Part shown: positions 1 to 64,000 of the stretch, one piece after another
Position numbering within the stretch: the first letter of the stretch is position 1
Layout: each line of letters starts with the position of its first letter
NCBI GenBank assembly: GCA_002937895.1
Contig: PTKV01000002.1
Span: 1 to 64,000, forward strand
Source: Alphaproteobacteria bacterium MarineAlpha5_Bin9
GTDB taxonomy: Bacteria; Pseudomonadota; Alphaproteobacteria; HIMB59; GCA-002718135
Length of the DNA: 64,000 nt
Direction: 5' to 3'
Translations under genes and position numbers: made by a program
The notes under the pieces: model-generated
Told to the model about the DNA's origin: nothing
Seen by the model: the letters and a program-made list of their open reading frames with translations, nothing else
Database searches by the model: none

Positions 1-255
1 GCAATTTTTGAAATTGGTATTTATTTCTTTGTAAATGCTATGACTACCGTATCAGCTGTTGTTTTTCTTTATAGCTCAAAAACAAACTTAGCATCTGTTG
101 CAGTACTAAATATGGATGATGCAGGAGACATTGCGCCTGCGGCTGCTATGGGGATGATGATCTTTTATACAAATGCTGCTGTTAGAATTATTTATGTTAT
201 TGTAACTAAGAAAATATTAGTTAAATTCCAAAAGTGGCGAACAAAAACTACATAA
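1..255 (+). CDS. 2-aminoethylphosphonate-type ABC transporter permease, C-terminal end (partial)
   Basis: Only the last 84 residues are present; the reading frame is open from base 1 and the start lies upstream of the window. The visible part carries a membrane segment, the stretch SAVVFLYSSKTNLASVAVLN and then MDDAGDIAPAAAMGMMI, which I recognise from the C-terminal half of binding-protein-dependent permeases of the putative AEP (PhnV/AepW-like) family. It ends 13 bases before an FAD oxidoreductase and is followed by phnW, so it is probably part of an AEP import operon. The substrate is inferred mainly from this context; an Fe(III)-type permease is the main alternative because the families are related. 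Confidence 0.72.
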   Translation, partial: AIFEIGIYFFVNAMTTVSAVVFLYSSKTNLASVAVLNMDDAGDIAPAAAMGMMIFYTNAAVRIIYVIVTKKILVKFQKWRTKTT

Positions 256-268
256 ATAGATTAAGATT

Positions 269-1678
269 ATGGAGCATCACTATCAATCACCATGGTTTGT
301 TGAGGCCTTACAAAAAGAGGGTGATTTAAAAATTAATCAATTAGATTTAAATCTCAATACAGATATTTGCATTATAGGAGGTGGATTTACAGGTCTTTGG
401 ACTGCTTTAAAGATTAAAGAAAAAAAACCCAAAATTAATGTTGTGGTAATTGAAAAAGATTTATGTGGAAGTGGGGCTTCTGGAAGAAATGGTGGCTGTA
501 TGATTCCTCAATCAACAAAGTTTCAAGGAATAAAAAAGATAGTTGGTCTAGAAGATGCAAAAAAAATTGTAATAGCTACTGAAGCAGCTGTAAAAAATAT
601 TAAAGAGTATTGTAAAGAAAATAATATTGATGCACAAATAAGAGATGATGGAGTTTTATATGGAGCAACAAATAAATTTCATAAAGGTGCTTTTGAAGAT
701 CTCATAAAAGATCTTAATGAAAATAAAATAAATAGTTGGAAAAGATTGTCAAAAGAAAAAGTTCAACACCTAACTGGGTCTAAAAAATTTATTGATGGCT
801 ATTATTCTCCAATTGGAGGAAGTTTACAGCCTGCGCTTTTAGTGAGAGGGCTTAAGAAAACAGCTGAAGACAAAGGTATCAAAATTTATGAAAAAAGTAC
901 TGCTCTTTCTTACAGCGATAGAAAAAAAATAATTGTAAAAACCAAGAAAGGCTCAGTAAAATGTAATAAACTAGTTATTGCAATGAATGCATGGACACCT
1001 ACATTATTACCATTTTTGTCAAGAAGTGTAATTTTAGTTTCTTCAGATATGATAATAACTGAACCAATAAAGAATGAATTAAAAGATTTGGGGCTAAATA
1101 ATGGATTAGTTATTTTGGATTCAAATTTATTCACCCACTATTGTAGAACTACTCCTGATGGCAAAATGATTTTAGGAAAAGGAGGAAATACATTTTCTTT
1201 TAAAAATAAAGTAATTAATTCATTTGATGGTCCAAGCACTGTTGAAAAATACTTGAAAAATTCTTTCAAAAGTTTCTATCCATCCTTAAACAATGTTAAA
1301 ATTACTCAATCATGGAACGGTCCATCAGAAAGAACTAAAACTGGATTTCCATTCTTTGGATATCATCCTAAAAATCAAAATATTTCTTACGCTTTTGGAT
1401 ACTCTGGTAACGGAGTTCTTACTTGTTATATGGGTGGTGAAATTTTAAGTAGCATGGTACTTGAGGAACAAAATGAATGGACAAAAAGTAATTTCTGTAA
1501 AGGACCATTAAAAATGTTTCCTCCTGAACCATTTAGATGGTTAGGAGCTATTTTAATCAGAAACGCAGTAAGACGAAAAGAAAAAAATCAAGAAATTGGA
1601 AAAAATCCTTTGTGGATTGATAAACAACTTGCTAAACTAGCTGTCTCTGTTGGTAGAGTAGATTTCGAAAAAAAATAA
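269..1678 (+). CDS. FAD-dependent oxidoreductase (DAO family), phosphonate-cluster type
   Basis: A 469-residue protein with the N-terminal dinucleotide-binding signature IIGGGFTG at about residues 35-42, the following acidic VIEKD strand end and the GSGASGRNGG segment typical of DadA/DAO-fold amine oxidases. The C-terminal part has the FAD-contacting GYSGNGV motif. It lies between the transporter end and phnW on the same strand, with gaps of 13 and 21 bases. FAD enzymes in phosphonate clusters (PbfC/PbfD class) are known to oxidise AEP or N-methyl-AEP to phosphonoacetaldehyde. That role is inferred here; a glycine or sarcosine-type oxidase is the alternative. No signal peptide is seen, so it is likely cytoplasmic. 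Confidence 0.75.
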   Translation: MEHHYQSPWFVEALQKEGDLKINQLDLNLNTDICIIGGGFTGLWTALKIKEKKPKINVVVIEKDLCGSGASGRNGGCMIPQSTKFQGIKKIVGLEDAKKIVIATEAAVKNIKEYCKENNIDAQIRDDGVLYGATNKFHKGAFEDLIKDLNENKINSWKRLSKEKVQHLTGSKKFIDGYYSPIGGSLQPALLVRGLKKTAEDKGIKIYEKSTALSYSDRKKIIVKTKKGSVKCNKLVIAMNAWTPTLLPFLSRSVILVSSDMIITEPIKNELKDLGLNNGLVILDSNLFTHYCRTTPDGKMILGKGGNTFSFKNKVINSFDGPSTVEKYLKNSFKSFYPSLNNVKITQSWNGPSERTKTGFPFFGYHPKNQNISYAFGYSGNGVLTCYMGGEILSSMVLEEQNEWTKSNFCKGPLKMFPPEPFRWLGAILIRNAVRRKEKNQEIGKNPLWIDKQLAKLAVSVGRVDFEKK

Positions 1679-1699
1679 AATAAAAACTAAAATAAATAT

Positions 1700-2791
1700 A
1701 TGGATAAAAAACTACTTACACCAGGACCTTTAACAACTTCTTTGTCTACTAAAGAAGCTATGCTTCACGATTGGGGTTCGCGTGATAAAATTTTTATAGA
1801 TTTGAATCATTCAATTCGTAACTCACTGATAAAGCTAATTGATGGAGAAAATGATTATCAATGTGTACCGATGCAAGGTAGCGGCACTTTTGCTGTGGAA
1901 TCTATGATTAGCTCTCTTACTTCAAAAAATTCAAAAATATTAATTTTAATCAATGGGGCTTATGGTCATAGAATGAAAATAATGTGCAAATATCTTAATA
2001 GAAGCTTTATTGAATATGAAGTAGCAGAAGATAAAACACATGATTTAAATGAAATTGAAAAAATAATAGATTCTAATACTGATTTAACACATGTCTTTGT
2101 AGTTTATTGCGAAACAACTTCTGGTATCCTAAATCCTATCGAAGAAATAGCAAATTTAATTGAAAGAAAAAGTTTGTCACTATTTATAGATGCAATGAGC
2201 GCATTTGGTGCTCTGCCCTTAAGTTGTAAAAAAATAAAATTTGATGCTGTAGCAGCATCTTCAAATAAATGTTTAGAAGGTGTTCCTGGTGTTGGTTTTA
2301 TTTTAGTAAAAACCGACATAATTAAAATCGCTAAGGGTAATTGTCATTCACTAAGTCTTGATTTATATGACCAATGGCAAGCAATGGAAAAAAACAAACA
2401 ATGGCGTTTTACACCGCCAACTCATGTTTTAGCTGCTTTCAGCCAAGCTTTGATAGAGCATGAAAAGGAAGGTGGTGTTGCAGGAAGATATAAAAGATAC
2501 TCTAATAATTGTAAAATAATATGTAATGGTATGCAGGAAATTGGGTTTAAACAATTACTTGTAAATGAATTACAAGCACCTATCATTATTACATTTATGC
2601 AGCCAATAAATTTTGATTTTGAAAAATTTTATAATGCCTTAAGCCAAAAAAACTTTTTAATTTATCCTGGTAAATTAACTGTTGCAAATACATTTAGAAT
2701 AGGTTGTATTGGTCACTTAAATGAACAAGACATGTATGATACAATTGATGCAATAAAAGAAGTTTTAAATGAATTACAAATCAAAATCTAA
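1700..2791 (+). CDS. phnW: 2-aminoethylphosphonate-pyruvate transaminase
   Basis: Converts AEP plus pyruvate to phosphonoacetaldehyde plus alanine, the first step of AEP breakdown. The 363-residue length fits the family. The fold type I aminotransferase features are visible: KLLTPGPLTTS at the N-terminus, MQGSGTFAVESM, the PLP-ring aspartate in FIDAMSAFGALP (about D164) and the Schiff-base lysine in AASSNKCLEG (about K190). It sits in the + strand phosphonate operon, 9 bases before an AllA-like gene, and faces phnY and phnA. Serine-glyoxylate or alanine-glyoxylate aminotransferases are related, but the CVPMQGSGT and SNKCLEGVPG stretches and the neighbours favour PhnW. Confidence 0.92.
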   Translation: MDKKLLTPGPLTTSLSTKEAMLHDWGSRDKIFIDLNHSIRNSLIKLIDGENDYQCVPMQGSGTFAVESMISSLTSKNSKILILINGAYGHRMKIMCKYLNRSFIEYEVAEDKTHDLNEIEKIIDSNTDLTHVFVVYCETTSGILNPIEEIANLIERKSLSLFIDAMSAFGALPLSCKKIKFDAVAASSNKCLEGVPGVGFILVKTDIIKIAKGNCHSLSLDLYDQWQAMEKNKQWRFTPPTHVLAAFSQALIEHEKEGGVAGRYKRYSNNCKIICNGMQEIGFKQLLVNELQAPIIITFMQPINFDFEKFYNALSQKNFLIYPGKLTVANTFRIGCIGHLNEQDMYDTIDAIKEVLNELQIKI

Positions 2792-2799
2792 TAATTAAA

Positions 2800-3438
2800 A
2801 TGTCTGTATCTGAAGCTATTGAAATTCCACTTATTGAAGCAACAAATGAAAGTTTAAAAGAATATGGCTATTTAATAGATAATTATCAAAAAAGTGAAAT
2901 TGAAATTGTCACATGGCCAAAACAAGGATGGCGTGAAATTGATAAAGGAACTGGTAATGAAGGTGGATATACTGAAGGATCTTTCGATACTTGGTGGGAG
3001 GGAGATACACTCTATGGTCGGAATAATGCTGTTGCACATAAAAGTGAATATGAAGTAGATGGTAAATATATTTTAGGATATTCAAATTTAACAAGAAAAA
3101 ATTCTACTAATAAAAATTATAGAAATCCAAATCAAATTTTTTTATGGCATGCTAATTATCATCCAGATGGAGGACAATTATTTTTCCCCAAAAAACCCGA
3201 AGCTTTCATATCGCCTCTAGCACTTCCAGGAGATGATATAAAAATAGAAGATTTTAAAGCTTTTTATTTTAAAGGCTCTCAAGGTTTATATATTCATCCT
3301 AATATATGGCATGAGGGTGTTTTCCCAATTAATCAAACTGCTTCCTTTATGGGCAAGCAGGGTAAAGTTCATGCGAGAGTAAGTATAGATTTTAAAAAAG
3401 AGTTTAATAAATATCTTTTTTTTAAAACAGCACTATAA
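2800..3438 (+). CDS. Ureidoglycolate lyase (AllA)-like protein in the phosphonate operon
   Basis: The C-terminal half resembles AllA-type cupins: a segment like LSTLRAF is followed by GSQGLYIHPNIWHEGVFPI and then VHARVSIDF, which match the conserved histidine-rich core of ureidoglycolate lyases. At 212 residues it is longer than AllA (about 160); the additional material is mainly N-terminal and includes the tryptophan-rich stretch EGSFDTWWEGDTLYG. No other ureide or purine-ring degradation gene is nearby. It starts 9 bases after phnW, so it probably works on a phosphonate intermediate or derivative, but no activity can be assigned from sequence. No signal peptide is visible. Confidence 0.65.
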   Translation: MSVSEAIEIPLIEATNESLKEYGYLIDNYQKSEIEIVTWPKQGWREIDKGTGNEGGYTEGSFDTWWEGDTLYGRNNAVAHKSEYEVDGKYILGYSNLTRKNSTNKNYRNPNQIFLWHANYHPDGGQLFFPKKPEAFISPLALPGDDIKIEDFKAFYFKGSQGLYIHPNIWHEGVFPINQTASFMGKQGKVHARVSIDFKKEFNKYLFFKTAL

Positions 3439-3447
3439 AACTTATAG
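3433..3447. terminator. Weak inverted repeat between convergent phosphonate operons
   Basis: CTATAA and TTATAG form a 6-bp stem with a 3-base loop, overlapping the stop of the AllA-like gene and followed by TTTATTTC. It could end transcription of both facing operons, but the stem is short and AT-only, so this is tentative. Confidence 0.3.
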
Positions 3448-3453
3448 TTTATT

Positions 3454-4893
3454 TCACCAAGGCAATGAAAATGTCTTAATATTTGTAAAGCTTTTCATAG
3501 CCTCAATAACGCCTTCTTTATAACCCAAACCAGAATCTTTAATTCCTCCAAATGGGGACATTTCTGTTCTATAGCCTGGCACTTCCCAAATATTAACTGT
3601 TCCGACATCTAAACCTTTAATATATTTTTTTGCACGAATAAAATTATTTGTACAAACTCCAGAAGACAAGCCAAATGCCGTGGAATTTGAAATTTTTATA
3701 ACTTCATCATCTTCGTCAGGAACTCTAATTATTGGAATTACAGGTCCAAAAGTTTCTTCCATAACTAATTCGCTCTTTGCATTAACATTATCAATTACAA
3801 TTGGCGGTAATAAAGCACCTTTGGTGCCAGGATGATATAAAATTTTTGCACCTTCTTCAGCAGCCTTTGAAACTCGCTTATCAAATACAGTCGCTGCTCG
3901 AGCATTAATTACAGTACCTAAATCGGTAACCAAGTCCATTGGATCTCCAAAATTAATTTTCTTCGCTCTTTTTAAAGTCAATTCAACAAATTTATCAGCA
4001 ACTTTATTTTGACAAAGAATTCTTTTTACAGCTGTGCAACGTTGCCCTGAGTTTTTTGTAGCTCCAGTAACAGCTAATTCTGCTGCTTTTTTTAAATCAT
4101 CTTCACTTAAATCATTTAATACAATTAGAGGATCGTTTCCTCCTAACTCTAAAACAGTTCTCTTATACCCTGCTTTTTCAGCTATATACTTTCCAACACC
4201 AACACTTCCTGTAAATGTAATTAAATCAATATTGGGGTTTGTGATCATTTCGAAACCAATATCATCTGGCCACCCCGTAACAACAGAAAACATTTCAGGA
4301 GGAAGTCCTGCTTCATAAAGTATATCAGCAAGAATCATTATAGTCATAGGTGTTAATTCAGTTTGTTTACATACAACTTTATTATTTGTTGCTATTGCTG
4401 GAGCAATTTTATGAGAAACCATATTTAGTGGATGATTAAAAGGAGTAATTGCTGAAATCGTAGTTAATGGCTCACGTATAGTAAAAATTTTTCTAGCCTT
4501 GCCATGAGGCGTCAAATCACATGAAAAAATTTTACCATCATCCAAAATACAAAGTTGAGATGTTAGTGAAAAAACATCAAAAGATCGACCAACTTCATAT
4601 AAAGAATCTTGTTTAGAAATTCCAAGTTCTAAAGTAATTAAATCGGAAATTTCTTCTTTTCTCTTAATTAATATCTCCGCTGTTTTTTGTAAAATTTTTT
4701 GTCTTTCATATTTAGTTAATTTTGACTTAAAATTTGTAGCTATATCAAATGCTTTTTTAGCATGCTCAGCCTTACCTGCAGGCACTGTTCCTATAATCTC
4801 TTCTGTATAAGGATATTGAACATTAATTATTTCGTCAGTATTTATTTTTTTCCCTCCTATTCTCATAGATTCTTTTTTAAAAAATTTTGTCAT
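3454..4893 (-). CDS. phnY: Phosphonoacetaldehyde dehydrogenase
   Basis: A 479-residue NAD(P)-dependent aldehyde dehydrogenase. Visible motifs are the cofactor-binding [13 protein letters not shown] (about residues 227-239), the general-base glutamate in VLELGGNDP (about E249) and the catalytic cysteine in [11 protein letters not shown] (about C286); the QRCTAVKR form is the one seen in PhnY. It oxidises phosphonoacetaldehyde to phosphonoacetate. It overlaps the end of phnA by 4 bases (ATGA), so the two are co-transcribed as phnA-phnY on the minus strand, opposite phnW. The specific name rests on this context; by domain alone it could be another semialdehyde dehydrogenase. Confidence 0.88.
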
Positions 4894-6140
4894 AAGTTTT
4901 CTCCAGCATTATTCATAGCATAATAAAAAGCATCATAATTATAAAGTTTTTGATCTGACTGTAATTTAATTTGTTTAAAATTGGTTATAAATGGTACTTC
5001 TCTCTCAAATACCCCTCCATGAGAACGTAAAGGTTCTTTTAAATTAGTTAGATCGTGTTCTTTTCTTGATGAACCAATTGCCATATTTTCATCTGACATG
5101 CATACAATATCTCCAGTTCGATCATGTGGTAAATGATATTTATGGCAAGCCTCATCTTTTTTTAAAACTTCAAAAATTCCTTCGATATTTTTTATTGTTT
5201 TAATTATATTATCAATATTAGACAAATTTTTTAAATATACTGTTGCATAAGAGCCTAGGGCGCCATGATGAACGACATAGGGATCAGTAATTGGTAAAAT
5301 TACACGTGTTGAGTCATTTTTATGTTTATCACTTAATATGTCTTGGAGATAAATAGCATTAGGCGAACCATCTTTTTTAGATTTTGATTTCATACCATGA
5401 TCAGCAGTAATAACTAAAGAGCTTTTTTTTGAATTAAGAAGCCCAATATAATAATCAAACATTTGGTAAAATTTATTTGCATATAAGTGACCAGGTTTAT
5501 ATTTATGCTGTATATAATCAGTAGTTGATAAATACATAATATCAGGCTTAAATTCATTTAATAATTTAACACCCGCTGCCATAACAAATTCAGATAATTC
5601 TTGAGAATATACTTCAGGAACCTTTTTTTGTAACCAGTCATTAACATTAGTTATTCCATTTTTAAGTTCTGATGCAATATTGGATTTTTCAGCAGAAAAA
5701 CAAATTGCTTTTTTATTTTTAAAATTTAAACCACTTCCCAATAGAGTTTGAAGTTTATCTTTAGCTGTAACACAAGCAATTTTTAGTCCTTCTTTATTTA
5801 GCTTTTCAAATATTGTTGGAGCTCTTAAGTATTTTGGATCATTCATCATGACTTCTTTTTGTGATTCCGAGTCAAAAAAGAAATTACCACAAATTCCATG
5901 AACTGAACTTGGTTGCCCAGTTACTATAGAAATATTATTTGGATTTGTAAAACTTGGAATGGAACTTTGGGCTAAAAGAAATAATCCTTGATCAATTAAT
6001 TTTTTTAAATTTGGCATTAAATTTTCTTTAAATGCAGATTCAAAATATTCTTTTTGTGAACCGTCTAAACAAATTACAATTACATTTTTTTTTAACTTTA
6101 TTGGATAAATTTTATTATTAATGTTAATTTTATCAATCAT
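4890..6140 (-). CDS. phnA: Phosphonoacetate hydrolase
   Basis: A 416-residue alkaline-phosphatase superfamily enzyme that splits the C-P bond of phosphonoacetate into acetate and phosphate. Metal and nucleophile residues can be placed: the aspartate in VICLDGS (about D26), the nucleophilic threonine in [13 protein letters not shown] (about T65), [13 protein letters not shown] with Asp and His ligands, ADHGM, and the late SHGG histidine. No signal peptide is visible, so it is cytoplasmic. It is the first gene of a two-gene minus-strand operon with phnY. Together with phnW this makes a complete PhnWAY route from AEP to acetate, and it needs no C-P lyase. Confidence 0.9.
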
Positions 6141-6165
6141 AATATAATATATTTAGTGTAATTTT

Positions 6166-7008
6166 ATGCTTTCAACAACTTCTATTTTCATATTAATTCT
6201 GTTGGCAGCCCTGTGCCATGCTGGTTGGAGTTCGATTGTTAAATCAAAAAACTCATTAGGAATTATGTCAATAACTAGCATCGTAGAAATTATTTTTTTT
6301 ATTCCCTTAATATTTTTTGTACCATTTCCTAGTATAGAAATTTGGTATTTTATTTTTGCAAGTGTAATTCTTCATGGTTTTTATCGTTTAAGTGTTGTCT
6401 TCTCTTATAAATATGGGGACTTATCTTTAGTTTATCCTATTGCAAGAGGTGGTTCTTCATTAATTATAGCAATCTTAACATTAATTTTTTTTACTGAAAA
6501 AATATCTTATTTAGGATTGTTAGCAATAATAATTGTTTCAGCTGGAATTTTTTTTGTTTCATATAGCAAATCGTTTAAATTAAATTTACCAGCTTTTTTT
6601 TTAGCTATTAGCACTGCTTTACTTATAGCAGCTTATACCTTGGTTGATGGATATGGTATAAGACTTAGTGAGAATAAATATAGTTATCTTTATTGGATGC
6701 TACTTTTGAACGGAGTTCCAGTTTTAATATTTTCTTTTTTTTCTAATCAAATTTCATTGAATGAGATAAACATGAAATTTATTTGTTGGGGAATATTAGC
6801 AGGATTTTTGGCAATACTAAGTTATGGGATAATAGTATGGTCTATGCAATATTTGACTATCGCTTATGTCTCTTCAATACGTGAATCAAGCGTAATTTTT
6901 GCAACAATCTTTAGCATAATATTTTTAAAAGAAAAGCAAGGTAAAAAAAGACTTGTTCCAGCTATTTTAATTGTAGGAGGTATAAGTTTATTATATTTTC
7001 AAATTTAA
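6166..7008 (+). CDS. EamA/DMT-family transporter
   Basis: A 280-residue integral membrane protein with about ten predicted hydrophobic segments in two homologous halves, as in EamA drug/metabolite transporters. The first half contains YGDLSLVYPIARGGSSLI, matching the EamA pattern, and the second ends with IFATIFSIIFLKEKQGKKR. It begins 25 bases from the divergent phnA start, so the two must share a very small promoter region. A link to phosphonate or to an amine by-product is possible, but the substrate cannot be read from the sequence. Confidence 0.8.
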   Translation: MLSTTSIFILILLAALCHAGWSSIVKSKNSLGIMSITSIVEIIFFIPLIFFVPFPSIEIWYFIFASVILHGFYRLSVVFSYKYGDLSLVYPIARGGSSLIIAILTLIFFTEKISYLGLLAIIIVSAGIFFVSYSKSFKLNLPAFFLAISTALLIAAYTLVDGYGIRLSENKYSYLYWMLLLNGVPVLIFSFFSNQISLNEINMKFICWGILAGFLAILSYGIIVWSMQYLTIAYVSSIRESSVIFATIFSIIFLKEKQGKKRLVPAILIVGGISLLYFQI

Positions 7009-7056
7009 TAATTTATATATATAGACTTAATTAGCAAAATTTTCTATTAGAGGTGT

Positions 7057-7236
7057 ATGGAAGAAACTAATATAATAGTTATAGATGCTGATGTTGAAAC
7101 TATTTGTTGCGATGGAGAGAAAGATGGTTTAGGACATCCAGCAGTATATTTTAACTTTAAAAAACAAGACCGAGTTGTTTGTAATTACTGTGATAAAATT
7201 TATATAAAAAAGAAAGAAAATATAAAAAATGTATAA
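7057..7236 (+). CDS. Small zinc-finger (CHCC-type, NDUFS6-like) protein
   Basis: This 59-residue gene has an ATG at 7057 preceded by the ribosome-binding sequence AGAGG and ends at a TAA overlapping the next gene by 8 bases. The protein has the core TICCDGEKDGLGHPAVYFNF followed by VVCNYCDKIYI, so the pattern is C-D-G...GHP...C-x-x-C, the CHCC zinc finger found in mitochondrial complex I subunit NDUFS6 and in short alphaproteobacterial proteins. It probably binds zinc in the cytoplasm; whether it serves complex I here is not shown. The overlap implies translational coupling with the FYDLN gene. Confidence 0.82.
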   Translation: MEETNIIVIDADVETICCDGEKDGLGHPAVYFNFKKQDRVVCNYCDKIYIKKKENIKNV

Positions 7237-7585
7237 AGAAAAATGGGGATTAAAAAGAATTTGCCCAATGTGTAATAAACAATACTATGACTTAGGAAGA
7301 GAGAAACTAGATTGTCCTGAATGTGAAAAAGAGATTGAAGTAAGTACCTTATTCAGACCTAGAAGAGGTAGAAAACCAGGAAGTACTAACTCCACCCCTT
7401 TAAGTAATGATAATCCACAAAATGTAGAAAAGAAAGATGAAAATCTTGACATAGAAAATTTAAATATTGATTCCGAAAATGAATCTTTAGATGATGATAG
7501 TGTTCTTATAGAAGATGATAATGATATTGATCCAGCTGTTGATGTAGGAATTAAACCCACAGAAGAAGATAAAGAAAATCTATAA
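7229..7585 (+). CDS. FYDLN-acid family (TIGR02300) zinc-ribbon protein
   Basis: A 118-residue protein starting KWGLKRICPMCNKQYYDLGRE and continuing CPECEKEI, so two CxxC pairs form a zinc ribbon at about residues 11-31. A basic patch RPRRGRKPGS follows, and then a long Asp/Glu/Asn-rich tail. This is the architecture of the alphaproteobacterial TIGR02300 or FYDLN-acid family, whose role is not established. It overlaps the CHCC-finger gene by 8 bases. The acidic tail is low complexity and probably disordered. Confidence 0.85.
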   Translation: MYKEKWGLKRICPMCNKQYYDLGREKLDCPECEKEIEVSTLFRPRRGRKPGSTNSTPLSNDNPQNVEKKDENLDIENLNIDSENESLDDDSVLIEDDNDIDPAVDVGIKPTEEDKENL

Positions 7586-7631
7586 AACATTTGACACGTA
7601 GATTTCTAATATTAAAGAAATTAATTATTTT

Positions 7632-8864
7632 ATGCTTAATATAGTTAAAAATACTTGGGCATTATTTTTTGGTTTTTCATTAATCTGCCTGGGACATGGG
7701 CTTCAAGGAACTCTTTTGGGTATTAGATCTAAAGTAGAAGGTTTTTCTTTAGGATCTATAGGTTTTATTATTACAGGATATTTTGTAGGTTATTTAATTG
7801 GATCTTTATTAATACCTCTGCTGCTTAAAAGAGTTGGACATATAAGGGTTTTTGCAGCACTTGCGTCAATAGCTTCAGTAGCAATATTAATCCATTCTTT
7901 GTTCATAAATGTACAGATATGGTTTTTGATAAGAATAATTACTGGAATATGTTTTGCTGGATTTTTTATTATAACAGAAAGTTGGTTAAATGATAAATCT
8001 GAAAATAAAACAAGGGGAAAAATATTATCTATATATTTGATTATTACTTTTTTATTTACTGGTTTGGGTAATTTTTTATTAAACTTAAGTGATCCTAAAA
8101 ATTATGATTTATTTATCTTAATTTCTATTCTTCTTTCTATGGCGTTAATACCAATTTTGTTATCAATTAGTTCAGCGCCTGAATTTATCCATCCTAAAAG
8201 AATCACTATTAAGGAATTATATCAACTCTCTCCATTGGGTTTAGTATCGGGCTTACTTATTGGTCTAGCTCATAGTTCAGTTTTTGGTTATGGAGCAGTA
8301 TATGCTATTTCAAAAAATTTAAGTACAATTAATATATCTATTTTTATGTTTATAATCAGTTTTTTTGGAGCTCTATTTCAATGGCCTATAGGGTATATTT
8401 CTGACAAAATAGATAGGAGAATTTTACTAATTATTGTTAATATTTTAGCCGCAATTTTATCATTAATGATAATTGGTTTTTCTTACATTTCGATAATAAT
8501 TTTTTATATTATTTTAGCTTGTTATTCAGGTATGTGCTTACCTATGTACTCACTTGCGATTGCTCACATAAATGACTTTTTAAATAAAAATGAAATTGTT
8601 TCTGTGGCCTCTTCTTTTGCATTAGTGGTTGGTATTGGGGCAATATTTGGTCCAATTTTTTCTTCTTTTTTTATGGAGTATATTGGTCCAGATGGTTTCT
8701 TTGTCCACTTATTTTTAATACATATTATTCTGAGCATTTTTGGCATATATAGATTGAGTCAAAGAGATAAACCAAAAATTGAATCTCAATACGTTCCTCT
8801 TCCAAGAAATATTACCCCCGCAGGAATGGAGATGAATCCAAAAATAGATTTGGATAAAAATTAA
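7632..8864 (+). CDS. MFS transporter
   Basis: A 410-residue major facilitator protein with about twelve hydrophobic helices. The loop motif GHIRVFAALASIAS after helix 2 and DKIDRRILLIIVNIL in the second half fit the MFS A-motif; ITESWLN in the first half is typical of YcaD-like members. The polar tail PAGMEMNPKIDLDKN is cytoplasmic. Its stop codon overlaps the stop of msrQ on the other strand through a shared TTAA. The substrate is not evident. Confidence 0.82.
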   Translation: MLNIVKNTWALFFGFSLICLGHGLQGTLLGIRSKVEGFSLGSIGFIITGYFVGYLIGSLLIPLLLKRVGHIRVFAALASIASVAILIHSLFINVQIWFLIRIITGICFAGFFIITESWLNDKSENKTRGKILSIYLIITFLFTGLGNFLLNLSDPKNYDLFILISILLSMALIPILLSISSAPEFIHPKRITIKELYQLSPLGLVSGLLIGLAHSSVFGYGAVYAISKNLSTINISIFMFIISFFGALFQWPIGYISDKIDRRILLIIVNILAAILSLMIIGFSYISIIIFYIILACYSGMCLPMYSLAIAHINDFLNKNEIVSVASSFALVVGIGAIFGPIFSSFFMEYIGPDGFFVHLFLIHIILSIFGIYRLSQRDKPKIESQYVPLPRNITPAGMEMNPKIDLDKN

Positions 8865-9457
8865 TTTTTTATTATTTTTTGAATCAGTCTCCAGCCTAAT
8901 AAAATAAGAATTAAAATTAAATATATTAAAGGATATATAGCATCTGATTTCGTTAATAAAAAATAATGAAAAATTACAAGAATAGATACTAAATATATTA
9001 ATTTATGTATGTTTTTCCATAGTTTATATCTCAGTTTTTTTAACATGTAATTATTTGAAGTAATTGCTAGTGGTATGAGTAAAACAAAACTAATAAAACC
9101 TAAAAGAATAAAAGGTCTCTTATAAAGATCTTTTAAAATAAACTCCCAATTAAAAAAATGATCTAAAAAAATATAAGTTATAAAATGCAAGACTATGTAA
9201 AAAAAGGAAAATAAGCCAATCATTCTTCTTACTAACTGTAAAGATCTCAATATTTTAAAATTCGACAACGAAGAAACAAACAAAGTAAGAATTATTAATT
9301 GCAAAGCAAACTCACCTAACTTATCCATTAATTCATCGATTGGATTAATTCCTAAATTACCTGCAATAAATTGATATAACCAAACTATGCTTGGTGTAAG
9401 TAAAGATATAAAAATATATGGTTTAAATTTTTTAATTGATTTTGTGGATAAAATCAT
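8861..9457 (-). CDS. msrQ: Heme-binding membrane subunit of the MsrPQ system
   Basis: A 198-residue membrane protein with about six helices, belonging to the ferric-reductase-like transmembrane family. Histidines suited to heme ligation lie in FFYIVLHFITYIF, LWKNIHKLIYLV and LVIFHYFLL. It lies 7 bases downstream of msrP on the same strand, the usual pairing. MsrQ passes electrons from the respiratory chain or flavin reductase to periplasmic MsrP for repair of oxidised methionine in proteins. The length is close to that of E. coli YedZ (about 210). Confidence 0.88.
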   Translation of the reverse strand: MILSTKSIKKFKPYIFISLLTPSIVWLYQFIAGNLGINPIDELMDKLGEFALQLIILTLFVSSLSNFKILRSLQLVRRMIGLFSFFYIVLHFITYIFLDHFFNWEFILKDLYKRPFILLGFISFVLLIPLAITSNNYMLKKLRYKLWKNIHKLIYLVSILVIFHYFLLTKSDAIYPLIYLILILILLGWRLIQKIIKN

Positions 9458-9464
9458 AGTTCTT

Positions 9465-10397
9465 TTAAAAATATTTTTTTAAATCCATTCCTTTATACAG
9501 CTCTGCTACTTCTTCATAACCATTAAACATTAAAGTTGGTCTACGATAAAACTCCCCGATTCTTCTTTCAGTTGCTTGTGTCCATCTTTTGTGATCAACT
9601 TGAGGATTAACATTAGAATAAAAAGCATATTCATAAGGATTGACATCGGACCAAGTTGTATTGGGTTCTTTATCCATAAAACGAATCTTAACTATTGATT
9701 TTATAGATTTAAATCCATATTTCCAAGGCACAACCAATCTCAAAGGTGCGCCATTTTGATTTAAAAGGTTATGTCCATACATTCCAGTTGAGAGAATTGT
9801 GAGAGGATGCATGGCTTCATCCATTCTTAGGCCTTCAACATAAGGCCAAGGAAGTATCCCTCTAATTTCATTAAATAATTTCTTTTGACCTGGCATTTCC
9901 TCAGGACGATAGACAGTTTCAAATTGAATATATTTTGCACTACTAAGAGGCTTAACCTTTTCGATTAGTTTGCTAAGTGAAAAACCTTGCCAAGGTATAA
10001 CCATAGACCATGCCTCAACACATCTTAATCTATAAACTCTATCTTCAATAGTAATACCTTTTAGCAAACTTTCTAAATCAAAAATCTTAGGCTTTTCAAC
10101 TAAACCTTCAACTGCTAATTGCCAAGGTAACGGTTTAAATGATTGAGAATACTTTGCTGGATCTGATTTACTAGTCCCAAACTCATAAAAATTGTTATAG
10201 TTAGTTATTTCATGATAGGTATTAAGATTATCATTTTCTTCTAAAAATTTATTATAAGTAGATGGACTTTCCGAATGTTTTGAAAATAAAGGCTTGCTAA
10301 AACTAATAGCTAAGGAGGTTAATAAAGTATTTTTGATAAATTTCCTTCTATTAATATAACTAGAATATGGCGTTATTTCAGAGTTTAGTATTTTCAT
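9465..10397 (-). CDS. msrP: Periplasmic methionine sulfoxide reductase, molybdopterin catalytic subunit
   Basis: A 310-residue YedY/MsrP protein. The N-terminus has a twin-arginine-like signal, [19 protein letters not shown], so export through Tat as a folded Mo-cofactor enzyme is expected. The molybdenum-ligating cysteine is in [10 protein letters not shown] (about C126). Further family landmarks are [28 protein letters not shown] and the C-terminal NGY. It is followed by msrQ. It reduces methionine sulfoxide in envelope proteins. The Tat motif here is NRRKF rather than a full SRRxFLK. Confidence 0.92.
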
Positions 10398-10487
10398 TGT
10401 TCTTTATAATATAGTTTATTCTTCAATAAAATATAGTATTTAAATAATCATTGTTTAAGAATCTATAAGAATGATTATAAAAGAGTA

Positions 10488-12302
10488 ATGAGTTCATTAT
10501 TTAGAAAAATTTTTTTTAATATATTTTTTATTTGTTTTTTTATTTCTTTTTATGCAAATGCTGAAAAAATGCATGGCTTAGCAATGCACGGATCCCCAAA
10601 ATATAACGTTGATTTTACACATCTGGATTATGTAAATCCATTAGCTCCTAAAGGAGGAACTTTAAGATACGGTGTTTATGGATCTTTTGATAATTTAAAT
10701 AGGGTGGCTTTTAAAGGTTCGAAAGCAGCTGGATTAGGATACATTAATGATACTTTAATGAGAAGAGTTTGGGATGAAGCTTTTACTTTATATGGACTTA
10801 TAGCTGAATATGTTAGCATGCCAGAAGATCGATCTTCAATTACTTTTTTCATAAATCCAAAAGCAAAATTTCATGATGGTTCATCAATAACTCGTGAAGA
10901 TGTATTATTTAGCCTTAAAACATTTCAAACTAAAGGCACGCCTAACCAAAAAAAAACATATGGTAAAGTAGTTAGCACTGAATTGGTAGATGCTAATGGG
11001 ATCAAAATGAATTTTGTAAATAATGAAGATAAAGAATTGCCATTAATTATTGCAGGGTTTCTTCCAATAATAAAAAAATCTTATTATGAAAAATTAGATG
11101 TTACTAAAACATTTTTAGATATTCCTATCGGAAGTGGTCCATATAAAATTAAAGAATTAGATCCTGGAAAAAGAATTGTCTATTCTAGAGTTCAAAATTA
11201 TTGGGCTAAAGATCTACCAGTTAACAAAGGACAATATAATTTTGATACTCTTACATATGATTATTACAAAGACAGTAATGTTCTGTTAGAAGCTTTTAAA
11301 GTAGGGGAGTATGACTACAGAAGAGAATATAATGCAAAAAGATGGCAAACTAGTTATGAATTTGAAGCTCTAAACCGTGGTGACGTAATTCTAAAAGAAA
11401 TGAAAAATGATAGACCAACTGGAATGAATGCTTTAGTTTTTAATACTAGAAAAAAAATTTTTAGTAATCCTAAAGTAAGACAGGCTTTAAGTTATGCCTA
11501 TGACTTTAATTGGGTGAATAAAGTGCTGTATGACGGGGCATATAAAAGAACAAATAGTTATTTTGAGAATTCTCCTTTAGCTTCTAGAGGATTACCCTCT
11601 GAACTTGAATTAGAATTATTAAATCCTTGGAAGTCTCAACTTCCTAATGAAATATTTACAAAAACATATCAAGCTCCTGAATCTGATGGTTCTGGAATGC
11701 CAAGAGAAAATTTAAAAATAGCTAAACAAATATTATCTGATGAAGGTTGGAAAATAGAAAATAATAAGTTAATGAAAGATGGTGAAGAATTTAAATTTGA
11801 ATTCCTTATAATAAGCCCATCTTTAGAAAAAATAGGATTGGCTTTTCAAAAAACTTTAAAAACTTTAGGAATTACAATGGAAGTAAGAATAGTAGATTCT
11901 TCTCAATATCAATCAAGACTTCTTAATTATGATTTTGACATGATAAGCAATACTTGGAGAGTAAGCTTGAGTCCTGGAAATGAACAACAGTTTTATTGGG
12001 GTTCTGAAGTAGGCAAAAAAGAGGGAAGTAAAAACTACGCTGGCGTGGATAGTGAAGTAGTTGATTTTTTGATCGAAAAACTTATTGGGGCAAAATCCAG
12101 AGAAGAATTAACAGCTGCGGTTCATGCTTTAGATAGAGTCTTACTATGGGGACATTATGTTATACCAAAACATCATAGCAATATTGATAGAATAGGTTAT
12201 TGGAATTTTTTAGAATATCCTGAAGAAATTCCTCTATATGGACTTGTAATAGAGTCTTGGTGGTCAAATAAAGAAAAAGCCAAACAACTAAACAAACAAT
12301 AG
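10488..12302 (+). CDS. YejA-like peptide/microcin C ABC transporter substrate-binding protein
   Basis: A 604-residue family 5 extracellular solute-binding protein. A signal peptide covers about residues 1-25 (hydrophobic IFFNIFFICFFISFYANA). Mature family markers are HGLAMHGSPKY, LDYVNPLAPKGGTLRYG, ANWARxL-type replacements and the C-terminal VIPKHHSNIDRIGYWN, all of which point to the YejA branch rather than DppA or OppA. YejA normally works with YejBEF permease and ATPase subunits in oligopeptide uptake, but none follows; the next gene 6 bases on is an EamA transporter. The partner subunits must be elsewhere or replaced. Confidence 0.85.
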   Translation: MSSLFRKIFFNIFFICFFISFYANAEKMHGLAMHGSPKYNVDFTHLDYVNPLAPKGGTLRYGVYGSFDNLNRVAFKGSKAAGLGYINDTLMRRVWDEAFTLYGLIAEYVSMPEDRSSITFFINPKAKFHDGSSITREDVLFSLKTFQTKGTPNQKKTYGKVVSTELVDANGIKMNFVNNEDKELPLIIAGFLPIIKKSYYEKLDVTKTFLDIPIGSGPYKIKELDPGKRIVYSRVQNYWAKDLPVNKGQYNFDTLTYDYYKDSNVLLEAFKVGEYDYRREYNAKRWQTSYEFEALNRGDVILKEMKNDRPTGMNALVFNTRKKIFSNPKVRQALSYAYDFNWVNKVLYDGAYKRTNSYFENSPLASRGLPSELELELLNPWKSQLPNEIFTKTYQAPESDGSGMPRENLKIAKQILSDEGWKIENNKLMKDGEEFKFEFLIISPSLEKIGLAFQKTLKTLGITMEVRIVDSSQYQSRLLNYDFDMISNTWRVSLSPGNEQQFYWGSEVGKKEGSKNYAGVDSEVVDFLIEKLIGAKSREELTAAVHALDRVLLWGHYVIPKHHSNIDRIGYWNFLEYPEEIPLYGLVIESWWSNKEKAKQLNKQ

Positions 12303-12308
12303 TGTCCT

Positions 12309-13196
12309 ATGAGCCACACTAGGGCTAACATTCTTTTACTTTTTGCTTCTTTTATTTGGGGAACAGCTTTCGTAAGTCAAGCTATGGGAATGGACAATAT
12401 TGGCCCATTTACTTTTAGCTTTTCACGAACATTTTTAGGTTTTTTAATAGTTTTACCAATTGCTATATTTTATGAAAAGACATTGATTATAGTTTTAAAA
12501 AACAAACAATTATTAATAATTTCTGTAATTACTGGTTCAGTTTTTTTTGTAGGAATGAATTTACAACAATATGCCCTGTTAAAATCACAAGTAGCAAATG
12601 CATCTTTTTTAACCACCTTATATGTTCCAATTGTTGCAATAATATCAAGATTTTTTTTTAAGTCAAAAATTTATTGGATCACTTGGTTTGCAGTATTGCT
12701 GTGTATTTATGGTTCATATTTACTAACATCAAATCAATCATCAGAAATTAAAATGTATGATACTTTATTATTTTTGTCAGGTGTTTTTTTTGCAATACAT
12801 ATTATTCTAATAGATGTTTTTATGAAAAAATTTTATAGTCCATTTAGTTTTGCATCTATTCAATATTTTATAGTGGTAATATTTTCTTTTTTTATTGCTA
12901 TATTATTCGAAACTCCAACTATATCGAAAATAAAATTAGAATGGATTGAAATTTTATACTGCGGAGTGTTATCTACAGGTATTTCATACACTATACAAAT
13001 TATTGCTCAAAGTAAGGCTAATCCAGCACCAGCAGCTATTATACTATCTATGGAAGCTGTATTTGCTGCCATAGCAGGATGGATAATTATGGGGCAAACT
13101 CTAGATAATTTTAAGATAATCGGTTGCATTTGTATATTTTTGGGAGTTATTTTAGTTCAAATTATACCTGTTTATTCAAAAAATAAATCCATTTAA
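12309..13196 (+). CDS. EamA/DMT-family transporter
   Basis: A 295-residue protein with about ten transmembrane helices. The N-terminus LLLFASFIWGTAFVSQAMGMDNIGPFTF is the common start of EamA domain 1, and KANPAPAAIILSMEAVFAAIAGWIIMGQTL marks domain 2. It begins 6 bases after the YejA-like gene, so the two are likely co-transcribed. It may export an amino acid or similar metabolite, as in the RhaT/YdcZ relatives, but the substrate cannot be told. Confidence 0.82.
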   Translation: MSHTRANILLLFASFIWGTAFVSQAMGMDNIGPFTFSFSRTFLGFLIVLPIAIFYEKTLIIVLKNKQLLIISVITGSVFFVGMNLQQYALLKSQVANASFLTTLYVPIVAIISRFFFKSKIYWITWFAVLLCIYGSYLLTSNQSSEIKMYDTLLFLSGVFFAIHIILIDVFMKKFYSPFSFASIQYFIVVIFSFFIAILFETPTISKIKLEWIEILYCGVLSTGISYTIQIIAQSKANPAPAAIILSMEAVFAAIAGWIIMGQTLDNFKIIGCICIFLGVILVQIIPVYSKNKSI

Positions 13197-13249
13197 AAAA
13201 ATTTTAATATAAATTTATTTATTTTTTTATATTATGAGAGAAAGCAATT

Positions 13250-14224
13250 ATGAATAAAAAACTAAATGTAGTTGGAATAGGCAACGCTATGGTTGATGCC
13301 CTAATACCATCATCAAAAGAAGAAATAATTAATAATAACTTAAACCGTGACTCAATGAATTTAATTGATGAAGATCTTAAAAATAATCTTCACAAAAAAT
13401 ATCAAATTACAAAAATGGTTGGTGGTGGTTCTGTGGGAAACTCCATGTTTGGTATTGCTTCATTTGGAGGCAATGGAAGCTTTATAGGAAAAATTAAAAA
13501 AGATGAAATAGGCAAGTATTTACAAGAAGATATGATTAAAGAAGGTTTAAATTTTCCTCTTGGATTTACTTCTCCTAGAGTCTCAACTGGATGTTGTACA
13601 ATTTTTGTTGAGAATGATGGAACTAGAACAATGTGCACATATTTAGGGGCAGGAACTTTAATTAGTCCAGAAGATATAAAAGAACAAAATATTAGAAATC
13701 ATCAAGTAGCATATCTTGAAGGGTATTTATGGGATAATGAAAACGCAAAACAAGCAATGAAAAAAATGGTTGATATTTGTAAGGCTGACAATCAAAAAAT
13801 AGCATTTACTTTATCCGATCTATTTTGCGTTGATCGTCATAGAGAATCTTATAAAAGTTTAATTAAAAACAACATAGATATTTTATTTGGAAACAATGAT
13901 GAATTTAGTTCAATGGTTAATTCAAATAACATAGAGGATGGTATTGCTTATGCTAAATCATTAAATATTCTTTCCATTTTAACTATGGGAGAAAAAGGTT
14001 CATTAATTATTAATGGCAATCAAGTCATAGAAATAAAGCCAAAATCAGTTTCTCAGGTAATAGATACAACAGGTGCAGGTGATCTATATGCTGCTGGTTT
14101 TTTATTTGGATATACTCATGAAAAAAGTCTAGAAGAATCTGGAAGATTAGCTTCAATTGCTGCTTCAGAAGTGATCTCACACTATGGTGCAAGACCTAAA
14201 GTAAAATTATCATCCTTGATTTAA
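13250..14224 (+). CDS. PfkB-family adenosine kinase
   Basis: A 324-residue ribokinase-fold sugar/nucleoside kinase. It starts NVVGIGNAMVDALI, has the substrate-binding GGGSVGNSMFGIASFGG segment and the PfkB signature 2 DTTGAGDLYAAGFLFG with the catalytic aspartate. This form is the one usually annotated as adenosine kinase in alphaproteobacteria: adenosine plus ATP gives AMP. The convergent neighbour is adenosine deaminase, which supports adenosine as substrate. Its stop overlaps that gene's stop in a shared TTAA. A ribokinase or other PfkB substrate is the alternative. Confidence 0.82.
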   Translation: MNKKLNVVGIGNAMVDALIPSSKEEIINNNLNRDSMNLIDEDLKNNLHKKYQITKMVGGGSVGNSMFGIASFGGNGSFIGKIKKDEIGKYLQEDMIKEGLNFPLGFTSPRVSTGCCTIFVENDGTRTMCTYLGAGTLISPEDIKEQNIRNHQVAYLEGYLWDNENAKQAMKKMVDICKADNQKIAFTLSDLFCVDRHRESYKSLIKNNIDILFGNNDEFSSMVNSNNIEDGIAYAKSLNILSILTMGEKGSLIINGNQVIEIKPKSVSQVIDTTGAGDLYAAGFLFGYTHEKSLEESGRLASIAASEVISHYGARPKVKLSSLI

Positions 14225-15198
14225 ATTTTACCTAATAATTCTTTTTTTATTTCTTCTTTACAAAATGCACTATCAATGGCATTTTTTGTAAGAGATTTTA
14301 ATTCTTCATCATTTAATCCTAAACTACGCATAACTTCATATTCTCCTGCAATTGAGGCATTAAAAAATGGCGGATCATCTGAATTTACTGTAATCTTTAC
14401 ACCTTTATCAAACAACTCTTTAACAGGATGATCTTTATAGCTATTGTATATTTTAGTAGCAATATTACTGGTTGGACATGTTTCTAAGACTATATTCTTA
14501 TCTTTAATATAGTTAATAAGATTTAAATCTTCAATTGATCTAACCCCGTGTCCCAAACGAGTAGGGTGAAGTAATTCAATAGCTTTACGAATATTCTCTG
14601 GGCCATCCCATTCTCCTGCATGAACAGTTATAGGAAATTTTGCCTCTTTAAGCATATCAAAAGTTTTAACAAAAAGATTTGGTGGAAAATGTAATTCATC
14701 ACCTGCTAATCCAAATCCCACTAAATCAATATGAGGGTTTTCTAAAACTTCTAATGCAGTTTGGTGAACTGATTCAAATCCTAAATGTCTAATTCCATTC
14801 ATAATATATTTAGAAATTATTCCAAAATCTTTTTTAGCTTGATTGGCTCCATCAACAACACCTTCCAAAAAAGAATGATAGGACATTCCTTTCTTTTTAG
14901 CATGTGTAGATGAAATCATAGCCTCTACATAAATTACATTATTTTCTGCACATTCTTTTAAATAATTATATGTAAGCTCACTATAATCTTCAGGTGTATG
15001 AATTACAGAAGTTACAACATCATATTTTTTTATAAAATCATAAAAATCCTCCCAAGCATAAGCGTAATGATCACCAAAAATATCGTTAGGTAATGCTACT
15101 TGATTACGCTTGGCAAATTTTTTACACAAATCTGGAGCTATCGTTGCCTCTAAATGCACATGGATTTCTGCTTTTGGAATAAGTTTTGTTGAGTTCAT
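14221..15198 (-). CDS. add: Adenosine deaminase
   Basis: A 325-residue amidohydrolase converting adenosine to inosine. Metal-binding AEIHVHLEA is at the N-terminus, GLAGDE at about residues 180-190, VHAGE with the zinc histidine, RLGHGVR with the catalytic histidine and VNSDDPPFF with the zinc aspartate. This set fits adenosine deaminases; adenine deaminases of the same superfamily usually diverge in the GDE region. It faces the adenosine kinase gene, giving two fates for adenosine: AMP or inosine, with inosine then split by PunA at 31452-32282. Confidence 0.9.
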   Translation of the reverse strand: MNSTKLIPKAEIHVHLEATIAPDLCKKFAKRNQVALPNDIFGDHYAYAWEDFYDFIKKYDVVTSVIHTPEDYSELTYNYLKECAENNVIYVEAMISSTHAKKKGMSYHSFLEGVVDGANQAKKDFGIISKYIMNGIRHLGFESVHQTALEVLENPHIDLVGFGLAGDELHFPPNLFVKTFDMLKEAKFPITVHAGEWDGPENIRKAIELLHPTRLGHGVRSIEDLNLINYIKDKNIVLETCPTSNIATKIYNSYKDHPVKELFDKGVKITVNSDDPPFFNASIAGEYEVMRSLGLNDEELKSLTKNAIDSAFCKEEIKKELLGKI

Positions 15199-15225
15199 AT
15201 AAATTTTCTATATTTATATATATAA

Positions 15226-16047
15226 ATGTCAGATTTTTCCAATTTTTCTAGAAGAAAATTTATATTAGGCGCATCATGTATGTGTAGTTCAGCTCTAATC
15301 TTGCCATCATGTGCTGAGGTAGCAATGTCTGACAGAAAACAAATTAAAATTTTTAGCGATGACTATTTATATTCAAAAGCTTTCCCTGCATATGAAAATT
15401 TTAAATCACAAACAAAATTAATAACTGGAACAAATGAATCACAAAATATCGTAGATATTGGATTTAACATAAAAGATGCTATAAACAAATATTATAACAA
15501 TCTTGGCGAAGAAGACCCAACTAGTAATTTTCAATGGGAATTTGTTTTAGTTGACGATGATCAAACTAAAAATGCATGGTGTATGCCTGGTGGTAAAATC
15601 GCTTTTTACACTGGAATAATGCCTATTGCCTCTAATAATGATGGAATAGCATCTATAATGGGTCATGAAATAGCACACGCAGTTGCTAGGCATTCCTCTG
15701 AAAGAATGAGTACTGCTATTCTTGTAGACGCTGGGACATATGCCTTAGAAAGATTAGTATTAGGGCAAAGATTGCCAAGTATTTCTAAACAACTAAGAAC
15801 CTATGGATTAGACTTACCTTTTAATCGTAAACAAGAATCAGAGGCAGATTATTTAGGAATTATTTTCTCAAATTTAGCAGGATATAATATTGATGAGTCC
15901 TATAAAATATGGGAACGTATGCAGAAAGAAGGAGGGGCCAGCCCTTCTGAATTTTTTAGCACACATCCATCGCCACAAAATAGAATAAATAAATTAAAAG
16001 AATGGATACCTGAGGTAAGATCTAAATACCCTTCTATAAAAACTTAG
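15226..16047 (+). CDS. M48-family metalloprotease, lipoprotein-like
   Basis: A 273-residue zinc protease. The N-terminus combines a twin-arginine-like SRRKFILGAS with a lipobox LPSC (Cys about 29), so it is probably a membrane-anchored periplasmic lipoprotein. The zinc site is GHEIAHAVARH (about residues 146-156), with the third ligand in ESEADYLG. The body resembles BepA/LoiP-type M48 proteases, which act on outer-membrane protein quality control. No TPR domain follows, so it is the short form. It starts 27 bases from the divergent add gene. Confidence 0.88.
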   Translation: MSDFSNFSRRKFILGASCMCSSALILPSCAEVAMSDRKQIKIFSDDYLYSKAFPAYENFKSQTKLITGTNESQNIVDIGFNIKDAINKYYNNLGEEDPTSNFQWEFVLVDDDQTKNAWCMPGGKIAFYTGIMPIASNNDGIASIMGHEIAHAVARHSSERMSTAILVDAGTYALERLVLGQRLPSISKQLRTYGLDLPFNRKQESEADYLGIIFSNLAGYNIDESYKIWERMQKEGGASPSEFFSTHPSPQNRINKLKEWIPEVRSKYPSIKT

Positions 16048-16139
16048 CTTTTTTATAATGATTCTAAAAAATATTTAGATAAAAATAACTATTTTTCCTA
16101 AATTAATTAAAAATATTCAATATTTTTATTTTTGTATTA

Positions 16140-17207
16140 ATGATAGAATTAATTAAAATGTCTACTTTAAAAATTAAAAATTTAAATCATAAAATTAAAG
16201 ATAATAATATATTACAAAATATACATCTTGAAACTAAGGATGATAAGATTACTTGCATTTTGGGGCCTTCAGGAAGTGGAAAAACAACATTATTAAAACT
16301 CATTGCCGGCTTAGAAAGCGCTCAAGAGGGTGAAATTTATATTAATGACAAACTTGTCAGTTCATCAAGCATACATGTTAATACCGAAAAAAGAAATATT
16401 GGCTTTTTGTTTCAAGATTTTGCATTATTTCCTCATCTAACTATTAAAGAAAACTTAAAATTTGCTATTAATAGTAAAAATGCTAACTTAGAAATAAACG
16501 AAATACTTAAATTAATAAAACTAACAAATTCATTACAAAAGTATCCTCATGAATTAAGTGGTGGGGAGCAACAAAGAGTAGCACTTGCCAGATCAATAAT
16601 ATCAAAGCCTCAACTTTTACTATTAGATGAGCCTTTTTCTAATTTAGATTTAAATCTAAAGGAAGAAATTAGAGATGACACTTTGCACTTATTACAGAAA
16701 TTTAATACTTCAGTAATTATTGTTACACATGATCCTTTTGAAGCTATGTTTATTTCTAATAAAATTTATATTTTAAAAAAAGATGGGAGTATAATTCAAT
16801 CAGGAACTCCAAATGATCTTTATAATAAACCTAAAACTTCATATGTTGCAGAATTTTTTGGAGAGACAAATAAATTTTCTGGCATTGTCGAAAATTCAAT
16901 TGTTGATACTGCTGTTGGTCAAATACCTATTAGCAAACATCTTGAATCCAAAAATGTTGATATACACATTCGTCCCCAAGCAATAAAATTATCTCAAGAA
17001 AAAACACCAGTTAATGGTGTAAAAGGAATTGTAATGGCTTCCAAATTAATGGGATCATATAGCTTTATTCATCTTTCAGTTTTAGATAAAAACAATAACA
17101 TTATTCACGTCCATAGTCACATGCCTCCTAACTTTAATCCAAAACAATCTACAGCAGTTGGAATAGAAATAGATGTAAAAGAAATATTTGTCTTTGATAA
17201 AAATTAG
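16140..17207 (+). CDS. fbpC: Fe(III)-type ABC transporter ATP-binding protein
   Basis: A 355-residue ATPase with Walker A GPSGSGKTT (about residues 42-50), Q-loop LFQDFALFPHL, signature LSGGEQQRVALARS and Walker B LLLLDEPFSNLD. The C-terminal part is a TOBE-like domain beginning near IHIRPQAIKLS, as in FbpC/PotA. The protein could instead start at an internal ATG at 16158. It ends 3 bases from the convergent fbpB gene, so permease and ATPase sit on opposite strands, which is unusual for this system; assignment as the Fbp ATPase rests on that adjacency. Confidence 0.82.
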   Translation: MIELIKMSTLKIKNLNHKIKDNNILQNIHLETKDDKITCILGPSGSGKTTLLKLIAGLESAQEGEIYINDKLVSSSSIHVNTEKRNIGFLFQDFALFPHLTIKENLKFAINSKNANLEINEILKLIKLTNSLQKYPHELSGGEQQRVALARSIISKPQLLLLDEPFSNLDLNLKEEIRDDTLHLLQKFNTSVIIVTHDPFEAMFISNKIYILKKDGSIIQSGTPNDLYNKPKTSYVAEFFGETNKFSGIVENSIVDTAVGQIPISKHLESKNVDIHIRPQAIKLSQEKTPVNGVKGIVMASKLMGSYSFIHLSVLDKNNNIIHVHSHMPPNFNPKQSTAVGIEIDVKEIFVFDKN

Positions 17208-17210
17208 ATA

Positions 17211-18878
17211 TTAACTATGTGCTGCTGATGTATAAACTTCAGCAGAAGTTATACTGTGTTTTTTCGAGGAAAATTTTTTTATAGTAAAATTTAAAAATAT
17301 TATTGGCCCTAAACCAGCTAGAATAATTATAATGGCCGCTAGAGAAGATTCTTCTAACATTTCATCAGACGCATATTGATAAACATATGTTGCCAATGTT
17401 TCAAAATTAAAAGGTCTTAACAATAATGTTATTGGCAACTCTTTAAGAATATCAACAAAAATTAAAATTCCACCTACTAAAACATTAGTGTAGACCAGTG
17501 GTAAAACTATTTTAAAAACTATATTTATAAATTTATGACCCATAGTTCTACTAACATTAACAATACTGGGATCTATTTTTTGTATTCCTGATCTCATGGC
17601 TCCATTACCAACAGCCAAAAAACGTATTGTGTAAGCAAAAAACAAAACTATCAGACTTCCAGTATAATAATTCAAGCGAAAATAAATTATGTCATTTAAC
17701 CATCCTACAAAAACAACAATTCCAACTGCTAATATTGTTCCAGGAAAAGCATAACCACAAGATGAGATAAAAATAAGAAAACGAGTAATAGGATTTGATT
17801 TATAATAATTTACAACAATCATAAAAATTGAAAGAAGCATAACTATTGATGATGCAGTAATTGCGACTAATATACTTGTAATAGAAGTAGAAAAAATTGC
17901 CTCAAAATTTATAACTGCAAAACCTTTTAGGACAAAATTTAACAAAACTCCTACTGGAATAATGAAACCAAACAAAAAAGGAGCAAAACATATAATAAAA
18001 CAAATTACTTTAAAAAATCCTTTTGCATGAATTGCTTCTATATTATTTTGACCACTGCTTTTTTCAAAAAATCTTTGGCGTTTTCTAGCTATCAATTCTA
18101 AGAATAAAAGAACTATTACAAAAATAAAAAGTACACAAGATATTTGTGACGCTCCAGATAAACTATTCATGCCTAACCACACATTAAAAACTCCAAGGGT
18201 TAGTGTCTCTAAAGCAAAATAATCAACTGTTCCAAAATCTGAAATAGTTTCCATTAATACTAATGCTAATCCAGCAACAATTCCAGGCCTAGCCAATGGA
18301 AGGGCTACATGAATAAAAACATTCTTTCCATGAACTAAACTTGCATGATAAAATGAAATAGGGGTAGAGATAAAAGATGCACGAGTCATTAAATAAATAT
18401 AAGGATACAAAACTGATGACATAACAAAAATAGCTCCCTCCATTGAACGAATATTAGGAAACCAATAATCTTGAGCATTTCTCCAACCAAATAAATCCCT
18501 TAAAGCTCCTTGAACTGGTCCTGCATATTCAAATATATCAGTGTATGTATAAGCTATGATATAAGCCGGAACTGCTGCAGGTAGCAACAGAGCCCATTCA
18601 AAAAAAAATTTAAAAGGGAATTTGTAACGTGTTACAATCCATGCTGTTGATATACCAAAAAAAAGACTAAGACACCCAACTCCAAATAAAAGAATTAAAG
18701 TATTTGATATATACCTAGGAAGTACTGTCGAGAATAAATGGGACCAAAGAGATGCATCTCCTGCAAATGCTGAATAAAAAATTGCCAATATAGGGGCGAT
18801 TATCAAACAAGATATAATTGTTACCGAAATTGACCAAATATTAAAATTATACAAAATACTAGAACTATAAACTACCAA
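17211..18878 (-). CDS. fbpB: Fe(III) ABC transporter permease
   Basis: A 555-residue double permease with about twelve helices and two EAA-type loops (HGKNVFIHVALPLARPGIVAG and MGHKFINIVFKIVLPLVYTNV), characteristic of FbpB/SfuB. The only suitable start is a TTG at 18878 that overlaps the end of fbpA by 7 bases, so translation is probably coupled to fbpA. The first helix begins at about residue 13, leaving no room for a later start. It carries iron delivered by FbpA across the inner membrane. Confidence 0.87.
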   Translation of the reverse strand: MVVYSSSILYNFNIWSISVTIISCLIIAPILAIFYSAFAGDASLWSHLFSTVLPRYISNTLILLFGVGCLSLFFGISTAWIVTRYKFPFKFFFEWALLLPAAVPAYIIAYTYTDIFEYAGPVQGALRDLFGWRNAQDYWFPNIRSMEGAIFVMSSVLYPYIYLMTRASFISTPISFYHASLVHGKNVFIHVALPLARPGIVAGLALVLMETISDFGTVDYFALETLTLGVFNVWLGMNSLSGASQISCVLFIFVIVLLFLELIARKRQRFFEKSSGQNNIEAIHAKGFFKVICFIICFAPFLFGFIIPVGVLLNFVLKGFAVINFEAIFSTSITSILVAITASSIVMLLSIFMIVVNYYKSNPITRFLIFISSCGYAFPGTILAVGIVVFVGWLNDIIYFRLNYYTGSLIVLFFAYTIRFLAVGNGAMRSGIQKIDPSIVNVSRTMGHKFINIVFKIVLPLVYTNVLVGGILIFVDILKELPITLLLRPFNFETLATYVYQYASDEMLEESSLAAIIIILAGLGPIIFLNFTIKKFSSKKHSITSAEVYTSAAHS

Positions 18879-19891
18879 CCAACTCTATCAATAATTTTTT
18901 GAGCCAAAGGAGCTAGTTCTGCTATTTTTATAATAGGTAATTTATCTTCTCTAAATTCTCCCCAACTGATTAATTCAGTTGATGGAGAAATATTAGGATT
19001 AACAGGATATTCAAAATTAATCTCTCCGTATAATTTTTGAGCTTTTGGACTAGTCAAAAACTCTAATAATGCTATTGCTGATTCTTTATTTTTTGAAAAT
19101 TTAGCAACTCCTCCTCCAGATATATTTATATGGGCACCTCTATCTCCATTGTCCTGATTTGGAAAAATTAATAAAAGATTTTTTATCCATTCTCTTTGTT
19201 TAGGATCTTCAGAAAATTTAAGTTTGCCAAAATAGTAATTGTTTATTATTGCTATATCACATTCACCTTCATAAATAGCTTTTACTTGTGCCCTATCATT
19301 TCCTTGAGGGCGTCTAGCTAAATTATCTACTAATCCTTGCGCCCATTTTTCTGCTTCTACTTCCCCATGAGCAGCAATTATTGAAGTCATAAGTGCGCGA
19401 TTATAAACATGACTACCTGGTCTGGAACAAATTCTTCCTTTCCATTCGGGATTGGCAAGATCTTCAATTCTTTTTATACTGTTAGCATTAACTCTATTCT
19501 TGTCTATAACTATAATTCTTGATCGTTTCGAAAAACTAAACCAAGTGTTATCGGGACTTCTAAGATGTTTTGGTATGTTTTTTTCAAGTTTTTTTGATTT
19601 AATAGAAGATAAAAGTTTTTGATCGTCGTAAATATAAAGTCTTGCAATATCTACTGTTAAAATAACATCAGCAGGACTATTTTCTCCTTCAGATTTTAAA
19701 CGTTGGGCCAATCCTTTTTTTGAATAAATAACATTAGTTTTTATGCCGGTTTCTTCAGTAAATAGTTCTAAAAAAGGATTTATTAAAAAAGGTTGTCTAT
19801 GAGAATAAATATTGATTTCATTTGCAAATAATTTTTCAATATGAATAAAAATAAAAATAATTGCTAATAACTTATAAAAAATAATTTTCAT
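18872..19891 (-). CDS. fbpA: Fe(III) ABC transporter substrate-binding protein
   Basis: A 339-residue periplasmic binding protein with a signal peptide of about 23 residues. NEINIYSHRQPFLINPFLELF starts the mature protein, and ADVILTVDIARLY and the double tyrosine in AIINNYYFGK (iron ligands in FbpA/FutA relatives) are visible. NPEWKGRICSRPGSHVYN and NISGGGVAK are further family landmarks. It overlaps fbpB by 7 bases and begins 4 bases inside the end of the upstream hydroxylase-like gene, so it is transcribed with that gene. Confidence 0.9.
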   Translation of the reverse strand: MKIIFYKLLAIIFIFIHIEKLFANEINIYSHRQPFLINPFLELFTEETGIKTNVIYSKKGLAQRLKSEGENSPADVILTVDIARLYIYDDQKLLSSIKSKKLEKNIPKHLRSPDNTWFSFSKRSRIIVIDKNRVNANSIKRIEDLANPEWKGRICSRPGSHVYNRALMTSIIAAHGEVEAEKWAQGLVDNLARRPQGNDRAQVKAIYEGECDIAIINNYYFGKLKFSEDPKQREWIKNLLLIFPNQDNGDRGAHINISGGGVAKFSKNKESAIALLEFLTSPKAQKLYGEINFEYPVNPNISPSTELISWGEFREDKLPIIKIAELAPLAQKIIDRVGW

Positions 19892-20889
19892 TTATAATCC
19901 TCCTTTAAGTTTCGCTTCTTTAAATGAAAAACAATCTTATTAAATTTATTAAAAGTATAACTCTTGATTTCAATTAGTGGATTTAAATATAAGTTTAATA
20001 AAGAATGAGTTTCTTGTTTTTGATTTTTCTCTAAACCTAATTTAAGTGTATCAAATTCTACAGAATGATGAAGTGATCCAAATAACCAATCCCAAATAGC
20101 TAAGGCTGCTCCAAAATTCTTATCATGATGTTCTCTAGCTATAGAATGATGTAACTGGTGTTGTCCTGGAGATATGAAGATATATTCAACCCAATTCCAG
20201 TATCTGATTCCAATATGAGAATGTCTTAAATTAGATCCTAAAATATTAAAAATAAAAACAAAAACATTAACCCCAAGAATAGTAAATAAATTAACTGAGT
20301 CGGCAAAAAGAAATACAAACAAGGAAATGCTTATTGCTTGAGTAACTGAACTTCTTAAAGAAAAAATTATGCCCTCTAAAGGATGAGTCCTAAAAACTGT
20401 CATAGGTGTTAAAACTGTTGCTGAGTGATGAACTTTATGAAGTGACCAAAGTATTGGTAATTTATGCATAAATCGATGTATTATATATTTACTAAAATCA
20501 TCAATTGTAAATTGAAAAATAGTAAATGCCAAAACAACATAAGTTTTAGATACACTTGTGAACATGCCTACACTTATCCAATCAATTGAATGGAAATAAA
20601 AATATAAAGCTGTTGCTATTGTAAGCTGAGTAATCAATAATGGTGAAATTATCATCATTATTAATTGATTTAACAAAAAAACTTTATAATCGGATTTTGC
20701 TGATTTAGAAAAGAAAATTTTATAGTCAAATATTTTCTTTAAGGTTTCATTAAATGAAAGTTTTTTTTTAACCATAAACCAAAGAAAGGCTATAAAAATA
20801 GAAATTAATATATAAAAAATATAAATCCTTTTTTTTGGATCTATAAATTGATTGGTTATCAAAGATATATAATCAGATAAAATATCCAT
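19888..20889 (-). CDS. Fatty acid hydroxylase/sterol desaturase family membrane protein
   Basis: A 333-residue membrane protein with four or more helices and the histidine clusters of the di-iron hydroxylase superfamily: HRFMHKL, HKVHHS, HPLEG and HQLHHS. These bind two irons and insert a hydroxyl into a lipid. The substrate could be a fatty acid, a hopanoid or a carotenoid-like lipid. It overlaps fbpA by 4 bases and lies upstream of it in the same operon, so an iron-dependent enzyme is transcribed together with iron uptake. Confidence 0.85.
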   Translation of the reverse strand: MDILSDYISLITNQFIDPKKRIYIFYILISIFIAFLWFMVKKKLSFNETLKKIFDYKIFFSKSAKSDYKVFLLNQLIMMIISPLLITQLTIATALYFYFHSIDWISVGMFTSVSKTYVVLAFTIFQFTIDDFSKYIIHRFMHKLPILWSLHKVHHSATVLTPMTVFRTHPLEGIIFSLRSSVTQAISISLFVFLFADSVNLFTILGVNVFVFIFNILGSNLRHSHIGIRYWNWVEYIFISPGQHQLHHSIAREHHDKNFGAALAIWDWLFGSLHHSVEFDTLKLGLEKNQKQETHSLLNLYLNPLIEIKSYTFNKFNKIVFHLKKRNLKEDYK

Positions 20890-20902
20890 AGTAGATAATA
20901 TT

Positions 20903-20931
20903 TAGTGTGGCTATTTATTAAAGCCACACTA
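20903..20931 (-). terminator. Strong hairpin between DUF4856 and the hydroxylase gene
   Basis: The 10-base arm TAGTGTGGCT and its exact complement AGCCACACTA enclose a 9-base AT loop. It lies 11 bases after the DUF4856 stop on the minus strand and ends 14 bases before the hydroxylase start. There is no long U-run, so it may be a weak terminator or an mRNA-stabilising stem that lowers expression of the downstream fbp genes relative to DUF4856. Confidence 0.6.
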
Positions 20932-20941
20932 TTATAACATA

Positions 20942-22318
20942 TTAATCGTTTTCTGCAGAGTCAGAACTTCCCATTGAGTCAGCTAGAGCTGACATTTCAG
21001 CAAGCTGGTCATTTGACTTCGCTGTTACTCCAAATTCATCAACCATTAATTTTTGAATTTTAAGCATATGAAGTTTAAATTCTCCCCAGTCTTGTGCTTG
21101 ATCTTTAATAAAGTTACCATCTGAATCAACCCCAACAACTTGAGAAGCATTCAGTAAAACAGGTCCAAAACCCATCATTCTATTCATCTTAACAGCTGTT
21201 TCACCAAGATTTTTTGGTCCACATTGAAGCGCTAAAGCAAAACCTTTAAGCTCACCCCAATGCTTAGCATATTTTCTAAATGCATCAGTTGTATCGCCAT
21301 TTGCTTCAAGAATTGTTTCGAGAGCAATGATATCTTTATAAGTTGATCCAGCATATTTAAAGACTGATTCAGCTATTACCTTTTCCCAATTTTCAGCAAT
21401 TATATCCCTTTGGACTAGAAGCTTAGTTCTTTGATCGAAGTTAAGATTTTTTCCTGCAGCATCTACAATTACTTGCCTTCCATCTATGAATGCTTGATTA
21501 ATAGTTGCAAGATAATTAGTTTTTCCACCTTTATCGTAACTAGAAGCATAATATGCATGTGCAAAAGTATATTCGGAATAAAGATCTACAACACCATCTC
21601 CATTGAAGTCAGCTGATGCCATATCTTTCTTTTTAGCTAAATTATAATTTTGTTCTGCACTTAAAGTCAAAGCATGAGCCGCAGATCCCCAATAGCCAAA
21701 AGCCTCATCCCAACTGTGTTCTTTTCCAGTATAATAAGCTCCGTCCTTATAGGGTTTGTTGTTTGGCTTTTGTCCAATTTCCATTTTCTTTCCAAGATAA
21801 TTATTTATTGCTTGATTATAAAAAACAGCGCCCATGGCAAATTTAGAAATTAATTGAGTATAATCAAAGCCAGTATTAGGATCAAAGCCGCCCTCTACTT
21901 CTCCTGCTTTAGTAATCATATGTTCTAATACTTCTGCACCTGTAAGATTGCCCCATCCAGCAATAGATCCTTTGAAAATTTTGCCAGAAAGATTACCACT
22001 TCCAATTTCTGAAACCATAGTTTGTTTAATTAAAAAATCATCTTTGGATTTAGGTGCAACAATTTCTAACCCATCTTCTCCGTTATAATAAGCCATCATT
22101 TTGCTTACATCACCAGTTTTAACAAGAGCCTTTAAACTGTCATGCAAAACATGTCTTGCCATTTGCCCTGTATATTTTACAGAATTTGTTTTATCACCAG
22201 AATAGCCTAATAAAGTTATTGGATAAGGTCCATAAACATCATGCCCATCTGCAAGAGTTACTTTACCATAACTAAATGCCAACATTGCCATCATGGTAAC
22301 ATATAATAGTTTTTTCAT
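20942..22318 (-). CDS. Secreted DUF4856 protein
   Basis: A 458-residue protein with a signal peptide of about 23 residues. It has the arrangement I associate with DUF4856: SVKYTGQMARHVLHDSLKAL near the start and YTGKEHSWDEAFGYWGSAAH at about residues 197-216. The stretch DFNGDGVVDLYSEY at about 237-250 looks like an EF-hand or dockerin-type calcium loop. The ribosome-binding site AAAGGA is good. The function is not known. An Irr-like box about 120 bases upstream and the Fbp genes downstream suggest an iron-related envelope role; this is inference. Imelysin-like iron proteins are a distant alternative but their GxHxxE motif is not evident. Confidence 0.75.
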   Translation of the reverse strand: MKKLLYVTMMAMLAFSYGKVTLADGHDVYGPYPITLLGYSGDKTNSVKYTGQMARHVLHDSLKALVKTGDVSKMMAYYNGEDGLEIVAPKSKDDFLIKQTMVSEIGSGNLSGKIFKGSIAGWGNLTGAEVLEHMITKAGEVEGGFDPNTGFDYTQLISKFAMGAVFYNQAINNYLGKKMEIGQKPNNKPYKDGAYYTGKEHSWDEAFGYWGSAAHALTLSAEQNYNLAKKKDMASADFNGDGVVDLYSEYTFAHAYYASSYDKGGKTNYLATINQAFIDGRQVIVDAAGKNLNFDQRTKLLVQRDIIAENWEKVIAESVFKYAGSTYKDIIALETILEANGDTTDAFRKYAKHWGELKGFALALQCGPKNLGETAVKMNRMMGFGPVLLNASQVVGVDSDGNFIKDQAQDWGEFKLHMLKIQKLMVDEFGVTAKSNDQLAEMSALADSMGSSDSAEND

Positions 22319-22368
22319 AATTTTCCTTTTTTGAATTAAGTTTAATAAAATTTAAAAATTTTAATTCG

Positions 22369-22374
22369 ATTATA
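22369..22374 (-). promoter_or_regulatory. Candidate -10 element of the DUF4856 gene
   Basis: On the minus strand a perfect TATAAT lies about 50 bases before the DUF4856 start. No good -35 sequence is found at 16-18 bases, which would suit an activator-dependent promoter. Confidence 0.45.
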
Positions 22375-22439
22375 GAGTCTAATAATGTAAATTAAACTTT
22401 TTAAAAAAGAATGATATTTTGTGGCTAAAAATAAAGTTT

Positions 22440-22456
22440 TTTAGAATTATTCTAAT
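22440..22456. promoter_or_regulatory. Candidate Irr box (ICE motif)
   Basis: TTTAGAATTATTCTAAT is a near-perfect palindrome with 7-base arms. It matches 16 of 17 positions of the alphaproteobacterial Irr/ICE consensus TTTAGAA-N3-TTCTAAA as I recall it. It lies just after the hemJ stop and upstream of the DUF4856 -10 box at 22369-22374, a position that would suit regulation of that gene in response to heme or iron. Irr itself is not encoded in this window. Confidence 0.6.
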
Positions 22457-22462
22457 TTAATA

Positions 22463-22879
22463 TTAAAACTTAAAAACTACTAATGTGATTACAATAATTA
22501 GAATAATTGTTGGAACTTCATTAACAAATCTATAAAATTTATCTGAGTGTAAATTCCTATTATCTGTAAAACCAGCAAGCCATCTTCCACAAACAAAATG
22601 AAATAATGTAAGTGCAAAAACCAATAATATTTTTAATATCAGCCAAACTTCAATACCTATATAGTAAGTCAAAAAAAGACCGGTAATCCAAGAAATATAC
22701 AAGGCCGGAGTACAAATATACCAGTAAAGTCTTCTTTCCATTACTTTAAATGTATTGGAAGTTTCATCTGCAATTTTTGAATTTGCATGATAAACAAATA
22801 GTCTTGGTAAATACAATAATCCTGCCATCCAAGAGATAACACTTACAATATGAATGACTTTTATAATATTAAATATCAT
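22463..22879 (-). CDS. hemJ: Protoporphyrinogen IX oxidase, HemJ type
   Basis: A 138-residue four-helix membrane protein of the HemJ family. The conserved N-terminal histidine in KVIHIVSVISWMAGLLYLPRLFVYH, the YICTPALYISWITG segment and the FNEVPTI-type ending (FVNEVPTIILI) identify it. It oxidises protoporphyrinogen IX to protoporphyrin IX. It is the last gene of the heme operon, 3 bases after hemF. Expression is probably with the whole operon. Confidence 0.9.
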   Translation of the reverse strand: MIFNIIKVIHIVSVISWMAGLLYLPRLFVYHANSKIADETSNTFKVMERRLYWYICTPALYISWITGLFLTYYIGIEVWLILKILLVFALTLFHFVCGRWLAGFTDNRNLHSDKFYRFVNEVPTIILIIVITLVVFKF

Positions 22880-22882
22880 ATT

Positions 22883-23689
22883 TTAATCCCAACTTGCATG
22901 AGGAGGCATCGACATTAAAATCGCATCAATATTTCCTCCTGTTTCTAAACCAAAACGTGTTCCTCTATCATGCAATAAATTAAATTCTGCATAACGACTT
23001 CTTTTTTTTAATTGAATTTCCTTTTCCTTGCTATTCCATTCCTTATCTTTGTATTTCTTTATTATATTGATTGCATAATTTTTAAAAAATAATCCAACAT
23101 CTTTAATAAAATTAAAATCTTTATCCCAATCATTATTATTTAGATTGTCAAAAAAAATACCTCCGATACCCCTTGGTTCATTTCGATGTGGTAAGAAAAA
23201 ATATTCATCACACCATTTTTTATATTTAGGATAATATTTATCATTATGTTGATCGCACATTTTTTTTAATTCAATGTGATAATCATTTTTATCAATAAAA
23301 GGCAAGCAAGGAGTTATGTCCATACCGCCTCCAAACCAAACTTTTTCTGTTTCTAAATAACGTGTATTAAAATGCATCGATGGTATATGTGGGGAACAAG
23401 GATGAAGCACTACGCTTATTCCTGTTGCTTTGTAAGAATCATCATTATCCGTGCCTGGCATTCGTTTAGAAAAATCTTTACTAAATCGACCAGCAACATT
23501 CGAGATATTCACTCCTCCTTTTTCTAAAACGGAACCTTTGATTTTACTCATCTTGCCTCCACCCTCTTGGCTATGTTCCCATTTTGTTATAACAAATTTT
23601 GATGTTTCAATTTTCTCAATATCACTGATTAAATTATTTCTTAATTCCTTAAACCATTCTTCAGCTTTGATAATATGTGAATTTGACAT
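22883..23689 (-). CDS. hemF: Oxygen-dependent coproporphyrinogen III oxidase
   Basis: Oxidatively decarboxylates coproporphyrinogen III. The chosen ATG at 23689 overlaps the hemH stop by one base; an ATG 12 bases upstream is also possible. Motifs include WEHSQEGGGKMSKI, HPCSPHIPSMHFNTRYLE, VWFGGGMDITPCLPF and RYAEFNLLHDRGTRFGLETGG. The protein, 268 residues, ends shortly after the SMPPHASWD segment, the short form common in alphaproteobacteria rather than the longer E. coli one. It needs oxygen, in agreement with an aerobic marine life. Confidence 0.93.
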   Translation of the reverse strand: MSNSHIIKAEEWFKELRNNLISDIEKIETSKFVITKWEHSQEGGGKMSKIKGSVLEKGGVNISNVAGRFSKDFSKRMPGTDNDDSYKATGISVVLHPCSPHIPSMHFNTRYLETEKVWFGGGMDITPCLPFIDKNDYHIELKKMCDQHNDKYYPKYKKWCDEYFFLPHRNEPRGIGGIFFDNLNNNDWDKDFNFIKDVGLFFKNYAINIIKKYKDKEWNSKEKEIQLKKRSRYAEFNLLHDRGTRFGLETGGNIDAILMSMPPHASWD

Positions 23690-24714
23690 TAAACTTTCCA
23701 CCCCTTCGTATGTTTACTTATCAAAAGGCTTATCATTTCGATGTGTTCGGGATTATCATTTAGGCAAGGAATATAATAATAAGACTCTCCTCCTGCTTTC
23801 ATAAAATATTCTTTATTTTCTTCTTGAAGTTCCTCTAGTGTCTCTAAGCAATCAGCACTAAATCCTGGAGATAGTATATGAATATTTTTTATTCCCTCTT
23901 TGGGTAATTTTTTTAGAGTTTCATCGGTATATGGTTGAAGCCATTCCTGTGTTCCAAAGCGACTTTGAAAAGTAGTAATAATATCTTCTTCTTTATAATT
24001 AAGATATTCACGAACCAAGCGTGAAGTTTTTAAACAAAAGCAGTGATAGGGATCGCCTTCAAGAAGATATTTTTTTGGTATTCCATGGTAACTAAAAATT
24101 ATTTTCTGCGGTTTTCCTTTGTTTTTTTCAGCTTTTTTAATTGAATCTCCAATTGCTTTTATAAAAAGATTTTCCTCAAAATATTGATTGATAAATCGTA
24201 ATTCTGGAATCCATCTCCATTTCTGCAAAATGGATGAAACAGCATCAAATGTACTACCTGTTGTGGCAGCACAATATTGCGGATAAAGTGGCAAAACCAA
24301 TAAGCGCCTTACTTGTTGTTTATGTAATTTATCTAAAGCGCTATGAATGGATGGATTACCATATCGCATTGCTAAAGAAAATACTGTATTTGGGAATTCT
24401 TTTTTTAATCTTTCTTCAACTAATCTTACTTGTTTTTTTGATATATGAAGTAGTGGAGATCCCTCATCAGTCCATATCTTTTTATAACTTGCTGCAGAGC
24501 GTCGTGGGCGTATTTGTAATATAACTAAATTTAAAATAATTTGCCAAATAAGTTTTGGGATCTCTATTACTCTTTGATCAGAAAGAAATTCTTTTAAATA
24601 AGGTTTTAAAGCTTTACTTGTTGGTGCATCAGGCGTTCCTAGATTTGTAATTAAAACACCAGTTTTTTCATGACTGCCATGTTGATAGTTTTTTTCACCA
24701 ACATATTTAACCAT
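23689..24714 (-). CDS. hemH: Ferrochelatase
   Basis: A 341-residue soluble ferrochelatase that inserts Fe2+ into protoporphyrin IX. It starts with GVLITNLGTPDAPTSKALKPYL, the typical N-terminal motif; the metal-binding histidine is in IIFSYHGIPKKYL and the glutamate in SADCLETLEELQEE. YPQYCAATTGSTFDAV and TFQSRFGTQEWLQPYTDE are further conserved stretches. It follows hemE by 5 bases and overlaps hemF by one base. Confidence 0.94.
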   Translation of the reverse strand: MVKYVGEKNYQHGSHEKTGVLITNLGTPDAPTSKALKPYLKEFLSDQRVIEIPKLIWQIILNLVILQIRPRRSAASYKKIWTDEGSPLLHISKKQVRLVEERLKKEFPNTVFSLAMRYGNPSIHSALDKLHKQQVRRLLVLPLYPQYCAATTGSTFDAVSSILQKWRWIPELRFINQYFEENLFIKAIGDSIKKAEKNKGKPQKIIFSYHGIPKKYLLEGDPYHCFCLKTSRLVREYLNYKEEDIITTFQSRFGTQEWLQPYTDETLKKLPKEGIKNIHILSPGFSADCLETLEELQEENKEYFMKAGGESYYYIPCLNDNPEHIEMISLLISKHTKGWKV

Positions 24715-24719
24715 GACTA

Positions 24720-25727
24720 TTATTTAAAATTTTCTCTTATTGTCTTAATAAATAAATGAACATTTTCCTCAGGAGTGTCCTTTTTAATACCGTGACCCAA
24801 TCCGCATATCCACCCAGATCTTTCATTTATATCTAATTTTAACAAATTATCACAATATCTAGATAATTCTTCTTTGAGATCATGTTTATTTAAAAGCATC
24901 TTTGTTTCATCAAAATTTCCTTGGATAAATCCTTTGCTTTTTGATTTTAAAAATTGCTTTAAATCATTTGCACTATCACAACCAATTCCAGCAAAATTTA
25001 GTTTTAATAGAGAATTACAATAATTATTTTCTAAACCTTTTGCATAATAACCAACATTATTTTTAAAATTTTCACTTATTTTTTTCAAAATATCTAAATA
25101 TATATTTTTAAATTCCATGGTATCAATATCTTTTAATCCACTATCAAAAATCATAACTAACTCAGCGCCTGAGTCTAATTGCAATTGAATATTTTTGATT
25201 AATAATGGAACCAAAGTATTATTTAGAAAGTCTATTTCAAAAGAATCTTTTTTTAATATAGCTTTATTTGCCTTGCCTATAGCGAATTTTAAAAGCGTAT
25301 AAGGGCCACCTACAAAGCCTATTAAACTTTTGTTATTTGTTAATTTATTTTTCGTAAATCTAATAGCTTCCTTTTGAAATTGAAGATGTTCAATTGCTCT
25401 GTCAATATTTTGAAATTGACTCAAATTTTCTTTAACTAATTGTTGGGAAAATATAGGGCCAGGGTCAAATTTTAATGACATACCCAATCCTTCTAAAACA
25501 AATAGAATATCACTAAAAAGAATAGCAATATCAAAATCAAATTCATTAATTGGACCACATGCAATTTCTGATGATAATTCTGGATTTTTGCAAAGTTCTT
25601 CAAATGAATATTTTTTCTTAAATTCTTTGTAATGACTATGATACCTTCCTGCTTGACGCATAAACCATATAGGTGGAGTAGATTGAGGTATATTGTTTAT
25701 TGAATTTATAAAAAGCTTATTTGACAC
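24720..25727 (-). CDS. hemE: Uroporphyrinogen decarboxylase
   Basis: A 335-residue enzyme that decarboxylates uroporphyrinogen III to coproporphyrinogen III. The signature IWFMRQAGRYHSHYKEFK near the start, the catalytic aspartate in ILFSDILFVLEGLGM, GFVGGPYTLLKFAIG and the C-terminal GHGIKKDTPEENVHLF identify it. It overlaps hemB by 11 bases and is followed by hemH 5 bases on. Some decarboxylases of the family act on other substrates, but the operon context settles it. Confidence 0.94.
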   Translation of the reverse strand: MSNKLFINSINNIPQSTPPIWFMRQAGRYHSHYKEFKKKYSFEELCKNPELSSEIACGPINEFDFDIAILFSDILFVLEGLGMSLKFDPGPIFSQQLVKENLSQFQNIDRAIEHLQFQKEAIRFTKNKLTNNKSLIGFVGGPYTLLKFAIGKANKAILKKDSFEIDFLNNTLVPLLIKNIQLQLDSGAELVMIFDSGLKDIDTMEFKNIYLDILKKISENFKNNVGYYAKGLENNYCNSLLKLNFAGIGCDSANDLKQFLKSKSKGFIQGNFDETKMLLNKHDLKEELSRYCDNLLKLDINERSGWICGLGHGIKKDTPEENVHLFIKTIRENFK

Positions 25728-26682
25728 TAAAGCCTAACTCCTTAGATTTTCTAGCTCCATAGGTAATAATAAATTGAGCTCCTGCTCTTTTCATTACATG
25801 CCAACTTTCAAATAATCCTTTATTTAATTCTAACAAATTGTTTTCAGATGCTAAATTAATACCGGCATACTCCCCACTTACTTGATATGCACCAACCATC
25901 AACCCTGTTAAATTATTAATAGGCTGTATCAAATCTAAAGAATATAAGCCTGGCTTAACCATTAACAAATCAGCTCCTTCTTCAGCACATCTTGTTGATG
26001 CCCTAAGGGCATCATTTTTATTTCTATAATCTAGTTGATAATGTTTACGATCTCCAAAAGAAGGAGTGGAATCTGCAGCATCTCTAAATGGTCCATAAAA
26101 ATTACTTGCAAATTTAGAGCTGTAACTCATGATAGGGATTAAATCATAATTATTTTCATCAAGAGCTAATCTTATTTTATTTGTTCTTCCATCCATCATG
26201 TCACTAGGAGCAATTCCATCTATGCCTGCATCTGCATATGTCACTGCAGTTTTAGATAATGAAGAAAGAGATTTTTTGATATCAATGTTTTGACTTTTAT
26301 CAAATACACAACAATGTCCATGAGTGGTCATTGAACAAAGACAAACATCAGCCCATAAAAAAATATCATCTTTAAAAAAATTTTTTACTTGGGATATTGC
26401 TTCTGATTGAAAATTTAAATTAAAATCCAATTCCTTTTTTTCTGATGGAATTAAAAAAAGAAGAAAGTTACGACAATCATTTTTTAAATCATTTTCAATT
26501 TGTTTAAGCGCATCCTGAATATTAAAAACAAAATTATCTCCCAGTCCAGGTATTGATTTTTTATCAGATACTTTTTCAGAAATAAAAATTGGTTGAATTA
26601 ATTGATCAGATAGAAAACTTGTTTCTGCACACATATTGCGCAAAATTACATTTTTTTTTAATCTTAATAATTTATCTGACAT
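25717..26682 (-). CDS. hemB: Delta-aminolevulinic acid dehydratase (porphobilinogen synthase)
   Basis: Condenses two 5-aminolevulinates to porphobilinogen. The Schiff-base lysines are in MSYSSKFASNFYGPFRDAA and LLMVKPGLYSLDLI. The region DVCLCSMTTHGHCCVFD carries several cysteines, so this is a zinc-dependent type. At 321 residues it has the normal length. It overlaps hemC by 11 bases upstream and hemE by 11 bases downstream, a sign of tight translational coupling through the operon. Confidence 0.94.
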   Translation of the reverse strand: MSDKLLRLKKNVILRNMCAETSFLSDQLIQPIFISEKVSDKKSIPGLGDNFVFNIQDALKQIENDLKNDCRNFLLFLIPSEKKELDFNLNFQSEAISQVKNFFKDDIFLWADVCLCSMTTHGHCCVFDKSQNIDIKKSLSSLSKTAVTYADAGIDGIAPSDMMDGRTNKIRLALDENNYDLIPIMSYSSKFASNFYGPFRDAADSTPSFGDRKHYQLDYRNKNDALRASTRCAEEGADLLMVKPGLYSLDLIQPINNLTGLMVGAYQVSGEYAGINLASENNLLELNKGLFESWHVMKRAGAQFIITYGARKSKELGFSVK

Positions 26683-28198
26683 TTATTAATTTTCTCCTCC
26701 AATGATCGTATGATAAGTGGACTGATAATTTAGCTGGGTCTTTTATCATTTTTTTCATTTCTTTGAAGGTATTACCTGGTCCACATGCATGAAATGCTTC
26801 TAAAACCTTGGGATCCTTGATAATTGCAAGTTTAAAGGCACTTGAGCTCATCCAATAAAAATATTTTTTATTAGCAAAATTAGGCAAATTTTCTTCTTCT
26901 TCCAATTCATATGTGTGGATGACATTTTTAATTATACTCTCAACCGATTTTGAATGTGTTAATTTAATCCATGGCAATTGACATAGAGAAGATATATTTG
27001 GGTTAAAATCTTCACCCATACTATCAGAACAACCATTAACCCAAATACCTCGTATAGATAAAGCTTTCCAAGTTTTTAATCCACTAGCCCATATTATATT
27101 TGAAGAAGACAAAGATGATTCTTTTGGTAAAGCAGATTTTCGGGAAATCCATATGCAGTAATTGTTAAGAGAGTTAATCTTATGAATAGAATCTTTAATC
27201 AAATTTCTTTTAAAAAACTTATAATTAGAAATAGTTTCTGGGAAAATTTCATTTTCTTTTACAATTAAATTTTCATTTTTTTTAGATTCTAAAATTGACC
27301 AATCATAAAATTTTTTTCCTTGTTCTGATTCTCCTTTTTCAGATTTTACTAAACCAAATAAAGTTGGGAATAAGCTAACTCCAATTTTTTGATGACATCC
27401 GCCTCCATATTTTTTTAACACTTCTCTTTCTTTTTTTACACATATAATAGATAATGGATCAGAAATATTTTTAACTATTGCTTCTGTAATTTTGTCATTT
27501 GATTTTATTTCAATAGCAAGAGCTCCTTGACCTGGGGCTGAAGGGTTGATTGATAATGGAACTATCATCCATAAACACTGGTCAATATAACTTTTTATTT
27601 CTTTTGATAATTCCTGGAATTCTTTAAATGGATTTTTAAGTAGGCGATCAATTGCTGCCTTAGCAACAATCAATGCATCATTGTCACCGTTCAATAATTT
27701 TTTTAATCTAGTGGGTATATTGCCACGGACGTTATTAAAAACTATTTCATTACAGTTATAAGGAAAAAAATTTTGAATAAAATCTTTTAAATTATAAATT
27801 CTTCTTGGAGAAGAAGAGAGGATTTTTATTTTTTTACTTGTTTCTATTTTCTTAAGATTTTTTTTATTTACTAATAAAATATCTCTTTCATCAGCCCTCC
27901 TTATTGAACCAGCAATAGTTGTGCTTGGTTCAATGTCTATAGGTAGATCTTTCCATGAATGAACTATTATATCACACTTATTTTTAATTAAACTTTGCCT
28001 TAGATCATCAGTAAAAACACCTGTTGTTTTCATTTCAGATAAAGGGGACGATTTATCAATATCCCCTTCAGTTGTTTTAGTTAAATATATAATTTTAATA
28101 TCTGGGAATTTTTTATTTATTTCAAGGCCTACTAATTGGGCTTGAATTTGAGCCAAATCACTTTTTCTTGAAAGAATTCTTATTTGTTGTTTTGTCAT
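26672..28198 (-). CDS. hemC: Hydroxymethylbilane synthase fused to a HemD-like domain
   Basis: At 508 residues this is about 200 longer than a normal HemC. The first 340 residues show HMBS motifs: DDLRQSLI, HSWKDLPI (80-87; usually HSLKD or HSMKD), SSSPRRIY with substrate arginines, VRGNIPTRLKKL, and GGGCHQKIG with the dipyrromethane cysteine C268. The last 160 residues contain YWMSSSAFKLA (about 449-458) and HACGPGNTFKEMKK (about 470-483), which resemble the TSSSAV and VGPxT segments of uroporphyrinogen III synthase. Because no separate hemD is found here, the tail probably supplies that step. It opens the heme operon. Confidence 0.82.
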   Translation of the reverse strand: MTKQQIRILSRKSDLAQIQAQLVGLEINKKFPDIKIIYLTKTTEGDIDKSSPLSEMKTTGVFTDDLRQSLIKNKCDIIVHSWKDLPIDIEPSTTIAGSIRRADERDILLVNKKNLKKIETSKKIKILSSSPRRIYNLKDFIQNFFPYNCNEIVFNNVRGNIPTRLKKLLNGDNDALIVAKAAIDRLLKNPFKEFQELSKEIKSYIDQCLWMIVPLSINPSAPGQGALAIEIKSNDKITEAIVKNISDPLSIICVKKEREVLKKYGGGCHQKIGVSLFPTLFGLVKSEKGESEQGKKFYDWSILESKKNENLIVKENEIFPETISNYKFFKRNLIKDSIHKINSLNNYCIWISRKSALPKESSLSSSNIIWASGLKTWKALSIRGIWVNGCSDSMGEDFNPNISSLCQLPWIKLTHSKSVESIIKNVIHTYELEEEENLPNFANKKYFYWMSSSAFKLAIIKDPKVLEAFHACGPGNTFKEMKKMIKDPAKLSVHLSYDHWRRKLINVR

Positions 28199-28329
28199 AA
28201 TTTTATAGCAATCATTAATATATAAATTTTTTATATTTTTTAATAATAAACCTTGAATAAATATTTTATTATAGATTATAAATGTTTTTTTTGCTTTATA
28301 TATATTTTTAGTTTAAAAAATAACAATCT

Positions 28330-28905
28330 ATGAAATACGTTCAAAAAATATCAGATCTAAAAATTGAAATAGATCAATTAAAACAAAGTTACCTTGAAAT
28401 AATTCAAAATATAAAAACATGGAAAAAAGACGAACAAAATCTTCATGATTTTAATGCAATATGTATCAACCAAATGCCAAATGATCCTAGCTCGATAAGT
28501 GGTGGAAATGTTAGAGGTCTTTATTGGACATACCCAAGCGAAAAGTGGGAGGAAGAAGAAAGATCTAATAAAATTGATGAAAGTAGGTATACAGAGATTT
28601 GTGAAATTTTTAAAAAAACATATGTTGAAGAAGTTTACAATCAAATTATTAAAAAATGGTCAATTGGAAGATTAAGATTTTTAATGAAGCCACCTAGATC
28701 TTGTTTAAGTTGGCACAGAGATCCTGAGAGAAGATTGCATATTCCTATTATTACAAATCCTGGTTGCAGAATGGTTATTGAAGATGAATGCTTCCATATG
28801 CCTGCAGATGGCTCCATTTACATAACTGATAATAGAAAATATCACAATTTTTTCAATGGTGGAGAAATTGAAAGAATTCATCTAGTTGGAACTTTAATAG
28901 AATAA
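28330..28905 (+). CDS. Aspartyl/asparaginyl beta-hydroxylase-like (cupin) oxygenase
   Basis: A 191-residue protein with a predicted coiled N-terminus and a C-terminal double-stranded beta-helix. CLSWHRDPERRLHIPIITNPGC gives the HxD metal pair, and KYHNFFNGGEIERIHLVG gives the distal histidine and a basic residue for 2-oxoglutarate, so it fits an Asp/Asn hydroxylase or Phytanoyl-CoA-like dioxygenase. The substrate is unknown. It is divergent from the heme operon with a 131-base gap, a probable iron link through its Fe(II) need only; no functional link is shown. Confidence 0.68.
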   Translation: MKYVQKISDLKIEIDQLKQSYLEIIQNIKTWKKDEQNLHDFNAICINQMPNDPSSISGGNVRGLYWTYPSEKWEEEERSNKIDESRYTEICEIFKKTYVEEVYNQIIKKWSIGRLRFLMKPPRSCLSWHRDPERRLHIPIITNPGCRMVIEDECFHMPADGSIYITDNRKYHNFFNGGEIERIHLVGTLIE

Positions 28906-28942
28906 TATTTAATTTAATTTTTAAAATATTGAATTGAAAGAA

Positions 28943-28958
28943 GGGGGCTTCCGCCCCC
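28943..28958 (-). terminator. GC-rich hairpin terminator downstream of hsp20
   Basis: The perfect 6-bp stem GGGGGC/GCCCCC encloses, on the minus strand, the GNRA-type tetraloop GGAA, followed by TTCTTTC. It lies 12 bases after the hsp20 stop. Such a GC-rich block stands out in a very AT-rich region. Confidence 0.75.
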
Positions 28959-28969
28959 CTACCCTTGGA

Positions 28970-29407
28970 TTAATTTATATTTATTAACCTAGATTTTTTT
29001 TCTTCAGGTATGATTCTTTCTAAATCAATCGAAAGAAGTCCATTTTTTAATTCAGCTTCCTTTACTTGAATATCTTCTGATATAGTAAAAGATCTCTCAA
29101 ATTGTCTAGTTGAAATACCTTTGTGAATTACTCCATTACCTTTTTCATCAATTGTTTTTTCACTTTGTTTATTGCGAACGGTAAGCGTGTTTTCTTTTAA
29201 TTCAATTTCAATATCATCCTTACTATAACCAGCAAGAGCAACTTCAATTTTATAATTGATATCACTCAATCTTTTTATGTTATAGGGTGGATAATTTGAT
29301 GAATATCTATCAGAGGATTCAAGCATCCTATCAAATTCATCAAAAATTGAATCAAATCCTACAGAGAAAGGTCTTAAAGAATTCCATACGGATAGGTTTC
29401 TATTCAT
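28970..29407 (-). CDS. Small heat shock protein, Hsp20 family
   Basis: A 145-residue IbpA-like holding chaperone. It contains an alpha-crystallin domain at about residues 40-130 with YKIEVALAGYSKDDIEIELKENTLTV and the ending NGLLSIDLERIIPEEKK, which includes the conserved A-x-x-x-NGLL motif. The ribosome-binding site AAAAGGAG is strong. An RpoH-like promoter can be read at 29470-29496, and a hairpin terminator follows. It binds unfolded proteins for hand-over to DnaK. Confidence 0.9.
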   Translation of the reverse strand: MNRNLSVWNSLRPFSVGFDSIFDEFDRMLESSDRYSSNYPPYNIKRLSDINYKIEVALAGYSKDDIEIELKENTLTVRNKQSEKTIDEKGNGVIHKGISTRQFERSFTISEDIQVKEAELKNGLLSIDLERIIPEEKKSRLININ

Positions 29408-29469
29408 AAATAACTCCTTTTAAAGCAAGTTTTTTGTCAATACCCATTATGGCATATTGAACAATTCTA

Positions 29470-29496
29470 ATATGGTAATTAAAAAACAAAATTCAA
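29470..29496 (-). promoter_or_regulatory. Candidate RpoH (sigma-32) promoter of hsp20
   Basis: On the minus strand TTGAAT is followed by 13 bases and TACCATAT, a good match to TTGAA-N13-CCCCATNT. The same spacing is seen at the dnaK promoter (63800-63827). The predicted start lies about 55 bases before the hsp20 start codon. Confidence 0.6.
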
Positions 29497-29504
29497 TAGA
29501 ATGA

Positions 29505-30161
29505 TTATTTTTTTCTTATAAAAACTAACCCATCTGCAATTGGCAAAAGCGAATATTCAATTCTTGTATCTTCTTTAATTTTTTGATTTAATTTATGAAT
29601 TGTTTTAGTTGTTTTATCATCACTTTCAAAATTTGCGACTTGTCCACCCCACAACATATTATCAATTATCATAACACCATTAGAGTATAAGAGATTAAGA
29701 CAAATTTCATAATAGTTGTCATAATTTTTTTTATCAGCGTCTATAAATATCAAATCAAATATTTTTTTTTTATCTAGATAGCTTAAAAGAACTTCATTTG
29801 CCTGTCCTATTATTGAATCAATTTTATGTTCAATCTTAGCTTTACGCCAATAAAATTTTGCCATTTCTTCAAATTCAGTTGAATTATCAATTGTTGTCAC
29901 TAAACCATCTTCGGAAACTCCTCTTGCAAGAGATAGTGTCCCTAAGCCAGTAAACCTTCCTATTTCTAGACAATTTTTAGCATTTATTATTTTGACAATT
30001 AACTCTAAAAATTGACTTTGTTCAGGGGAAATTTGCATATTAGAAACTTTCCCAAGAGATGATGTTGCGGATATTAATTCATCTTTTATCAAATCATTTC
30101 TATAACCATATTTTAAAAGATATTTTACTAATTTTGTTTTTACTTCAATCTGAGAACTCAT
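29505..30161 (-). CDS. Class I SAM O-methyltransferase, CCoAOMT-like
   Basis: A 218-residue member of the caffeoyl-CoA O-methyltransferase family, which binds S-adenosylmethionine and a metal. Motif I is CLEIGRFTGLGTLSLARG, DNSTEFEE follows, and the metal-binding segment is FDLIFIDADKKNYDNYYE, followed by GVMIIDNMLWGG. Bacterial homologues methylate catechol-like compounds, but the natural substrate is usually unknown. It follows deoA by 5 bases, so it is probably transcribed with the nucleoside operon, though a functional link is unclear. Confidence 0.8.
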   Translation of the reverse strand: MSSQIEVKTKLVKYLLKYGYRNDLIKDELISATSSLGKVSNMQISPEQSQFLELIVKIINAKNCLEIGRFTGLGTLSLARGVSEDGLVTTIDNSTEFEEMAKFYWRKAKIEHKIDSIIGQANEVLLSYLDKKKIFDLIFIDADKKNYDNYYEICLNLLYSNGVMIIDNMLWGGQVANFESDDKTTKTIHKLNQKIKEDTRIEYSLLPIADGLVFIRKK

Positions 30162-30166
30162 GGGTT

Positions 30167-31474
30167 TTATATTGAATATATAATTGGATTTTTAACTATT
30201 GGTTTATCAGAAATAATAAAACATTCTTGAATTTTTTCATAAAATACATCTATTTCTTCTTTTGTTTTAGCATGAACAGTTAATAATGGTGTTTTCTTAT
30301 CAACCTTTGAATTACATTCTAAAACATTTTCAAAGCCTACATAATAATCTATTTTCTGATCGGCCTTCTTTCTTCCGCCTCCAAGATTAACTAATATTAA
30401 AGCAAGCTTTCTTAAACTAATATAATTAACAAAACCATTTTGAGAAGAAAAAATATCTTTCTTATAATATGAATTATTAAGATCTTTTTGATATGAATTT
30501 ATAAAATTTGTTTTTCCTCCAAGAGAAAAAACCATTTTTTCAAATTTTTCTGCAGCTCTACCATTGTCAACATTTTCATTTATAATTTTGAGAGCTTCTT
30601 TTTTTGGTATATTTTTTACCATCGAAAGTAAACTTGATGACAATTCATTTGTAACTACTTCTAATCTCTCATTTTTATTTTTATTAATTAAATATTCTAT
30701 AGCCTCTTTTATTTCAATTGAATGACCTGCATTAAAACCTAAAACCTGATTCATATCAGTAATAATAGCTTTACAATTTAAGCCTGCTCCCCTAGCTACT
30801 TTTATCAAACTATCAGCAAGTTCTTTTGCTACTTCTTTGTTTGCATTAAAAGAACCATCTCCTGTTTTAACATCAATAATAAGATTTTTTAATCCAGCAG
30901 AAATTTTTTTAGAAAGAATCGATGATGTAATAAGTGGTAAAGATTCAACCGTACCAACAACATCTCTGATTGCATATAGTTTTTTATCTGCTGGGGCTAA
31001 ATGTTCAGTTTGTCCAATAATAGCACAGCCAACTTCTTTTACAACTTTTTGAAATAATTTTATTCCAGGTCTTGTATTATATCCAGGAATCGATTCAAAT
31101 TTATCTAAAGTTCCGCCTGTATGACCTAGTCCTCGACCAGAAATCATTGGAACGTAGACTCCACATGCAGCTAGAATTGGTGCTAAAATAATACTAACCT
31201 TATCTCCAACTCCTCCTGTTGAATGTTTATCGCAAACCAACTCTGGATCTAAATAATTTTTCCAATCTAAAATATCACCTGAGTTTGTCATTTCTTTAGT
31301 AAGTTGAATTGTTTCATGTTCAGATAAACCATTTAAAAAAATAGCCATAGATAAAGAGGCTATCTGTTCATCAGAAAAATCTCCACTTATTATACCGCCA
31401 ACAAAATTATGAATATCCTGATCTGAAAGACTTAATTTATTTCTTTTTTTCCTAATTATTTCTTGTGGTATCAT
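30167..31474 (-). CDS. deoA: Thymidine phosphorylase
   Basis: A 435-residue pyrimidine nucleoside phosphorylase. The phosphate site CDKHSTGGVGDKVS and the characteristic MISGRGLGHTGGTLDKFESIPGYN identify it. It splits thymidine or deoxyuridine into base and deoxyribose-1-phosphate. It overlaps punA by 23 bases and is part of the cdd-punA-deoA operon, so nucleosides are degraded by one transcript. The C-terminal domain with GGGRKKADQKIDYYVGF is of the usual type. Confidence 0.93.
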   Translation of the reverse strand: MIPQEIIRKKRNKLSLSDQDIHNFVGGIISGDFSDEQIASLSMAIFLNGLSEHETIQLTKEMTNSGDILDWKNYLDPELVCDKHSTGGVGDKVSIILAPILAACGVYVPMISGRGLGHTGGTLDKFESIPGYNTRPGIKLFQKVVKEVGCAIIGQTEHLAPADKKLYAIRDVVGTVESLPLITSSILSKKISAGLKNLIIDVKTGDGSFNANKEVAKELADSLIKVARGAGLNCKAIITDMNQVLGFNAGHSIEIKEAIEYLINKNKNERLEVVTNELSSSLLSMVKNIPKKEALKIINENVDNGRAAEKFEKMVFSLGGKTNFINSYQKDLNNSYYKKDIFSSQNGFVNYISLRKLALILVNLGGGRKKADQKIDYYVGFENVLECNSKVDKKTPLLTVHAKTKEEIDVFYEKIQECFIISDKPIVKNPIIYSI

Positions 31475-32282
31475 AAAATATTAATTCTTTAATAAAATTT
31501 TTAATTAGCTTTAAGATTTTTTTTTCAACTAGTGCAGCTTGCTCAAGAGTTTCTTTGTGACTTAGTTTGTTTTTAGATATTCCTGCAGCTTGATTAGTAA
31601 TGACACTTAAGGCCACAACTGGCAATGAGCAATGATTTGCTATAATAACCTCTGGAACAGTTGACATTCCAACAGCAGATACTCCCAAAGTTCTCATTGC
31701 TTTTATTTCTGCAGGTGTTTCAAAACTTGGTCCAGAAAACATACAATAAGTCCCTTCGTAAATTTTCTGATTAATTTTTTTAGCAATTTTCTTGAGTTGT
31801 TTGCGATAAAACTTATCATAGGGATCACTCATATCAGAAAATCTAGGTCCATAATCATCTTCATTAGGGCCTATTAAAGGGTTAAAACCACTCCAATTTA
31901 TATGATCTTTGATAGACATTATACTTCCTGGCTTAATACTTTTATGAATACTCCCAGCAGCATTTGTAATTATTATTAATTTACAACCTATATCTTTTAA
32001 AAATCTAATAGGAGTTTTTAAAGAGTTTGTGTTGATGCCTTCATAAATATGAGACCTTCCATGCAAACAAAGTATATTATGAGATTTAATTTTACCTAAC
32101 ACAACTTTACCTAAATGGCCTTTTACTGTTGGCTCGGGAAAGTTGGGTAATTCTCTATATGATATTAATTTTATAATATTTTTTTTTTCGAAAAAATTTG
32201 TAAGTCCACTTCCCAAAATTACAGCTACGTCTGGTTTAATATTTTTAGTTTTTTTTAAAAAAACTTTGGATGACTTAAGCAT
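31452..32282 (-). CDS. punA: Purine nucleoside phosphorylase (trimeric, inosine/guanosine type)
   Basis: A 276-residue family-2 phosphorylase. The sequence VAVILGSGLTNFFE, PTVKGHLGKVVLG, LCLHGRSHIYEG and the base-binding region SGPSFETPAEIKAMRTLGVSAVGMSTVPEVI are diagnostic. It splits inosine and guanosine with phosphate into base plus ribose-1-phosphate. It starts on the last base of the cdd stop codon and overlaps deoA. Products hypoxanthine and guanine could feed GuaD and phosphoribosyltransferases. Confidence 0.92.
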   Translation of the reverse strand: MLKSSKVFLKKTKNIKPDVAVILGSGLTNFFEKKNIIKLISYRELPNFPEPTVKGHLGKVVLGKIKSHNILCLHGRSHIYEGINTNSLKTPIRFLKDIGCKLIIITNAAGSIHKSIKPGSIMSIKDHINWSGFNPLIGPNEDDYGPRFSDMSDPYDKFYRKQLKKIAKKINQKIYEGTYCMFSGPSFETPAEIKAMRTLGVSAVGMSTVPEVIIANHCSLPVVALSVITNQAAGISKNKLSHKETLEQAALVEKKILKLIKNFIKELIFYDTTRNN

Positions 32283-32695
32283 TACAAATTTTCAGGACCA
32301 AAAGAATCCGGTAACAAATCGCTAAGTTTTAAGGTTTTAATATGTCCTTTAGTATTACAAATATGTATTGGTATTGTCAAAGATGCAAATTCTCTTATAC
32401 GTTGTCTACATCCACCACATGGAGAACAAGGCAAATCACCTGATCCAATAACAAGTAATTCTAAAATATTTTTTTGACCACTGCTAACCATTGATCCTAT
32501 GGCGCTTGCCTCAGCACACTGAGACTGGGGGTAAGCTGCATTTTCAACATTACACCCTGAAAAAATAATATTTTTGTTTGTTAATATAGAGGCTCCAACT
32601 TTAAATTTAGAATAAGGAACGTGAGCATTATCCCTAACCTTTTTAGCAGCTATAAATAATTTCTTGAAATAAGTTGATTGGGGTTCTGAAATCAT
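32282..32695 (-). CDS. cdd: Cytidine deaminase
   Basis: A 137-residue homotetrameric-type enzyme that deaminates cytidine and deoxycytidine to uridine and deoxyuridine. Its zinc site includes GCNVENAAYPQSQCAEASAIG with the catalytic glutamate and PCSPCGGCRQRIREF. It heads the operon that continues with punA and deoA; its stop shares one base with the punA start. The uridine and deoxyuridine products fit onward use by DeoA and Upp. Confidence 0.93.
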   Translation of the reverse strand: MISEPQSTYFKKLFIAAKKVRDNAHVPYSKFKVGASILTNKNIIFSGCNVENAAYPQSQCAEASAIGSMVSSGQKNILELLVIGSGDLPCSPCGGCRQRIREFASLTIPIHICNTKGHIKTLKLSDLLPDSFGPENL

Positions 32696-32737
32696 ATTTA
32701 TTCTTTATAATTGAAAAATTAGATAGGTCTAATAATT

Positions 32738-33586
32738 TTATTCTTTATTATATAAAATTATAGCTACACTAATAAGAACAACAGCTCCTCCGATAAAAAC
32801 TTGATTTTCTGGCCTTTCTCCTAAAAAAATTATAGCAGTTAAAACGCCAATTATTGGTAAAAGCAAATGAGCTGAGATAACTTTATTTACAGGATATTTG
32901 CCTAAGACATAGTACCACGTACTATATCCAACTATATTCATCATAATGCCCAAATAAATTACAATTAACCAAGAATTTAAATTTGCAGAATAAATATAAT
33001 TAAAACTATTTCCGTCATAAAAATAAGAAGCTAGTATTAGTTGAGGTCCAGCTAGTATTCCTAGCCATGCCGTTAAATGGATTCCATTCATTGTTTGACT
33101 AACTGGCTTAGCAATAACTTGTCCGACTGACCAAGTTAATGCCCCTCCCAATACCAATAAAACTCCTTCAATTTTATTCTCAAGAGTTGGTGAACCTGTT
33201 AAAATATATAAACCACAAAAAGCAAATAAAAGTGCTATTAAATTTATTTTTTTAGGTTTTTCTTTTAAAAAAATCATTGCTATTAAAACCCCAAAAGGAA
33301 CTTCTGACTGAACTAATAAAACAGCTGAAGAAGCTTCAATCAAATTTAATCCAGAAAAAGTCAAAGTGTATTGGATTGTACATCCAATAAAAGAAATTAA
33401 TAATAAGTGCCAAATTTTTTCTTTAGGAAATGGAAACCACCAACAAAGAATAATTCCTGTAATGCTCCACCTCAAACCATTAAGAAGCATAGGCGGAAAA
33501 TATTCCATTGCTGGCTTAGAAATTACAAAACCGACGCCCCACAAAAATGGGACAGATATTGTTAATAATAAATCACGATATGGCAC
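32738..33586 (-). CDS. EamA/DMT-family transporter
   Basis: A 282-residue protein with ten helices in two halves: ISVPFLWGVGFVISKPAMEYFPPMLLNGLRW begins the first, and LGGALTWSVGQVIAKPVS the second. It ends in PVNKVISAHLLLPIIGVLTAIIFLGERP, the typical last pair. It lies 42 bases upstream of cdd and may be on the same transcript, so a nucleoside- or base-related substrate is possible but not demonstrated. Confidence 0.82.
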   Translation of the reverse strand: MPYRDLLLTISVPFLWGVGFVISKPAMEYFPPMLLNGLRWSITGIILCWWFPFPKEKIWHLLLISFIGCTIQYTLTFSGLNLIEASSAVLLVQSEVPFGVLIAMIFLKEKPKKINLIALLFAFCGLYILTGSPTLENKIEGVLLVLGGALTWSVGQVIAKPVSQTMNGIHLTAWLGILAGPQLILASYFYDGNSFNYIYSANLNSWLIVIYLGIMMNIVGYSTWYYVLGKYPVNKVISAHLLLPIIGVLTAIIFLGERPENQVFIGGAVVLISVAIILYNKE

Positions 33587-33617
33587 AAATAATACCTTAA
33601 AAAATTAATAATGCTTT

Positions 33618-35222
33618 TTAGTTTAACAAATCATAAGCGGGAAGAGTTAAAAATTCTTCAAATTCACTGGATTTGATCATTTTATCAAAAATTTCTTTTG
33701 CTTCTTTAAATCTTCTTTCTTGATAATTGTTGTTACCTATAAAAGTTTTGATTTTTGTTAATTCCTCTTCGGCTAACTTTTCATAATAATCTAAATTAAC
33801 AATCTTTCCTTCTTTTGTGATAGCTTTATGATTAAGCCATTGCCATATTTGAGCTCTAGAAATTTCAGCAGTTGCAGCATCTTCCATTAAATTGTTAAGA
33901 GGAACACACCCATTACCTCTTAGCCATGACTCGATATACAATAAACCTATACTAATATTATTTCGAATTCCATTTTCTGTTATTACACCAACTCTTCCTC
34001 CTGATGTTTTAACAGGAAGCTTTAACAAATCACTAGCTTTTACGTCTATATCCTCTCTTAAATTACCTAATTGATTCTTAAAAGCTAGTTGAGCATCAAA
34101 CACATCTTTGGCTATTTTGACCAGCCCCGGATGAGCCACCCATGTTCCATCATGACCATTATATGCTTCTATTAATTTATCATCATAAACTTTTTGAATA
34201 GATTTATTGTTTTTTTCATCATCATTTTTTATAGGAATTTGAGCTGCCATGCCGCCTATTGCATGAGCTCTTCTTCTATGACAAGTTTTTATTAACAACT
34301 CACTATACGATTTCATAAAATGAACCCTCATACTAACCAAAGACCTGTCAGGTAAAATAAAGTTCTTATTTTTTTTGAATTTTTTAATAAAAGAAAATAT
34401 ATAATCCCATCTTCCACAGTTTAAACCTACAATATTCTCTTTAAGTTCATATAAAATTTCATCCATTTCAAATGCTGCTAGTATAGTTTCAATTAGAACT
34501 GTGCTCTTAATGGTTCCAGATTCAAGATTAAATTTTTTTTCTGTAAATTTAAATATCTCTGACCAAAGCCTTGCCTCTTTATGATTTTCCATTTTTGGTA
34601 AATAAAAATAAGGACCAGTTTTTTTGTGCAAAAGATTTTTATAATTGTTAAAAAAATAAGTTGCAAAATCAAAAATTGATGCAGAAACAGAAGAATTGTT
34701 GATTTTAAAATTTTTTTCAACTAAATGCCACCCTCTTGGTCTAACTATTAAAACAGCGTGTTGCTTATTTAGTTTGTATTCTTTGTTATTTTTTTTATCT
34801 ATAAAATTAATTTGATTTTTATTAGCAAGATATAAATTATAATGTCCACTAATAATATTGTCCCAAGTTGGTGATAGAGAATCTTCAAAATCGGCCATAA
34901 AAGTTTGAGCCCCTGAATTAAGAGCATTTACAATCATCTTTCTAGCAGGTGGTCCTGTAATTTCTACTCTCCTATCTAGCAAATCATGGGGTGTAGATTT
35001 AATTTTCCAATTAGACTCTCTGATTGATTTTGTTTCCTCAAGAAAATCAGGAAGCCACCCTAAGTCAATTTTTTTTTGAATTTGAACTCTTGACTCTAAA
35101 AGTTGTTTTCTTTTTTTTTCAAACAAGGAGTCAAGCTCTGCAATAAAAGAAAGGCAGTCTTTTGTAAAAATTTTTTTAATATTTGTGTCTTTTATCTCTT
35201 TTAATAGAAAATTATTAGTCAT
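33618..35222 (-). CDS. aceB: Malate synthase A
   Basis: A 534-residue malate synthase of the A form (the G form is about 720 residues). ITGPPARKMIVNALNSGAQTFMADFEDS, LIVRPRGWHLVEKN, VGLNCGRWDYIFSFIKK and the C-terminal catalytic region LMEDAATAEISRAQIWQWL are present. It condenses glyoxylate and acetyl-CoA in the glyoxylate cycle. Isocitrate lyase is not in the window. Acetate released by PhnA could enter here through acetyl-CoA. Confidence 0.93.
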   Translation of the reverse strand: MTNNFLLKEIKDTNIKKIFTKDCLSFIAELDSLFEKKRKQLLESRVQIQKKIDLGWLPDFLEETKSIRESNWKIKSTPHDLLDRRVEITGPPARKMIVNALNSGAQTFMADFEDSLSPTWDNIISGHYNLYLANKNQINFIDKKNNKEYKLNKQHAVLIVRPRGWHLVEKNFKINNSSVSASIFDFATYFFNNYKNLLHKKTGPYFYLPKMENHKEARLWSEIFKFTEKKFNLESGTIKSTVLIETILAAFEMDEILYELKENIVGLNCGRWDYIFSFIKKFKKNKNFILPDRSLVSMRVHFMKSYSELLIKTCHRRRAHAIGGMAAQIPIKNDDEKNNKSIQKVYDDKLIEAYNGHDGTWVAHPGLVKIAKDVFDAQLAFKNQLGNLREDIDVKASDLLKLPVKTSGGRVGVITENGIRNNISIGLLYIESWLRGNGCVPLNNLMEDAATAEISRAQIWQWLNHKAITKEGKIVNLDYYEKLAEEELTKIKTFIGNNNYQERRFKEAKEIFDKMIKSSEFEEFLTLPAYDLLN

Positions 35223-35322
35223 TATATTCTATATATCTATAAACCTTATAATTAAAAATATATAGACCTATGATATAAGAACCTCTATAAAAAAAGCTAT
35301 ATAAAGGATAAATTAATTAAAT

Positions 35323-35646
35323 ATGAATACATTTGATGAAAGAAAAAAAGGATTTGAGGCCAAATATATTAATGATCAAGAATCTGAATTTAAAATAAGA
35401 GCTAAAAGGAATAAATTGATTGGTCTTTGGGCAGCTGAAATTATTAAACCTTCAAATGTTGACGAATATGTTAAACAAGTAAGATTGTCAGATTTAGAAG
35501 AGCCCGGAGACGAGGATATAATAAAAAAGCTATTAGATGATTTTGAAAATTCTAGTCAAAAAATTTCTAGAAATGTAATTGAGGAAAAATTAATAGAGCT
35601 TGAAAATTTGGCTTCAGAAGAATTTTTTAATAAAAAAAATAATTAA
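35323..35646 (+). CDS. DUF1476 / ATPase inhibitor subunit zeta
   Basis: A 107-residue four-helix protein that matches the alphaproteobacterial family: MNTFDERKKGFEAKYINDQESEFKIRAKRNKLIGLWAAE. Members inhibit the F1-ATPase in Paracoccus, but free-living and intracellular relatives may lack the inhibitory segment, so the role here is uncertain. The N-terminal segment is conserved. It lies 10 bases upstream of a TrpF-like gene and divergent from aceB, a 100-base AT-rich gap. Confidence 0.88.
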   Translation: MNTFDERKKGFEAKYINDQESEFKIRAKRNKLIGLWAAEIIKPSNVDEYVKQVRLSDLEEPGDEDIIKKLLDDFENSSQKISRNVIEEKLIELENLASEEFFNKKNN

Positions 35647-35656
35647 TAATTTTTAT

Positions 35657-36316
35657 ATGAATAATTATACCTCCATAGATCTTAAAATTTGTGGGATTAC
35701 ATCATCTGAATCTATTATAACAGCATCTGAAAACAACATTAAAACACTTGGTTTTGCTAGTAACAATTTGTTAGGACCAAATACTTGTGATGATGAGAGC
35801 ATAAAAGAATTAATTAAAGAATGCAATGAATACAAAATAGAAACTGTTCTTCTCTCAAGATATCAAAGCACATTAGAATTGATCAAACAAATTGATTATA
35901 CAAAACCTAAGACAATTGCCTGTTCATATTTTTTTGAAAAAAGCGATCTTATTACCTTAAAAACAGTTTTTAAAAAATTAAGAATTGGAATTTCGGTAAA
36001 CCCAGAAACATTCAATTTTGACTATTTTAAATCAATAGAAAAATTAATAAATGTATTTTATTATGATCTTAATGTTTACACTAAAAATAATATTAAAACA
36101 TTTACAGTTGAAGAGAGTAAAAATCAGATTTTAAAACTAAAAAAACTCCATAAAACAATTTATGTAGGAGGAGGAGTTGATGAAAAAAATGCAGAAGCAA
36201 TAATTAAACACACCCAACCCAATGGAATAGATATCTCTAGAGGAATTAAAGATCAAAACAACAATTTGTGTGAAAACAAACTTAATAATTTGCTAAAGAT
36301 CCTATCTGCCTCTTAA
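35657..36316 (+). CDS. Phosphoribosylanthranilate isomerase-like (TrpF-like), divergent
   Basis: The 219-residue protein (ATG at 35657, 10 bases after DUF1476) starts DLKICGITSSES, as in TrpF with the catalytic cysteine C12, and ends with YVGGGVDEKNAEAIIKHTQPNGIDISRGIKD, as in the beta-7/8 loops. However, the usual SPR segment after GF and the GGTG phosphate loop are not found; here the text is GFASNNLLGPNTCDD and YYDLNVYTKNNIKTF. It has no neighbouring trp genes and overlaps folK on the other strand by 35 bases. It may be a degenerate or repurposed TrpF; a low-activity true TrpF is still possible. Confidence 0.6.
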   Translation: MNNYTSIDLKICGITSSESIITASENNIKTLGFASNNLLGPNTCDDESIKELIKECNEYKIETVLLSRYQSTLELIKQIDYTKPKTIACSYFFEKSDLITLKTVFKKLRIGISVNPETFNFDYFKSIEKLINVFYYDLNVYTKNNIKTFTVEESKNQILKLKKLHKTIYVGGGVDEKNAEAIIKHTQPNGIDISRGIKDQNNNLCENKLNNLLKILSAS

Positions 36317-36794
36317 TAACCTTAAAAACATACTTTTTATCAAGATCTTTATATAAATTAATCAAAGATCGTTTTTTAACAGGATGGATAAAATGTGGAT
36401 TTATTTCAATTAATGGCATCAAAACGAAATCTCTTAGATGTGCTTGACTATGGGGAATTTTCAATTTTTTTTCAGATAAGTTTAATTTGTTATAAAAAAT
36501 TATATCTAAATCAATTCTTCTTGGTCCATTTTTTATTGTCTTATTTTTCATCATTATTTTTTCTATCAATTCTATTTTTTGTAACAAATTATATGGAGTT
36601 TCATTTGTTTGAAATTCTATTACAGAATTAAAAAAATTTTTTTGATTTTTAAAACCATAGGGATAGGAAACATAAGTAGAAGACAACTTAGTTATAATGC
36701 CATACTTTGATAAATGTTTCAAAGCCTGATTAAAATTGATTTTCCAATCCCCAATATTTGATCCTACAGCTATATACGTTTTATTTAGATACAC
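36282..36794 (-). CDS. folK: 6-hydroxymethyl-7,8-dihydropterin pyrophosphokinase
   Basis: A 170-residue HPPK that moves pyrophosphate from ATP to the pterin. AVGSNIGDWKINFNQAL, YPYGFKNQKNFFNSVIE and the signature GPRRIDLDIIFYNK with LKIPHSQAHLRDFVLMPLIEI are present. It is the last gene of the folate operon; its start overlaps the end of folB by 14 bases. Its end runs 35 bases into the convergent TrpF-like gene. Confidence 0.93.
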   Translation of the reverse strand: MYLNKTYIAVGSNIGDWKINFNQALKHLSKYGIITKLSSTYVSYPYGFKNQKNFFNSVIEFQTNETPYNLLQKIELIEKIMMKNKTIKNGPRRIDLDIIFYNKLNLSEKKLKIPHSQAHLRDFVLMPLIEINPHFIHPVKKRSLINLYKDLDKKYVFKVIKRQIGSLANY

Positions 36795-37122
36795 TGATTG
36801 ATGAGCATTTTTTTAATTTAGAAATTTTGGGTTTTTCAACTTCAACAAAAACCTTTGTAACTTTAAATTTTTTTTTAATTTTATATGAGCATTCACTTAT
36901 TAATTTTTCTAAAGTAAAATAACTAGAATGAGCTAAAAAATTATTTATAAAAATTATTACATCTGAATAACTAATTAAAGATTTTATATTATCTAAATTA
37001 TTATTTTTAGGTTTATAAAAAAAATCAACTGAAATATATATCGGTTGCTTTTTTTCTCTTTCTTTTACAGAAGTTCCTATTTTTACCATTACTTTTAATT
37101 TTTTTATTTTTATCTTGAACAT
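36781..37122 (-). CDS. folB: Dihydroneopterin aldolase
   Basis: A 113-residue enzyme of the tetrahydropterin fold that makes 6-hydroxymethyl-dihydropterin. The start KIKKLKVMVKIGTSVKEREKKQPIYISVDFFY is typical (the glutamate of VKERE binds the pterin), and SYSDVIIFINNFLAHSSYFTLEKLISECSYKI is the conserved core. It overlaps folP by 13 bases and folK by 14. Sequence is rather divergent and lysine-rich, in line with the AT bias. Confidence 0.85.
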   Translation of the reverse strand: MFKIKIKKLKVMVKIGTSVKEREKKQPIYISVDFFYKPKNNNLDNIKSLISYSDVIIFINNFLAHSSYFTLEKLISECSYKIKKKFKVTKVFVEVEKPKISKLKKCSSISVSK

Positions 37123-37907
37123 AAAATTTTATTATAAATTTCTATAGCTTGTTTAGTTTCTAAAACATCATGAACTCTAATAATATCTACTCCTTGTGTA
37201 AATGCATAAAGAGCTGAAGCTATAGATCCTCCTAATCTATCACTAACATTTGAATTATCAATTTTATTTATCCAGCTTTTTCTTGAAGAGCCTATGACTA
37301 AACCATATTTTTGTATTCTTAATTTTTTTAAATTCTTTAAAATAAGCAAATTTTGATTTAGATTTTTTCCAAAGCCTATTCCTGGATCAAACCAAACTTT
37401 TTTATTTGAAATTTTATTTTTTTTTAATTTATCTGTAATTTTAAGAAAATATTTTTTAATATCTGTTAATACATTATTATATGAATTAGTTTTGCTTTGC
37501 ATTATTTTTGGTGATCCAGGGGTATGCATTAAAATTAGACCATTTTTATATTTTTTTGAAAGTTTAAATAAATCATTACTCCCACCATAAATATCATTGA
37601 TAAAATGTGCGCCATTTTTAAGAGCAAATTCTTGAGTTTCTAATTTATTAGTATCTATTGATATAAAAAATTTATTTTTTGGTAAAACTTTTAGAATTGG
37701 TGCTAGTTTTTTTATTTCACGATTATAAGAAATAGGTTCACTTCCTGGCCTAGTACTTTCTGCTCCAATATCAATAATATCTGCGCCACAATTATACATG
37801 TTTTGAATATGTTTAAGTGCATCAACTTTTGTAAAAGCTTTTCCTCCATCACTAAAAGAATCTTTTGTTACATTGCATATTCCCATGATTAATGGTTTTT
37901 TTTTCAT
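37110..37907 (-). CDS. folP: Dihydropteroate synthase
   Basis: A 265-residue TIM-barrel enzyme joining pABA with hydroxymethyl-dihydropterin diphosphate. The signature is GICNVTKDSFSDGGKA, followed by DIIDIGAESTRPGSEPIS, NDIYGG and WFDPGIGFGKNLNQN. The first motif has GICNVT where GILNVT is usual. It overlaps folB and lies 4 bases after pabC. It is the target of sulfonamides; the known resistance positions cannot be judged here. Confidence 0.93.
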   Translation of the reverse strand: MKKKPLIMGICNVTKDSFSDGGKAFTKVDALKHIQNMYNCGADIIDIGAESTRPGSEPISYNREIKKLAPILKVLPKNKFFISIDTNKLETQEFALKNGAHFINDIYGGSNDLFKLSKKYKNGLILMHTPGSPKIMQSKTNSYNNVLTDIKKYFLKITDKLKKNKISNKKVWFDPGIGFGKNLNQNLLILKNLKKLRIQKYGLVIGSSRKSWINKIDNSNVSDRLGGSIASALYAFTQGVDIIRVHDVLETKQAIEIYNKILCSR

Positions 37908-37911
37908 AATT

Positions 37912-38682
37912 TTACTTTTGTCTCTTTGAAAGAGTTTTGTTTATATACGATTTATAGAATTGATAAAACTTATTATAAAATAAATTATCTCTTTTTTTCC
38001 ATCCAATTTGTGGAATCTCATCAACAGAAACTACCCCTCTGCCAGAACCTAATAAAATAATTTCATCATAATTGTTTAAGTTTTGTAAAAAAATATTCTT
38101 TTTTTTTATTTTAAATTTTTTACTAAAAAATTTTAATGAGATACCATGGTAACAACCCTCTTTTGGTGTCAAAATTTGATTTTTATAAATAAAAACTATA
38201 TTAGTTGTGCTTCCTTCTAATATTATTTTATTTTTATAAAAAATACATTCTGTGTTTCTATTATTGACTAATTTTAAAAAATCAAAAGTTTTTTTGTATT
38301 TCAAATTTTTGATTTTATAATTTGGTCTTTGATAATTTATCAAAACACATTTAACATAATTTGTATTATAATTTATTTTTCTTAAAGATATTGATATTGT
38401 TTTTGTTGACACAGCCACACGAAACAAGTGATGGTATTTAATATTATTTTTAAAATTTTTTTTAATGAAAGAATTTAAGAATGGTTTTAAATTAACTTTG
38501 ACTCCAATTTTTTTTAAAGATCTTGTTAAATTATAAATATGTTCATCAAAATGTAAAAATTTTTTTGATCTTCCATAAACAGCAACAGACGTAAAAGCTC
38601 CTTTTTTATTCCATAAATAATCAAATGGTTTTTCTTTATAATTATTATGCGAATATGATTTTTTGAATAATATTTTTTCCAT
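37912..38682 (-). CDS. pabC: Aminodeoxychorismate lyase
   Basis: A 256-residue PLP enzyme of fold type IV. FTSVAVYGRSKKFLHFDEHIYNLTRSLKKIG is the typical first motif, and IILEGSTTNIVFIYKNQILTPKEGCYHGISL gives the EGSxxNIF signature and phosphate-binding region. It releases pyruvate from aminodeoxychorismate to form pABA. It overlaps the end of pabA by 38 bases and sits between pabA and folP. Branched-chain aminotransferase is the related alternative, but the context settles it. Confidence 0.88.
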   Translation of the reverse strand: MEKILFKKSYSHNNYKEKPFDYLWNKKGAFTSVAVYGRSKKFLHFDEHIYNLTRSLKKIGVKVNLKPFLNSFIKKNFKNNIKYHHLFRVAVSTKTISISLRKINYNTNYVKCVLINYQRPNYKIKNLKYKKTFDFLKLVNNRNTECIFYKNKIILEGSTTNIVFIYKNQILTPKEGCYHGISLKFFSKKFKIKKKNIFLQNLNNYDEIILLGSGRGVVSVDEIPQIGWKKRDNLFYNKFYQFYKSYINKTLSKRQK

Positions 38683-39202
38683 TTTTAGTTAAAAAAGATT
38701 CAGGATGAAATTGAAAACCATAAACTTTATTAATATTATCTTCAAAGGCCATAGCAACTTTTGTAGTGGTGCACCTCATGGTAATTTTAATTTGATCAGA
38801 ATAATATGGCTCAAATAATTTTAAAGAATGATATCTGCCTACAGTATAAATAGTTTTATGTTTAAAAAGTTTACTATTCTTTAAAACAATTATTTTTGAT
38901 TGATGACCGTGATAAATTTTTTTTTGCTGACAAATTTTTCCTTTTTCATTAAATAAAATTTGCTGAAACCCAAGACAAATTCCTAAAAGCTTTTTTTTGG
39001 ATTTAAACCTATTATAAATATCTGATGTAATAGGATAATCTTTTGGCTCTCCCGGACCTGGAGAAAAAACTACTAAATTTGATTTGGACAGTTTCCTATA
39101 ATTTATATCAAAATAGTTGCTTACATACACTTCATCAAACTTACTTAAAAGATGAACTAGATTAAAAGTAAAGGAATCTTGATGATCAATAATATATATC
39201 AT
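38645..39202 (-). CDS. pabA: Glutamine amidotransferase of aminodeoxychorismate/anthranilate synthase
   Basis: A 185-residue class I amidotransferase. FSPGPGEPKDYP, the catalytic cysteine in GICLGFQQIL and the His-Glu pair in FQFHPESFLTKNG form the triad. It gives ammonia to PabB and, in many bacteria, also to TrpE (amphibolic PabA/TrpG). It overlaps pabB by 4 bases and pabC by 38 bases. No second copy is visible in the window. Confidence 0.9.
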   Translation of the reverse strand: MIYIIDHQDSFTFNLVHLLSKFDEVYVSNYFDINYRKLSKSNLVVFSPGPGEPKDYPITSDIYNRFKSKKKLLGICLGFQQILFNEKGKICQQKKIYHGHQSKIIVLKNSKLFKHKTIYTVGRYHSLKLFEPYYSDQIKITMRCTTTKVAMAFEDNINKVYGFQFHPESFLTKNGKNIIQKIIFA

Positions 39203-40401
39203 TTTTTAAACAAATTTATTAAGGATTTAGCTTTAATATAATTTTCATTATACTCTGCTTTAGCTTTACTTCCTACTACTACACCACTTGCGGCAGAAAT
39301 TTCCGATTTGCCTTTATAATGTAAAATGGATCTTATTATAACATTAAATCTCATATCTAAATTTGTTTTAATATATCCAAAACTTCCAGTAAAAATGTTT
39401 CTATTTTCAATTTCATAATTATTGAGTAAATTTAATGTATTTATTTTTGGACACCCTATAACAGATCCGCCTGGCATCATAGCCTGAATAATTTTTTTTG
39501 TGGAAATATTTTTTTTTAATATACCAGAAATTTTTGTTATACAATGATACAAATCTTTATATTCCTCAATGTATTTTAATTTTTTTATTTTTACAGTTCC
39601 ATTTTTACATATTTTAGATAAATCATTTCTTTCCATATCTACGATCATGTTGTGTTCTTTTGACTCTTTAATATTATTTTTAAAATACTTCTTCGCTTTT
39701 GCTAAACTGCTTTTTTTATTTTTTTTCATTGTTCCAGCTATAGGCTTTGTTATTAAAATATCATTTTTTCTTTCTATAAGCGTTTCAGGTGAACAACTAA
39801 TGATAGAATAATTAGTGTCTCTAATAAAAAATGCCTCGGGAGAAGGATTAGTTTTCATTAACTTTACGAACAATGAAAAAGAATTTATTTTGGATTTATT
39901 AATATATTTTTGACAAATTTTAATTTGATAAGTTTCTCCATTCTTAATTTTTTTTACAAATTTGTTAAATACTTTAGTATAATTTTTTAGAGATAGATTG
40001 ACTTTAAAACTTGAACTATGTTTAATTTTCAAACTATAATTATTTATAAAAGATTCTTTTAAAAATATAACGTTTTTTGGTTTATAAAATATTCCCATTG
40101 GAAAACTATTATTTTTTTGCTTAATTATTTTTATTCCTATAAGATTGCATAAAATCTCATATCCAAAAAAACCAACATATCCAAAATGTTTTTTATTTTT
40201 TTGATTTTGAACTTTTATAAAAAATTGATTTATGTTTTTCCTACTTAAAATAATTTTTTCACTAAAATCACTAAAAAGATAGTAACCTCTTTTTATCTTA
40301 TAAATAATAATAGGTTTATCTGAGTGAATTAATTTATTTAAGTATGTTTTGGACAAATTTTCCTCATTTTTATTGTAAAATTTATTATTTCGTTTTATCA
40401 T
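39199..40401 (-). CDS. pabB: Aminodeoxychorismate synthase component I (chorismate-binding)
   Basis: A 400-residue chorismate-using enzyme, short for PabB (about 450). The core has NGETYQIKICQKY, NPSPEAFF, SCSPETLIE, MMPGGSVIGCPKI and SAASGVVVGSKAKAEYNENYIKA. In the motif that carries a catalytic lysine in E. coli PabB (PIKGT), this protein reads KPIAGTMKK, the anthranilate synthase form. Its neighbours pabA, pabC, folP, folB and folK argue for folate. It starts 11 bases from the divergent DUF2141 gene. A bifunctional or TrpE role is the alternative. Confidence 0.78.
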   Translation of the reverse strand: MIKRNNKFYNKNEENLSKTYLNKLIHSDKPIIIYKIKRGYYLFSDFSEKIILSRKNINQFFIKVQNQKNKKHFGYVGFFGYEILCNLIGIKIIKQKNNSFPMGIFYKPKNVIFLKESFINNYSLKIKHSSSFKVNLSLKNYTKVFNKFVKKIKNGETYQIKICQKYINKSKINSFSLFVKLMKTNPSPEAFFIRDTNYSIISCSPETLIERKNDILITKPIAGTMKKNKKSSLAKAKKYFKNNIKESKEHNMIVDMERNDLSKICKNGTVKIKKLKYIEEYKDLYHCITKISGILKKNISTKKIIQAMMPGGSVIGCPKINTLNLLNNYEIENRNIFTGSFGYIKTNLDMRFNVIIRSILHYKGKSEISAASGVVVGSKAKAEYNENYIKAKSLINLFKK

Positions 40402-40412
40402 TATTTTATTAT

Positions 40413-40838
40413 ATGTTTTATATTTATACCAAAAGAATAGTTGTTATTTTTTGTTTTTTTTTGTTCAGTTCCAGTCTGTTTTCTCACGGAACAATAATTG
40501 TAGAAAATGTCGAACATGGAGAGGGAGAAATTGATTTAAAAATTTATATTGATAAAAAATCATTCCTTGAAGAAGATCAGGCTTTTGAAACTATAAGGAA
40601 AAAAGCCACAAAAGGAGAAACTATCATTCCCCTAATAAAAACTCACGAGGGCAACTTAGCAATTGTGGTTTATCATGATGAAAATGGTGATGGAAAGCTA
40701 AATACTGGTCTATTTTGGAGACCAAAGGAAGGATTTGCTTTTAGTAATAATTATGTTCCAAAAGGACCTCCTAGCTTTAAAAAAGCATTAATTTCATTAG
40801 AGCACAATGTGCCTCATAAAATAAAGCTGAATTATTAA
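40413..40838 (+). CDS. Exported DUF2141 protein
   Basis: A 141-residue protein beginning at the ATG at 40413, with a hydrophobic signal peptide of about 24 residues (VVIFCFFLFSSSLFS). After it comes HGTIIVENVEHGEGEIDLKIYIDKKSF, and then IVVYHDENGDGKLNTGLFWRPKEGFAFSNN, which is the DUF2141 pattern including a D-x-N-G-D-G calcium-like loop. Periplasmic or secreted; role unknown. The ORF extends upstream to an ATG at 40344, but the later start gives a clean signal peptide. Its stop shares TTAA with the stop of rpoH. Confidence 0.8.
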   Translation: MFYIYTKRIVVIFCFFLFSSSLFSHGTIIVENVEHGEGEIDLKIYIDKKSFLEEDQAFETIRKKATKGETIIPLIKTHEGNLAIVVYHDENGDGKLNTGLFWRPKEGFAFSNNYVPKGPPSFKKALISLEHNVPHKIKLNY

Positions 40839-41710
40839 TTTATAAAAAAATCTTTTGGCTGATTAGAAATTTCTAATAATTTTTTTTGTAACTTATAAAG
40901 GGCTGCTCTTTCTATTTGTCTGACTCTTTCCTTGCTTATGCCCAGGTCGTTTCCAAGTTCTTCAAGAGTTTTCGCTTTTTCCTCAAGTTTTCTTGAAGTA
41001 ATTATAATTTTCTCTCTATCTTTTAAATAATTGAGGGCCTGATTAATCCATTTTTTTTTCAAATTACCATCAATACTTGCTTGAGTTGTTTGTTCTTGAT
41101 TTGGATTTTCATCTTTTAATAAAGAAATTAATTCGATATTTCTATTTTGATCCTCATATACAGTTTGATTTAAAGATTGATCACCTGCTTGTAATCTAGA
41201 CTCCATATTTTGAATATCAAATTTATTAACCTTTAAAATACCTGATATAATTTTTAACTCATTCTCTCCCATAAAATCAATTGATGGATTTGTAATTTGC
41301 TTTTTCAATTTTTTTAGATTAAAAAAAAGAGCTTTTTGTCCAGCTGTTGAGCCATTTTTAACTATAGACCAATTCTTTAATATATAATCTTGGATATTTG
41401 CCCTTATCCACCAACTTGCATAAGTAGACAGTCTAAAATCTTTTGAAAGATCAAATTTTTTTAATGCATGAATAATTCCAACTATTCCTTCGTTTATTAA
41501 ATCTTCAAATGGTAGACCATAATTAATATGCTTTCTTGCTATAGATACTACCAACCTTAAATATGATTTTAAAATTTTTTGAAGATCCTCCTCATTACCT
41601 AAATCTTTCCAGTTTTTAATTAATTTATATTCTTCCTCCTTGCTTAAAATTTTTGCTTTAGAAGAATATTCAATCAGATTGTTAATAATTATTGATTTTT
41701 GATTAATCAT
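40835..41710 (-). CDS. rpoH: RNA polymerase heat-shock sigma factor (sigma-32)
   Basis: A 291-residue group 3 sigma factor from the ATG at 41710; the reading frame stays open to 41770. Region 2 has KSYLRLVVSIARKHINYGLPFEDLINEG and YASWWIRANIQDYIL; the RpoH box is GQKALFFNLKKLKKQ, which is specific to sigma-32. Region 4.2 has TLEELGNDLGISKERVRQIE. It directs transcription of chaperone and protease genes; candidate target promoters occur upstream of dnaK and hsp20 in this window. It is divergent from proteorhodopsin with a 226-base gap. Confidence 0.9.
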   Translation of the reverse strand: MINQKSIIINNLIEYSSKAKILSKEEEYKLIKNWKDLGNEEDLQKILKSYLRLVVSIARKHINYGLPFEDLINEGIVGIIHALKKFDLSKDFRLSTYASWWIRANIQDYILKNWSIVKNGSTAGQKALFFNLKKLKKQITNPSIDFMGENELKIISGILKVNKFDIQNMESRLQAGDQSLNQTVYEDQNRNIELISLLKDENPNQEQTTQASIDGNLKKKWINQALNYLKDREKIIITSRKLEEKAKTLEELGNDLGISKERVRQIERAALYKLQKKLLEISNQPKDFFIN

Positions 41711-41753
41711 AATTAAAAAATAAGCAATAAAATAAATTTTACAATTATTATAA

Positions 41754-41772
41754 ATATGCAAAAATTGCATAT
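41754..41772. promoter_or_regulatory. Perfect palindrome upstream of rpoH and proteorhodopsin
   Basis: ATATGCAAAAATTGCATAT consists of two exact 8-base arms with a 3-base centre. It lies about 45 bases before rpoH and about 165 bases before the proteorhodopsin start, so it looks like a dimeric regulator site. The protein that binds is unknown. Confidence 0.5.
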
Positions 41773-41850
41773 CAAAAATGTTTTATTTTAATAACATAGA
41801 TAAATAACAAAAAATTAAAATCAAAAAAATTTTATAAACAAAAACATTAC

Positions 41851-41879
41851 TTGAACTATATTAATCAATTATATAAAAT
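41851..41879 (+). promoter_or_regulatory. Candidate sigma-70 promoter of proteorhodopsin
   Basis: TTGAAC, a 17-base spacer and TAAAAT match the housekeeping consensus at 4/6 and 5/6 positions. The expected transcript start is near 41886, giving a leader of about 50 bases that contains the ribosome-binding site AAGGGAG at 41924-41930. Confidence 0.6.
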
Positions 41880-41890
41880 TTAAAAATCAG

Positions 41891-41911
41891 GTAGATAAAT
41901 AATTTATTTAC
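41891..41911. promoter_or_regulatory. Palindrome at the start of the proteorhodopsin leader
   Basis: GTAGATAAAT and ATTTATTTAC are arms around one A; they are exact complements except for one G-T position. It lies just after the predicted transcription start, so it could be an operator that blocks the polymerase. Confidence 0.4.
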
Positions 41912-41936
41912 CATACTCATGTGGAAGGGAGTATTT

Positions 41937-42626
41937 ATGGAAACTTTTTTACAAGCTTCAGATTTTGTTGGAGTTACATTTTGGCTAGTATCTGTTGGAA
42001 TGGTTGCTGCAACAGTTTTCTTTTTTTACGAAGGCTTAAGAGTGAAATCTGAATGGAGAACCTCACTAGTAATTGCAGGTTTAATAACTCTTATAGCGGC
42101 AATACATTATTATTATATGAGAGATTATTGGGTTCATACAGGTGAATCACCTATTGTGTATAGATATATAGACTGGTTATTAACAGTTCCACTTCAAATG
42201 ATTGAATTCTACATAATACTAGTCGCAGCAGGTATTGCTGTTTCTTCAAACGCATTTTGGAGATTACTAGTTGGAACTTTAATTATGTTAATTGGTGGTT
42301 ACATGGGTGAAAATCAATGGATTAGTCCTCTTATGGGATTAATTATTGGTTTTGCTGGATGGGCAATCATTATTTGGGAAATTTTCCGTGGTGAAGCAAG
42401 TCAAGCATCTATGAACAACGAAATTGTAAAAACCTGTTTTAATGCAATGAGAATAGTAGTTTTGGTTGGTTGGATAATTTATCCTCTTGGATATATTTCA
42501 GGAACCATGATGGGAGCTATTGATGTAAATTCGCTAAATATAATTTACAATTTAGCAGACTTCATAAATAAAATTTTATTTGGTTTATTTATTTGGAATG
42601 CTGCTGTTAAAGCTTCGGCTAAATAA
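41937..42626 (+). CDS. Proteorhodopsin, blue-absorbing type
   Basis: A 229-residue light-driven proton pump with seven helices. The start at 41937 is chosen because AAGGGAG sits 6 bases upstream; an upstream in-frame ATG at 41919 lacks this. H57 (H75 of reference), proton acceptor D79 (D97), donor E90 (E108) and the retinal lysine in DFINKILFGLF (about K212) are all present. Position 105 is Gln (VPLQMIEFY), which tunes it to blue light of open ocean water. There are no carotenoid or retinal genes nearby, so retinal must come from elsewhere. A terminator follows. Confidence 0.95.
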   Translation: METFLQASDFVGVTFWLVSVGMVAATVFFFYEGLRVKSEWRTSLVIAGLITLIAAIHYYYMRDYWVHTGESPIVYRYIDWLLTVPLQMIEFYIILVAAGIAVSSNAFWRLLVGTLIMLIGGYMGENQWISPLMGLIIGFAGWAIIIWEIFRGEASQASMNNEIVKTCFNAMRIVVLVGWIIYPLGYISGTMMGAIDVNSLNIIYNLADFINKILFGLFIWNAAVKASAK

Positions 42627-42640
42627 TTTTAAAAAAACCT

Positions 42641-42672
42641 TAAAAAGCCTCTATAATTAGGGGCTTTTTTTA
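42641..42672 (+). terminator. Intrinsic terminator of proteorhodopsin
   Basis: AAAAAGCCTC and GGGGCTTTTT form a stem with one wobble pair and a loop of about 8 bases, ending in a run of seven Ts. It lies 15 bases after the gene. Confidence 0.85.
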
Positions 42673-42741
42673 TTTCATTTATTAACTAGAATTTAAAGTT
42701 TAAAAGTCCTTTCTGAATAATGTAAAGTAAAAATTTATTAT

Positions 42742-44127
42742 ATGACTAAGTTATATATTTATAACAGTTTGGGAAATCAAAAAGAAGAATTTATCCCGAT
42801 TGATTCGTCTCACGTTAGAATTTATGCTTGTGGTCCTACGGTATATAGCTATGCGCACATTGGAAATGCAAGAATGGCTGTAGTCAATGATTTATTAACG
42901 AAAATAATAAAAAAAATTTATCCTAAAGTAACTTATGTCTCAAATATAACTGACATAGACGATAAAATTATTAAAACATCTCAAGATTTAAATGTTCCCT
43001 TTAAACAAATAACAAGAAAATTTGAAAAAATATATAATGAAGATATGATTAATCTTGGTGTAATTAAGCCTGATATCCAGCCAAGAGCAACAGAATATAT
43101 TTCTGACATGATAAAGTTAATTCAAAAACTTATTAAAAATAATAATGCTTATGAAAAAGATAAACATGTTTTGTTTCATGTTCCTTCATTTCAAAAATAT
43201 GGTGAGTTGTCAGGAAGAAATAGGGAAGAACAAATTATTGGAAGTAGGGTTGAGGTAGCTCCATTTAAAAAAGATCCTACCGATTTTGTTTTGTGGAAAC
43301 CAAGTGCAAATAATGTTCCCGGTTGGGATTCTCCTTGGGGATATGGCAGGCCAGGCTGGCATCTTGAATGTTCTGCAATGTCAGAAAAAACTTTAGACAT
43401 CCCTTTTGATATTCATAGTGGCGGAGTTGATCTAATTTTTCCACATCATGAAAACGAAATAGCTCAATCTTGTGCAGCGCATAAAAATAACAATCCAAAA
43501 TCTTTTGCAAAATATTGGGTGCATAATGGTTTTGTAATTGTTGATGGAGAAAAAATGTCAAAATCACAGGGAAATATTCGTTTAGTAAATGATCTTATAA
43601 AAAGCTATGATGGGGAAGTTTTAAGACTCACCCTTATCTCAGCTCACTACAGACAACCTTTAAATTGGACTATTAGCGCAATCAATCAATCTAAAAATAT
43701 TCTTGATAAGTTTTATCGCACATTAAAAGAACTTGAGAAAATTGAAATACCAGATAAAATCGATATCCCTGAAAAAGTTTTTAATGCTTTATGTGATGAT
43801 ATGAACACCCCTCAGGCACTTGCTGAATTAAATAAAATTATTAAAAATCTTAATACCGCAAGTAAAGATGAAAAAATATTTATCAAATCAAGTATTATTG
43901 GAGCGGGTAATATTTTAGGAATATTTCAAAAAAACCCCAATGAATGGCTTAACTATGGAAGATCAGAAATTTTAGATGACAAAACAGTAAATAAGTTGAT
44001 AAACGAAAGAAATAAAGCTCGTAAAAATAAAGATTTCAAAAAAGCTGATGAGATAAGAGAAAAATTGAAAAATAAAGGAATTGAAATAGAAGATAAAGAA
44101 AATGAAACAATCTGGAGAAGTATCTAA
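42742..44127 (+). CDS. cysS: Cysteinyl-tRNA synthetase
   Basis: A 461-residue class I synthetase. The zinc cysteine and HIGH motif are in IYACGPTVYSYAHIGNARM, further zinc ligands in GWHLECSAMS and FPHHENEIAQS, and the KMSKS motif in GEKMSKSQGNI. A C-terminal DALR-like and coil domain ends with ARKNKDFKKADEIREKLKNKGIEIEDK. It is followed by thrS, whose start lies a few bases beyond its stop, and a separate promoter for cysS must lie after the rhodopsin terminator. Confidence 0.95.
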   Translation: MTKLYIYNSLGNQKEEFIPIDSSHVRIYACGPTVYSYAHIGNARMAVVNDLLTKIIKKIYPKVTYVSNITDIDDKIIKTSQDLNVPFKQITRKFEKIYNEDMINLGVIKPDIQPRATEYISDMIKLIQKLIKNNNAYEKDKHVLFHVPSFQKYGELSGRNREEQIIGSRVEVAPFKKDPTDFVLWKPSANNVPGWDSPWGYGRPGWHLECSAMSEKTLDIPFDIHSGGVDLIFPHHENEIAQSCAAHKNNNPKSFAKYWVHNGFVIVDGEKMSKSQGNIRLVNDLIKSYDGEVLRLTLISAHYRQPLNWTISAINQSKNILDKFYRTLKELEKIEIPDKIDIPEKVFNALCDDMNTPQALAELNKIIKNLNTASKDEKIFIKSSIIGAGNILGIFQKNPNEWLNYGRSEILDDKTVNKLINERNKARKNKDFKKADEIREKLKNKGIEIEDKENETIWRSI

Positions 44128-44131
44128 AAAA

Positions 44132-46054
44132 ATGGGGGAACAAGTTGAAATAAAACTTACTGATGGGAGTATAAAAAAAATCTTAAAAGGAACAACAGGC
44201 AAAAACATTGCTGAAAATATTTCTAAGTCACTGGCTAAAGAAGCTATAGCTATTGAAGTAAATGGAATTATAAAAGATCTAAGTTATAAAATAGATGCTG
44301 ATTGTCATATTAATATCATTAAAAAAGATAATGAAAAAGCATTAAAGCTAATAAGGCACGATTGCGCTCATGTAATGGCAGAAGCAGTTCAAGAATTATT
44401 TCCAGACACTCAAGTTGCAATTGGTCCTACAATTGAAAATGGATTTTATTATGATTTTTATAAAAAAAAACCATTTATCGAAGAAGATTTAGAAAAAATT
44501 GAAAAAAGAATGCACAAAATAATATCTAAAAATGAATTTTTTATAAGAAAAATTTTAACAAAAAAAGAAGCGATGGATCTTTTTAAAAAAAAGAAGGAAG
44601 ATTATAAGATTGAAATAATTAAAGATTTAAAAAAATCTGAAGAGATATCAATATATAATCAAGGAAAATGGTTCGATTTATGTAGGGGGCCTCATATGCC
44701 TTCTACCAAATTTATTGGAAAATCCTTTAAACTTATGAAAGTAGCTGGGGCATATTGGAGAGGAGATTCAAAAAACACAATGCTTACACGCATTTATGGC
44801 ACAGCGTGGAGAAATGAAAATGAATTAGAAAAATATTTAAATCAAATTGAAGAAGCCGAAAAAAGAGACCATAGAAAATTAGGAAAAGAAATGGACTTAT
44901 TTCATTTTCAAGAAGAGGCTCCTGGAGCTGTGTTTTGGCATCCCAAAGGATGGTATTTATTTCAATCATTAATTAATTACATGCGAGAAAGACAAAATAA
45001 TGAGGGGTATGTAGAAACAAATACACCTGAATTAATTGATCGTTCTTTGTGGGAAGCATCAGGACATTGGGAAAAATTTGGAGATAACATGTTTACAACA
45101 GATCCTAAAGAAGAAAAGGTTTTTGCTATAAAACCAATGAATTGTCCAGGAGCTGTTGAAATTTATAAAAAAGGGTTGAAAAGTTATAGAGATCTGCCCT
45201 TACGTATTTCAGAATTTGGAAAGGTTCATAGATATGAACCATCTGGTGCTCTGCATGGACTGATGCGTGTTAGAGCTTTTACTCAAGATGATGCCCATAT
45301 TTTTTGTACTGAAAAACAAATAACCTCTGAATGCAAAAGTATCTGTGATCTTATTTTAAGTATTTATAAGGATTTTGGATTTTTAGATGTTAGAATCAAA
45401 TTTTCTGACAGACCACAACAGCGTGTTGGTGATGATGATATTTGGGACAAATCTGAGATCGCATTAAAAGAAGCAATGGAGGCAACAGGATTAAAATATA
45501 CGCTTAATCCTGGGGAGGGTGCTTTTTATGGTCCTAAATTAGAATTTATTTTAAGAGATGCAATAGGGCGGGATTGGCAATGCGGAACTCTGCAAGTTGA
45601 TCTTAATTTACCCAAAAGACTTGGTGCCTCATATATTACTGAAGATGGTCAAAAGAAAACTCCTGTTATGCTTCACAGAGCTTTGTTTGGATCATTAGAA
45701 CGTTTTACAGGAATCTTAATTGAACACTATGCGGGAAACCTTCCTCTATGGCTTGCTCCAACACAGATAGTAATAGCAACAATAACCTCTGATTCTAATG
45801 ATTATGCTATAAACTTAAAAAGTAAATTTATTAAGGAGGGGTTTAGGGTTGAGCTTGATATACGAAATGAAAAAATTGGTTATAAAATTCGAGAACATAG
45901 CAATCAAAAAAAGCCAATAATTTTAGCAGTTGGAAAAAAAGAGGAAAAAGAAGAAACTGTATCTGTTAGAAAACTAGGCAGCTCCAATACTACAATCTTA
46001 AAAGTTGAAAAAGTTATAACAAATTTAAAAAAAGAAATTATATCACTGATTTAA
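44132..46054 (+). CDS. thrS: Threonyl-tRNA synthetase
   Basis: A 640-residue class II synthetase with an N-terminal TGS domain (VEIKLTDGSIKKILKG), the editing domain (RHDCAHVMAEAVQELFP), the metal site in WFDLCRGPHMPST, and catalytic motifs in RISEFGKVHRYEPSGALHGL and HRALFGSLERFTGILIEHYAG. The C-terminal anticodon domain is typical. The start at 44132 is preceded by GGAGAAG; an ATG at 44102 inside cysS is also possible. hisI follows at 4 bases. Confidence 0.95.
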   Translation: MGEQVEIKLTDGSIKKILKGTTGKNIAENISKSLAKEAIAIEVNGIIKDLSYKIDADCHINIIKKDNEKALKLIRHDCAHVMAEAVQELFPDTQVAIGPTIENGFYYDFYKKKPFIEEDLEKIEKRMHKIISKNEFFIRKILTKKEAMDLFKKKKEDYKIEIIKDLKKSEEISIYNQGKWFDLCRGPHMPSTKFIGKSFKLMKVAGAYWRGDSKNTMLTRIYGTAWRNENELEKYLNQIEEAEKRDHRKLGKEMDLFHFQEEAPGAVFWHPKGWYLFQSLINYMRERQNNEGYVETNTPELIDRSLWEASGHWEKFGDNMFTTDPKEEKVFAIKPMNCPGAVEIYKKGLKSYRDLPLRISEFGKVHRYEPSGALHGLMRVRAFTQDDAHIFCTEKQITSECKSICDLILSIYKDFGFLDVRIKFSDRPQQRVGDDDIWDKSEIALKEAMEATGLKYTLNPGEGAFYGPKLEFILRDAIGRDWQCGTLQVDLNLPKRLGASYITEDGQKKTPVMLHRALFGSLERFTGILIEHYAGNLPLWLAPTQIVIATITSDSNDYAINLKSKFIKEGFRVELDIRNEKIGYKIREHSNQKKPIILAVGKKEEKEETVSVRKLGSSNTTILKVEKVITNLKKEIISLI

Positions 46055-46057
46055 ATT

Positions 46058-46525
46058 ATGAAAATTATTTTTGAAAAAAGAAAAAGCATTAAGCAAGTTG
46101 AAGAGTCTAGTAGTTTTGCACCTAAATTTGATAAAAATGGATTAATTCCTGTTGTGACTTCAGATTATAAAACTGGAGAAATATTAATGCATGGCTACAT
46201 GAATTCTTATGCCCTTAAAAAAAGTATAGAAATTAAGCAAGCAGTATACTTTTCTAGAAGTAGAAAAAAAATTTGGCATAAAGGTAAGACTAGTGGTTTT
46301 ATTCAAAAAATTAAAGAAGTAAGAATTGATGATGATCAAGACTGTGTTTTACTTAAAGTAAAAGTAGTCGGGGGAGCAAGTTGTCATGTTGGCTATCGAT
46401 CATGTTTTTATAGATCTATACCCTTAAACTCTTTGGGTAAGTTAAAATTAAAATTTAAAGATAAAAAGAAAGTCTTTGATCCTAAAAAAGTATACATAAA
46501 TCAAAAAAACCCAACAAAACTATGA
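46058..46525 (+). CDS. hisI: Phosphoribosyl-AMP cyclohydrolase
   Basis: A 155-residue enzyme of histidine synthesis. GYMNSYALKKSIEIKQAVYFSRSRKKIWHKGKTSGFIQKIKEVRIDDDQDCVLLKVK contains the typical core, followed by zinc-binding GGASCHVGYRSCFYR. It opens the ring of phosphoribosyl-AMP. The metal region reads RIDDDQD, the alphaproteobacterial variant. Other his genes are not in this window; it is transcribed after thrS, from which it is separated by 3 bases. Confidence 0.93.
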   Translation: MKIIFEKRKSIKQVEESSSFAPKFDKNGLIPVVTSDYKTGEILMHGYMNSYALKKSIEIKQAVYFSRSRKKIWHKGKTSGFIQKIKEVRIDDDQDCVLLKVKVVGGASCHVGYRSCFYRSIPLNSLGKLKLKFKDKKKVFDPKKVYINQKNPTKL

Positions 46526-46529
46526 TACA

Positions 46530-46778
46530 TTACTTTTCTTTAGTAATTAATGACAAAAGTAATAAAATTACTATACTTATTAAACCACAAAAAATAGCCC
46601 CAAAAAACACATTAGATAAAATTATAAAAAAAATTTGCATATTATAAATTTTTTGGAAAAAAAGAGGATTTTCAAGAATTTGATCTATAAATAGAATTAT
46701 AGAAATAACTATTAGACCTGTTAGAAACCCACGTTTGTAATAACTCATCCAAGAATTTTTGAACAATTTAAAATTCAT
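46530..46778 (-). CDS. Small two-helix membrane protein, unknown
   Basis: An 82-residue protein with a short basic N-terminus (KNSWMSYYKRG) and two hydrophobic stretches at about residues 17-35 and 47-75, the second longer. I recognise no family with confidence; short DUF2798-like proteins have a similar layout. It stands alone on the minus strand between hisI and guaD, 50 bases from the guaD start. Confidence 0.5.
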   Translation of the reverse strand: MNFKLFKNSWMSYYKRGFLTGLIVISIILFIDQILENPLFFQKIYNMQIFFIILSNVFFGAIFCGLISIVILLLLSLITKEK

Positions 46779-46828
46779 GCTAGTACTATATACAATATTA
46801 TTTGTATCGTCTAAAGAGAGAATTATTA

Positions 46829-48130
46829 ATGAGTAAAATTATTTTAAAAGGAAGAACTCTAAGTTTTTTAAGACAACCAAAAAATGTAAATGATTCTTCA
46901 TCATATGAATATAATGAGAGTGGGGCAATATTAATTAACAATGGAATAATTGAGAAAGTAGAATCATATGAAAAAATAAAAAAAACAATAAGTAAAAACA
47001 TTAAAATATTTGATCATTCGGGTAAGTTATTAATGCCAGGATTTATAGATCCCCATTTGCATTATCCTCAAACAAAAATAATTGGTTCATATGCATCAAA
47101 TTTATTAGAATGGTTAAAAAAATATACATTTTTAGAGGAAAAAAAATATTCAAATAAAGAATACTCTATAAAAGCATCAAAGATTTTTTTTAATGAGTTA
47201 ATTAATAATGGCACTACTTCATGTGCTAGTTTTTGTACTACTAGCAAAAATTCTGTTGAAGCCTTCTTTTCAGAAGCCAAAAAAAGAAATATGATGGTAA
47301 TAGGTGGAAAAACTTTAATGGATCGTAATGCTCCCAAAACCTTGTTAGAAAATTCAACAAAAGGATATGAGTTAACAAAAAAGTTAATTAATAAATGGCA
47401 CAATAATGGAAGATGTTTATATGCAATTACACCTAGATTTGCTATTACTTCAACTATTGAGCAGATGAAAAGTGTTCAAACTTTAAAAGAAGAATACCCT
47501 GAATGTTATTTGCAAACTCATTTGTCTGAAAATTTTGAGGAAATTGAATTGGTAAAAAAACTTTATCCTTCATTCAAAAATTATACATCTATATATGAAC
47601 ATTATGGTTTTTTAGGGAAAAAAAGTCTTTTTGGTCATTGTATACATTTATCAGAAAGTGAGCTGGATCTTCTAAATGAATCTCATTCTAAAGTTATTTT
47701 CTGTCCAACATCAAATCTTTTTCTTGGAAGCGGTTTGTTTGATCTAAAAAAAATTAACAAAAAAAATAATATCCAAATTGGAGTGGCAACAGATATTGGT
47801 GGAGGAACAAGTTTCAATATGCTTAAAACTCTAGATGAGGCTTATAAGATATGCCAATTACAAAAAAATAAAATTTCCTCGTTAGATTCTTTTTATCATA
47901 TTACTCTTGGTAATGCTAAGTGCTTATCTTTAGAATCAAAAATAGGGACCCTATCTAAAGGAAGTGATGCTGATATAGTTGTAATTGATTCTAGAGCCAC
48001 CTCATCTCTTGAAATAAGAAAAAATAACTTGAATAGTTTAGAGGAAGAACTATTTTATATTCAAACTCTAGGAGATGATAGGTGTATTTCTCAAGTATAT
48101 ATCAAGGGAAAACCAGCTAAAAATACTTAA
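46829..48130 (+). CDS. guaD: Guanine deaminase
   Basis: A 433-residue amidohydrolase from the ATG at 46829; the frame is open upstream to 46802. Metal site LMPGFIDPHLHYPQ, then HLSENFEEIE, FGHCIHLSESE, FCPTSNLFLGSGLFDL and VATDIGGGTSFNML, are typical of GuaD rather than of other deaminases. It converts guanine to xanthine and ammonia, which gives nitrogen. It has no operon partner on +; the gene precedes ribA by 58 bases. Confidence 0.9.
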   Translation: MSKIILKGRTLSFLRQPKNVNDSSSYEYNESGAILINNGIIEKVESYEKIKKTISKNIKIFDHSGKLLMPGFIDPHLHYPQTKIIGSYASNLLEWLKKYTFLEEKKYSNKEYSIKASKIFFNELINNGTTSCASFCTTSKNSVEAFFSEAKKRNMMVIGGKTLMDRNAPKTLLENSTKGYELTKKLINKWHNNGRCLYAITPRFAITSTIEQMKSVQTLKEEYPECYLQTHLSENFEEIELVKKLYPSFKNYTSIYEHYGFLGKKSLFGHCIHLSESELDLLNESHSKVIFCPTSNLFLGSGLFDLKKINKKNNIQIGVATDIGGGTSFNMLKTLDEAYKICQLQKNKISSLDSFYHITLGNAKCLSLESKIGTLSKGSDADIVVIDSRATSSLEIRKNNLNSLEEELFYIQTLGDDRCISQVYIKGKPAKNT

Positions 48131-48188
48131 AAAACTAATTTACAATTAAATACAAATATATAGATGTCAAAAATATATAGGAACAAAA

Positions 48189-48782
48189 TTGAATAAAAAG
48201 TCATTAAAATTAATTGAAACGTGTAAACTGCCCACAAAATATGGGAATTTTAAACTTTATGCTTTTAAGGAGAAAAAAACAAAAAAGGAGCATCTAGCAA
48301 TTGTATTAGGAGTTTTAAAAAATAAATCACCAAGCCTAATTAGATTACACTCACAATGTTTATCGGGAGAATCCTTTTTTAGCTTAAGGTGTGATTGTAG
48401 ATTTCAATTAACAGAGTCTTTAAAAAAAATAAAAAAAAATAAATCAGGAGCAATTATATACCTTCAACAAGAAGGACGAGATATAGGTTTGCTTAATAAA
48501 ATAAAAGCTTATAAGCTTCAAGATCAAGGACTTGACACAGTTGAAGCAAATCATAAATTAGGCTTCGATAAAGACCCAAGAAACTATAAAATAGCTACTG
48601 AAATAATTAAATTTTTTGGAATAAAAAAAATAAATTTAATTACCAACAATCCAAAAAAAATTAATGCGATAAAATTAACAGGCATTAAAATTAACAAACG
48701 AATTCCAATAAAATCAAATACCAATAATCACAACAAAGATTATTTAAGAACAAAAGAGAAAAAATTAGGCCATCTCTTGTAA
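48189..48782 (+). CDS. ribA: GTP cyclohydrolase II
   Basis: A 197-residue stand-alone RibA, without a fused RibB domain. Zinc cysteines are in SQCLSGESFFSLRCDC, the catalytic region in IIYLQQEGRDIGLLNKIKAYKLQDQGLDTVEAN, and LITNNPKKINAIKLTGI ends the core. It opens GTP for riboflavin synthesis. The best start is TTG at 48189 with AGGA 6 bases upstream; the ATG upstream is stopped. The cupin gene follows at 2 bases. Confidence 0.9.
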   Translation: MNKKSLKLIETCKLPTKYGNFKLYAFKEKKTKKEHLAIVLGVLKNKSPSLIRLHSQCLSGESFFSLRCDCRFQLTESLKKIKKNKSGAIIYLQQEGRDIGLLNKIKAYKLQDQGLDTVEANHKLGFDKDPRNYKIATEIIKFFGIKKINLITNNPKKINAIKLTGIKINKRIPIKSNTNNHNKDYLRTKEKKLGHLL

Positions 48783-48784
48783 AG

Positions 48785-49186
48785 ATGAATAATAACGAAA
48801 AATTATTAATAAAAAAACTTAAACTTATACCTCACCCTGAGGGAGGACTCTACTCTGAAAGTTTTAGAGACAAAAAAGGATCTGTTAGTTTAATTTATTA
48901 TCTACTAAGAAAAGGGGAAACTTCTCATTGGCACAAGCTAAAAAAGAATGAGATACTTCATTTTTATGATGGTGATCCAATAGAAATTTTTTTAAGTAAA
49001 GATAAAATAAAAATTAATAAAGTTATACTCGGAGCAAGTTCAAAGTTTAATTATCATTATATTGTTAGTGCAAATACTTGGTTTGGAATGAAGTCAAAGG
49101 GTTTATGGTCTTTAATTGGATGTGTTGTAGCGCCAGCTTTTGAATTTAGTGATTTAGTAATTGATAATACAAATTGGAAACTATAA
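48785..49186 (+). CDS. Cupin, DUF985 family
   Basis: A 133-residue small cupin. KLIPHPEGGLYSESFRDK, SLIYYLLRKGETSHWHKLKKNEILHFYDGDPIEIFL and WFGMKSKGLWSLIGCVVAPAFEFSDLVI match DUF985 (COG3542). The histidine-rich SHWHKLKKNE region may bind a metal. It follows ribA by 2 bases. The role is not known. Confidence 0.85.
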   Translation: MNNNEKLLIKKLKLIPHPEGGLYSESFRDKKGSVSLIYYLLRKGETSHWHKLKKNEILHFYDGDPIEIFLSKDKIKINKVILGASSKFNYHYIVSANTWFGMKSKGLWSLIGCVVAPAFEFSDLVIDNTNWKL

Positions 49187-49219
49187 TAAGTTGATAATAA
49201 TAAGTGATAATTTTTCTTT

Positions 49220-49903
49220 ATGATTTTTAGACAGTTTTTTGATAGTGTTTCATCTACATATACATACTTAATCTCAAGTGGTAAGGGTAGAGAGGCCCTA
49301 ATTATAGATCCTGTATTTGAAAAAACTAATCAATATATTCAGTTGTTGGAACAATTAGAGCTAAAACTCGTAAAAGTAATAGATACTCATATTCATGCTG
49401 ATCATATATCAGGTCTTAGAGAGCTGCAAAAAAGAACAAAGTGTATTACTTTAATGGGTGAAGGTGCTCCAGCAGAAGTAATTTCTATGCATGTTAAAGA
49501 TAATGAGAAGATAGAAATAGAAAATATTAAATTACAAGCCATGTACACACCAGGGCATACGGATGACTCTTATAGTTTTTTAATGAATGATAGAGTTTTC
49601 ACAGGTGATACATTGTTAATAAAAGGTACGGGAAGAACAGACTTTCAAAATGGAAACCCCTATGATCAATATCATTCACTGTTTGATAAAATTTTAAAAT
49701 TACCTGAAGAAACATTTATCTATCCTGCTCATGACTACAAAGGCGAAAATGTTAGCACTATAGGTGAAGAAAAAAAATATAATCCTAGACTTCAAGTAAA
49801 TTCTGTTCAGGAATATGTAAAAATAATGGAAAATCTAAAATTAAAAAATCCAAAAATGATGGATATAGCAATACCTATAAATTCTGGTAAAAAAAATATT
49901 TAA
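49220..49903 (+). CDS. ETHE1-like persulfide dioxygenase (metallo-beta-lactamase fold)
   Basis: A 227-residue protein with the metal motif DTHIHADHISGLRELQ, MYTPGHTDDSYSFLMNDRVFTGDTLLI, GTGRTDFQNGNPYDQYHSL and YPAHDYKGENVSTIGEEKKYNPRL, all characteristic of ETHE1 and the related Blh-type glyoxalase II-like enzymes. Persulfide dioxygenases oxidise glutathione persulfide to sulfite. It has no rhodanese domain. Its stop overlaps the stop of the facing permease in a shared TTAA. Confidence 0.87.
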   Translation: MIFRQFFDSVSSTYTYLISSGKGREALIIDPVFEKTNQYIQLLEQLELKLVKVIDTHIHADHISGLRELQKRTKCITLMGEGAPAEVISMHVKDNEKIEIENIKLQAMYTPGHTDDSYSFLMNDRVFTGDTLLIKGTGRTDFQNGNPYDQYHSLFDKILKLPEETFIYPAHDYKGENVSTIGEEKKYNPRLQVNSVQEYVKIMENLKLKNPKMMDIAIPINSGKKNI

Positions 49904-50871
49904 CGCTCTTTTATATATGGCTGTCCAATAGCTTTGGGGGCCATAGCCTTACCAACAAATCCAGCAAGAAGAATAACTGTAAGAACATATGGAATGGCTT
50001 GAATAAGCTGAACAGGTATTGTTCCAATTGTTGGAAGTTCTACTCCTTGAAGTCTTATTTGAAGTGCATCTGTAAACCCAAAAAGCAAGCAAGCAATTAA
50101 TGCAGTTTTTGGATGCCATTTACCAAATATTAGTGCTGCTAACGCCAAATAACCCCTGCCTGCTGACATTTCTCTAAAAAAATTTGCATTAACTGCAGTA
50201 GACAAATAAGCTCCGGCAAATGCTATTAAAATTCCATTAATTGCTAGAGCCTTATATCTCATTGAAAAAACATTAATACCAGCTGTGTCCACTGCGCTTG
50301 GATTCTCTCCTACTGCTCTTAATCTTAAACCAAAACTAGTTTTAAAAACAATCCAAAAAACAACTGGCACAATTAAATAAGCGATATAAACAAATATATA
50401 ATGACCACTTAAAATATCACTGTATATAATTCCTAATATAGGAACATCTCTTATAGAATTAGCAAATGGAAGGGTTATTTCAAGAAATCTCTCGTCATTA
50501 CCAAGAGTTGGTGTTAATCCGGCTTGACCAAACCAGGCGGCAGCCAAAGCTGTTGTTAATCCAATCATTAAAATATTTATAGCAACGCATGAAACTACCT
50601 GATCACCCTTATGTGTAACTGAAGCAAAACCATGCAGCATTGAAAGTCCTACACATGCAATTATTGCTAAAAATAACCCAAGCCAAGGATTTCCAAAAAA
50701 ATAAGAACCAACTGCAGATACAAATGCTGCGGCTAGCATTTTACCTTCTAAACCAAAATCAATTACACCTGATCTTTCAGCAAAAAGTCCAGCCATTGCT
50801 GCAAAAACCAAAGGAGTTGAAATTCTAAGGGTAGAATTTATTAGAGATGCAATATCAGATAAATACTCCAT
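49900..50871 (-). CDS. BMP-type nucleoside ABC transporter permease 2
   Basis: A 323-residue membrane protein with about eight to nine helices. STLRISTPLVFAAMAGLFAERSGVIDFGLEGKMLAAAF is the typical start of BMP-operon permeases (YufQ/NupQ), and LRLRAVGENPSAVDTAGINVFSMRYKALAINGILIAFAGAYLS is the second landmark. Together with the preceding permease it forms the pore. Its start is at the last base of the previous gene's stop codon. Confidence 0.9.
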   Translation of the reverse strand: MEYLSDIASLINSTLRISTPLVFAAMAGLFAERSGVIDFGLEGKMLAAAFVSAVGSYFFGNPWLGLFLAIIACVGLSMLHGFASVTHKGDQVVSCVAINILMIGLTTALAAAWFGQAGLTPTLGNDERFLEITLPFANSIRDVPILGIIYSDILSGHYIFVYIAYLIVPVVFWIVFKTSFGLRLRAVGENPSAVDTAGINVFSMRYKALAINGILIAFAGAYLSTAVNANFFREMSAGRGYLALAALIFGKWHPKTALIACLLFGFTDALQIRLQGVELPTIGTIPVQLIQAIPYVLTVILLAGFVGKAMAPKAIGQPYIKER

Positions 50872-51989
50872 TAAATCTTTACCCCATGGTTGAGTTTTTT
50901 AACAAAAAAACTTTCTATTTGTGGTCTAAATAAATTTTCTAGAGCTCCGCTAAATAAGATTATTAAACCTTGAACTGCAACAAACATATATCTTGTTATG
51001 TTAGGCATATCAAATGTGACTTCAGAACCTCCTTGGTATAATATTCCAAACAAAAATGCTGCTGGAAAAATTCCTACTGGATGATTTCTGCCCATTAGAG
51101 CAACCGCAATGCCTGTAAAACCATATCCAGCAGGGAAACCTGCAACAATTTTATGATGAACACCTAAAATTTCATTAACTCCTAAAAGTCCTGCAAGTCC
51201 TCCTGAAACACACATCGCTATAATAATATTTTTATAAGGTGATATACCTGCATAAATAGCTGCCTGTGTATTATGACCTACTGCACGCATTTCGTAACCC
51301 CACTTTGTTTTCCAAATTAAAAACCATACAAAAAATGAAGCAATAATAGCCAATAAAAAAGAAATATTAAGTGGTGAATATCTTATCTTTATCCCAAATG
51401 TAGCTGCGAGATCTTTAAAACCAGGAAACCACTGTTCTTTTGGTAAAGCCACAGTGTGGGGGCCCATTTGTGCTGTATCTCGAATAACATCAACTAATAA
51501 AAAAACCATTAAAGAAGATGCTATAAAATTAAACATGATTGTTGTTATAACAACATGGCTTCCTCTTGTTGCCTGAAGATAGGCAGGGACAAAAGCCCAT
51601 GCGGCTCCAAATAGAACTGCGCCAAAAATAGAAAGCAACCAAACAAGCGGCACTGGTAAAAAACTAAAATTAATAGCAACTAAAAAAACCCCTAGGCCAC
51701 CTATATATGCCTGTCCTTCTCCTCCAATATTAAAAAGTCTACAATGAAAAGCTACTGCAAATGCTAATCCAGTAAAAATAAAATTAGTTGTATAATATAA
51801 AGTATAAGCAAATCCTTCTATATAACCAAAAGAACCAAAAATAATAAGTCTTACTGCTTCAAAAGGATTCTCGCCTGCGATAAAAATAAATAATCCGGAT
51901 ACAATTAAGGCTAATGTAAGATTAACTAAAGGAACAATTAAATTTGATACCCACCAAGGAACTTTAGATTTGTCTACAAGCGTTGTCAT
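50871..51989 (-). CDS. BMP-type nucleoside ABC transporter permease 1
   Basis: A 372-residue membrane protein. The first part has ALIVSGLFIFIAGENPFEAVRLIIFGSFG, then NIGGEGQAYIGGLGVFLVAI and YEMRAVGHNTQAAIYAGISPYKNIIIAMCVSGGLAGLLGVNE, which correspond to the BMP permease family (YufP/NupP). The C-terminal FYRPQIESFFVKK-like tail is cytoplasmic. It starts in the stop codon of the ATPase and shares a base with the next permease. Confidence 0.9.
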   Translation of the reverse strand: MTTLVDKSKVPWWVSNLIVPLVNLTLALIVSGLFIFIAGENPFEAVRLIIFGSFGYIEGFAYTLYYTTNFIFTGLAFAVAFHCRLFNIGGEGQAYIGGLGVFLVAINFSFLPVPLVWLLSIFGAVLFGAAWAFVPAYLQATRGSHVVITTIMFNFIASSLMVFLLVDVIRDTAQMGPHTVALPKEQWFPGFKDLAATFGIKIRYSPLNISFLLAIIASFFVWFLIWKTKWGYEMRAVGHNTQAAIYAGISPYKNIIIAMCVSGGLAGLLGVNEILGVHHKIVAGFPAGYGFTGIAVALMGRNHPVGIFPAAFLFGILYQGGSEVTFDMPNITRYMFVAVQGLIILFSGALENLFRPQIESFFVKKLNHGVKI

Positions 51990-53509
51990 TAAACTACACC
52001 AGCCATTAACAAGCCCAGCTCACGATCAGTAACATTTTTATTAATTTTTTCTCCTACTATACCACCATCAAACATAACCAAAATTCTATCTGACAAAGAA
52101 AGAACTTCGTCTAATTCAACAGAAACTAAAAGTATAGCCGCTCCTTTATCTCTCATATCAATAAGCCTTTGATGAATAAATTCAATAGCACCTATATCTA
52201 CGCCTCTTGTTGGTTGGCCTACTAGTAAAACTTTTGGATTTTCATTAAGCTCCCTACTCAAAATTATTTTTTGCTGGTTACCTCCTGAAAAATTTGAAGT
52301 AATTAAATGTGGTGATTGTGGTCTAACATCGTATTCTTTCATAATTTTTTTTGAATGGGCTAAAATATCATTATGATTAAGAATTGAAGATGATGAAAAA
52401 GATTTTTGATCATGATATCCAAATATTAGGTTTTCATAAGCTTTAAAATCTGTAACTAACCCCATTCTTTGACGATCTTCAGGAACGTGAGCCAAACCTT
52501 TTTCTTTAAGCTGTCTAGGATCAAGAAATTTTTCACTATCAGAAATTTTAATTTTTTCTAAAAGTATTTCCCCAGAATCAACTTTTCTAATTCCAGAAAG
52601 TGCCTCAAGTAGTTCAGTTTGCCCATTTCCTGTAACACCAGCAATTCCTAAAATTTCCCCAGAATGAATTTCTAAATCTACATTTTTTACGCGTGTAACA
52701 CCCAAATCATCTTTTACTGTTAAATTTTTTACTTTAAATATAACATCACCTCTTTTAGCAAATGACTTATCTAGCCTTAATAAAACACTTCTGCCAACCA
52801 TCATTTCAGCTAATTTCTCTTTGTTGGTGTTCTCTGTTTTCGTATGACCAACTATTTCACCCTGACGCATTACAGAAACCACAGTTGTAAGATCCATAAT
52901 TTCAATTAATTTATGTGTAATTAAAACTATTGTTTTTCCCTCATCTCTTAAAGAACGTAAAATTTTAAAAAGTTCATCAACCTCTTGCGGAGTTAAAACA
53001 CCTGTTGGCTCATCTAAGATAAGAATTTCTGCCCCTCGATATAAAGATTTTAAAATTTCAACTCTTTGTCGGAAACCCACAGATAAATCAGAAATTTTAG
53101 AATTAAGATCTATATTAAGTTTATAAGTATCACAAATATTTCTAAGATTCTTTTTTGCTTTTTCTAAGTTTTTTCCAAATACTAGCTCGCCCTCAAACCC
53201 TAATATAATGTTTTCTAAAACAGTAAAATTTTCAACCAACATGAAATGTTGATGGACCATGCCTATTCCATTTATTATCGAATCTCTTGGAGATTTTAGT
53301 TTAACATTTTTTCCATTTATATTGATGGTTCCTGAATCTGCTTGATACAAACCATAAACAATACTCATTAAAGTAGATTTTCCAGCTCCATTTTCTCCAA
53401 TTATGCCATGAATCGTGCCTTTATTTATTATCAGATTTATGTTTTTGTTAGCCTGAACATGGCCAAATGATTTATTTATATCTTTGAGTTCAAGTATAGG
53501 TGAGACCAT
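51989..53509 (-). CDS. BMP-type nucleoside ABC transporter ATP-binding protein (double ABC)
   Basis: A 506-residue ATPase with two nucleotide-binding domains. The first has GENGAGKST, a signature SVGFRQRVEILKSL and ILILDEPTGVLTPQE; the second has GVTGNGQTELLEALSG instead of a full Walker A, FSGGNQQKIILSREL and VLLVGQPTRGVD. This is the YufO/NupO arrangement, and RbsA-like. Upstream of the start is a hairpin (53499-53538) that includes the start codon. It powers the import of nucleosides. Confidence 0.9.
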   Translation of the reverse strand: MVSPILELKDINKSFGHVQANKNINLIINKGTIHGIIGENGAGKSTLMSIVYGLYQADSGTININGKNVKLKSPRDSIINGIGMVHQHFMLVENFTVLENIILGFEGELVFGKNLEKAKKNLRNICDTYKLNIDLNSKISDLSVGFRQRVEILKSLYRGAEILILDEPTGVLTPQEVDELFKILRSLRDEGKTIVLITHKLIEIMDLTTVVSVMRQGEIVGHTKTENTNKEKLAEMMVGRSVLLRLDKSFAKRGDVIFKVKNLTVKDDLGVTRVKNVDLEIHSGEILGIAGVTGNGQTELLEALSGIRKVDSGEILLEKIKISDSEKFLDPRQLKEKGLAHVPEDRQRMGLVTDFKAYENLIFGYHDQKSFSSSSILNHNDILAHSKKIMKEYDVRPQSPHLITSNFSGGNQQKIILSRELNENPKVLLVGQPTRGVDIGAIEFIHQRLIDMRDKGAAILLVSVELDEVLSLSDRILVMFDGGIVGEKINKNVTDRELGLLMAGVV

Positions 53510-53538
53510 AAAATTATTTCTTAATCTTAGGTCTCACC
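53499..53538 (-). promoter_or_regulatory. Stem-loop covering the ATPase start codon
   Basis: GGTGAGACC and GGTCTCACC are exact 9-base complements with 22 bases between. On the minus strand the loop holds the likely ribosome-binding bases and the AT of the ATG, and the G of the ATG is the first base of the stem. It lies 22-61 bases after the BMP stop. It could reduce ATPase expression relative to the binding protein. Confidence 0.6.
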
Positions 53539-53559
53539 AAAAATTTTACAATATTTTTA

Positions 53560-54537
53560 TTATTCCTGTGACCAGTCTGCAACTTGCATAGAACCACTAA
53601 CTATCTCAGCAGCAGCAGCTTCAACTGCAGATTCCATTGCCGGAGTTACCATTCCATCTTCAGTAGCATAACCAACCATGCCTTCCGCAAGTCCAAGAAT
53701 ATGAATTCCTGGCTCAAACGTGCCAGCTGCAGTTTTTTCAGCTTGTTCAAAAATTGTAAGATCTAGACGCTTCAACATAGATGTAAGCATGCTTCCAGGA
53801 TGCATCCAATTCTGGTTAGTATCAACACCAATACCCATGATGCCTGCATCTGCAGCAGCTTGAAGAACACCAATTCCTGTTCCGCCTGCCGCTTGATAAA
53901 CTACATCTGCGCCACCATCTATTTGAGCTTTAGTTAATTCAGCACCTTTAGTCGGATTATTCCAAGCTTCAGGAGTGGTGCCAGTCATATTTGCTAATAT
54001 TTCTATATTAGGATTAACATACAAAGCGCCTTGCTCGTATCCACCTTGAAATTTTCTAATTAAAGGAATATCCATTCCTCCAACAAAACCAATTGTTCCT
54101 GATGAAGATGCCATTGCAGCAATCATACCAACTAAAAAAGAACCTTCGTGTTCTTTGTAACAAGCTTGGTAAATGTTTCCTGCTGGATCATCCACCCAAC
54201 AAACATCCACTGCTACAAAGTTTGTATCTGGATAATCAGGGGCGACAGCTGCAACTGCATCAGCCTGAGCAAATCCCATTGCAACAATCAGAGAAGCTCC
54301 TCTGTCTGCAATTTTACGCATACCTTGTTCAATTTGAGTATTGTTTGAAGCTTCAAATTCAACCATACCCCAACCAAGTTCATTTTTAACTCTTTCAGCG
54401 GTTCTGAATGCTAGTTCATTAAATGATTTATCAAATTTACCTCCGGAGTCATATACAACTCCAATTTTATTTGCAAAAGCGCTTGAAGAGAAGACAAGTG
54501 CGAAGCAGATAAAAAAAATACTAAAAATTTTATTCAT
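53560..54537 (-). CDS. BMP-family nucleoside-binding lipoprotein/periplasmic protein
   Basis: A 325-residue binding protein with a signal peptide of about 22 residues and start KIGVVYDSGGKFDKSFNELAFRTAERVK, the typical BMP beginning. NFVAVDVCW, KEHEGSFLVGMIAAMAS, GFVGGMDIPLIRKFQGGYEQG and GADVVYQAAGGTGIGVLQAA follow. No lipobox is seen (SSAFANK), so it is probably free in the periplasm. It is placed ahead of ATPase and permeases. Purine and pyrimidine salvage genes in the window make nucleosides the likely ligand. Confidence 0.9.
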   Translation of the reverse strand: MNKIFSIFFICFALVFSSSAFANKIGVVYDSGGKFDKSFNELAFRTAERVKNELGWGMVEFEASNNTQIEQGMRKIADRGASLIVAMGFAQADAVAAVAPDYPDTNFVAVDVCWVDDPAGNIYQACYKEHEGSFLVGMIAAMASSSGTIGFVGGMDIPLIRKFQGGYEQGALYVNPNIEILANMTGTTPEAWNNPTKGAELTKAQIDGGADVVYQAAGGTGIGVLQAAADAGIMGIGVDTNQNWMHPGSMLTSMLKRLDLTIFEQAEKTAAGTFEPGIHILGLAEGMVGYATEDGMVTPAMESAVEAAAAEIVSGSMQVADWSQE

Positions 54538-54561
54538 ACCAAAAAACTCCCTTTTTTATGA

Positions 54562-54567
54562 ATTATA
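54562..54567 (-). promoter_or_regulatory. Candidate -10 element of the BMP operon
   Basis: On the minus strand TATAAT lies 25 bases before the bmp start, in front of a good GGGAG ribosome-binding site. No clear -35 is found at the usual distance. Confidence 0.4.
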
Positions 54568-54595
54568 GATATATTATTGATAACATTTTTACTGT

Positions 54596-54618
54596 AAAAA
54601 AAAATTATTTTAAATAAT
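54596..54618 (-). terminator. Weak AT-rich terminator of upp
   Basis: On the minus strand ATTATTT and AAATAAT form a 7-bp stem around one base, followed by a run of eight Ts, 32 bases after the upp stop. All pairs are A-T, so termination may be incomplete and read through to the BMP operon. Confidence 0.4.
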
Positions 54619-54649
54619 AAGATAGTGGATAAATTATGATAATCACTGC

Positions 54650-55270
54650 TTATGTGCCCATATACCTATCCCCTGCATCTCCAAGCCCTGGAACAATAAA
54701 TTTGTTATTATCCAAACCCTTATCCACCGATGTTGTAAAAATTCTTAGTTTTGGATACTTCTTTTCAATTGTTTTAATGCCTTCTGGTGCGCATAATAAG
54801 GAAACTAGCATTAAATTTGATATTTTTACCCCAGATTTTACAATAAGATTTACTGCCTCTAGAGATGAATTACCGGTAGCTAACATAGGATCTAATACTA
54901 TAAAAAGCTGCTTTTTAATTTTAGGCAATTTAAAAAGATACTCGACTGGCTTATAAGTTTGCTCATCTCTATATAAACCTATATGACCCTTTTCAGCATT
55001 TGGTAAAAATTTGATAAAGCCCTCAACCAAGCCAAGTCCTGCTCTCAAAATTGGAATTATAACAATAGGCTGGGAAACTTCTAATCCATAAGTTTTTTTC
55101 AACGGAGTGTTTATTGGTGTTTTATTAAATTTAATATAATCTAATACTTTAGAGGCTATTAAATAGCTTGTTTCATTCATAGTTTGCCTAAAAATAGGGT
55201 CAGATGTTTTTTTATTTCTTAAAATAGTTAATTTATAATCTATGAAAGAAGATTTGATTAATATAAGCAT
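54650..55270 (-). CDS. upp: Uracil phosphoribosyltransferase
   Basis: A 206-residue enzyme from the ATG at 55270; an ATG at 55285 is also in frame. It makes UMP from uracil and PRPP. Motifs are DYKLTILRNKKTSDPIFRQTMNE, VIIPILRAGLGLVEGF, VEYLFKLPK, the PRPP site VLDPMLATGNSSLEAV and the C-terminal PGLGDAGDRYMGT, which is diagnostic. It lies upstream of the BMP transporter on the same strand, supporting that this transporter takes in pyrimidines as well. Confidence 0.93.
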   Translation of the reverse strand: MLILIKSSFIDYKLTILRNKKTSDPIFRQTMNETSYLIASKVLDYIKFNKTPINTPLKKTYGLEVSQPIVIIPILRAGLGLVEGFIKFLPNAEKGHIGLYRDEQTYKPVEYLFKLPKIKKQLFIVLDPMLATGNSSLEAVNLIVKSGVKISNLMLVSLLCAPEGIKTIEKKYPKLRIFTTSVDKGLDNNKFIVPGLGDAGDRYMGT

Positions 55271-55295
55271 AATAAGAAAATACATTCTTTTTTAA

Positions 55296-55781
55296 ATGAG
55301 GGCAATATACATCTTTTTATTATTTGGTTTATTTGTATTATCAGGTTGTGCTACTGTACAAGTTGCTAAAGAAGTTACAAAAGCGACTAAAAGTATAGAA
55401 ACTTCTGTTAAAAAAATCTTAAAGTCTCCTGACGATATAGAAAAAGAAAAGGAAGTAGAAACTCAAAAAACCCAAATTTTAGAAGAAAAATCAAATGAAA
55501 CTGAAATAATTATTGAGCAAAAAAAAATTATTACTACAGATTTATTAGGTGTAGAAATAAAAGAATTAACAAAAAGAATAGGTAATCCAAACCTAATCAG
55601 AGAAGATGGAGAAATGATAGTAGTTAGATTTGATACAAGTAAGTGCAGATTATTTATTTTTATAAATTCCAACTCCAAGAATCAAGCATCAGAGTATTTT
55701 GAATTGCGAAATACCCAAGGTCAAATAATTGAAAGGAAAAAAAATATAGAAAATTGTTACAAAGAACTTTTTAACAGTTAA
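55296..55781 (+). CDS. Lipoprotein with a BamE/SmpA-like C-terminal region
   Basis: A 161-residue protein with a signal peptide and lipobox LSGC (Cys about 18). A lysine- and glutamate-rich linker follows. The end LLGVEIKELTKRIGNPNLIREDGEMIVVRFDTSKCRLFIFI has the pattern of small alphaproteobacterial lipoproteins in which a single Cys and a Gly-x-Pro-x-x-x-Arg-x-Asp-Gly segment sit in a BamE-like fold. The role is unknown. It is divergent from upp and convergent with pyc, sharing TTAA at its stop. Confidence 0.7.
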   Translation: MRAIYIFLLFGLFVLSGCATVQVAKEVTKATKSIETSVKKILKSPDDIEKEKEVETQKTQILEEKSNETEIIIEQKKIITTDLLGVEIKELTKRIGNPNLIREDGEMIVVRFDTSKCRLFIFINSNSKNQASEYFELRNTQGQIIERKKNIENCYKELFNS

Positions 55782-58700
55782 TCAATTGAAAGCAAAAGGT
55801 CTTTACTTTCTATATTATCACCAATCGAAACCTGAAGATTGGACACAATCCCGCTTTTTTCAGCAAAAATAACTGTTTCCATTTTCATTGCCTCTATAGT
55901 TATAAGTCTGTCCCCCTTTATTACCTTGTCATTGTTTTTTATGAGTATTTGGGATACTTGTCCTGGTAAAGGAGAGCCAATGTCATTTTTTGATGTCGCT
56001 TTTTTTCTCTTAAAAACTGTATTAGAAAATTCTTTATCTTCGACATCAATTGTTCTTGGTTGACCATTAAGTTCAAAAAAAACTGAACATATTCCATTTT
56101 TATCTGTTTTACTTTTTGTTAAATATCTTAATATCAAAGATTTACCTTTATCTATAATAAGGTTATATTCTTTGTCGGTCTCAGGACCATAATAAAATAA
56201 AGGAGTCGACAAAATTGACAAATCTCCATACTCCATCTTAAATTTTTTATAATCCAAAAAAACTTTTGGATACATTAAATATGAAGCAAGCTCCTCATTA
56301 GAAATATCTTTTTCAAGAATTTTTTTAAGTTTGTTTTTTTCCTTTTTAAAATCTATTTTTTTTAATTTAGATAATTCTTTTTTGCTAATTTTTTTAACAT
56401 TTTTTAATATCTTATTTTTTAACTCTTTAGGAAAGCCCCCATAAGGTATGCCAAGATCTCCTTGAAAAAATTTAATTACTGACTCAGGAAATAATAATTC
56501 TTTTTTAGAATTTAATACGTCTGAAATCTCTAAATCATTAGCAATCATAAACAACGTCATATCACCTACAACTTTAGAAGTGGGCGTTACCTTTATGATG
56601 TCTCCAAATAACTTATTAACTTCTGCATATTTTTTAGAAACTTGTCCCCATTTGTTTGCTCCTATGCCTAAGGATCTTGCCTGTTCTAGAAGGTTAGTTA
56701 ATTGACCTCCTGGCATTTGGTGAAGATAAACATCAGAACCAACCCCTTTTTCATAACTTTCAAAAGCAAAATAGTTCTTCCTAACCTCTCCCCAGTATAT
56801 AGATGCACTTCGAATAGCTTTTTCTGAAATAGATGATTTTCTTTTTGAACTATCTAAGGCTTTTAAGATAGATCCAATTGGTGGTTGTGAAGTTTGTCCA
56901 CTCATAGAATCAAAGGCTAAATCTACTATATCAGCACCAGCTTTTACAGCTGACATAATTGATGCAGAAGATGTTCCGCTGGTATCATGGGTATGAAAAT
57001 GAACAGGCAGACCAACACTATTTTTAAGCTCTTTAACTAAAATTTCTGCTGTATTTGGCTTACAAAGCCCTGCCATATCTTTAATTGCTATAATATGTGC
57101 GCCAATTTTTTTTAGTTTTTTTGCTAAATCTATATAATACTTTAAAGTATATTTTTTTTCACCTTTATTAGTAAAATCATTTGTAAAACAAATAGCTCCT
57201 TCACAAATTTTTTCATTTTTACAAACCTCTTCAATTGCAACTTGCATATTACTTGATAAATTCAAAGCATCAAAAACTCTAAAAACATCTACCCCAGCCT
57301 CTGAAGCAGTTTTAATAAAAAATTTAATGACTTCATCAGGATAGTTGGAGTACCCTACCGCATTAGAGCCTCTTAATAGCATCTGTGTTAATATATTGGG
57401 AGTTTTTGATTTTATGTCTGATATTCTTTCCCAAGGATCTTCTTTTAAAAATCTCATAGAGACATCAAAAGTTGCTCCTCCCCAGCATTCTATAGAAAAT
57501 AATTGGGAAAGATCTTTAGAATAGTAGTCACAAATGTTGGTTATATCCTGCTTTCTAAATCTTGTTGCCAGAAGTGACTGATGCGCATCTCTCATTGTTG
57601 TGTCTGTAACTAAAACTTCATTTAGAGATTTAATATATTTTATAAATTTTAACGGTTTGTATTTTTTTAATAGCTCTGGATAGTTTTTTTTATTTTTTCC
57701 GTTTTCCGAAGTAGGAACACTGGGTTCAATAAAGTTTTCTGGTATTGGTCTACCAGAAACTTCTTTATTTTCATTCACTATTATATTTCCTAAATATGAT
57801 ATTAGCTTTGATGCTCTATCTTTTTTACTTGAATAATTATAAAGGCTTTTGTTTGAATCAATAAAATTAGTATTGTAATTAAAATTAACAAAATTTTTGT
57901 TATTTATTAGGGACTCTAAAAAAATTAAATTTGTTTTTACACCTCTTATTCTAAATTCCCTAAGGGCTCTATCCATTCTTTTTTGGCATTCTTCCAAGTT
58001 TTTTGCCCAAGAAGTAATCTTTACTAAAAGTGAGTCGTAATAAGGCGTAACTAATGCTCCAACAGCTGCCGTTCCAGCATCTAACCTTATTCCAAAGCCT
58101 GAAGCAGACCTATATGCAATAATTTTTCCATAATCTGGCAAGAAATCATTTCTTGGATCTTCTGTTGTTATTCTGCATTGTATAGCGTGTCCATTTATTT
58201 TTATGTTTTGCTGCTTTGGAAGCTCAGATACTGATCCTATTTTTTTTCCTTCAGCTATTTTAATTTGAGCTTTAACTATATCTATTCCTGTAACTTGTTC
58301 TGTTACAGTATGTTCAACCTGAATTCTTGGATTTACCTCAATAAAATAAAACTTATTTTTTTTCTTATCAATTAAAAATTCAATTGTTCCAGCGCCATTA
58401 TAATTAACACTTTTTACAAGTTTAATCGCTGATTGGTACAAAGAATTTTTAATTGATTCATTTAAGTAGTTTGCGGGAGCTCTTTCAATTATTTTTTGAT
58501 GTCTTCTTTGTAAAGAACAATCTCTTTCATACAAATGAACTACACTTCCATGTTTGTCGGCCAAGATTTGCACTTCTACATGGGCAGCGTCCTCGATATA
58601 TTTCTCCAAAAATACTTCATCGTTTCCAAATGCTTTTTTAGATTCATTTTGTGCACTTAAAATTTTATTAACAGCATCTTTTAGCGAATGAATAACTCTC

Positions 58701-59209
58701 ATTCCTCTGCCTCCACCTCCCCAATTAGCTTTTACAATGAGGGGTAGGCCTATTTTTCTTATGGCATTTTTAATTGAAGATGCATTTTTTGATTTTATTG
58801 ATATTGAATTAATTGTGTTTATTTTTAATTTTTTAGCAATTTTTTTTGCTTCAGTTTTGTTTCCAAGCTTCTGAAGAACTGTTTTGTTTGGACCAATAAA
58901 AATAATATTGTTTTTTTCACAAATTTTTGCAAAATCAGGATTTTCTGATAAAAATCCATAACCAGGGTGTATAGCGTCAACTTTAGATTCCTTAGCAATT
59001 TTTATTATGGAGTCTGCGTTCAAATATGCTTGTATTGGGCCCTTGTTGTCTCCAATTAAATAACTTTCATCAGTTTTAAATCTATGAAGAGCAAATCTAT
59101 CCTCTTTCGAATAAATTGAAACTGTCTTAATTCCCAATTCTTCTGCAGCTCGAAAGACTCTAATTGCAATTTCACTTCTATTTGCTACTAAAACTTTATT
59201 TATTTTCAT
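55778..59209 (-). CDS. pyc: Pyruvate carboxylase
   Basis: A 1143-residue biotin enzyme carboxylating pyruvate to oxaloacetate. The ATG at 59209 gives KINKVLVANRSEIAIRVFRAAEELG; an alternative ATG is 27 bases upstream. The biotin carboxylase domain (1-450) has KANWGGGGRGMRV and VEVQILADKHGSVVHLYERDCSLQRRHQK; the carboxyltransferase domain (about 530-800) has VTDTTMRDAHQSLLATRFR and HFHTHDTSGT; the last domain has the biotin site IEAMKMET with K about 1109. It overlaps nth by 14 bases and is an anaplerotic enzyme, useful when acetate or pyruvate are carbon sources. Confidence 0.95.
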   Translation of the reverse strand: MKINKVLVANRSEIAIRVFRAAEELGIKTVSIYSKEDRFALHRFKTDESYLIGDNKGPIQAYLNADSIIKIAKESKVDAIHPGYGFLSENPDFAKICEKNNIIFIGPNKTVLQKLGNKTEAKKIAKKLKINTINSISIKSKNASSIKNAIRKIGLPLIVKANWGGGGRGMRVIHSLKDAVNKILSAQNESKKAFGNDEVFLEKYIEDAAHVEVQILADKHGSVVHLYERDCSLQRRHQKIIERAPANYLNESIKNSLYQSAIKLVKSVNYNGAGTIEFLIDKKKNKFYFIEVNPRIQVEHTVTEQVTGIDIVKAQIKIAEGKKIGSVSELPKQQNIKINGHAIQCRITTEDPRNDFLPDYGKIIAYRSASGFGIRLDAGTAAVGALVTPYYDSLLVKITSWAKNLEECQKRMDRALREFRIRGVKTNLIFLESLINNKNFVNFNYNTNFIDSNKSLYNYSSKKDRASKLISYLGNIIVNENKEVSGRPIPENFIEPSVPTSENGKNKKNYPELLKKYKPLKFIKYIKSLNEVLVTDTTMRDAHQSLLATRFRKQDITNICDYYSKDLSQLFSIECWGGATFDVSMRFLKEDPWERISDIKSKTPNILTQMLLRGSNAVGYSNYPDEVIKFFIKTASEAGVDVFRVFDALNLSSNMQVAIEEVCKNEKICEGAICFTNDFTNKGEKKYTLKYYIDLAKKLKKIGAHIIAIKDMAGLCKPNTAEILVKELKNSVGLPVHFHTHDTSGTSSASIMSAVKAGADIVDLAFDSMSGQTSQPPIGSILKALDSSKRKSSISEKAIRSASIYWGEVRKNYFAFESYEKGVGSDVYLHQMPGGQLTNLLEQARSLGIGANKWGQVSKKYAEVNKLFGDIIKVTPTSKVVGDMTLFMIANDLEISDVLNSKKELLFPESVIKFFQGDLGIPYGGFPKELKNKILKNVKKISKKELSKLKKIDFKKEKNKLKKILEKDISNEELASYLMYPKVFLDYKKFKMEYGDLSILSTPLFYYGPETDKEYNLIIDKGKSLILRYLTKSKTDKNGICSVFFELNGQPRTIDVEDKEFSNTVFKRKKATSKNDIGSPLPGQVSQILIKNNDKVIKGDRLITIEAMKMETVIFAEKSGIVSNLQVSIGDNIESKDLLLSID

Positions 59210-59843
59210 AATTAATTTTTTTACTCTTATACTCACATAGTTTAATTAGTGAACAATTATCACATTTTGGTTTTATTGCCTTACAAGTTTTTCTTCCATG
59301 CAAAATTAGTAAATGATGAGCGCTTTTTAGCCATTTTTTTGGAATTATAGATTCTAGTTTAGATTGGGTGTCATCAGGGTTATTGGTTTTAACTAGGCCA
59401 ATTCTATTAGAAACTCTATAAACATGCGTATCTACAGCTACACGAGGAATATTCAAAATTTCATTTTGAAATACACTTGCTGTTTTGTTGCCCACACCGG
59501 GCAAGCTAATTAGTTGATTAAATGCGCTTGGTATTTTAGAGTTATATTTGTCCACAAGTATTTTAGACAAAGATATTATATTTTTCGACTTATTGTTAAA
59601 CAAACCTATAGTTTTTATGTGGCTTTTTAATTTTTTTTCTCCTAAATTAATCATTGCTTCTGGTGTTTTTACTTTTCTAAAAAGATCAAAAGTGGCAAGA
59701 TTTACTGATTTATCTGTAGATTGTGCTGATAAGATAACTGAAACTAGAAATGTGTAAGGGTTTTTATATTTTAGCTCAGTTTTGGGCTGTGATATATCAT
59801 TTGATAGTTTTTTAAAAATTTTATCTATTTTTAGATTGTGCAT
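59196..59843 (-). CDS. nth: Endonuclease III
   Basis: A 215-residue DNA glycosylase/AP lyase for oxidised pyrimidines. The helix-hairpin-helix and catalytic lysine are in LPGVGNKTASVFQNEILNIPRVAVDTHVYRVSNRIGL (catalytic aspartate in VDTHV), and the four cysteines of the 4Fe-4S cluster are in CKAIKPKCDNCSLIKLC. It comes between dapB and pyc in the minus-strand run; an ATG start is clear. Confidence 0.94.
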   Translation of the reverse strand: MHNLKIDKIFKKLSNDISQPKTELKYKNPYTFLVSVILSAQSTDKSVNLATFDLFRKVKTPEAMINLGEKKLKSHIKTIGLFNNKSKNIISLSKILVDKYNSKIPSAFNQLISLPGVGNKTASVFQNEILNIPRVAVDTHVYRVSNRIGLVKTNNPDDTQSKLESIIPKKWLKSAHHLLILHGRKTCKAIKPKCDNCSLIKLCEYKSKKINYENK

Positions 59844-59876
59844 ATAAAATTAAATTAAAGAATAATTAAAAATTTA

Positions 59877-60620
59877 TTAAAAAAGATCTTTCATATTGAA
59901 AAATCCTTTTTCTTTCTTAGAAAGAAAAATAACTGCTTTTATGGCTCCTTCAACAAAAATAGATCTGTTATTAGCTTTGTGATAAAGATCTATTCTATCA
60001 TTGGCTCCTATAAAACTAACATTATGCTCTCCAGCAATTTCACCGCCTCTTGTAACAGAAAAACCGATATTTCCTTTTTTCCTAACACTGCTTTTTTGGG
60101 TTCGATCTAAAACCTTTACCTTTTCAAAATTTGTTTTTCTTCCTTTAGCAGCATATTGACCAAGAGAAAGAGCAGTGCCAGATGGCGCATCTTTTTTATG
60201 TTTGTGATGTGTTTCAGATATTTCAATATCATAGTCAGATTTATCTAATATTGAAGCTACCTGTTGAACTAAACTAAAAAGAAGATTTACCCCAAGACTC
60301 ATATTCGAAGAATATAAAATTGGTATTTTTTTTGAAGCATTTTTTAACAAACTATATTCTTTTTGATTAAGACCAGTAGTTCCTATGACAAGACTGGTTT
60401 TATGTAAAAGAGCTAATTTTAAATTATTTTTAATTGCATTTGTAGATGAAAAATCAATTACTATATCTGCTTTTTTAAAAATCTTATTTATAAAATTTTT
60501 GTCATTTTTAACATCAAAACCACCAACAAAATTTATTTGTTTGTGATTGCTAACTTTTCTTGTTAACTCTTGGCCCATTCTGCCTAGACATCCTGCTATA
60601 GCAACTTTAATTTTTTTCAT
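59877..60620 (-). CDS. dapB: 4-hydroxy-tetrahydrodipicolinate reductase
   Basis: A 247-residue enzyme in lysine and diaminopimelate synthesis. The nucleotide-binding motif is KVAIAGCLGRMGQEL, with VIGTTGLNQ and IPILYSSNMSLGVNLLF, and the catalytic ETHHKHKKDAPSGTALSLG is intact. It lies between dnaJ and nth, 40 bases after dnaJ; this linkage with dnaKJ is known in SAR11-like genomes. Confidence 0.94.
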   Translation of the reverse strand: MKKIKVAIAGCLGRMGQELTRKVSNHKQINFVGGFDVKNDKNFINKIFKKADIVIDFSSTNAIKNNLKLALLHKTSLVIGTTGLNQKEYSLLKNASKKIPILYSSNMSLGVNLLFSLVQQVASILDKSDYDIEISETHHKHKKDAPSGTALSLGQYAAKGRKTNFEKVKVLDRTQKSSVRKKGNIGFSVTRGGEIAGEHNVSFIGANDRIDLYHKANNRSIFVEGAIKAVIFLSKKEKGFFNMKDLF

Positions 60621-60660
60621 ATTAATGCATATACTTTGGAGATCGCCAATTGAAAAGAGA

Positions 60661-61809
60661 TTAAGTTAAATCCTCCCAAACTTCCTTTAATTTTGAAAAA
60701 AAACTTTGTGATTTTGGGCTGTGTGCTTTGGATGTGCCGCCTTCTTTTTCGAACTCTCTTAATATATCTTTTTGTTTATTTGTAAGGTTTATAGGAACTT
60801 CTACACTAGTTTCAACATACATATCTCCCCTAGATTTTTGTTGTAAAATAGTCATTCCCTTACCTTTAAGTCTAAATCGTGTTTCTGATTGAGTTCCTGG
60901 GGGAATGGTTAAAATAGCTTTTTTACCTTCAATAGTTGGAACTTCGATCTCTCCTCCTAAAATTGCTTGAGTAACTGAAATAGGGATATTACAAAACAAA
61001 TTTTCCTCTTCGCGCTCAAATAATTTATCTTTCTTAACATCAACAAAAATATATAAATCACCATTCGAAGCGCCCTTTAAACCTGGCTCCCCCTCACCAG
61101 TTACTCTAATTCTTGTTCCAGTATCAACACCAGGTGGGATATTTATAGAAATAGTCTTTTGCTTTTTAGTTCTTCCTGTTCCACTACATTTTAAACATGG
61201 GTTACGTATAGTAGCTCCTTCTCCTCCACAATTTGGGCAGCTTCTTTCAATAGAAAAAAATCCTGAACTTGATCTGACTTTTCCATAACCATTACACGTG
61301 GTGCAGGTAGAAGGGCCTGATCCATCTGCGCTGGCTGTTCCTTTGCACTTTGTGCATTTTATATGGGTTGGTATTCTAATTTGAGTTTTTCTCCCGCTAA
61401 AAGCATCATTTAACGCAATTGACATATTATAGCGAAGATCACTTCCCTTTTGAGGCCCATTTCTTCTTGCTGAAGAGCTAAAACCTTCGCCGAAAAAATC
61501 TTCAAAAATTGAATTAAAATCAGAAAAATTGAAACTACTAGCAAAGTCATCAAACCCCCTAAAACCTCCGCCCATGTTTCCTTGTCTAAATGCATCGTGA
61601 CCATATTGATCGTATGCATTTTTTTTATTAGGATCTTTTAATATTTCATATGCAGCACTTATTTCTTTAAATTTTTTTTCTGCATTCACATCCCCTTTGT
61701 TTTGATCGGGATGATACTTCATTGCTAGTTTTCTATAGGACTTTTTAATTTCTTCTTGGGATGAGTCTTTAGAAACACCTAGTATTTCATAAAGATCTTT
61801 ATCAGACAT
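60661..61809 (-). CDS. dnaJ: Chaperone protein DnaJ
   Basis: A 382-residue Hsp40 of type I. The J domain (1-70) has KYHPDQNKG with HPD, then a Gly/Phe region (GGGFRGFDDFASSFNF). The zinc domain has four repeats: CTKCKGTA, CTTCNGYG, CPNCGGEG and CLKCSGTG. The C-terminal domain has the typical LTIPPGTQ segment. It stimulates DnaK ATPase. It lies 31 bases after dnaK, so both genes share the RpoH-like promoter. Confidence 0.96.
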   Translation of the reverse strand: MSDKDLYEILGVSKDSSQEEIKKSYRKLAMKYHPDQNKGDVNAEKKFKEISAAYEILKDPNKKNAYDQYGHDAFRQGNMGGGFRGFDDFASSFNFSDFNSIFEDFFGEGFSSSARRNGPQKGSDLRYNMSIALNDAFSGRKTQIRIPTHIKCTKCKGTASADGSGPSTCTTCNGYGKVRSSSGFFSIERSCPNCGGEGATIRNPCLKCSGTGRTKKQKTISINIPPGVDTGTRIRVTGEGEPGLKGASNGDLYIFVDVKKDKLFEREEENLFCNIPISVTQAILGGEIEVPTIEGKKAILTIPPGTQSETRFRLKGKGMTILQQKSRGDMYVETSVEVPINLTNKQKDILREFEKEGGTSKAHSPKSQSFFSKLKEVWEDLT

Positions 61810-61840
61810 AAATATTTTTTTTAATTATATCTAAGTATTA

Positions 61841-63763
61841 TCATTTTTTATTTTCGTCAACTTCTTCAAAATCTGCGTCAACCACCTTATCATCTTTTTT
61901 TTCTGCAGAGTCTCCATCATTGTCTTTTGTGTTTTCTTGAGGGGCTCCTTGATCTGGTGGTGTTTGCTTATAAATCGCCTCTCCGAGCTTTAATGATGAC
62001 TGAACCAATTTTTCAGTCTTTTCTTTTATCTCTTCAAGATTTTCGCCATCCTTAGCTTTTTTTAAACCCTCTAAATCGTTGTTAATATTTTGTTTATCCT
62101 GATCAGAAATTTTATCGCCGTGTTCTTTAATGTTTTTTTCGGTTTGGTGTACTAGGCTATCAGCTTGATTTTTTGCATCAACCAAATCTCTTTTTTTCTT
62201 GTCAGATTCCGCATTTTGCTCTGCTTCTTTTACCATTTTTTCAATTTCTTCATTTGATAAACCTCCAGAAGCCTGGATTTTAATTTGTTGTTCTTTTCCT
62301 GTTGCTTTATCTTTTGCAGAAACATTAACTATACCGTTAGCATCAATATCAAAGGTTACTTCTATCTGGGGCATGCCTCTTGGAGCAGGGGGAATGCCAA
62401 CTAAATCAAATTGACCTAAAAGCTTATTATCGCTAGCCATCTCTCTTTCACCTTGAAACACTCTTATTGTTACAGCATTTTGGTTATCTTCAGCAGTTGA
62501 AAATACTTGGCTTTTCTTGGTGGGGATTGTAGTATTTTTATCAATTAGTCTCGTAAAAACACCACCTAAAGTTTCAATACCTAAAGATAAAGGTGTAACA
62601 TCTAACAGCAAAACATCTTTTACATCTCCCTGAAGAACACCTGCTTGAATAGCTGCGCCGGAAGCCACTACTTCATCCGGATTAACTCCTCTGCTTGGCT
62701 CTTTACCAAAAAAATTTTTTACTGTTTCAATTACTTTTGGCATTCTTGTCATACCTCCTACTAATATAATTTCACTTATATCAGAGGCTTTTAAACCAGC
62801 ATCTTTAAGAGCTGTCTCACAAGGTTTAATGGTTTTAGAAATTAGTTGCTCTATAACAGCTTCTAATTTTGCTCTTGAAAGTTTAATGTTTAAATGTTTT
62901 GGGCCAGATTGATCAGCTGTAACAAAGGGTAGATTAACTTCTGTTTCAGTGCTGCTTGATAATTCTATTTTAGCTTTTTCAGCGGCCTCTTTTAATCTTT
63001 GTAAAGCAAGTTTATCTTTTCTTAAGTCAACGCCATTATCCTTTTTAAACTCATCAGCTAAATAGTTTATTATTTCTAGGTCAAAATCTTCTCCTCCAAG
63101 ATGTGTATCTCCATTAGTAGATTTTACTTCAAAAACTCCGTCCCCAATTTCTAAAATTGAAATATCAAATGTTCCCCCGCCTAGATCATATACTGCAACT
63201 GTTCCTGATTTTTTTTTATCAAGACCATAAGCTAAAGCTGCGGCTGTAGGTTCATTAATAATTCTTAAAACTTCTAGTCCAGCAATTTTGCCTGCATCTT
63301 TTGTTGCCTGTCTTTGAGAGTCATTAAAATAAGCTGGCACTGTAATTACAGCTTGAGTAACTTTCTGACCTAAATAACTTTCAGCGGTTTCTTTCATTTT
63401 TTGAAGAATAAAGGCGCTAAGTTGGCTTGGGCTATACTTTTCTCCTCTAGATTCAACCCAAGCATCGCCATTATCTCCTTTGATTATTTTAAATGGGGTA
63501 AGGCTTAAGTCTTTTTTAATACTTTGATCATCAAAATTTCTTCCTATTAATCTTTTTATAGCAAAGAGGGTGTTTTCGGGATTTGTAACAGCTTGTCTTT
63601 TTGCGGATTGGCCAATTAACCTTTCTTTTTTATCAGTAAAAGCAACCATAGAAGGTGTTGTTCTTGAGCCCTCAGCATTTTGTATTACCTTTGCCTCTTT
63701 TCCCTCCATAACTGCAATACAAGAATTTGTTGTACCTAAATCTATTCCTATAACTTTGCTCAT
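61841..63763 (-). CDS. dnaK: Chaperone protein DnaK (Hsp70)
   Basis: A 640-residue Hsp70. The N-terminus has [17 protein letters not shown], then [15 protein letters not shown], the interdomain linker [19 protein letters not shown] and the C-terminal tail [14 protein letters not shown]. It folds and rescues proteins with DnaJ and GrpE. The ribosome-binding site AAAGGAA is good and a candidate RpoH promoter lies at 63800-63827, beyond the grpE stop. So it may be transcribed on its own as well as from grpE. Confidence 0.97.
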
Positions 63764-63799
63764 ATAATTGAATTCCTTTGTTTTTATCTTAGAACTTAC

Positions 63800-63827
63800 A
63801 TATGGGGAGTAAAAATTATTTTACAAC
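63800..63827 (-). promoter_or_regulatory. Candidate RpoH (sigma-32) promoter of dnaK
   Basis: On the minus strand GTTGTAA is followed by 13 bases and CCCCATAT, which fits the sigma-32 consensus (CTTGAA-N13-CCCCATNT) with an exact -10. It lies about 40-65 bases before dnaK and after the stop of grpE. Confidence 0.7.
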
Positions 63828-63846
63828 CATTTGTTTGATATTGTTG

Positions 63847-64000
63847 CTATTTATTATCTTTTTGGTCTGGTTTTTGTTTTTTTTTCGAAACACCTACCAT
63901 TGAAGGTCTCAGAAGTTTTTCGTATATTTTGTACCCTGATTGAATTTCTTGAACAACTACACCTTGTTCCACATCCTCAGTTTCAACCTCAAGCATTGCC
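63847..64000 (-). CDS. grpE: Nucleotide exchange factor GrpE, C-terminal end (partial)
   Basis: Only the last 50 residues are within the window; the gene runs off the right edge. AMLEVETEDVEQGVVVQEIQ followed by SGYKIYEKLLRPSMVGVSKK matches the beta-domain of GrpE. It ends with a charged tail KQKPDQKDNK at TAG 63847-63849. GrpE removes ADP from DnaK. It lies 83 bases before dnaK, which contain the candidate RpoH promoter. Confidence 0.93.
   Translation of the reverse strand, partial: AMLEVETEDVEQGVVVQEIQSGYKIYEKLLRPSMVGVSKKKQKPDQKDNK

What the first reader, a model, noticed from the sequence alone, without database searches (positions are those of the whole stretch)
26672..28198. HemC fused to a divergent HemD-like domain
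The HMBS part has HSWKDLPI in place of HSLKD/HSMKD, and a 160-residue tail resembles uroporphyrinogen III synthase. No hemD is found in an otherwise complete C-B-E-H-F-J cluster. The form differs from the usual alphaproteobacterial separate genes, so transfer from another phylum is possible.
Basis: partly seen in the sequence, partly recalled or inferred. Interest (0 to 1): 0.6.

Follow-up and report, generated by a model that had tools for sequence, protein, structure and literature searches.

The report
Two-in-one heme enzyme, Leptospira type
This gene of a small ocean alphaproteobacterium encodes one protein carrying two consecutive heme-making enzymes (HemC and a very compact HemD), the same two-in-one enzyme already known from the spirochete Leptospira, and it appears to have travelled between bacterial groups together with its neighbour hemB.

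Summary
One minus-strand ORF (26672-28198, 508 aa) has an N-terminal hydroxymethylbilane synthase (HMBS) with the cofactor cysteine and catalytic residues kept. Its ~163-residue tail matches no Pfam or NCBIfam model. The predicted tail fold finds only uroporphyrinogen III synthases (UroS) as its first eight matches in the PDB. Own genome: no separate hemD. The full-length protein is homologous to the Leptospira bifunctional HemC/HemD (38% over 97%), whose dual activity is reported in the literature. So this is a new member of a known kind. It is found across the AEGEAN-169/HIMB59 order, in the PS1 clade and in a few other alphaproteobacteria (13 of 385 sampled). HMBS and cluster-HemB trees both put all fusion bearers, Leptospira included, on one side (100/99 and 100/100). 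HemB in the cluster is Zn-type; relatives whose cluster lacks hemB keep a classical Mg-type HemB elsewhere. Transfer is therefore supported; donor and direction are not resolved. HSWKD is not diagnostic: that position is W, L, F, Y or M in the family. UroS activity here is inferred, not measured. In passing: this lineage shows neither known ALA-forming enzyme, though the later heme genes are intact.

The parts
26672..28198 (-). hemCD: fused hydroxymethylbilane synthase / uroporphyrinogen III synthase, 508 aa
27179..28198 (-). HMBS part, residues 1-340 (R11, S13, K83, D84, R132, R133, R158, R164 and cofactor Cys268 kept by alignment with human HMBS)
   Evidence: PF01379 E 2.8e-47; alignment to solved HMBS; fold match E 4e-23 to human HMBS
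26675..27166 (-). compact UroS-like tail, residues 345-508
   Evidence: model pLDDT 85; first eight PDB fold matches all UroS, best E 6e-3, prob 0.99
25717..26682 (-). hemB, Zn-type (DVCLCSMTTHGHCC), overlaps hemCD by 11 bases; same clade as Leptospira HemB
24720..25727 (-). hemE, uroporphyrinogen decarboxylase (GTG start), next step after UroS
   Evidence: PF01208 E 2e-70
23689..24714 (-). hemH, ferrochelatase
   Evidence: PF00762 E 1.9e-115
22883..23701 (-). hemF, oxygen-dependent coproporphyrinogen oxidase
   Evidence: PF01218 E 1e-92; NF003727 over cut-off
22463..22879 (-). hemJ, protoporphyrinogen oxidase
   Evidence: PF03653 E 6.9e-47

Best explanation
The gene encodes a bifunctional enzyme of the Leptospira HemCD type. 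The N-terminal part condenses four porphobilinogens on its dipyrromethane cofactor into hydroxymethylbilane. The C-terminal ~163-residue domain, a compact and sequence-divergent UroS fold, closes the ring with inversion of ring D to give uroporphyrinogen III, which the neighbouring hemE, hemF, hemJ and hemH products turn into heme. Physical linkage probably lets the unstable bilane pass directly between the sites. Shown: fused ORF, HMBS identity, UroS-like predicted fold, no other hemD detected, homology to the Leptospira enzyme, shared history with hemB. Inferred: UroS activity of this protein, bilane hand-over, and lateral transfer as the cause of the patchy distribution.
For: Full-length homology to the Leptospira interrogans protein annotated as bifunctional porphobilinogen deaminase/uroporphyrinogen synthase: 38% over 97%; dual activity of that protein is reported (Guegan 2003, as cited in PMC8698207). 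Tail fold: first eight of 350,542 PDB chains are all UroS. Tail and HMBS equally constrained. No HEM4 in this genome or, above cut-off, in 60 relatives or 7 other fusion genomes, whereas all 9 fusion-free alphaproteobacteria searched alongside have one. HemE/F/J/H in the same cluster need uroporphyrinogen III. hemCD-hemB-hemE order recurs in distant lineages. One-side support 100/99 for HMBS and 100/100 for HemB; keeping all alphaproteobacterial HemB together is rejected, p-AU 9e-10.
Against: No Foldseek match of the tail passes E 0.001; TM-scores by query are 0.4-0.65. Profile comparison with classical HemD finds nothing. The tail is about 90 residues shorter than a normal UroS. No activity has been measured outside Leptospira as far as I could find, and I could not read that primary paper. 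The lineage may lack an ALA source, so the pathway may not run from its first step.
Confidence: 0.91

Rival explanations
1. The tail is a UroS-derived domain that no longer catalyses but helps fold or regulate HMBS; UroS is supplied by an unrecognised separate protein.
For: No sequence match to HEM4; tail much shorter than usual UroS; weak Foldseek E-values.
Against: Tail is as conserved as the enzyme part, with a Tyr (430), WMS and CGPGNT kept in nearly all members; no other UroS candidate; the Leptospira homologue is reported active.
Confidence: 0.06
2. On the history only (not exclusive with the best explanation of function): the fusion is an old vertical trait of Alphaproteobacteria lost in most lineages, with Leptospira the recipient, rather than something acquired by this lineage.
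For: Several alphaproteobacterial families carry it; Leptospira branches inside the alphaproteobacterial rows in both trees.
Against: Only 13 of 385 alphaproteobacteria and 2 of 399 evenly drawn Pseudomonadota have it; classical alphaproteobacterial HMBS and HemB form another clade; relatives with unlinked hemB keep the classical alphaproteobacterial type.
Confidence: 0.2
3. An ordinary HemC fused to a classical HemD by simple gene joining within this lineage.
For: A real case of that kind exists in another alphaproteobacterium (L138).
Against: The tail does not match HEM4, and the HMBS part does not group with alphaproteobacterial HemC.
Confidence: 0.02

Closest known systems
Leptospira HemCD (bifunctional porphobilinogen deaminase/uroporphyrinogen synthase, WP_000086813)
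   Same: Full-length collinear homology, same two-part layout, same short tail, hemB directly downstream, HSWKD motif
   Different: 38% identity; the Leptospira cluster also has hemL, a two-component system and hemN instead of hemF/hemJ/hemH
Classical uroporphyrinogen III synthase HemD (Pfam HEM4, PF02602)
   Same: Predicted fold: first eight PDB matches of the tail are UroS
   Different: No detectable sequence or profile similarity; about 163 instead of about 250 residues; fused to HMBS
Classical HMBS (HemC, PF01379)
   Same: Catalytic residues and cofactor Cys kept, fold match to human and E. coli enzymes
   Different: Separate, strongly supported branch; extra residues before the PGQGA motif; C-terminal fusion
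HMBS-HEM4 fusion in another small alphaproteobacterium (L138)
   Same: Also HemC fused to HemD
   Different: Its HemD part is classical HEM4 (E 3e-29) and its HMBS falls with the non-fusion alphaproteobacterial sequences, on a long branch: an independent fusion

Membership tests
Leptospira-type HemCD | HMBS and tail homologous along the whole length | tested here: met
   38% over 97%, alignment
Leptospira-type HemCD | No separate hemD in the genome | tested here: met
   (for the window's genome and relatives; genome 93% complete)
Leptospira-type HemCD | Produces uroporphyrinogen III from porphobilinogen | not testable with these tools
   needs enzyme assay or complementation
HMBS (TIGR00212 / PF01379) | Score over curated cut-off, catalytic Asp84, Arg pairs, cofactor Cys | tested here: met
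Pfam HEM4 (PF02602) | Tail scores over the curated cut-off | tested here: not met
   no match in the window tail, the Leptospira tail or four other tails
UroS fold | Predicted structure resembles solved UroS above other folds | tested here: met
   ranks 1-8 all UroS, prob up to 0.99, TMq 0.40-0.63 (up to 0.65 at rank 13); E-values modest
UroS fold | Two complete alpha/beta domains | tested here: inconclusive
   the 14-element model has fewer strands and helices than a full UroS; residue-level superposition was not available

The most novel reading that the evidence does not exclude
The tail is among the smallest UroS enzymes, a class that profile libraries do not recognise. It has spread between Spirochaetota and several alphaproteobacterial lineages as a hemCD-hemB-hemE cassette that displaced the native genes, including a swap of Mg-type for Zn-type HemB. 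Automated surveys that look for hemD would wrongly score these abundant ocean bacteria as lacking the step.
Probability: 0.45. Interest if true: 0.5.

Novelty: new member of a known kind. Interest (0 to 1): 0.36.

Why it matters
AEGEAN-169/HIMB59 bacteria are widespread ocean bacterioplankton and some have been called heme auxotrophs (PMC10308909, citing Kim 2021, which I could not read). A UroS that standard models miss could make pathway surveys report a missing hemD where there is none. The compact tail is also a natural test of which parts of UroS are needed, since no essential active-site residue is known for this enzyme (PMC7242693). The cassette looks like a clean case of replacement of an essential pathway segment between phyla.

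Tried and rejected
HSWKD as a diagnostic: rejected, position 82 is W, L, F, Y or M in homologues. Sequence routes to HemD (Pfam, NCBIfam, PDB hmmsearch, hhalign with 9 alphaproteobacterial HemD): all empty. Weak PF02602 hits in relatives: 30- to 75-residue matches at 10-14 bits, below the 27.5-bit cut-off, taken as noise. G082 hit to the tail profile (E 7.5e-4): by eye a nucleotidyltransferase-like protein (NadD-like motifs), not a HemCD tail, and rejected. AT-rich composition as the cause of the tree grouping: the two fusion rows L150 and L151 still group with Leptospira when the other fusion rows are removed (quick tree with a long Leptospira branch). Of 171 tail-encoding loci found in genome contigs only the best 80 were shown.

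Full report
What is there. The ORF 26672-28198 lies on the minus strand (ATG at 28198) and encodes 508 aa. Residues 1 to about 340 are a hydroxymethylbilane synthase: PF01379 E 2.8e-47, TIGR00212 190 bits against a cut-off of 164. Aligned with the human enzyme, the window keeps R11, S13, K83, D84, R132, R133, R158, R164 and cofactor Cys268. The tail, 345-508, has no Pfam or NCBIfam match.

The tail. AlphaFold2 with 17 sequences gave pLDDT 85 for the tail alone; with 18 sequences the whole protein gave pLDDT 89, pTM 0.89. Foldseek with the tail against 350,542 PDB chains put UroS structures from Shewanella, Pseudomonas, Thermus and human at ranks 1-8 (best E 6e-3, probability 0.99; TM by query 0.40-0.63 in ranks 1-8, and up to 0.65 at rank 13). 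No match passed E 0.001, so the fold call rests on the unanimity of the ranking. Sequence methods see nothing: PDB hmmsearch and hhalign against nine classical alphaproteobacterial HemD. Low sequence similarity among UroS enzymes is usual (PMC7242693). A tail Tyr (430 in the full protein) is invariant across 11 diverse members. In the order of strands it sits where classical HemD has its conserved Tyr, before the second F/W-x-S strand. I propose it as the counterpart of the Tyr implicated by mutagenesis in Anacystis UroS; this is an inference.

No other hemD. PF02602 finds nothing in the own genome at E <= 10 and nothing above cut-off in 60 relatives, including one genome in a single contig at 99% completeness. 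Seven other fusion-bearing alphaproteobacteria also lack it, while all nine fusion-free alphaproteobacteria in that comparison have it.

Known relative. A tblastn over plasmid records found the Leptospira interrogans protein annotated as bifunctional porphobilinogen deaminase/uroporphyrinogen synthase: 38% over 97% of the query, with hemB next to it. Its dual activity was reported by Guegan et al. 2003, which I could read only as cited in PMC8698207; a 2024 Leptospira paper also states it (PMC11426443). The Leptospira tail does not score in Pfam HEM4 either.

Distribution. Full-length or partial matches are in 54 of 60 relatives. Named loci are AEGEAN-169-type single cells, MarineAlpha5 and the PS1/OCS116 clade. 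AEGEAN-169 equals HIMB59 (PMC10308909); assigning the window to this group is an inference from its nearest named loci and from a same-order complete genome of 1.41 Mb. In the class, 13 of 385 genomes match (one of them, G082, spurious), and in an even draw over the phylum 2 of 399.

Cassette and transfer. hemCD-(hemB)-hemE recurs in all lineages looked at. hemH-hemF-hemJ follow in the HIMB59 order and f99; hemF-hemJ follow in the PS1/f50 loci (no hemH was detected there); hemN follows in f47. IQ-TREE trees: all HMBS parts of fusion bearers, Leptospira included, are one side of a branch (100/99). The cluster HemB proteins likewise (100/100). Holding all alphaproteobacterial HemB together is rejected (p-AU 9e-10). 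Cluster HemB have the cysteine metal site (DxCxCxxT..GHC), classical alphaproteobacterial HemB the aspartate one (DVALDPYT.HGHD); calling these Zn-type and Mg-type rests on established knowledge of porphobilinogen synthases, not on a test here. Five genomes whose cluster lacks hemB (four of this family and one of f50) carry a classical HemB elsewhere. This is what displacement by an incoming cassette, with later loss of one or other hemB, would leave. Direction is open: Leptospira lies inside the alphaproteobacterial rows, the trees are rooted at midpoint, several rows are AT-rich, and other phyla are thinly sampled.

The upstream end. In HIMB59, genus g6 and the PS1/f50 loci, a 5-aminolevulinate synthase gene stands divergently just upstream of hemCD. 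In the window and its nearest relatives an aspartyl/asparaginyl beta-hydroxylase-like gene stands there instead. G000, G002 and G004 (93, 93 and 90% complete) have no ALA synthase at E <= 1e-30 and no glutamyl-tRNA reductase beyond Rossmann-like fragments. The lineage may depend on ALA from outside; this was not followed to the end.

Verdict. A real, conserved two-in-one enzyme of the Leptospira type with, most likely, an ordinary function. The novelty lies in the host group, the compact tail that profile libraries miss, and the shared history with hemB.

Noticed in passing
window 28330-28905 (+) and whole genome G000: The spot upstream of hemCD that holds 5-aminolevulinate synthase in HIMB59, genus g6 and PS1/f50 loci holds an aspartyl/asparaginyl beta-hydroxylase-like gene here; G000, G002 and G004 show no ALA synthase (E <= 1e-30) and no glutamyl-tRNA reductase, so the heme pathway seems to start without a known ALA source.
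   Followed up: partly
L234-L238 versus window 25717-26682: Genomes whose hemCD cluster lacks hemB carry an unlinked classical Mg-type HemB, the others a Zn-type HemB in the cluster.
   Followed up: yes
L138 (genome G082): Independent fusion of HMBS with a classical HEM4 domain, 555 aa, in another small alphaproteobacterium.
   Followed up: partly
L115 (contig CAJWEM010000021.1): Record titled Gammaproteobacteria holds a HemCD that branches next to a PS1-clade one; probably a mislabelled or misbinned contig.
   Followed up: no
genomes G001, G003, G008, G010, G018, G019: Members of the same family with neither HemCD nor HemF matches; either incomplete or true loss of heme synthesis.
   Followed up: no
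window 17211-22318 (-): Next to the heme genes: an iron-type ABC transporter (permease and binding protein, named by eye), a sterol-desaturase-like protein (by eye), and a protein with a DUF4856 match that looks imelysin-like, suggesting a shared iron/heme locus.
   Followed up: no
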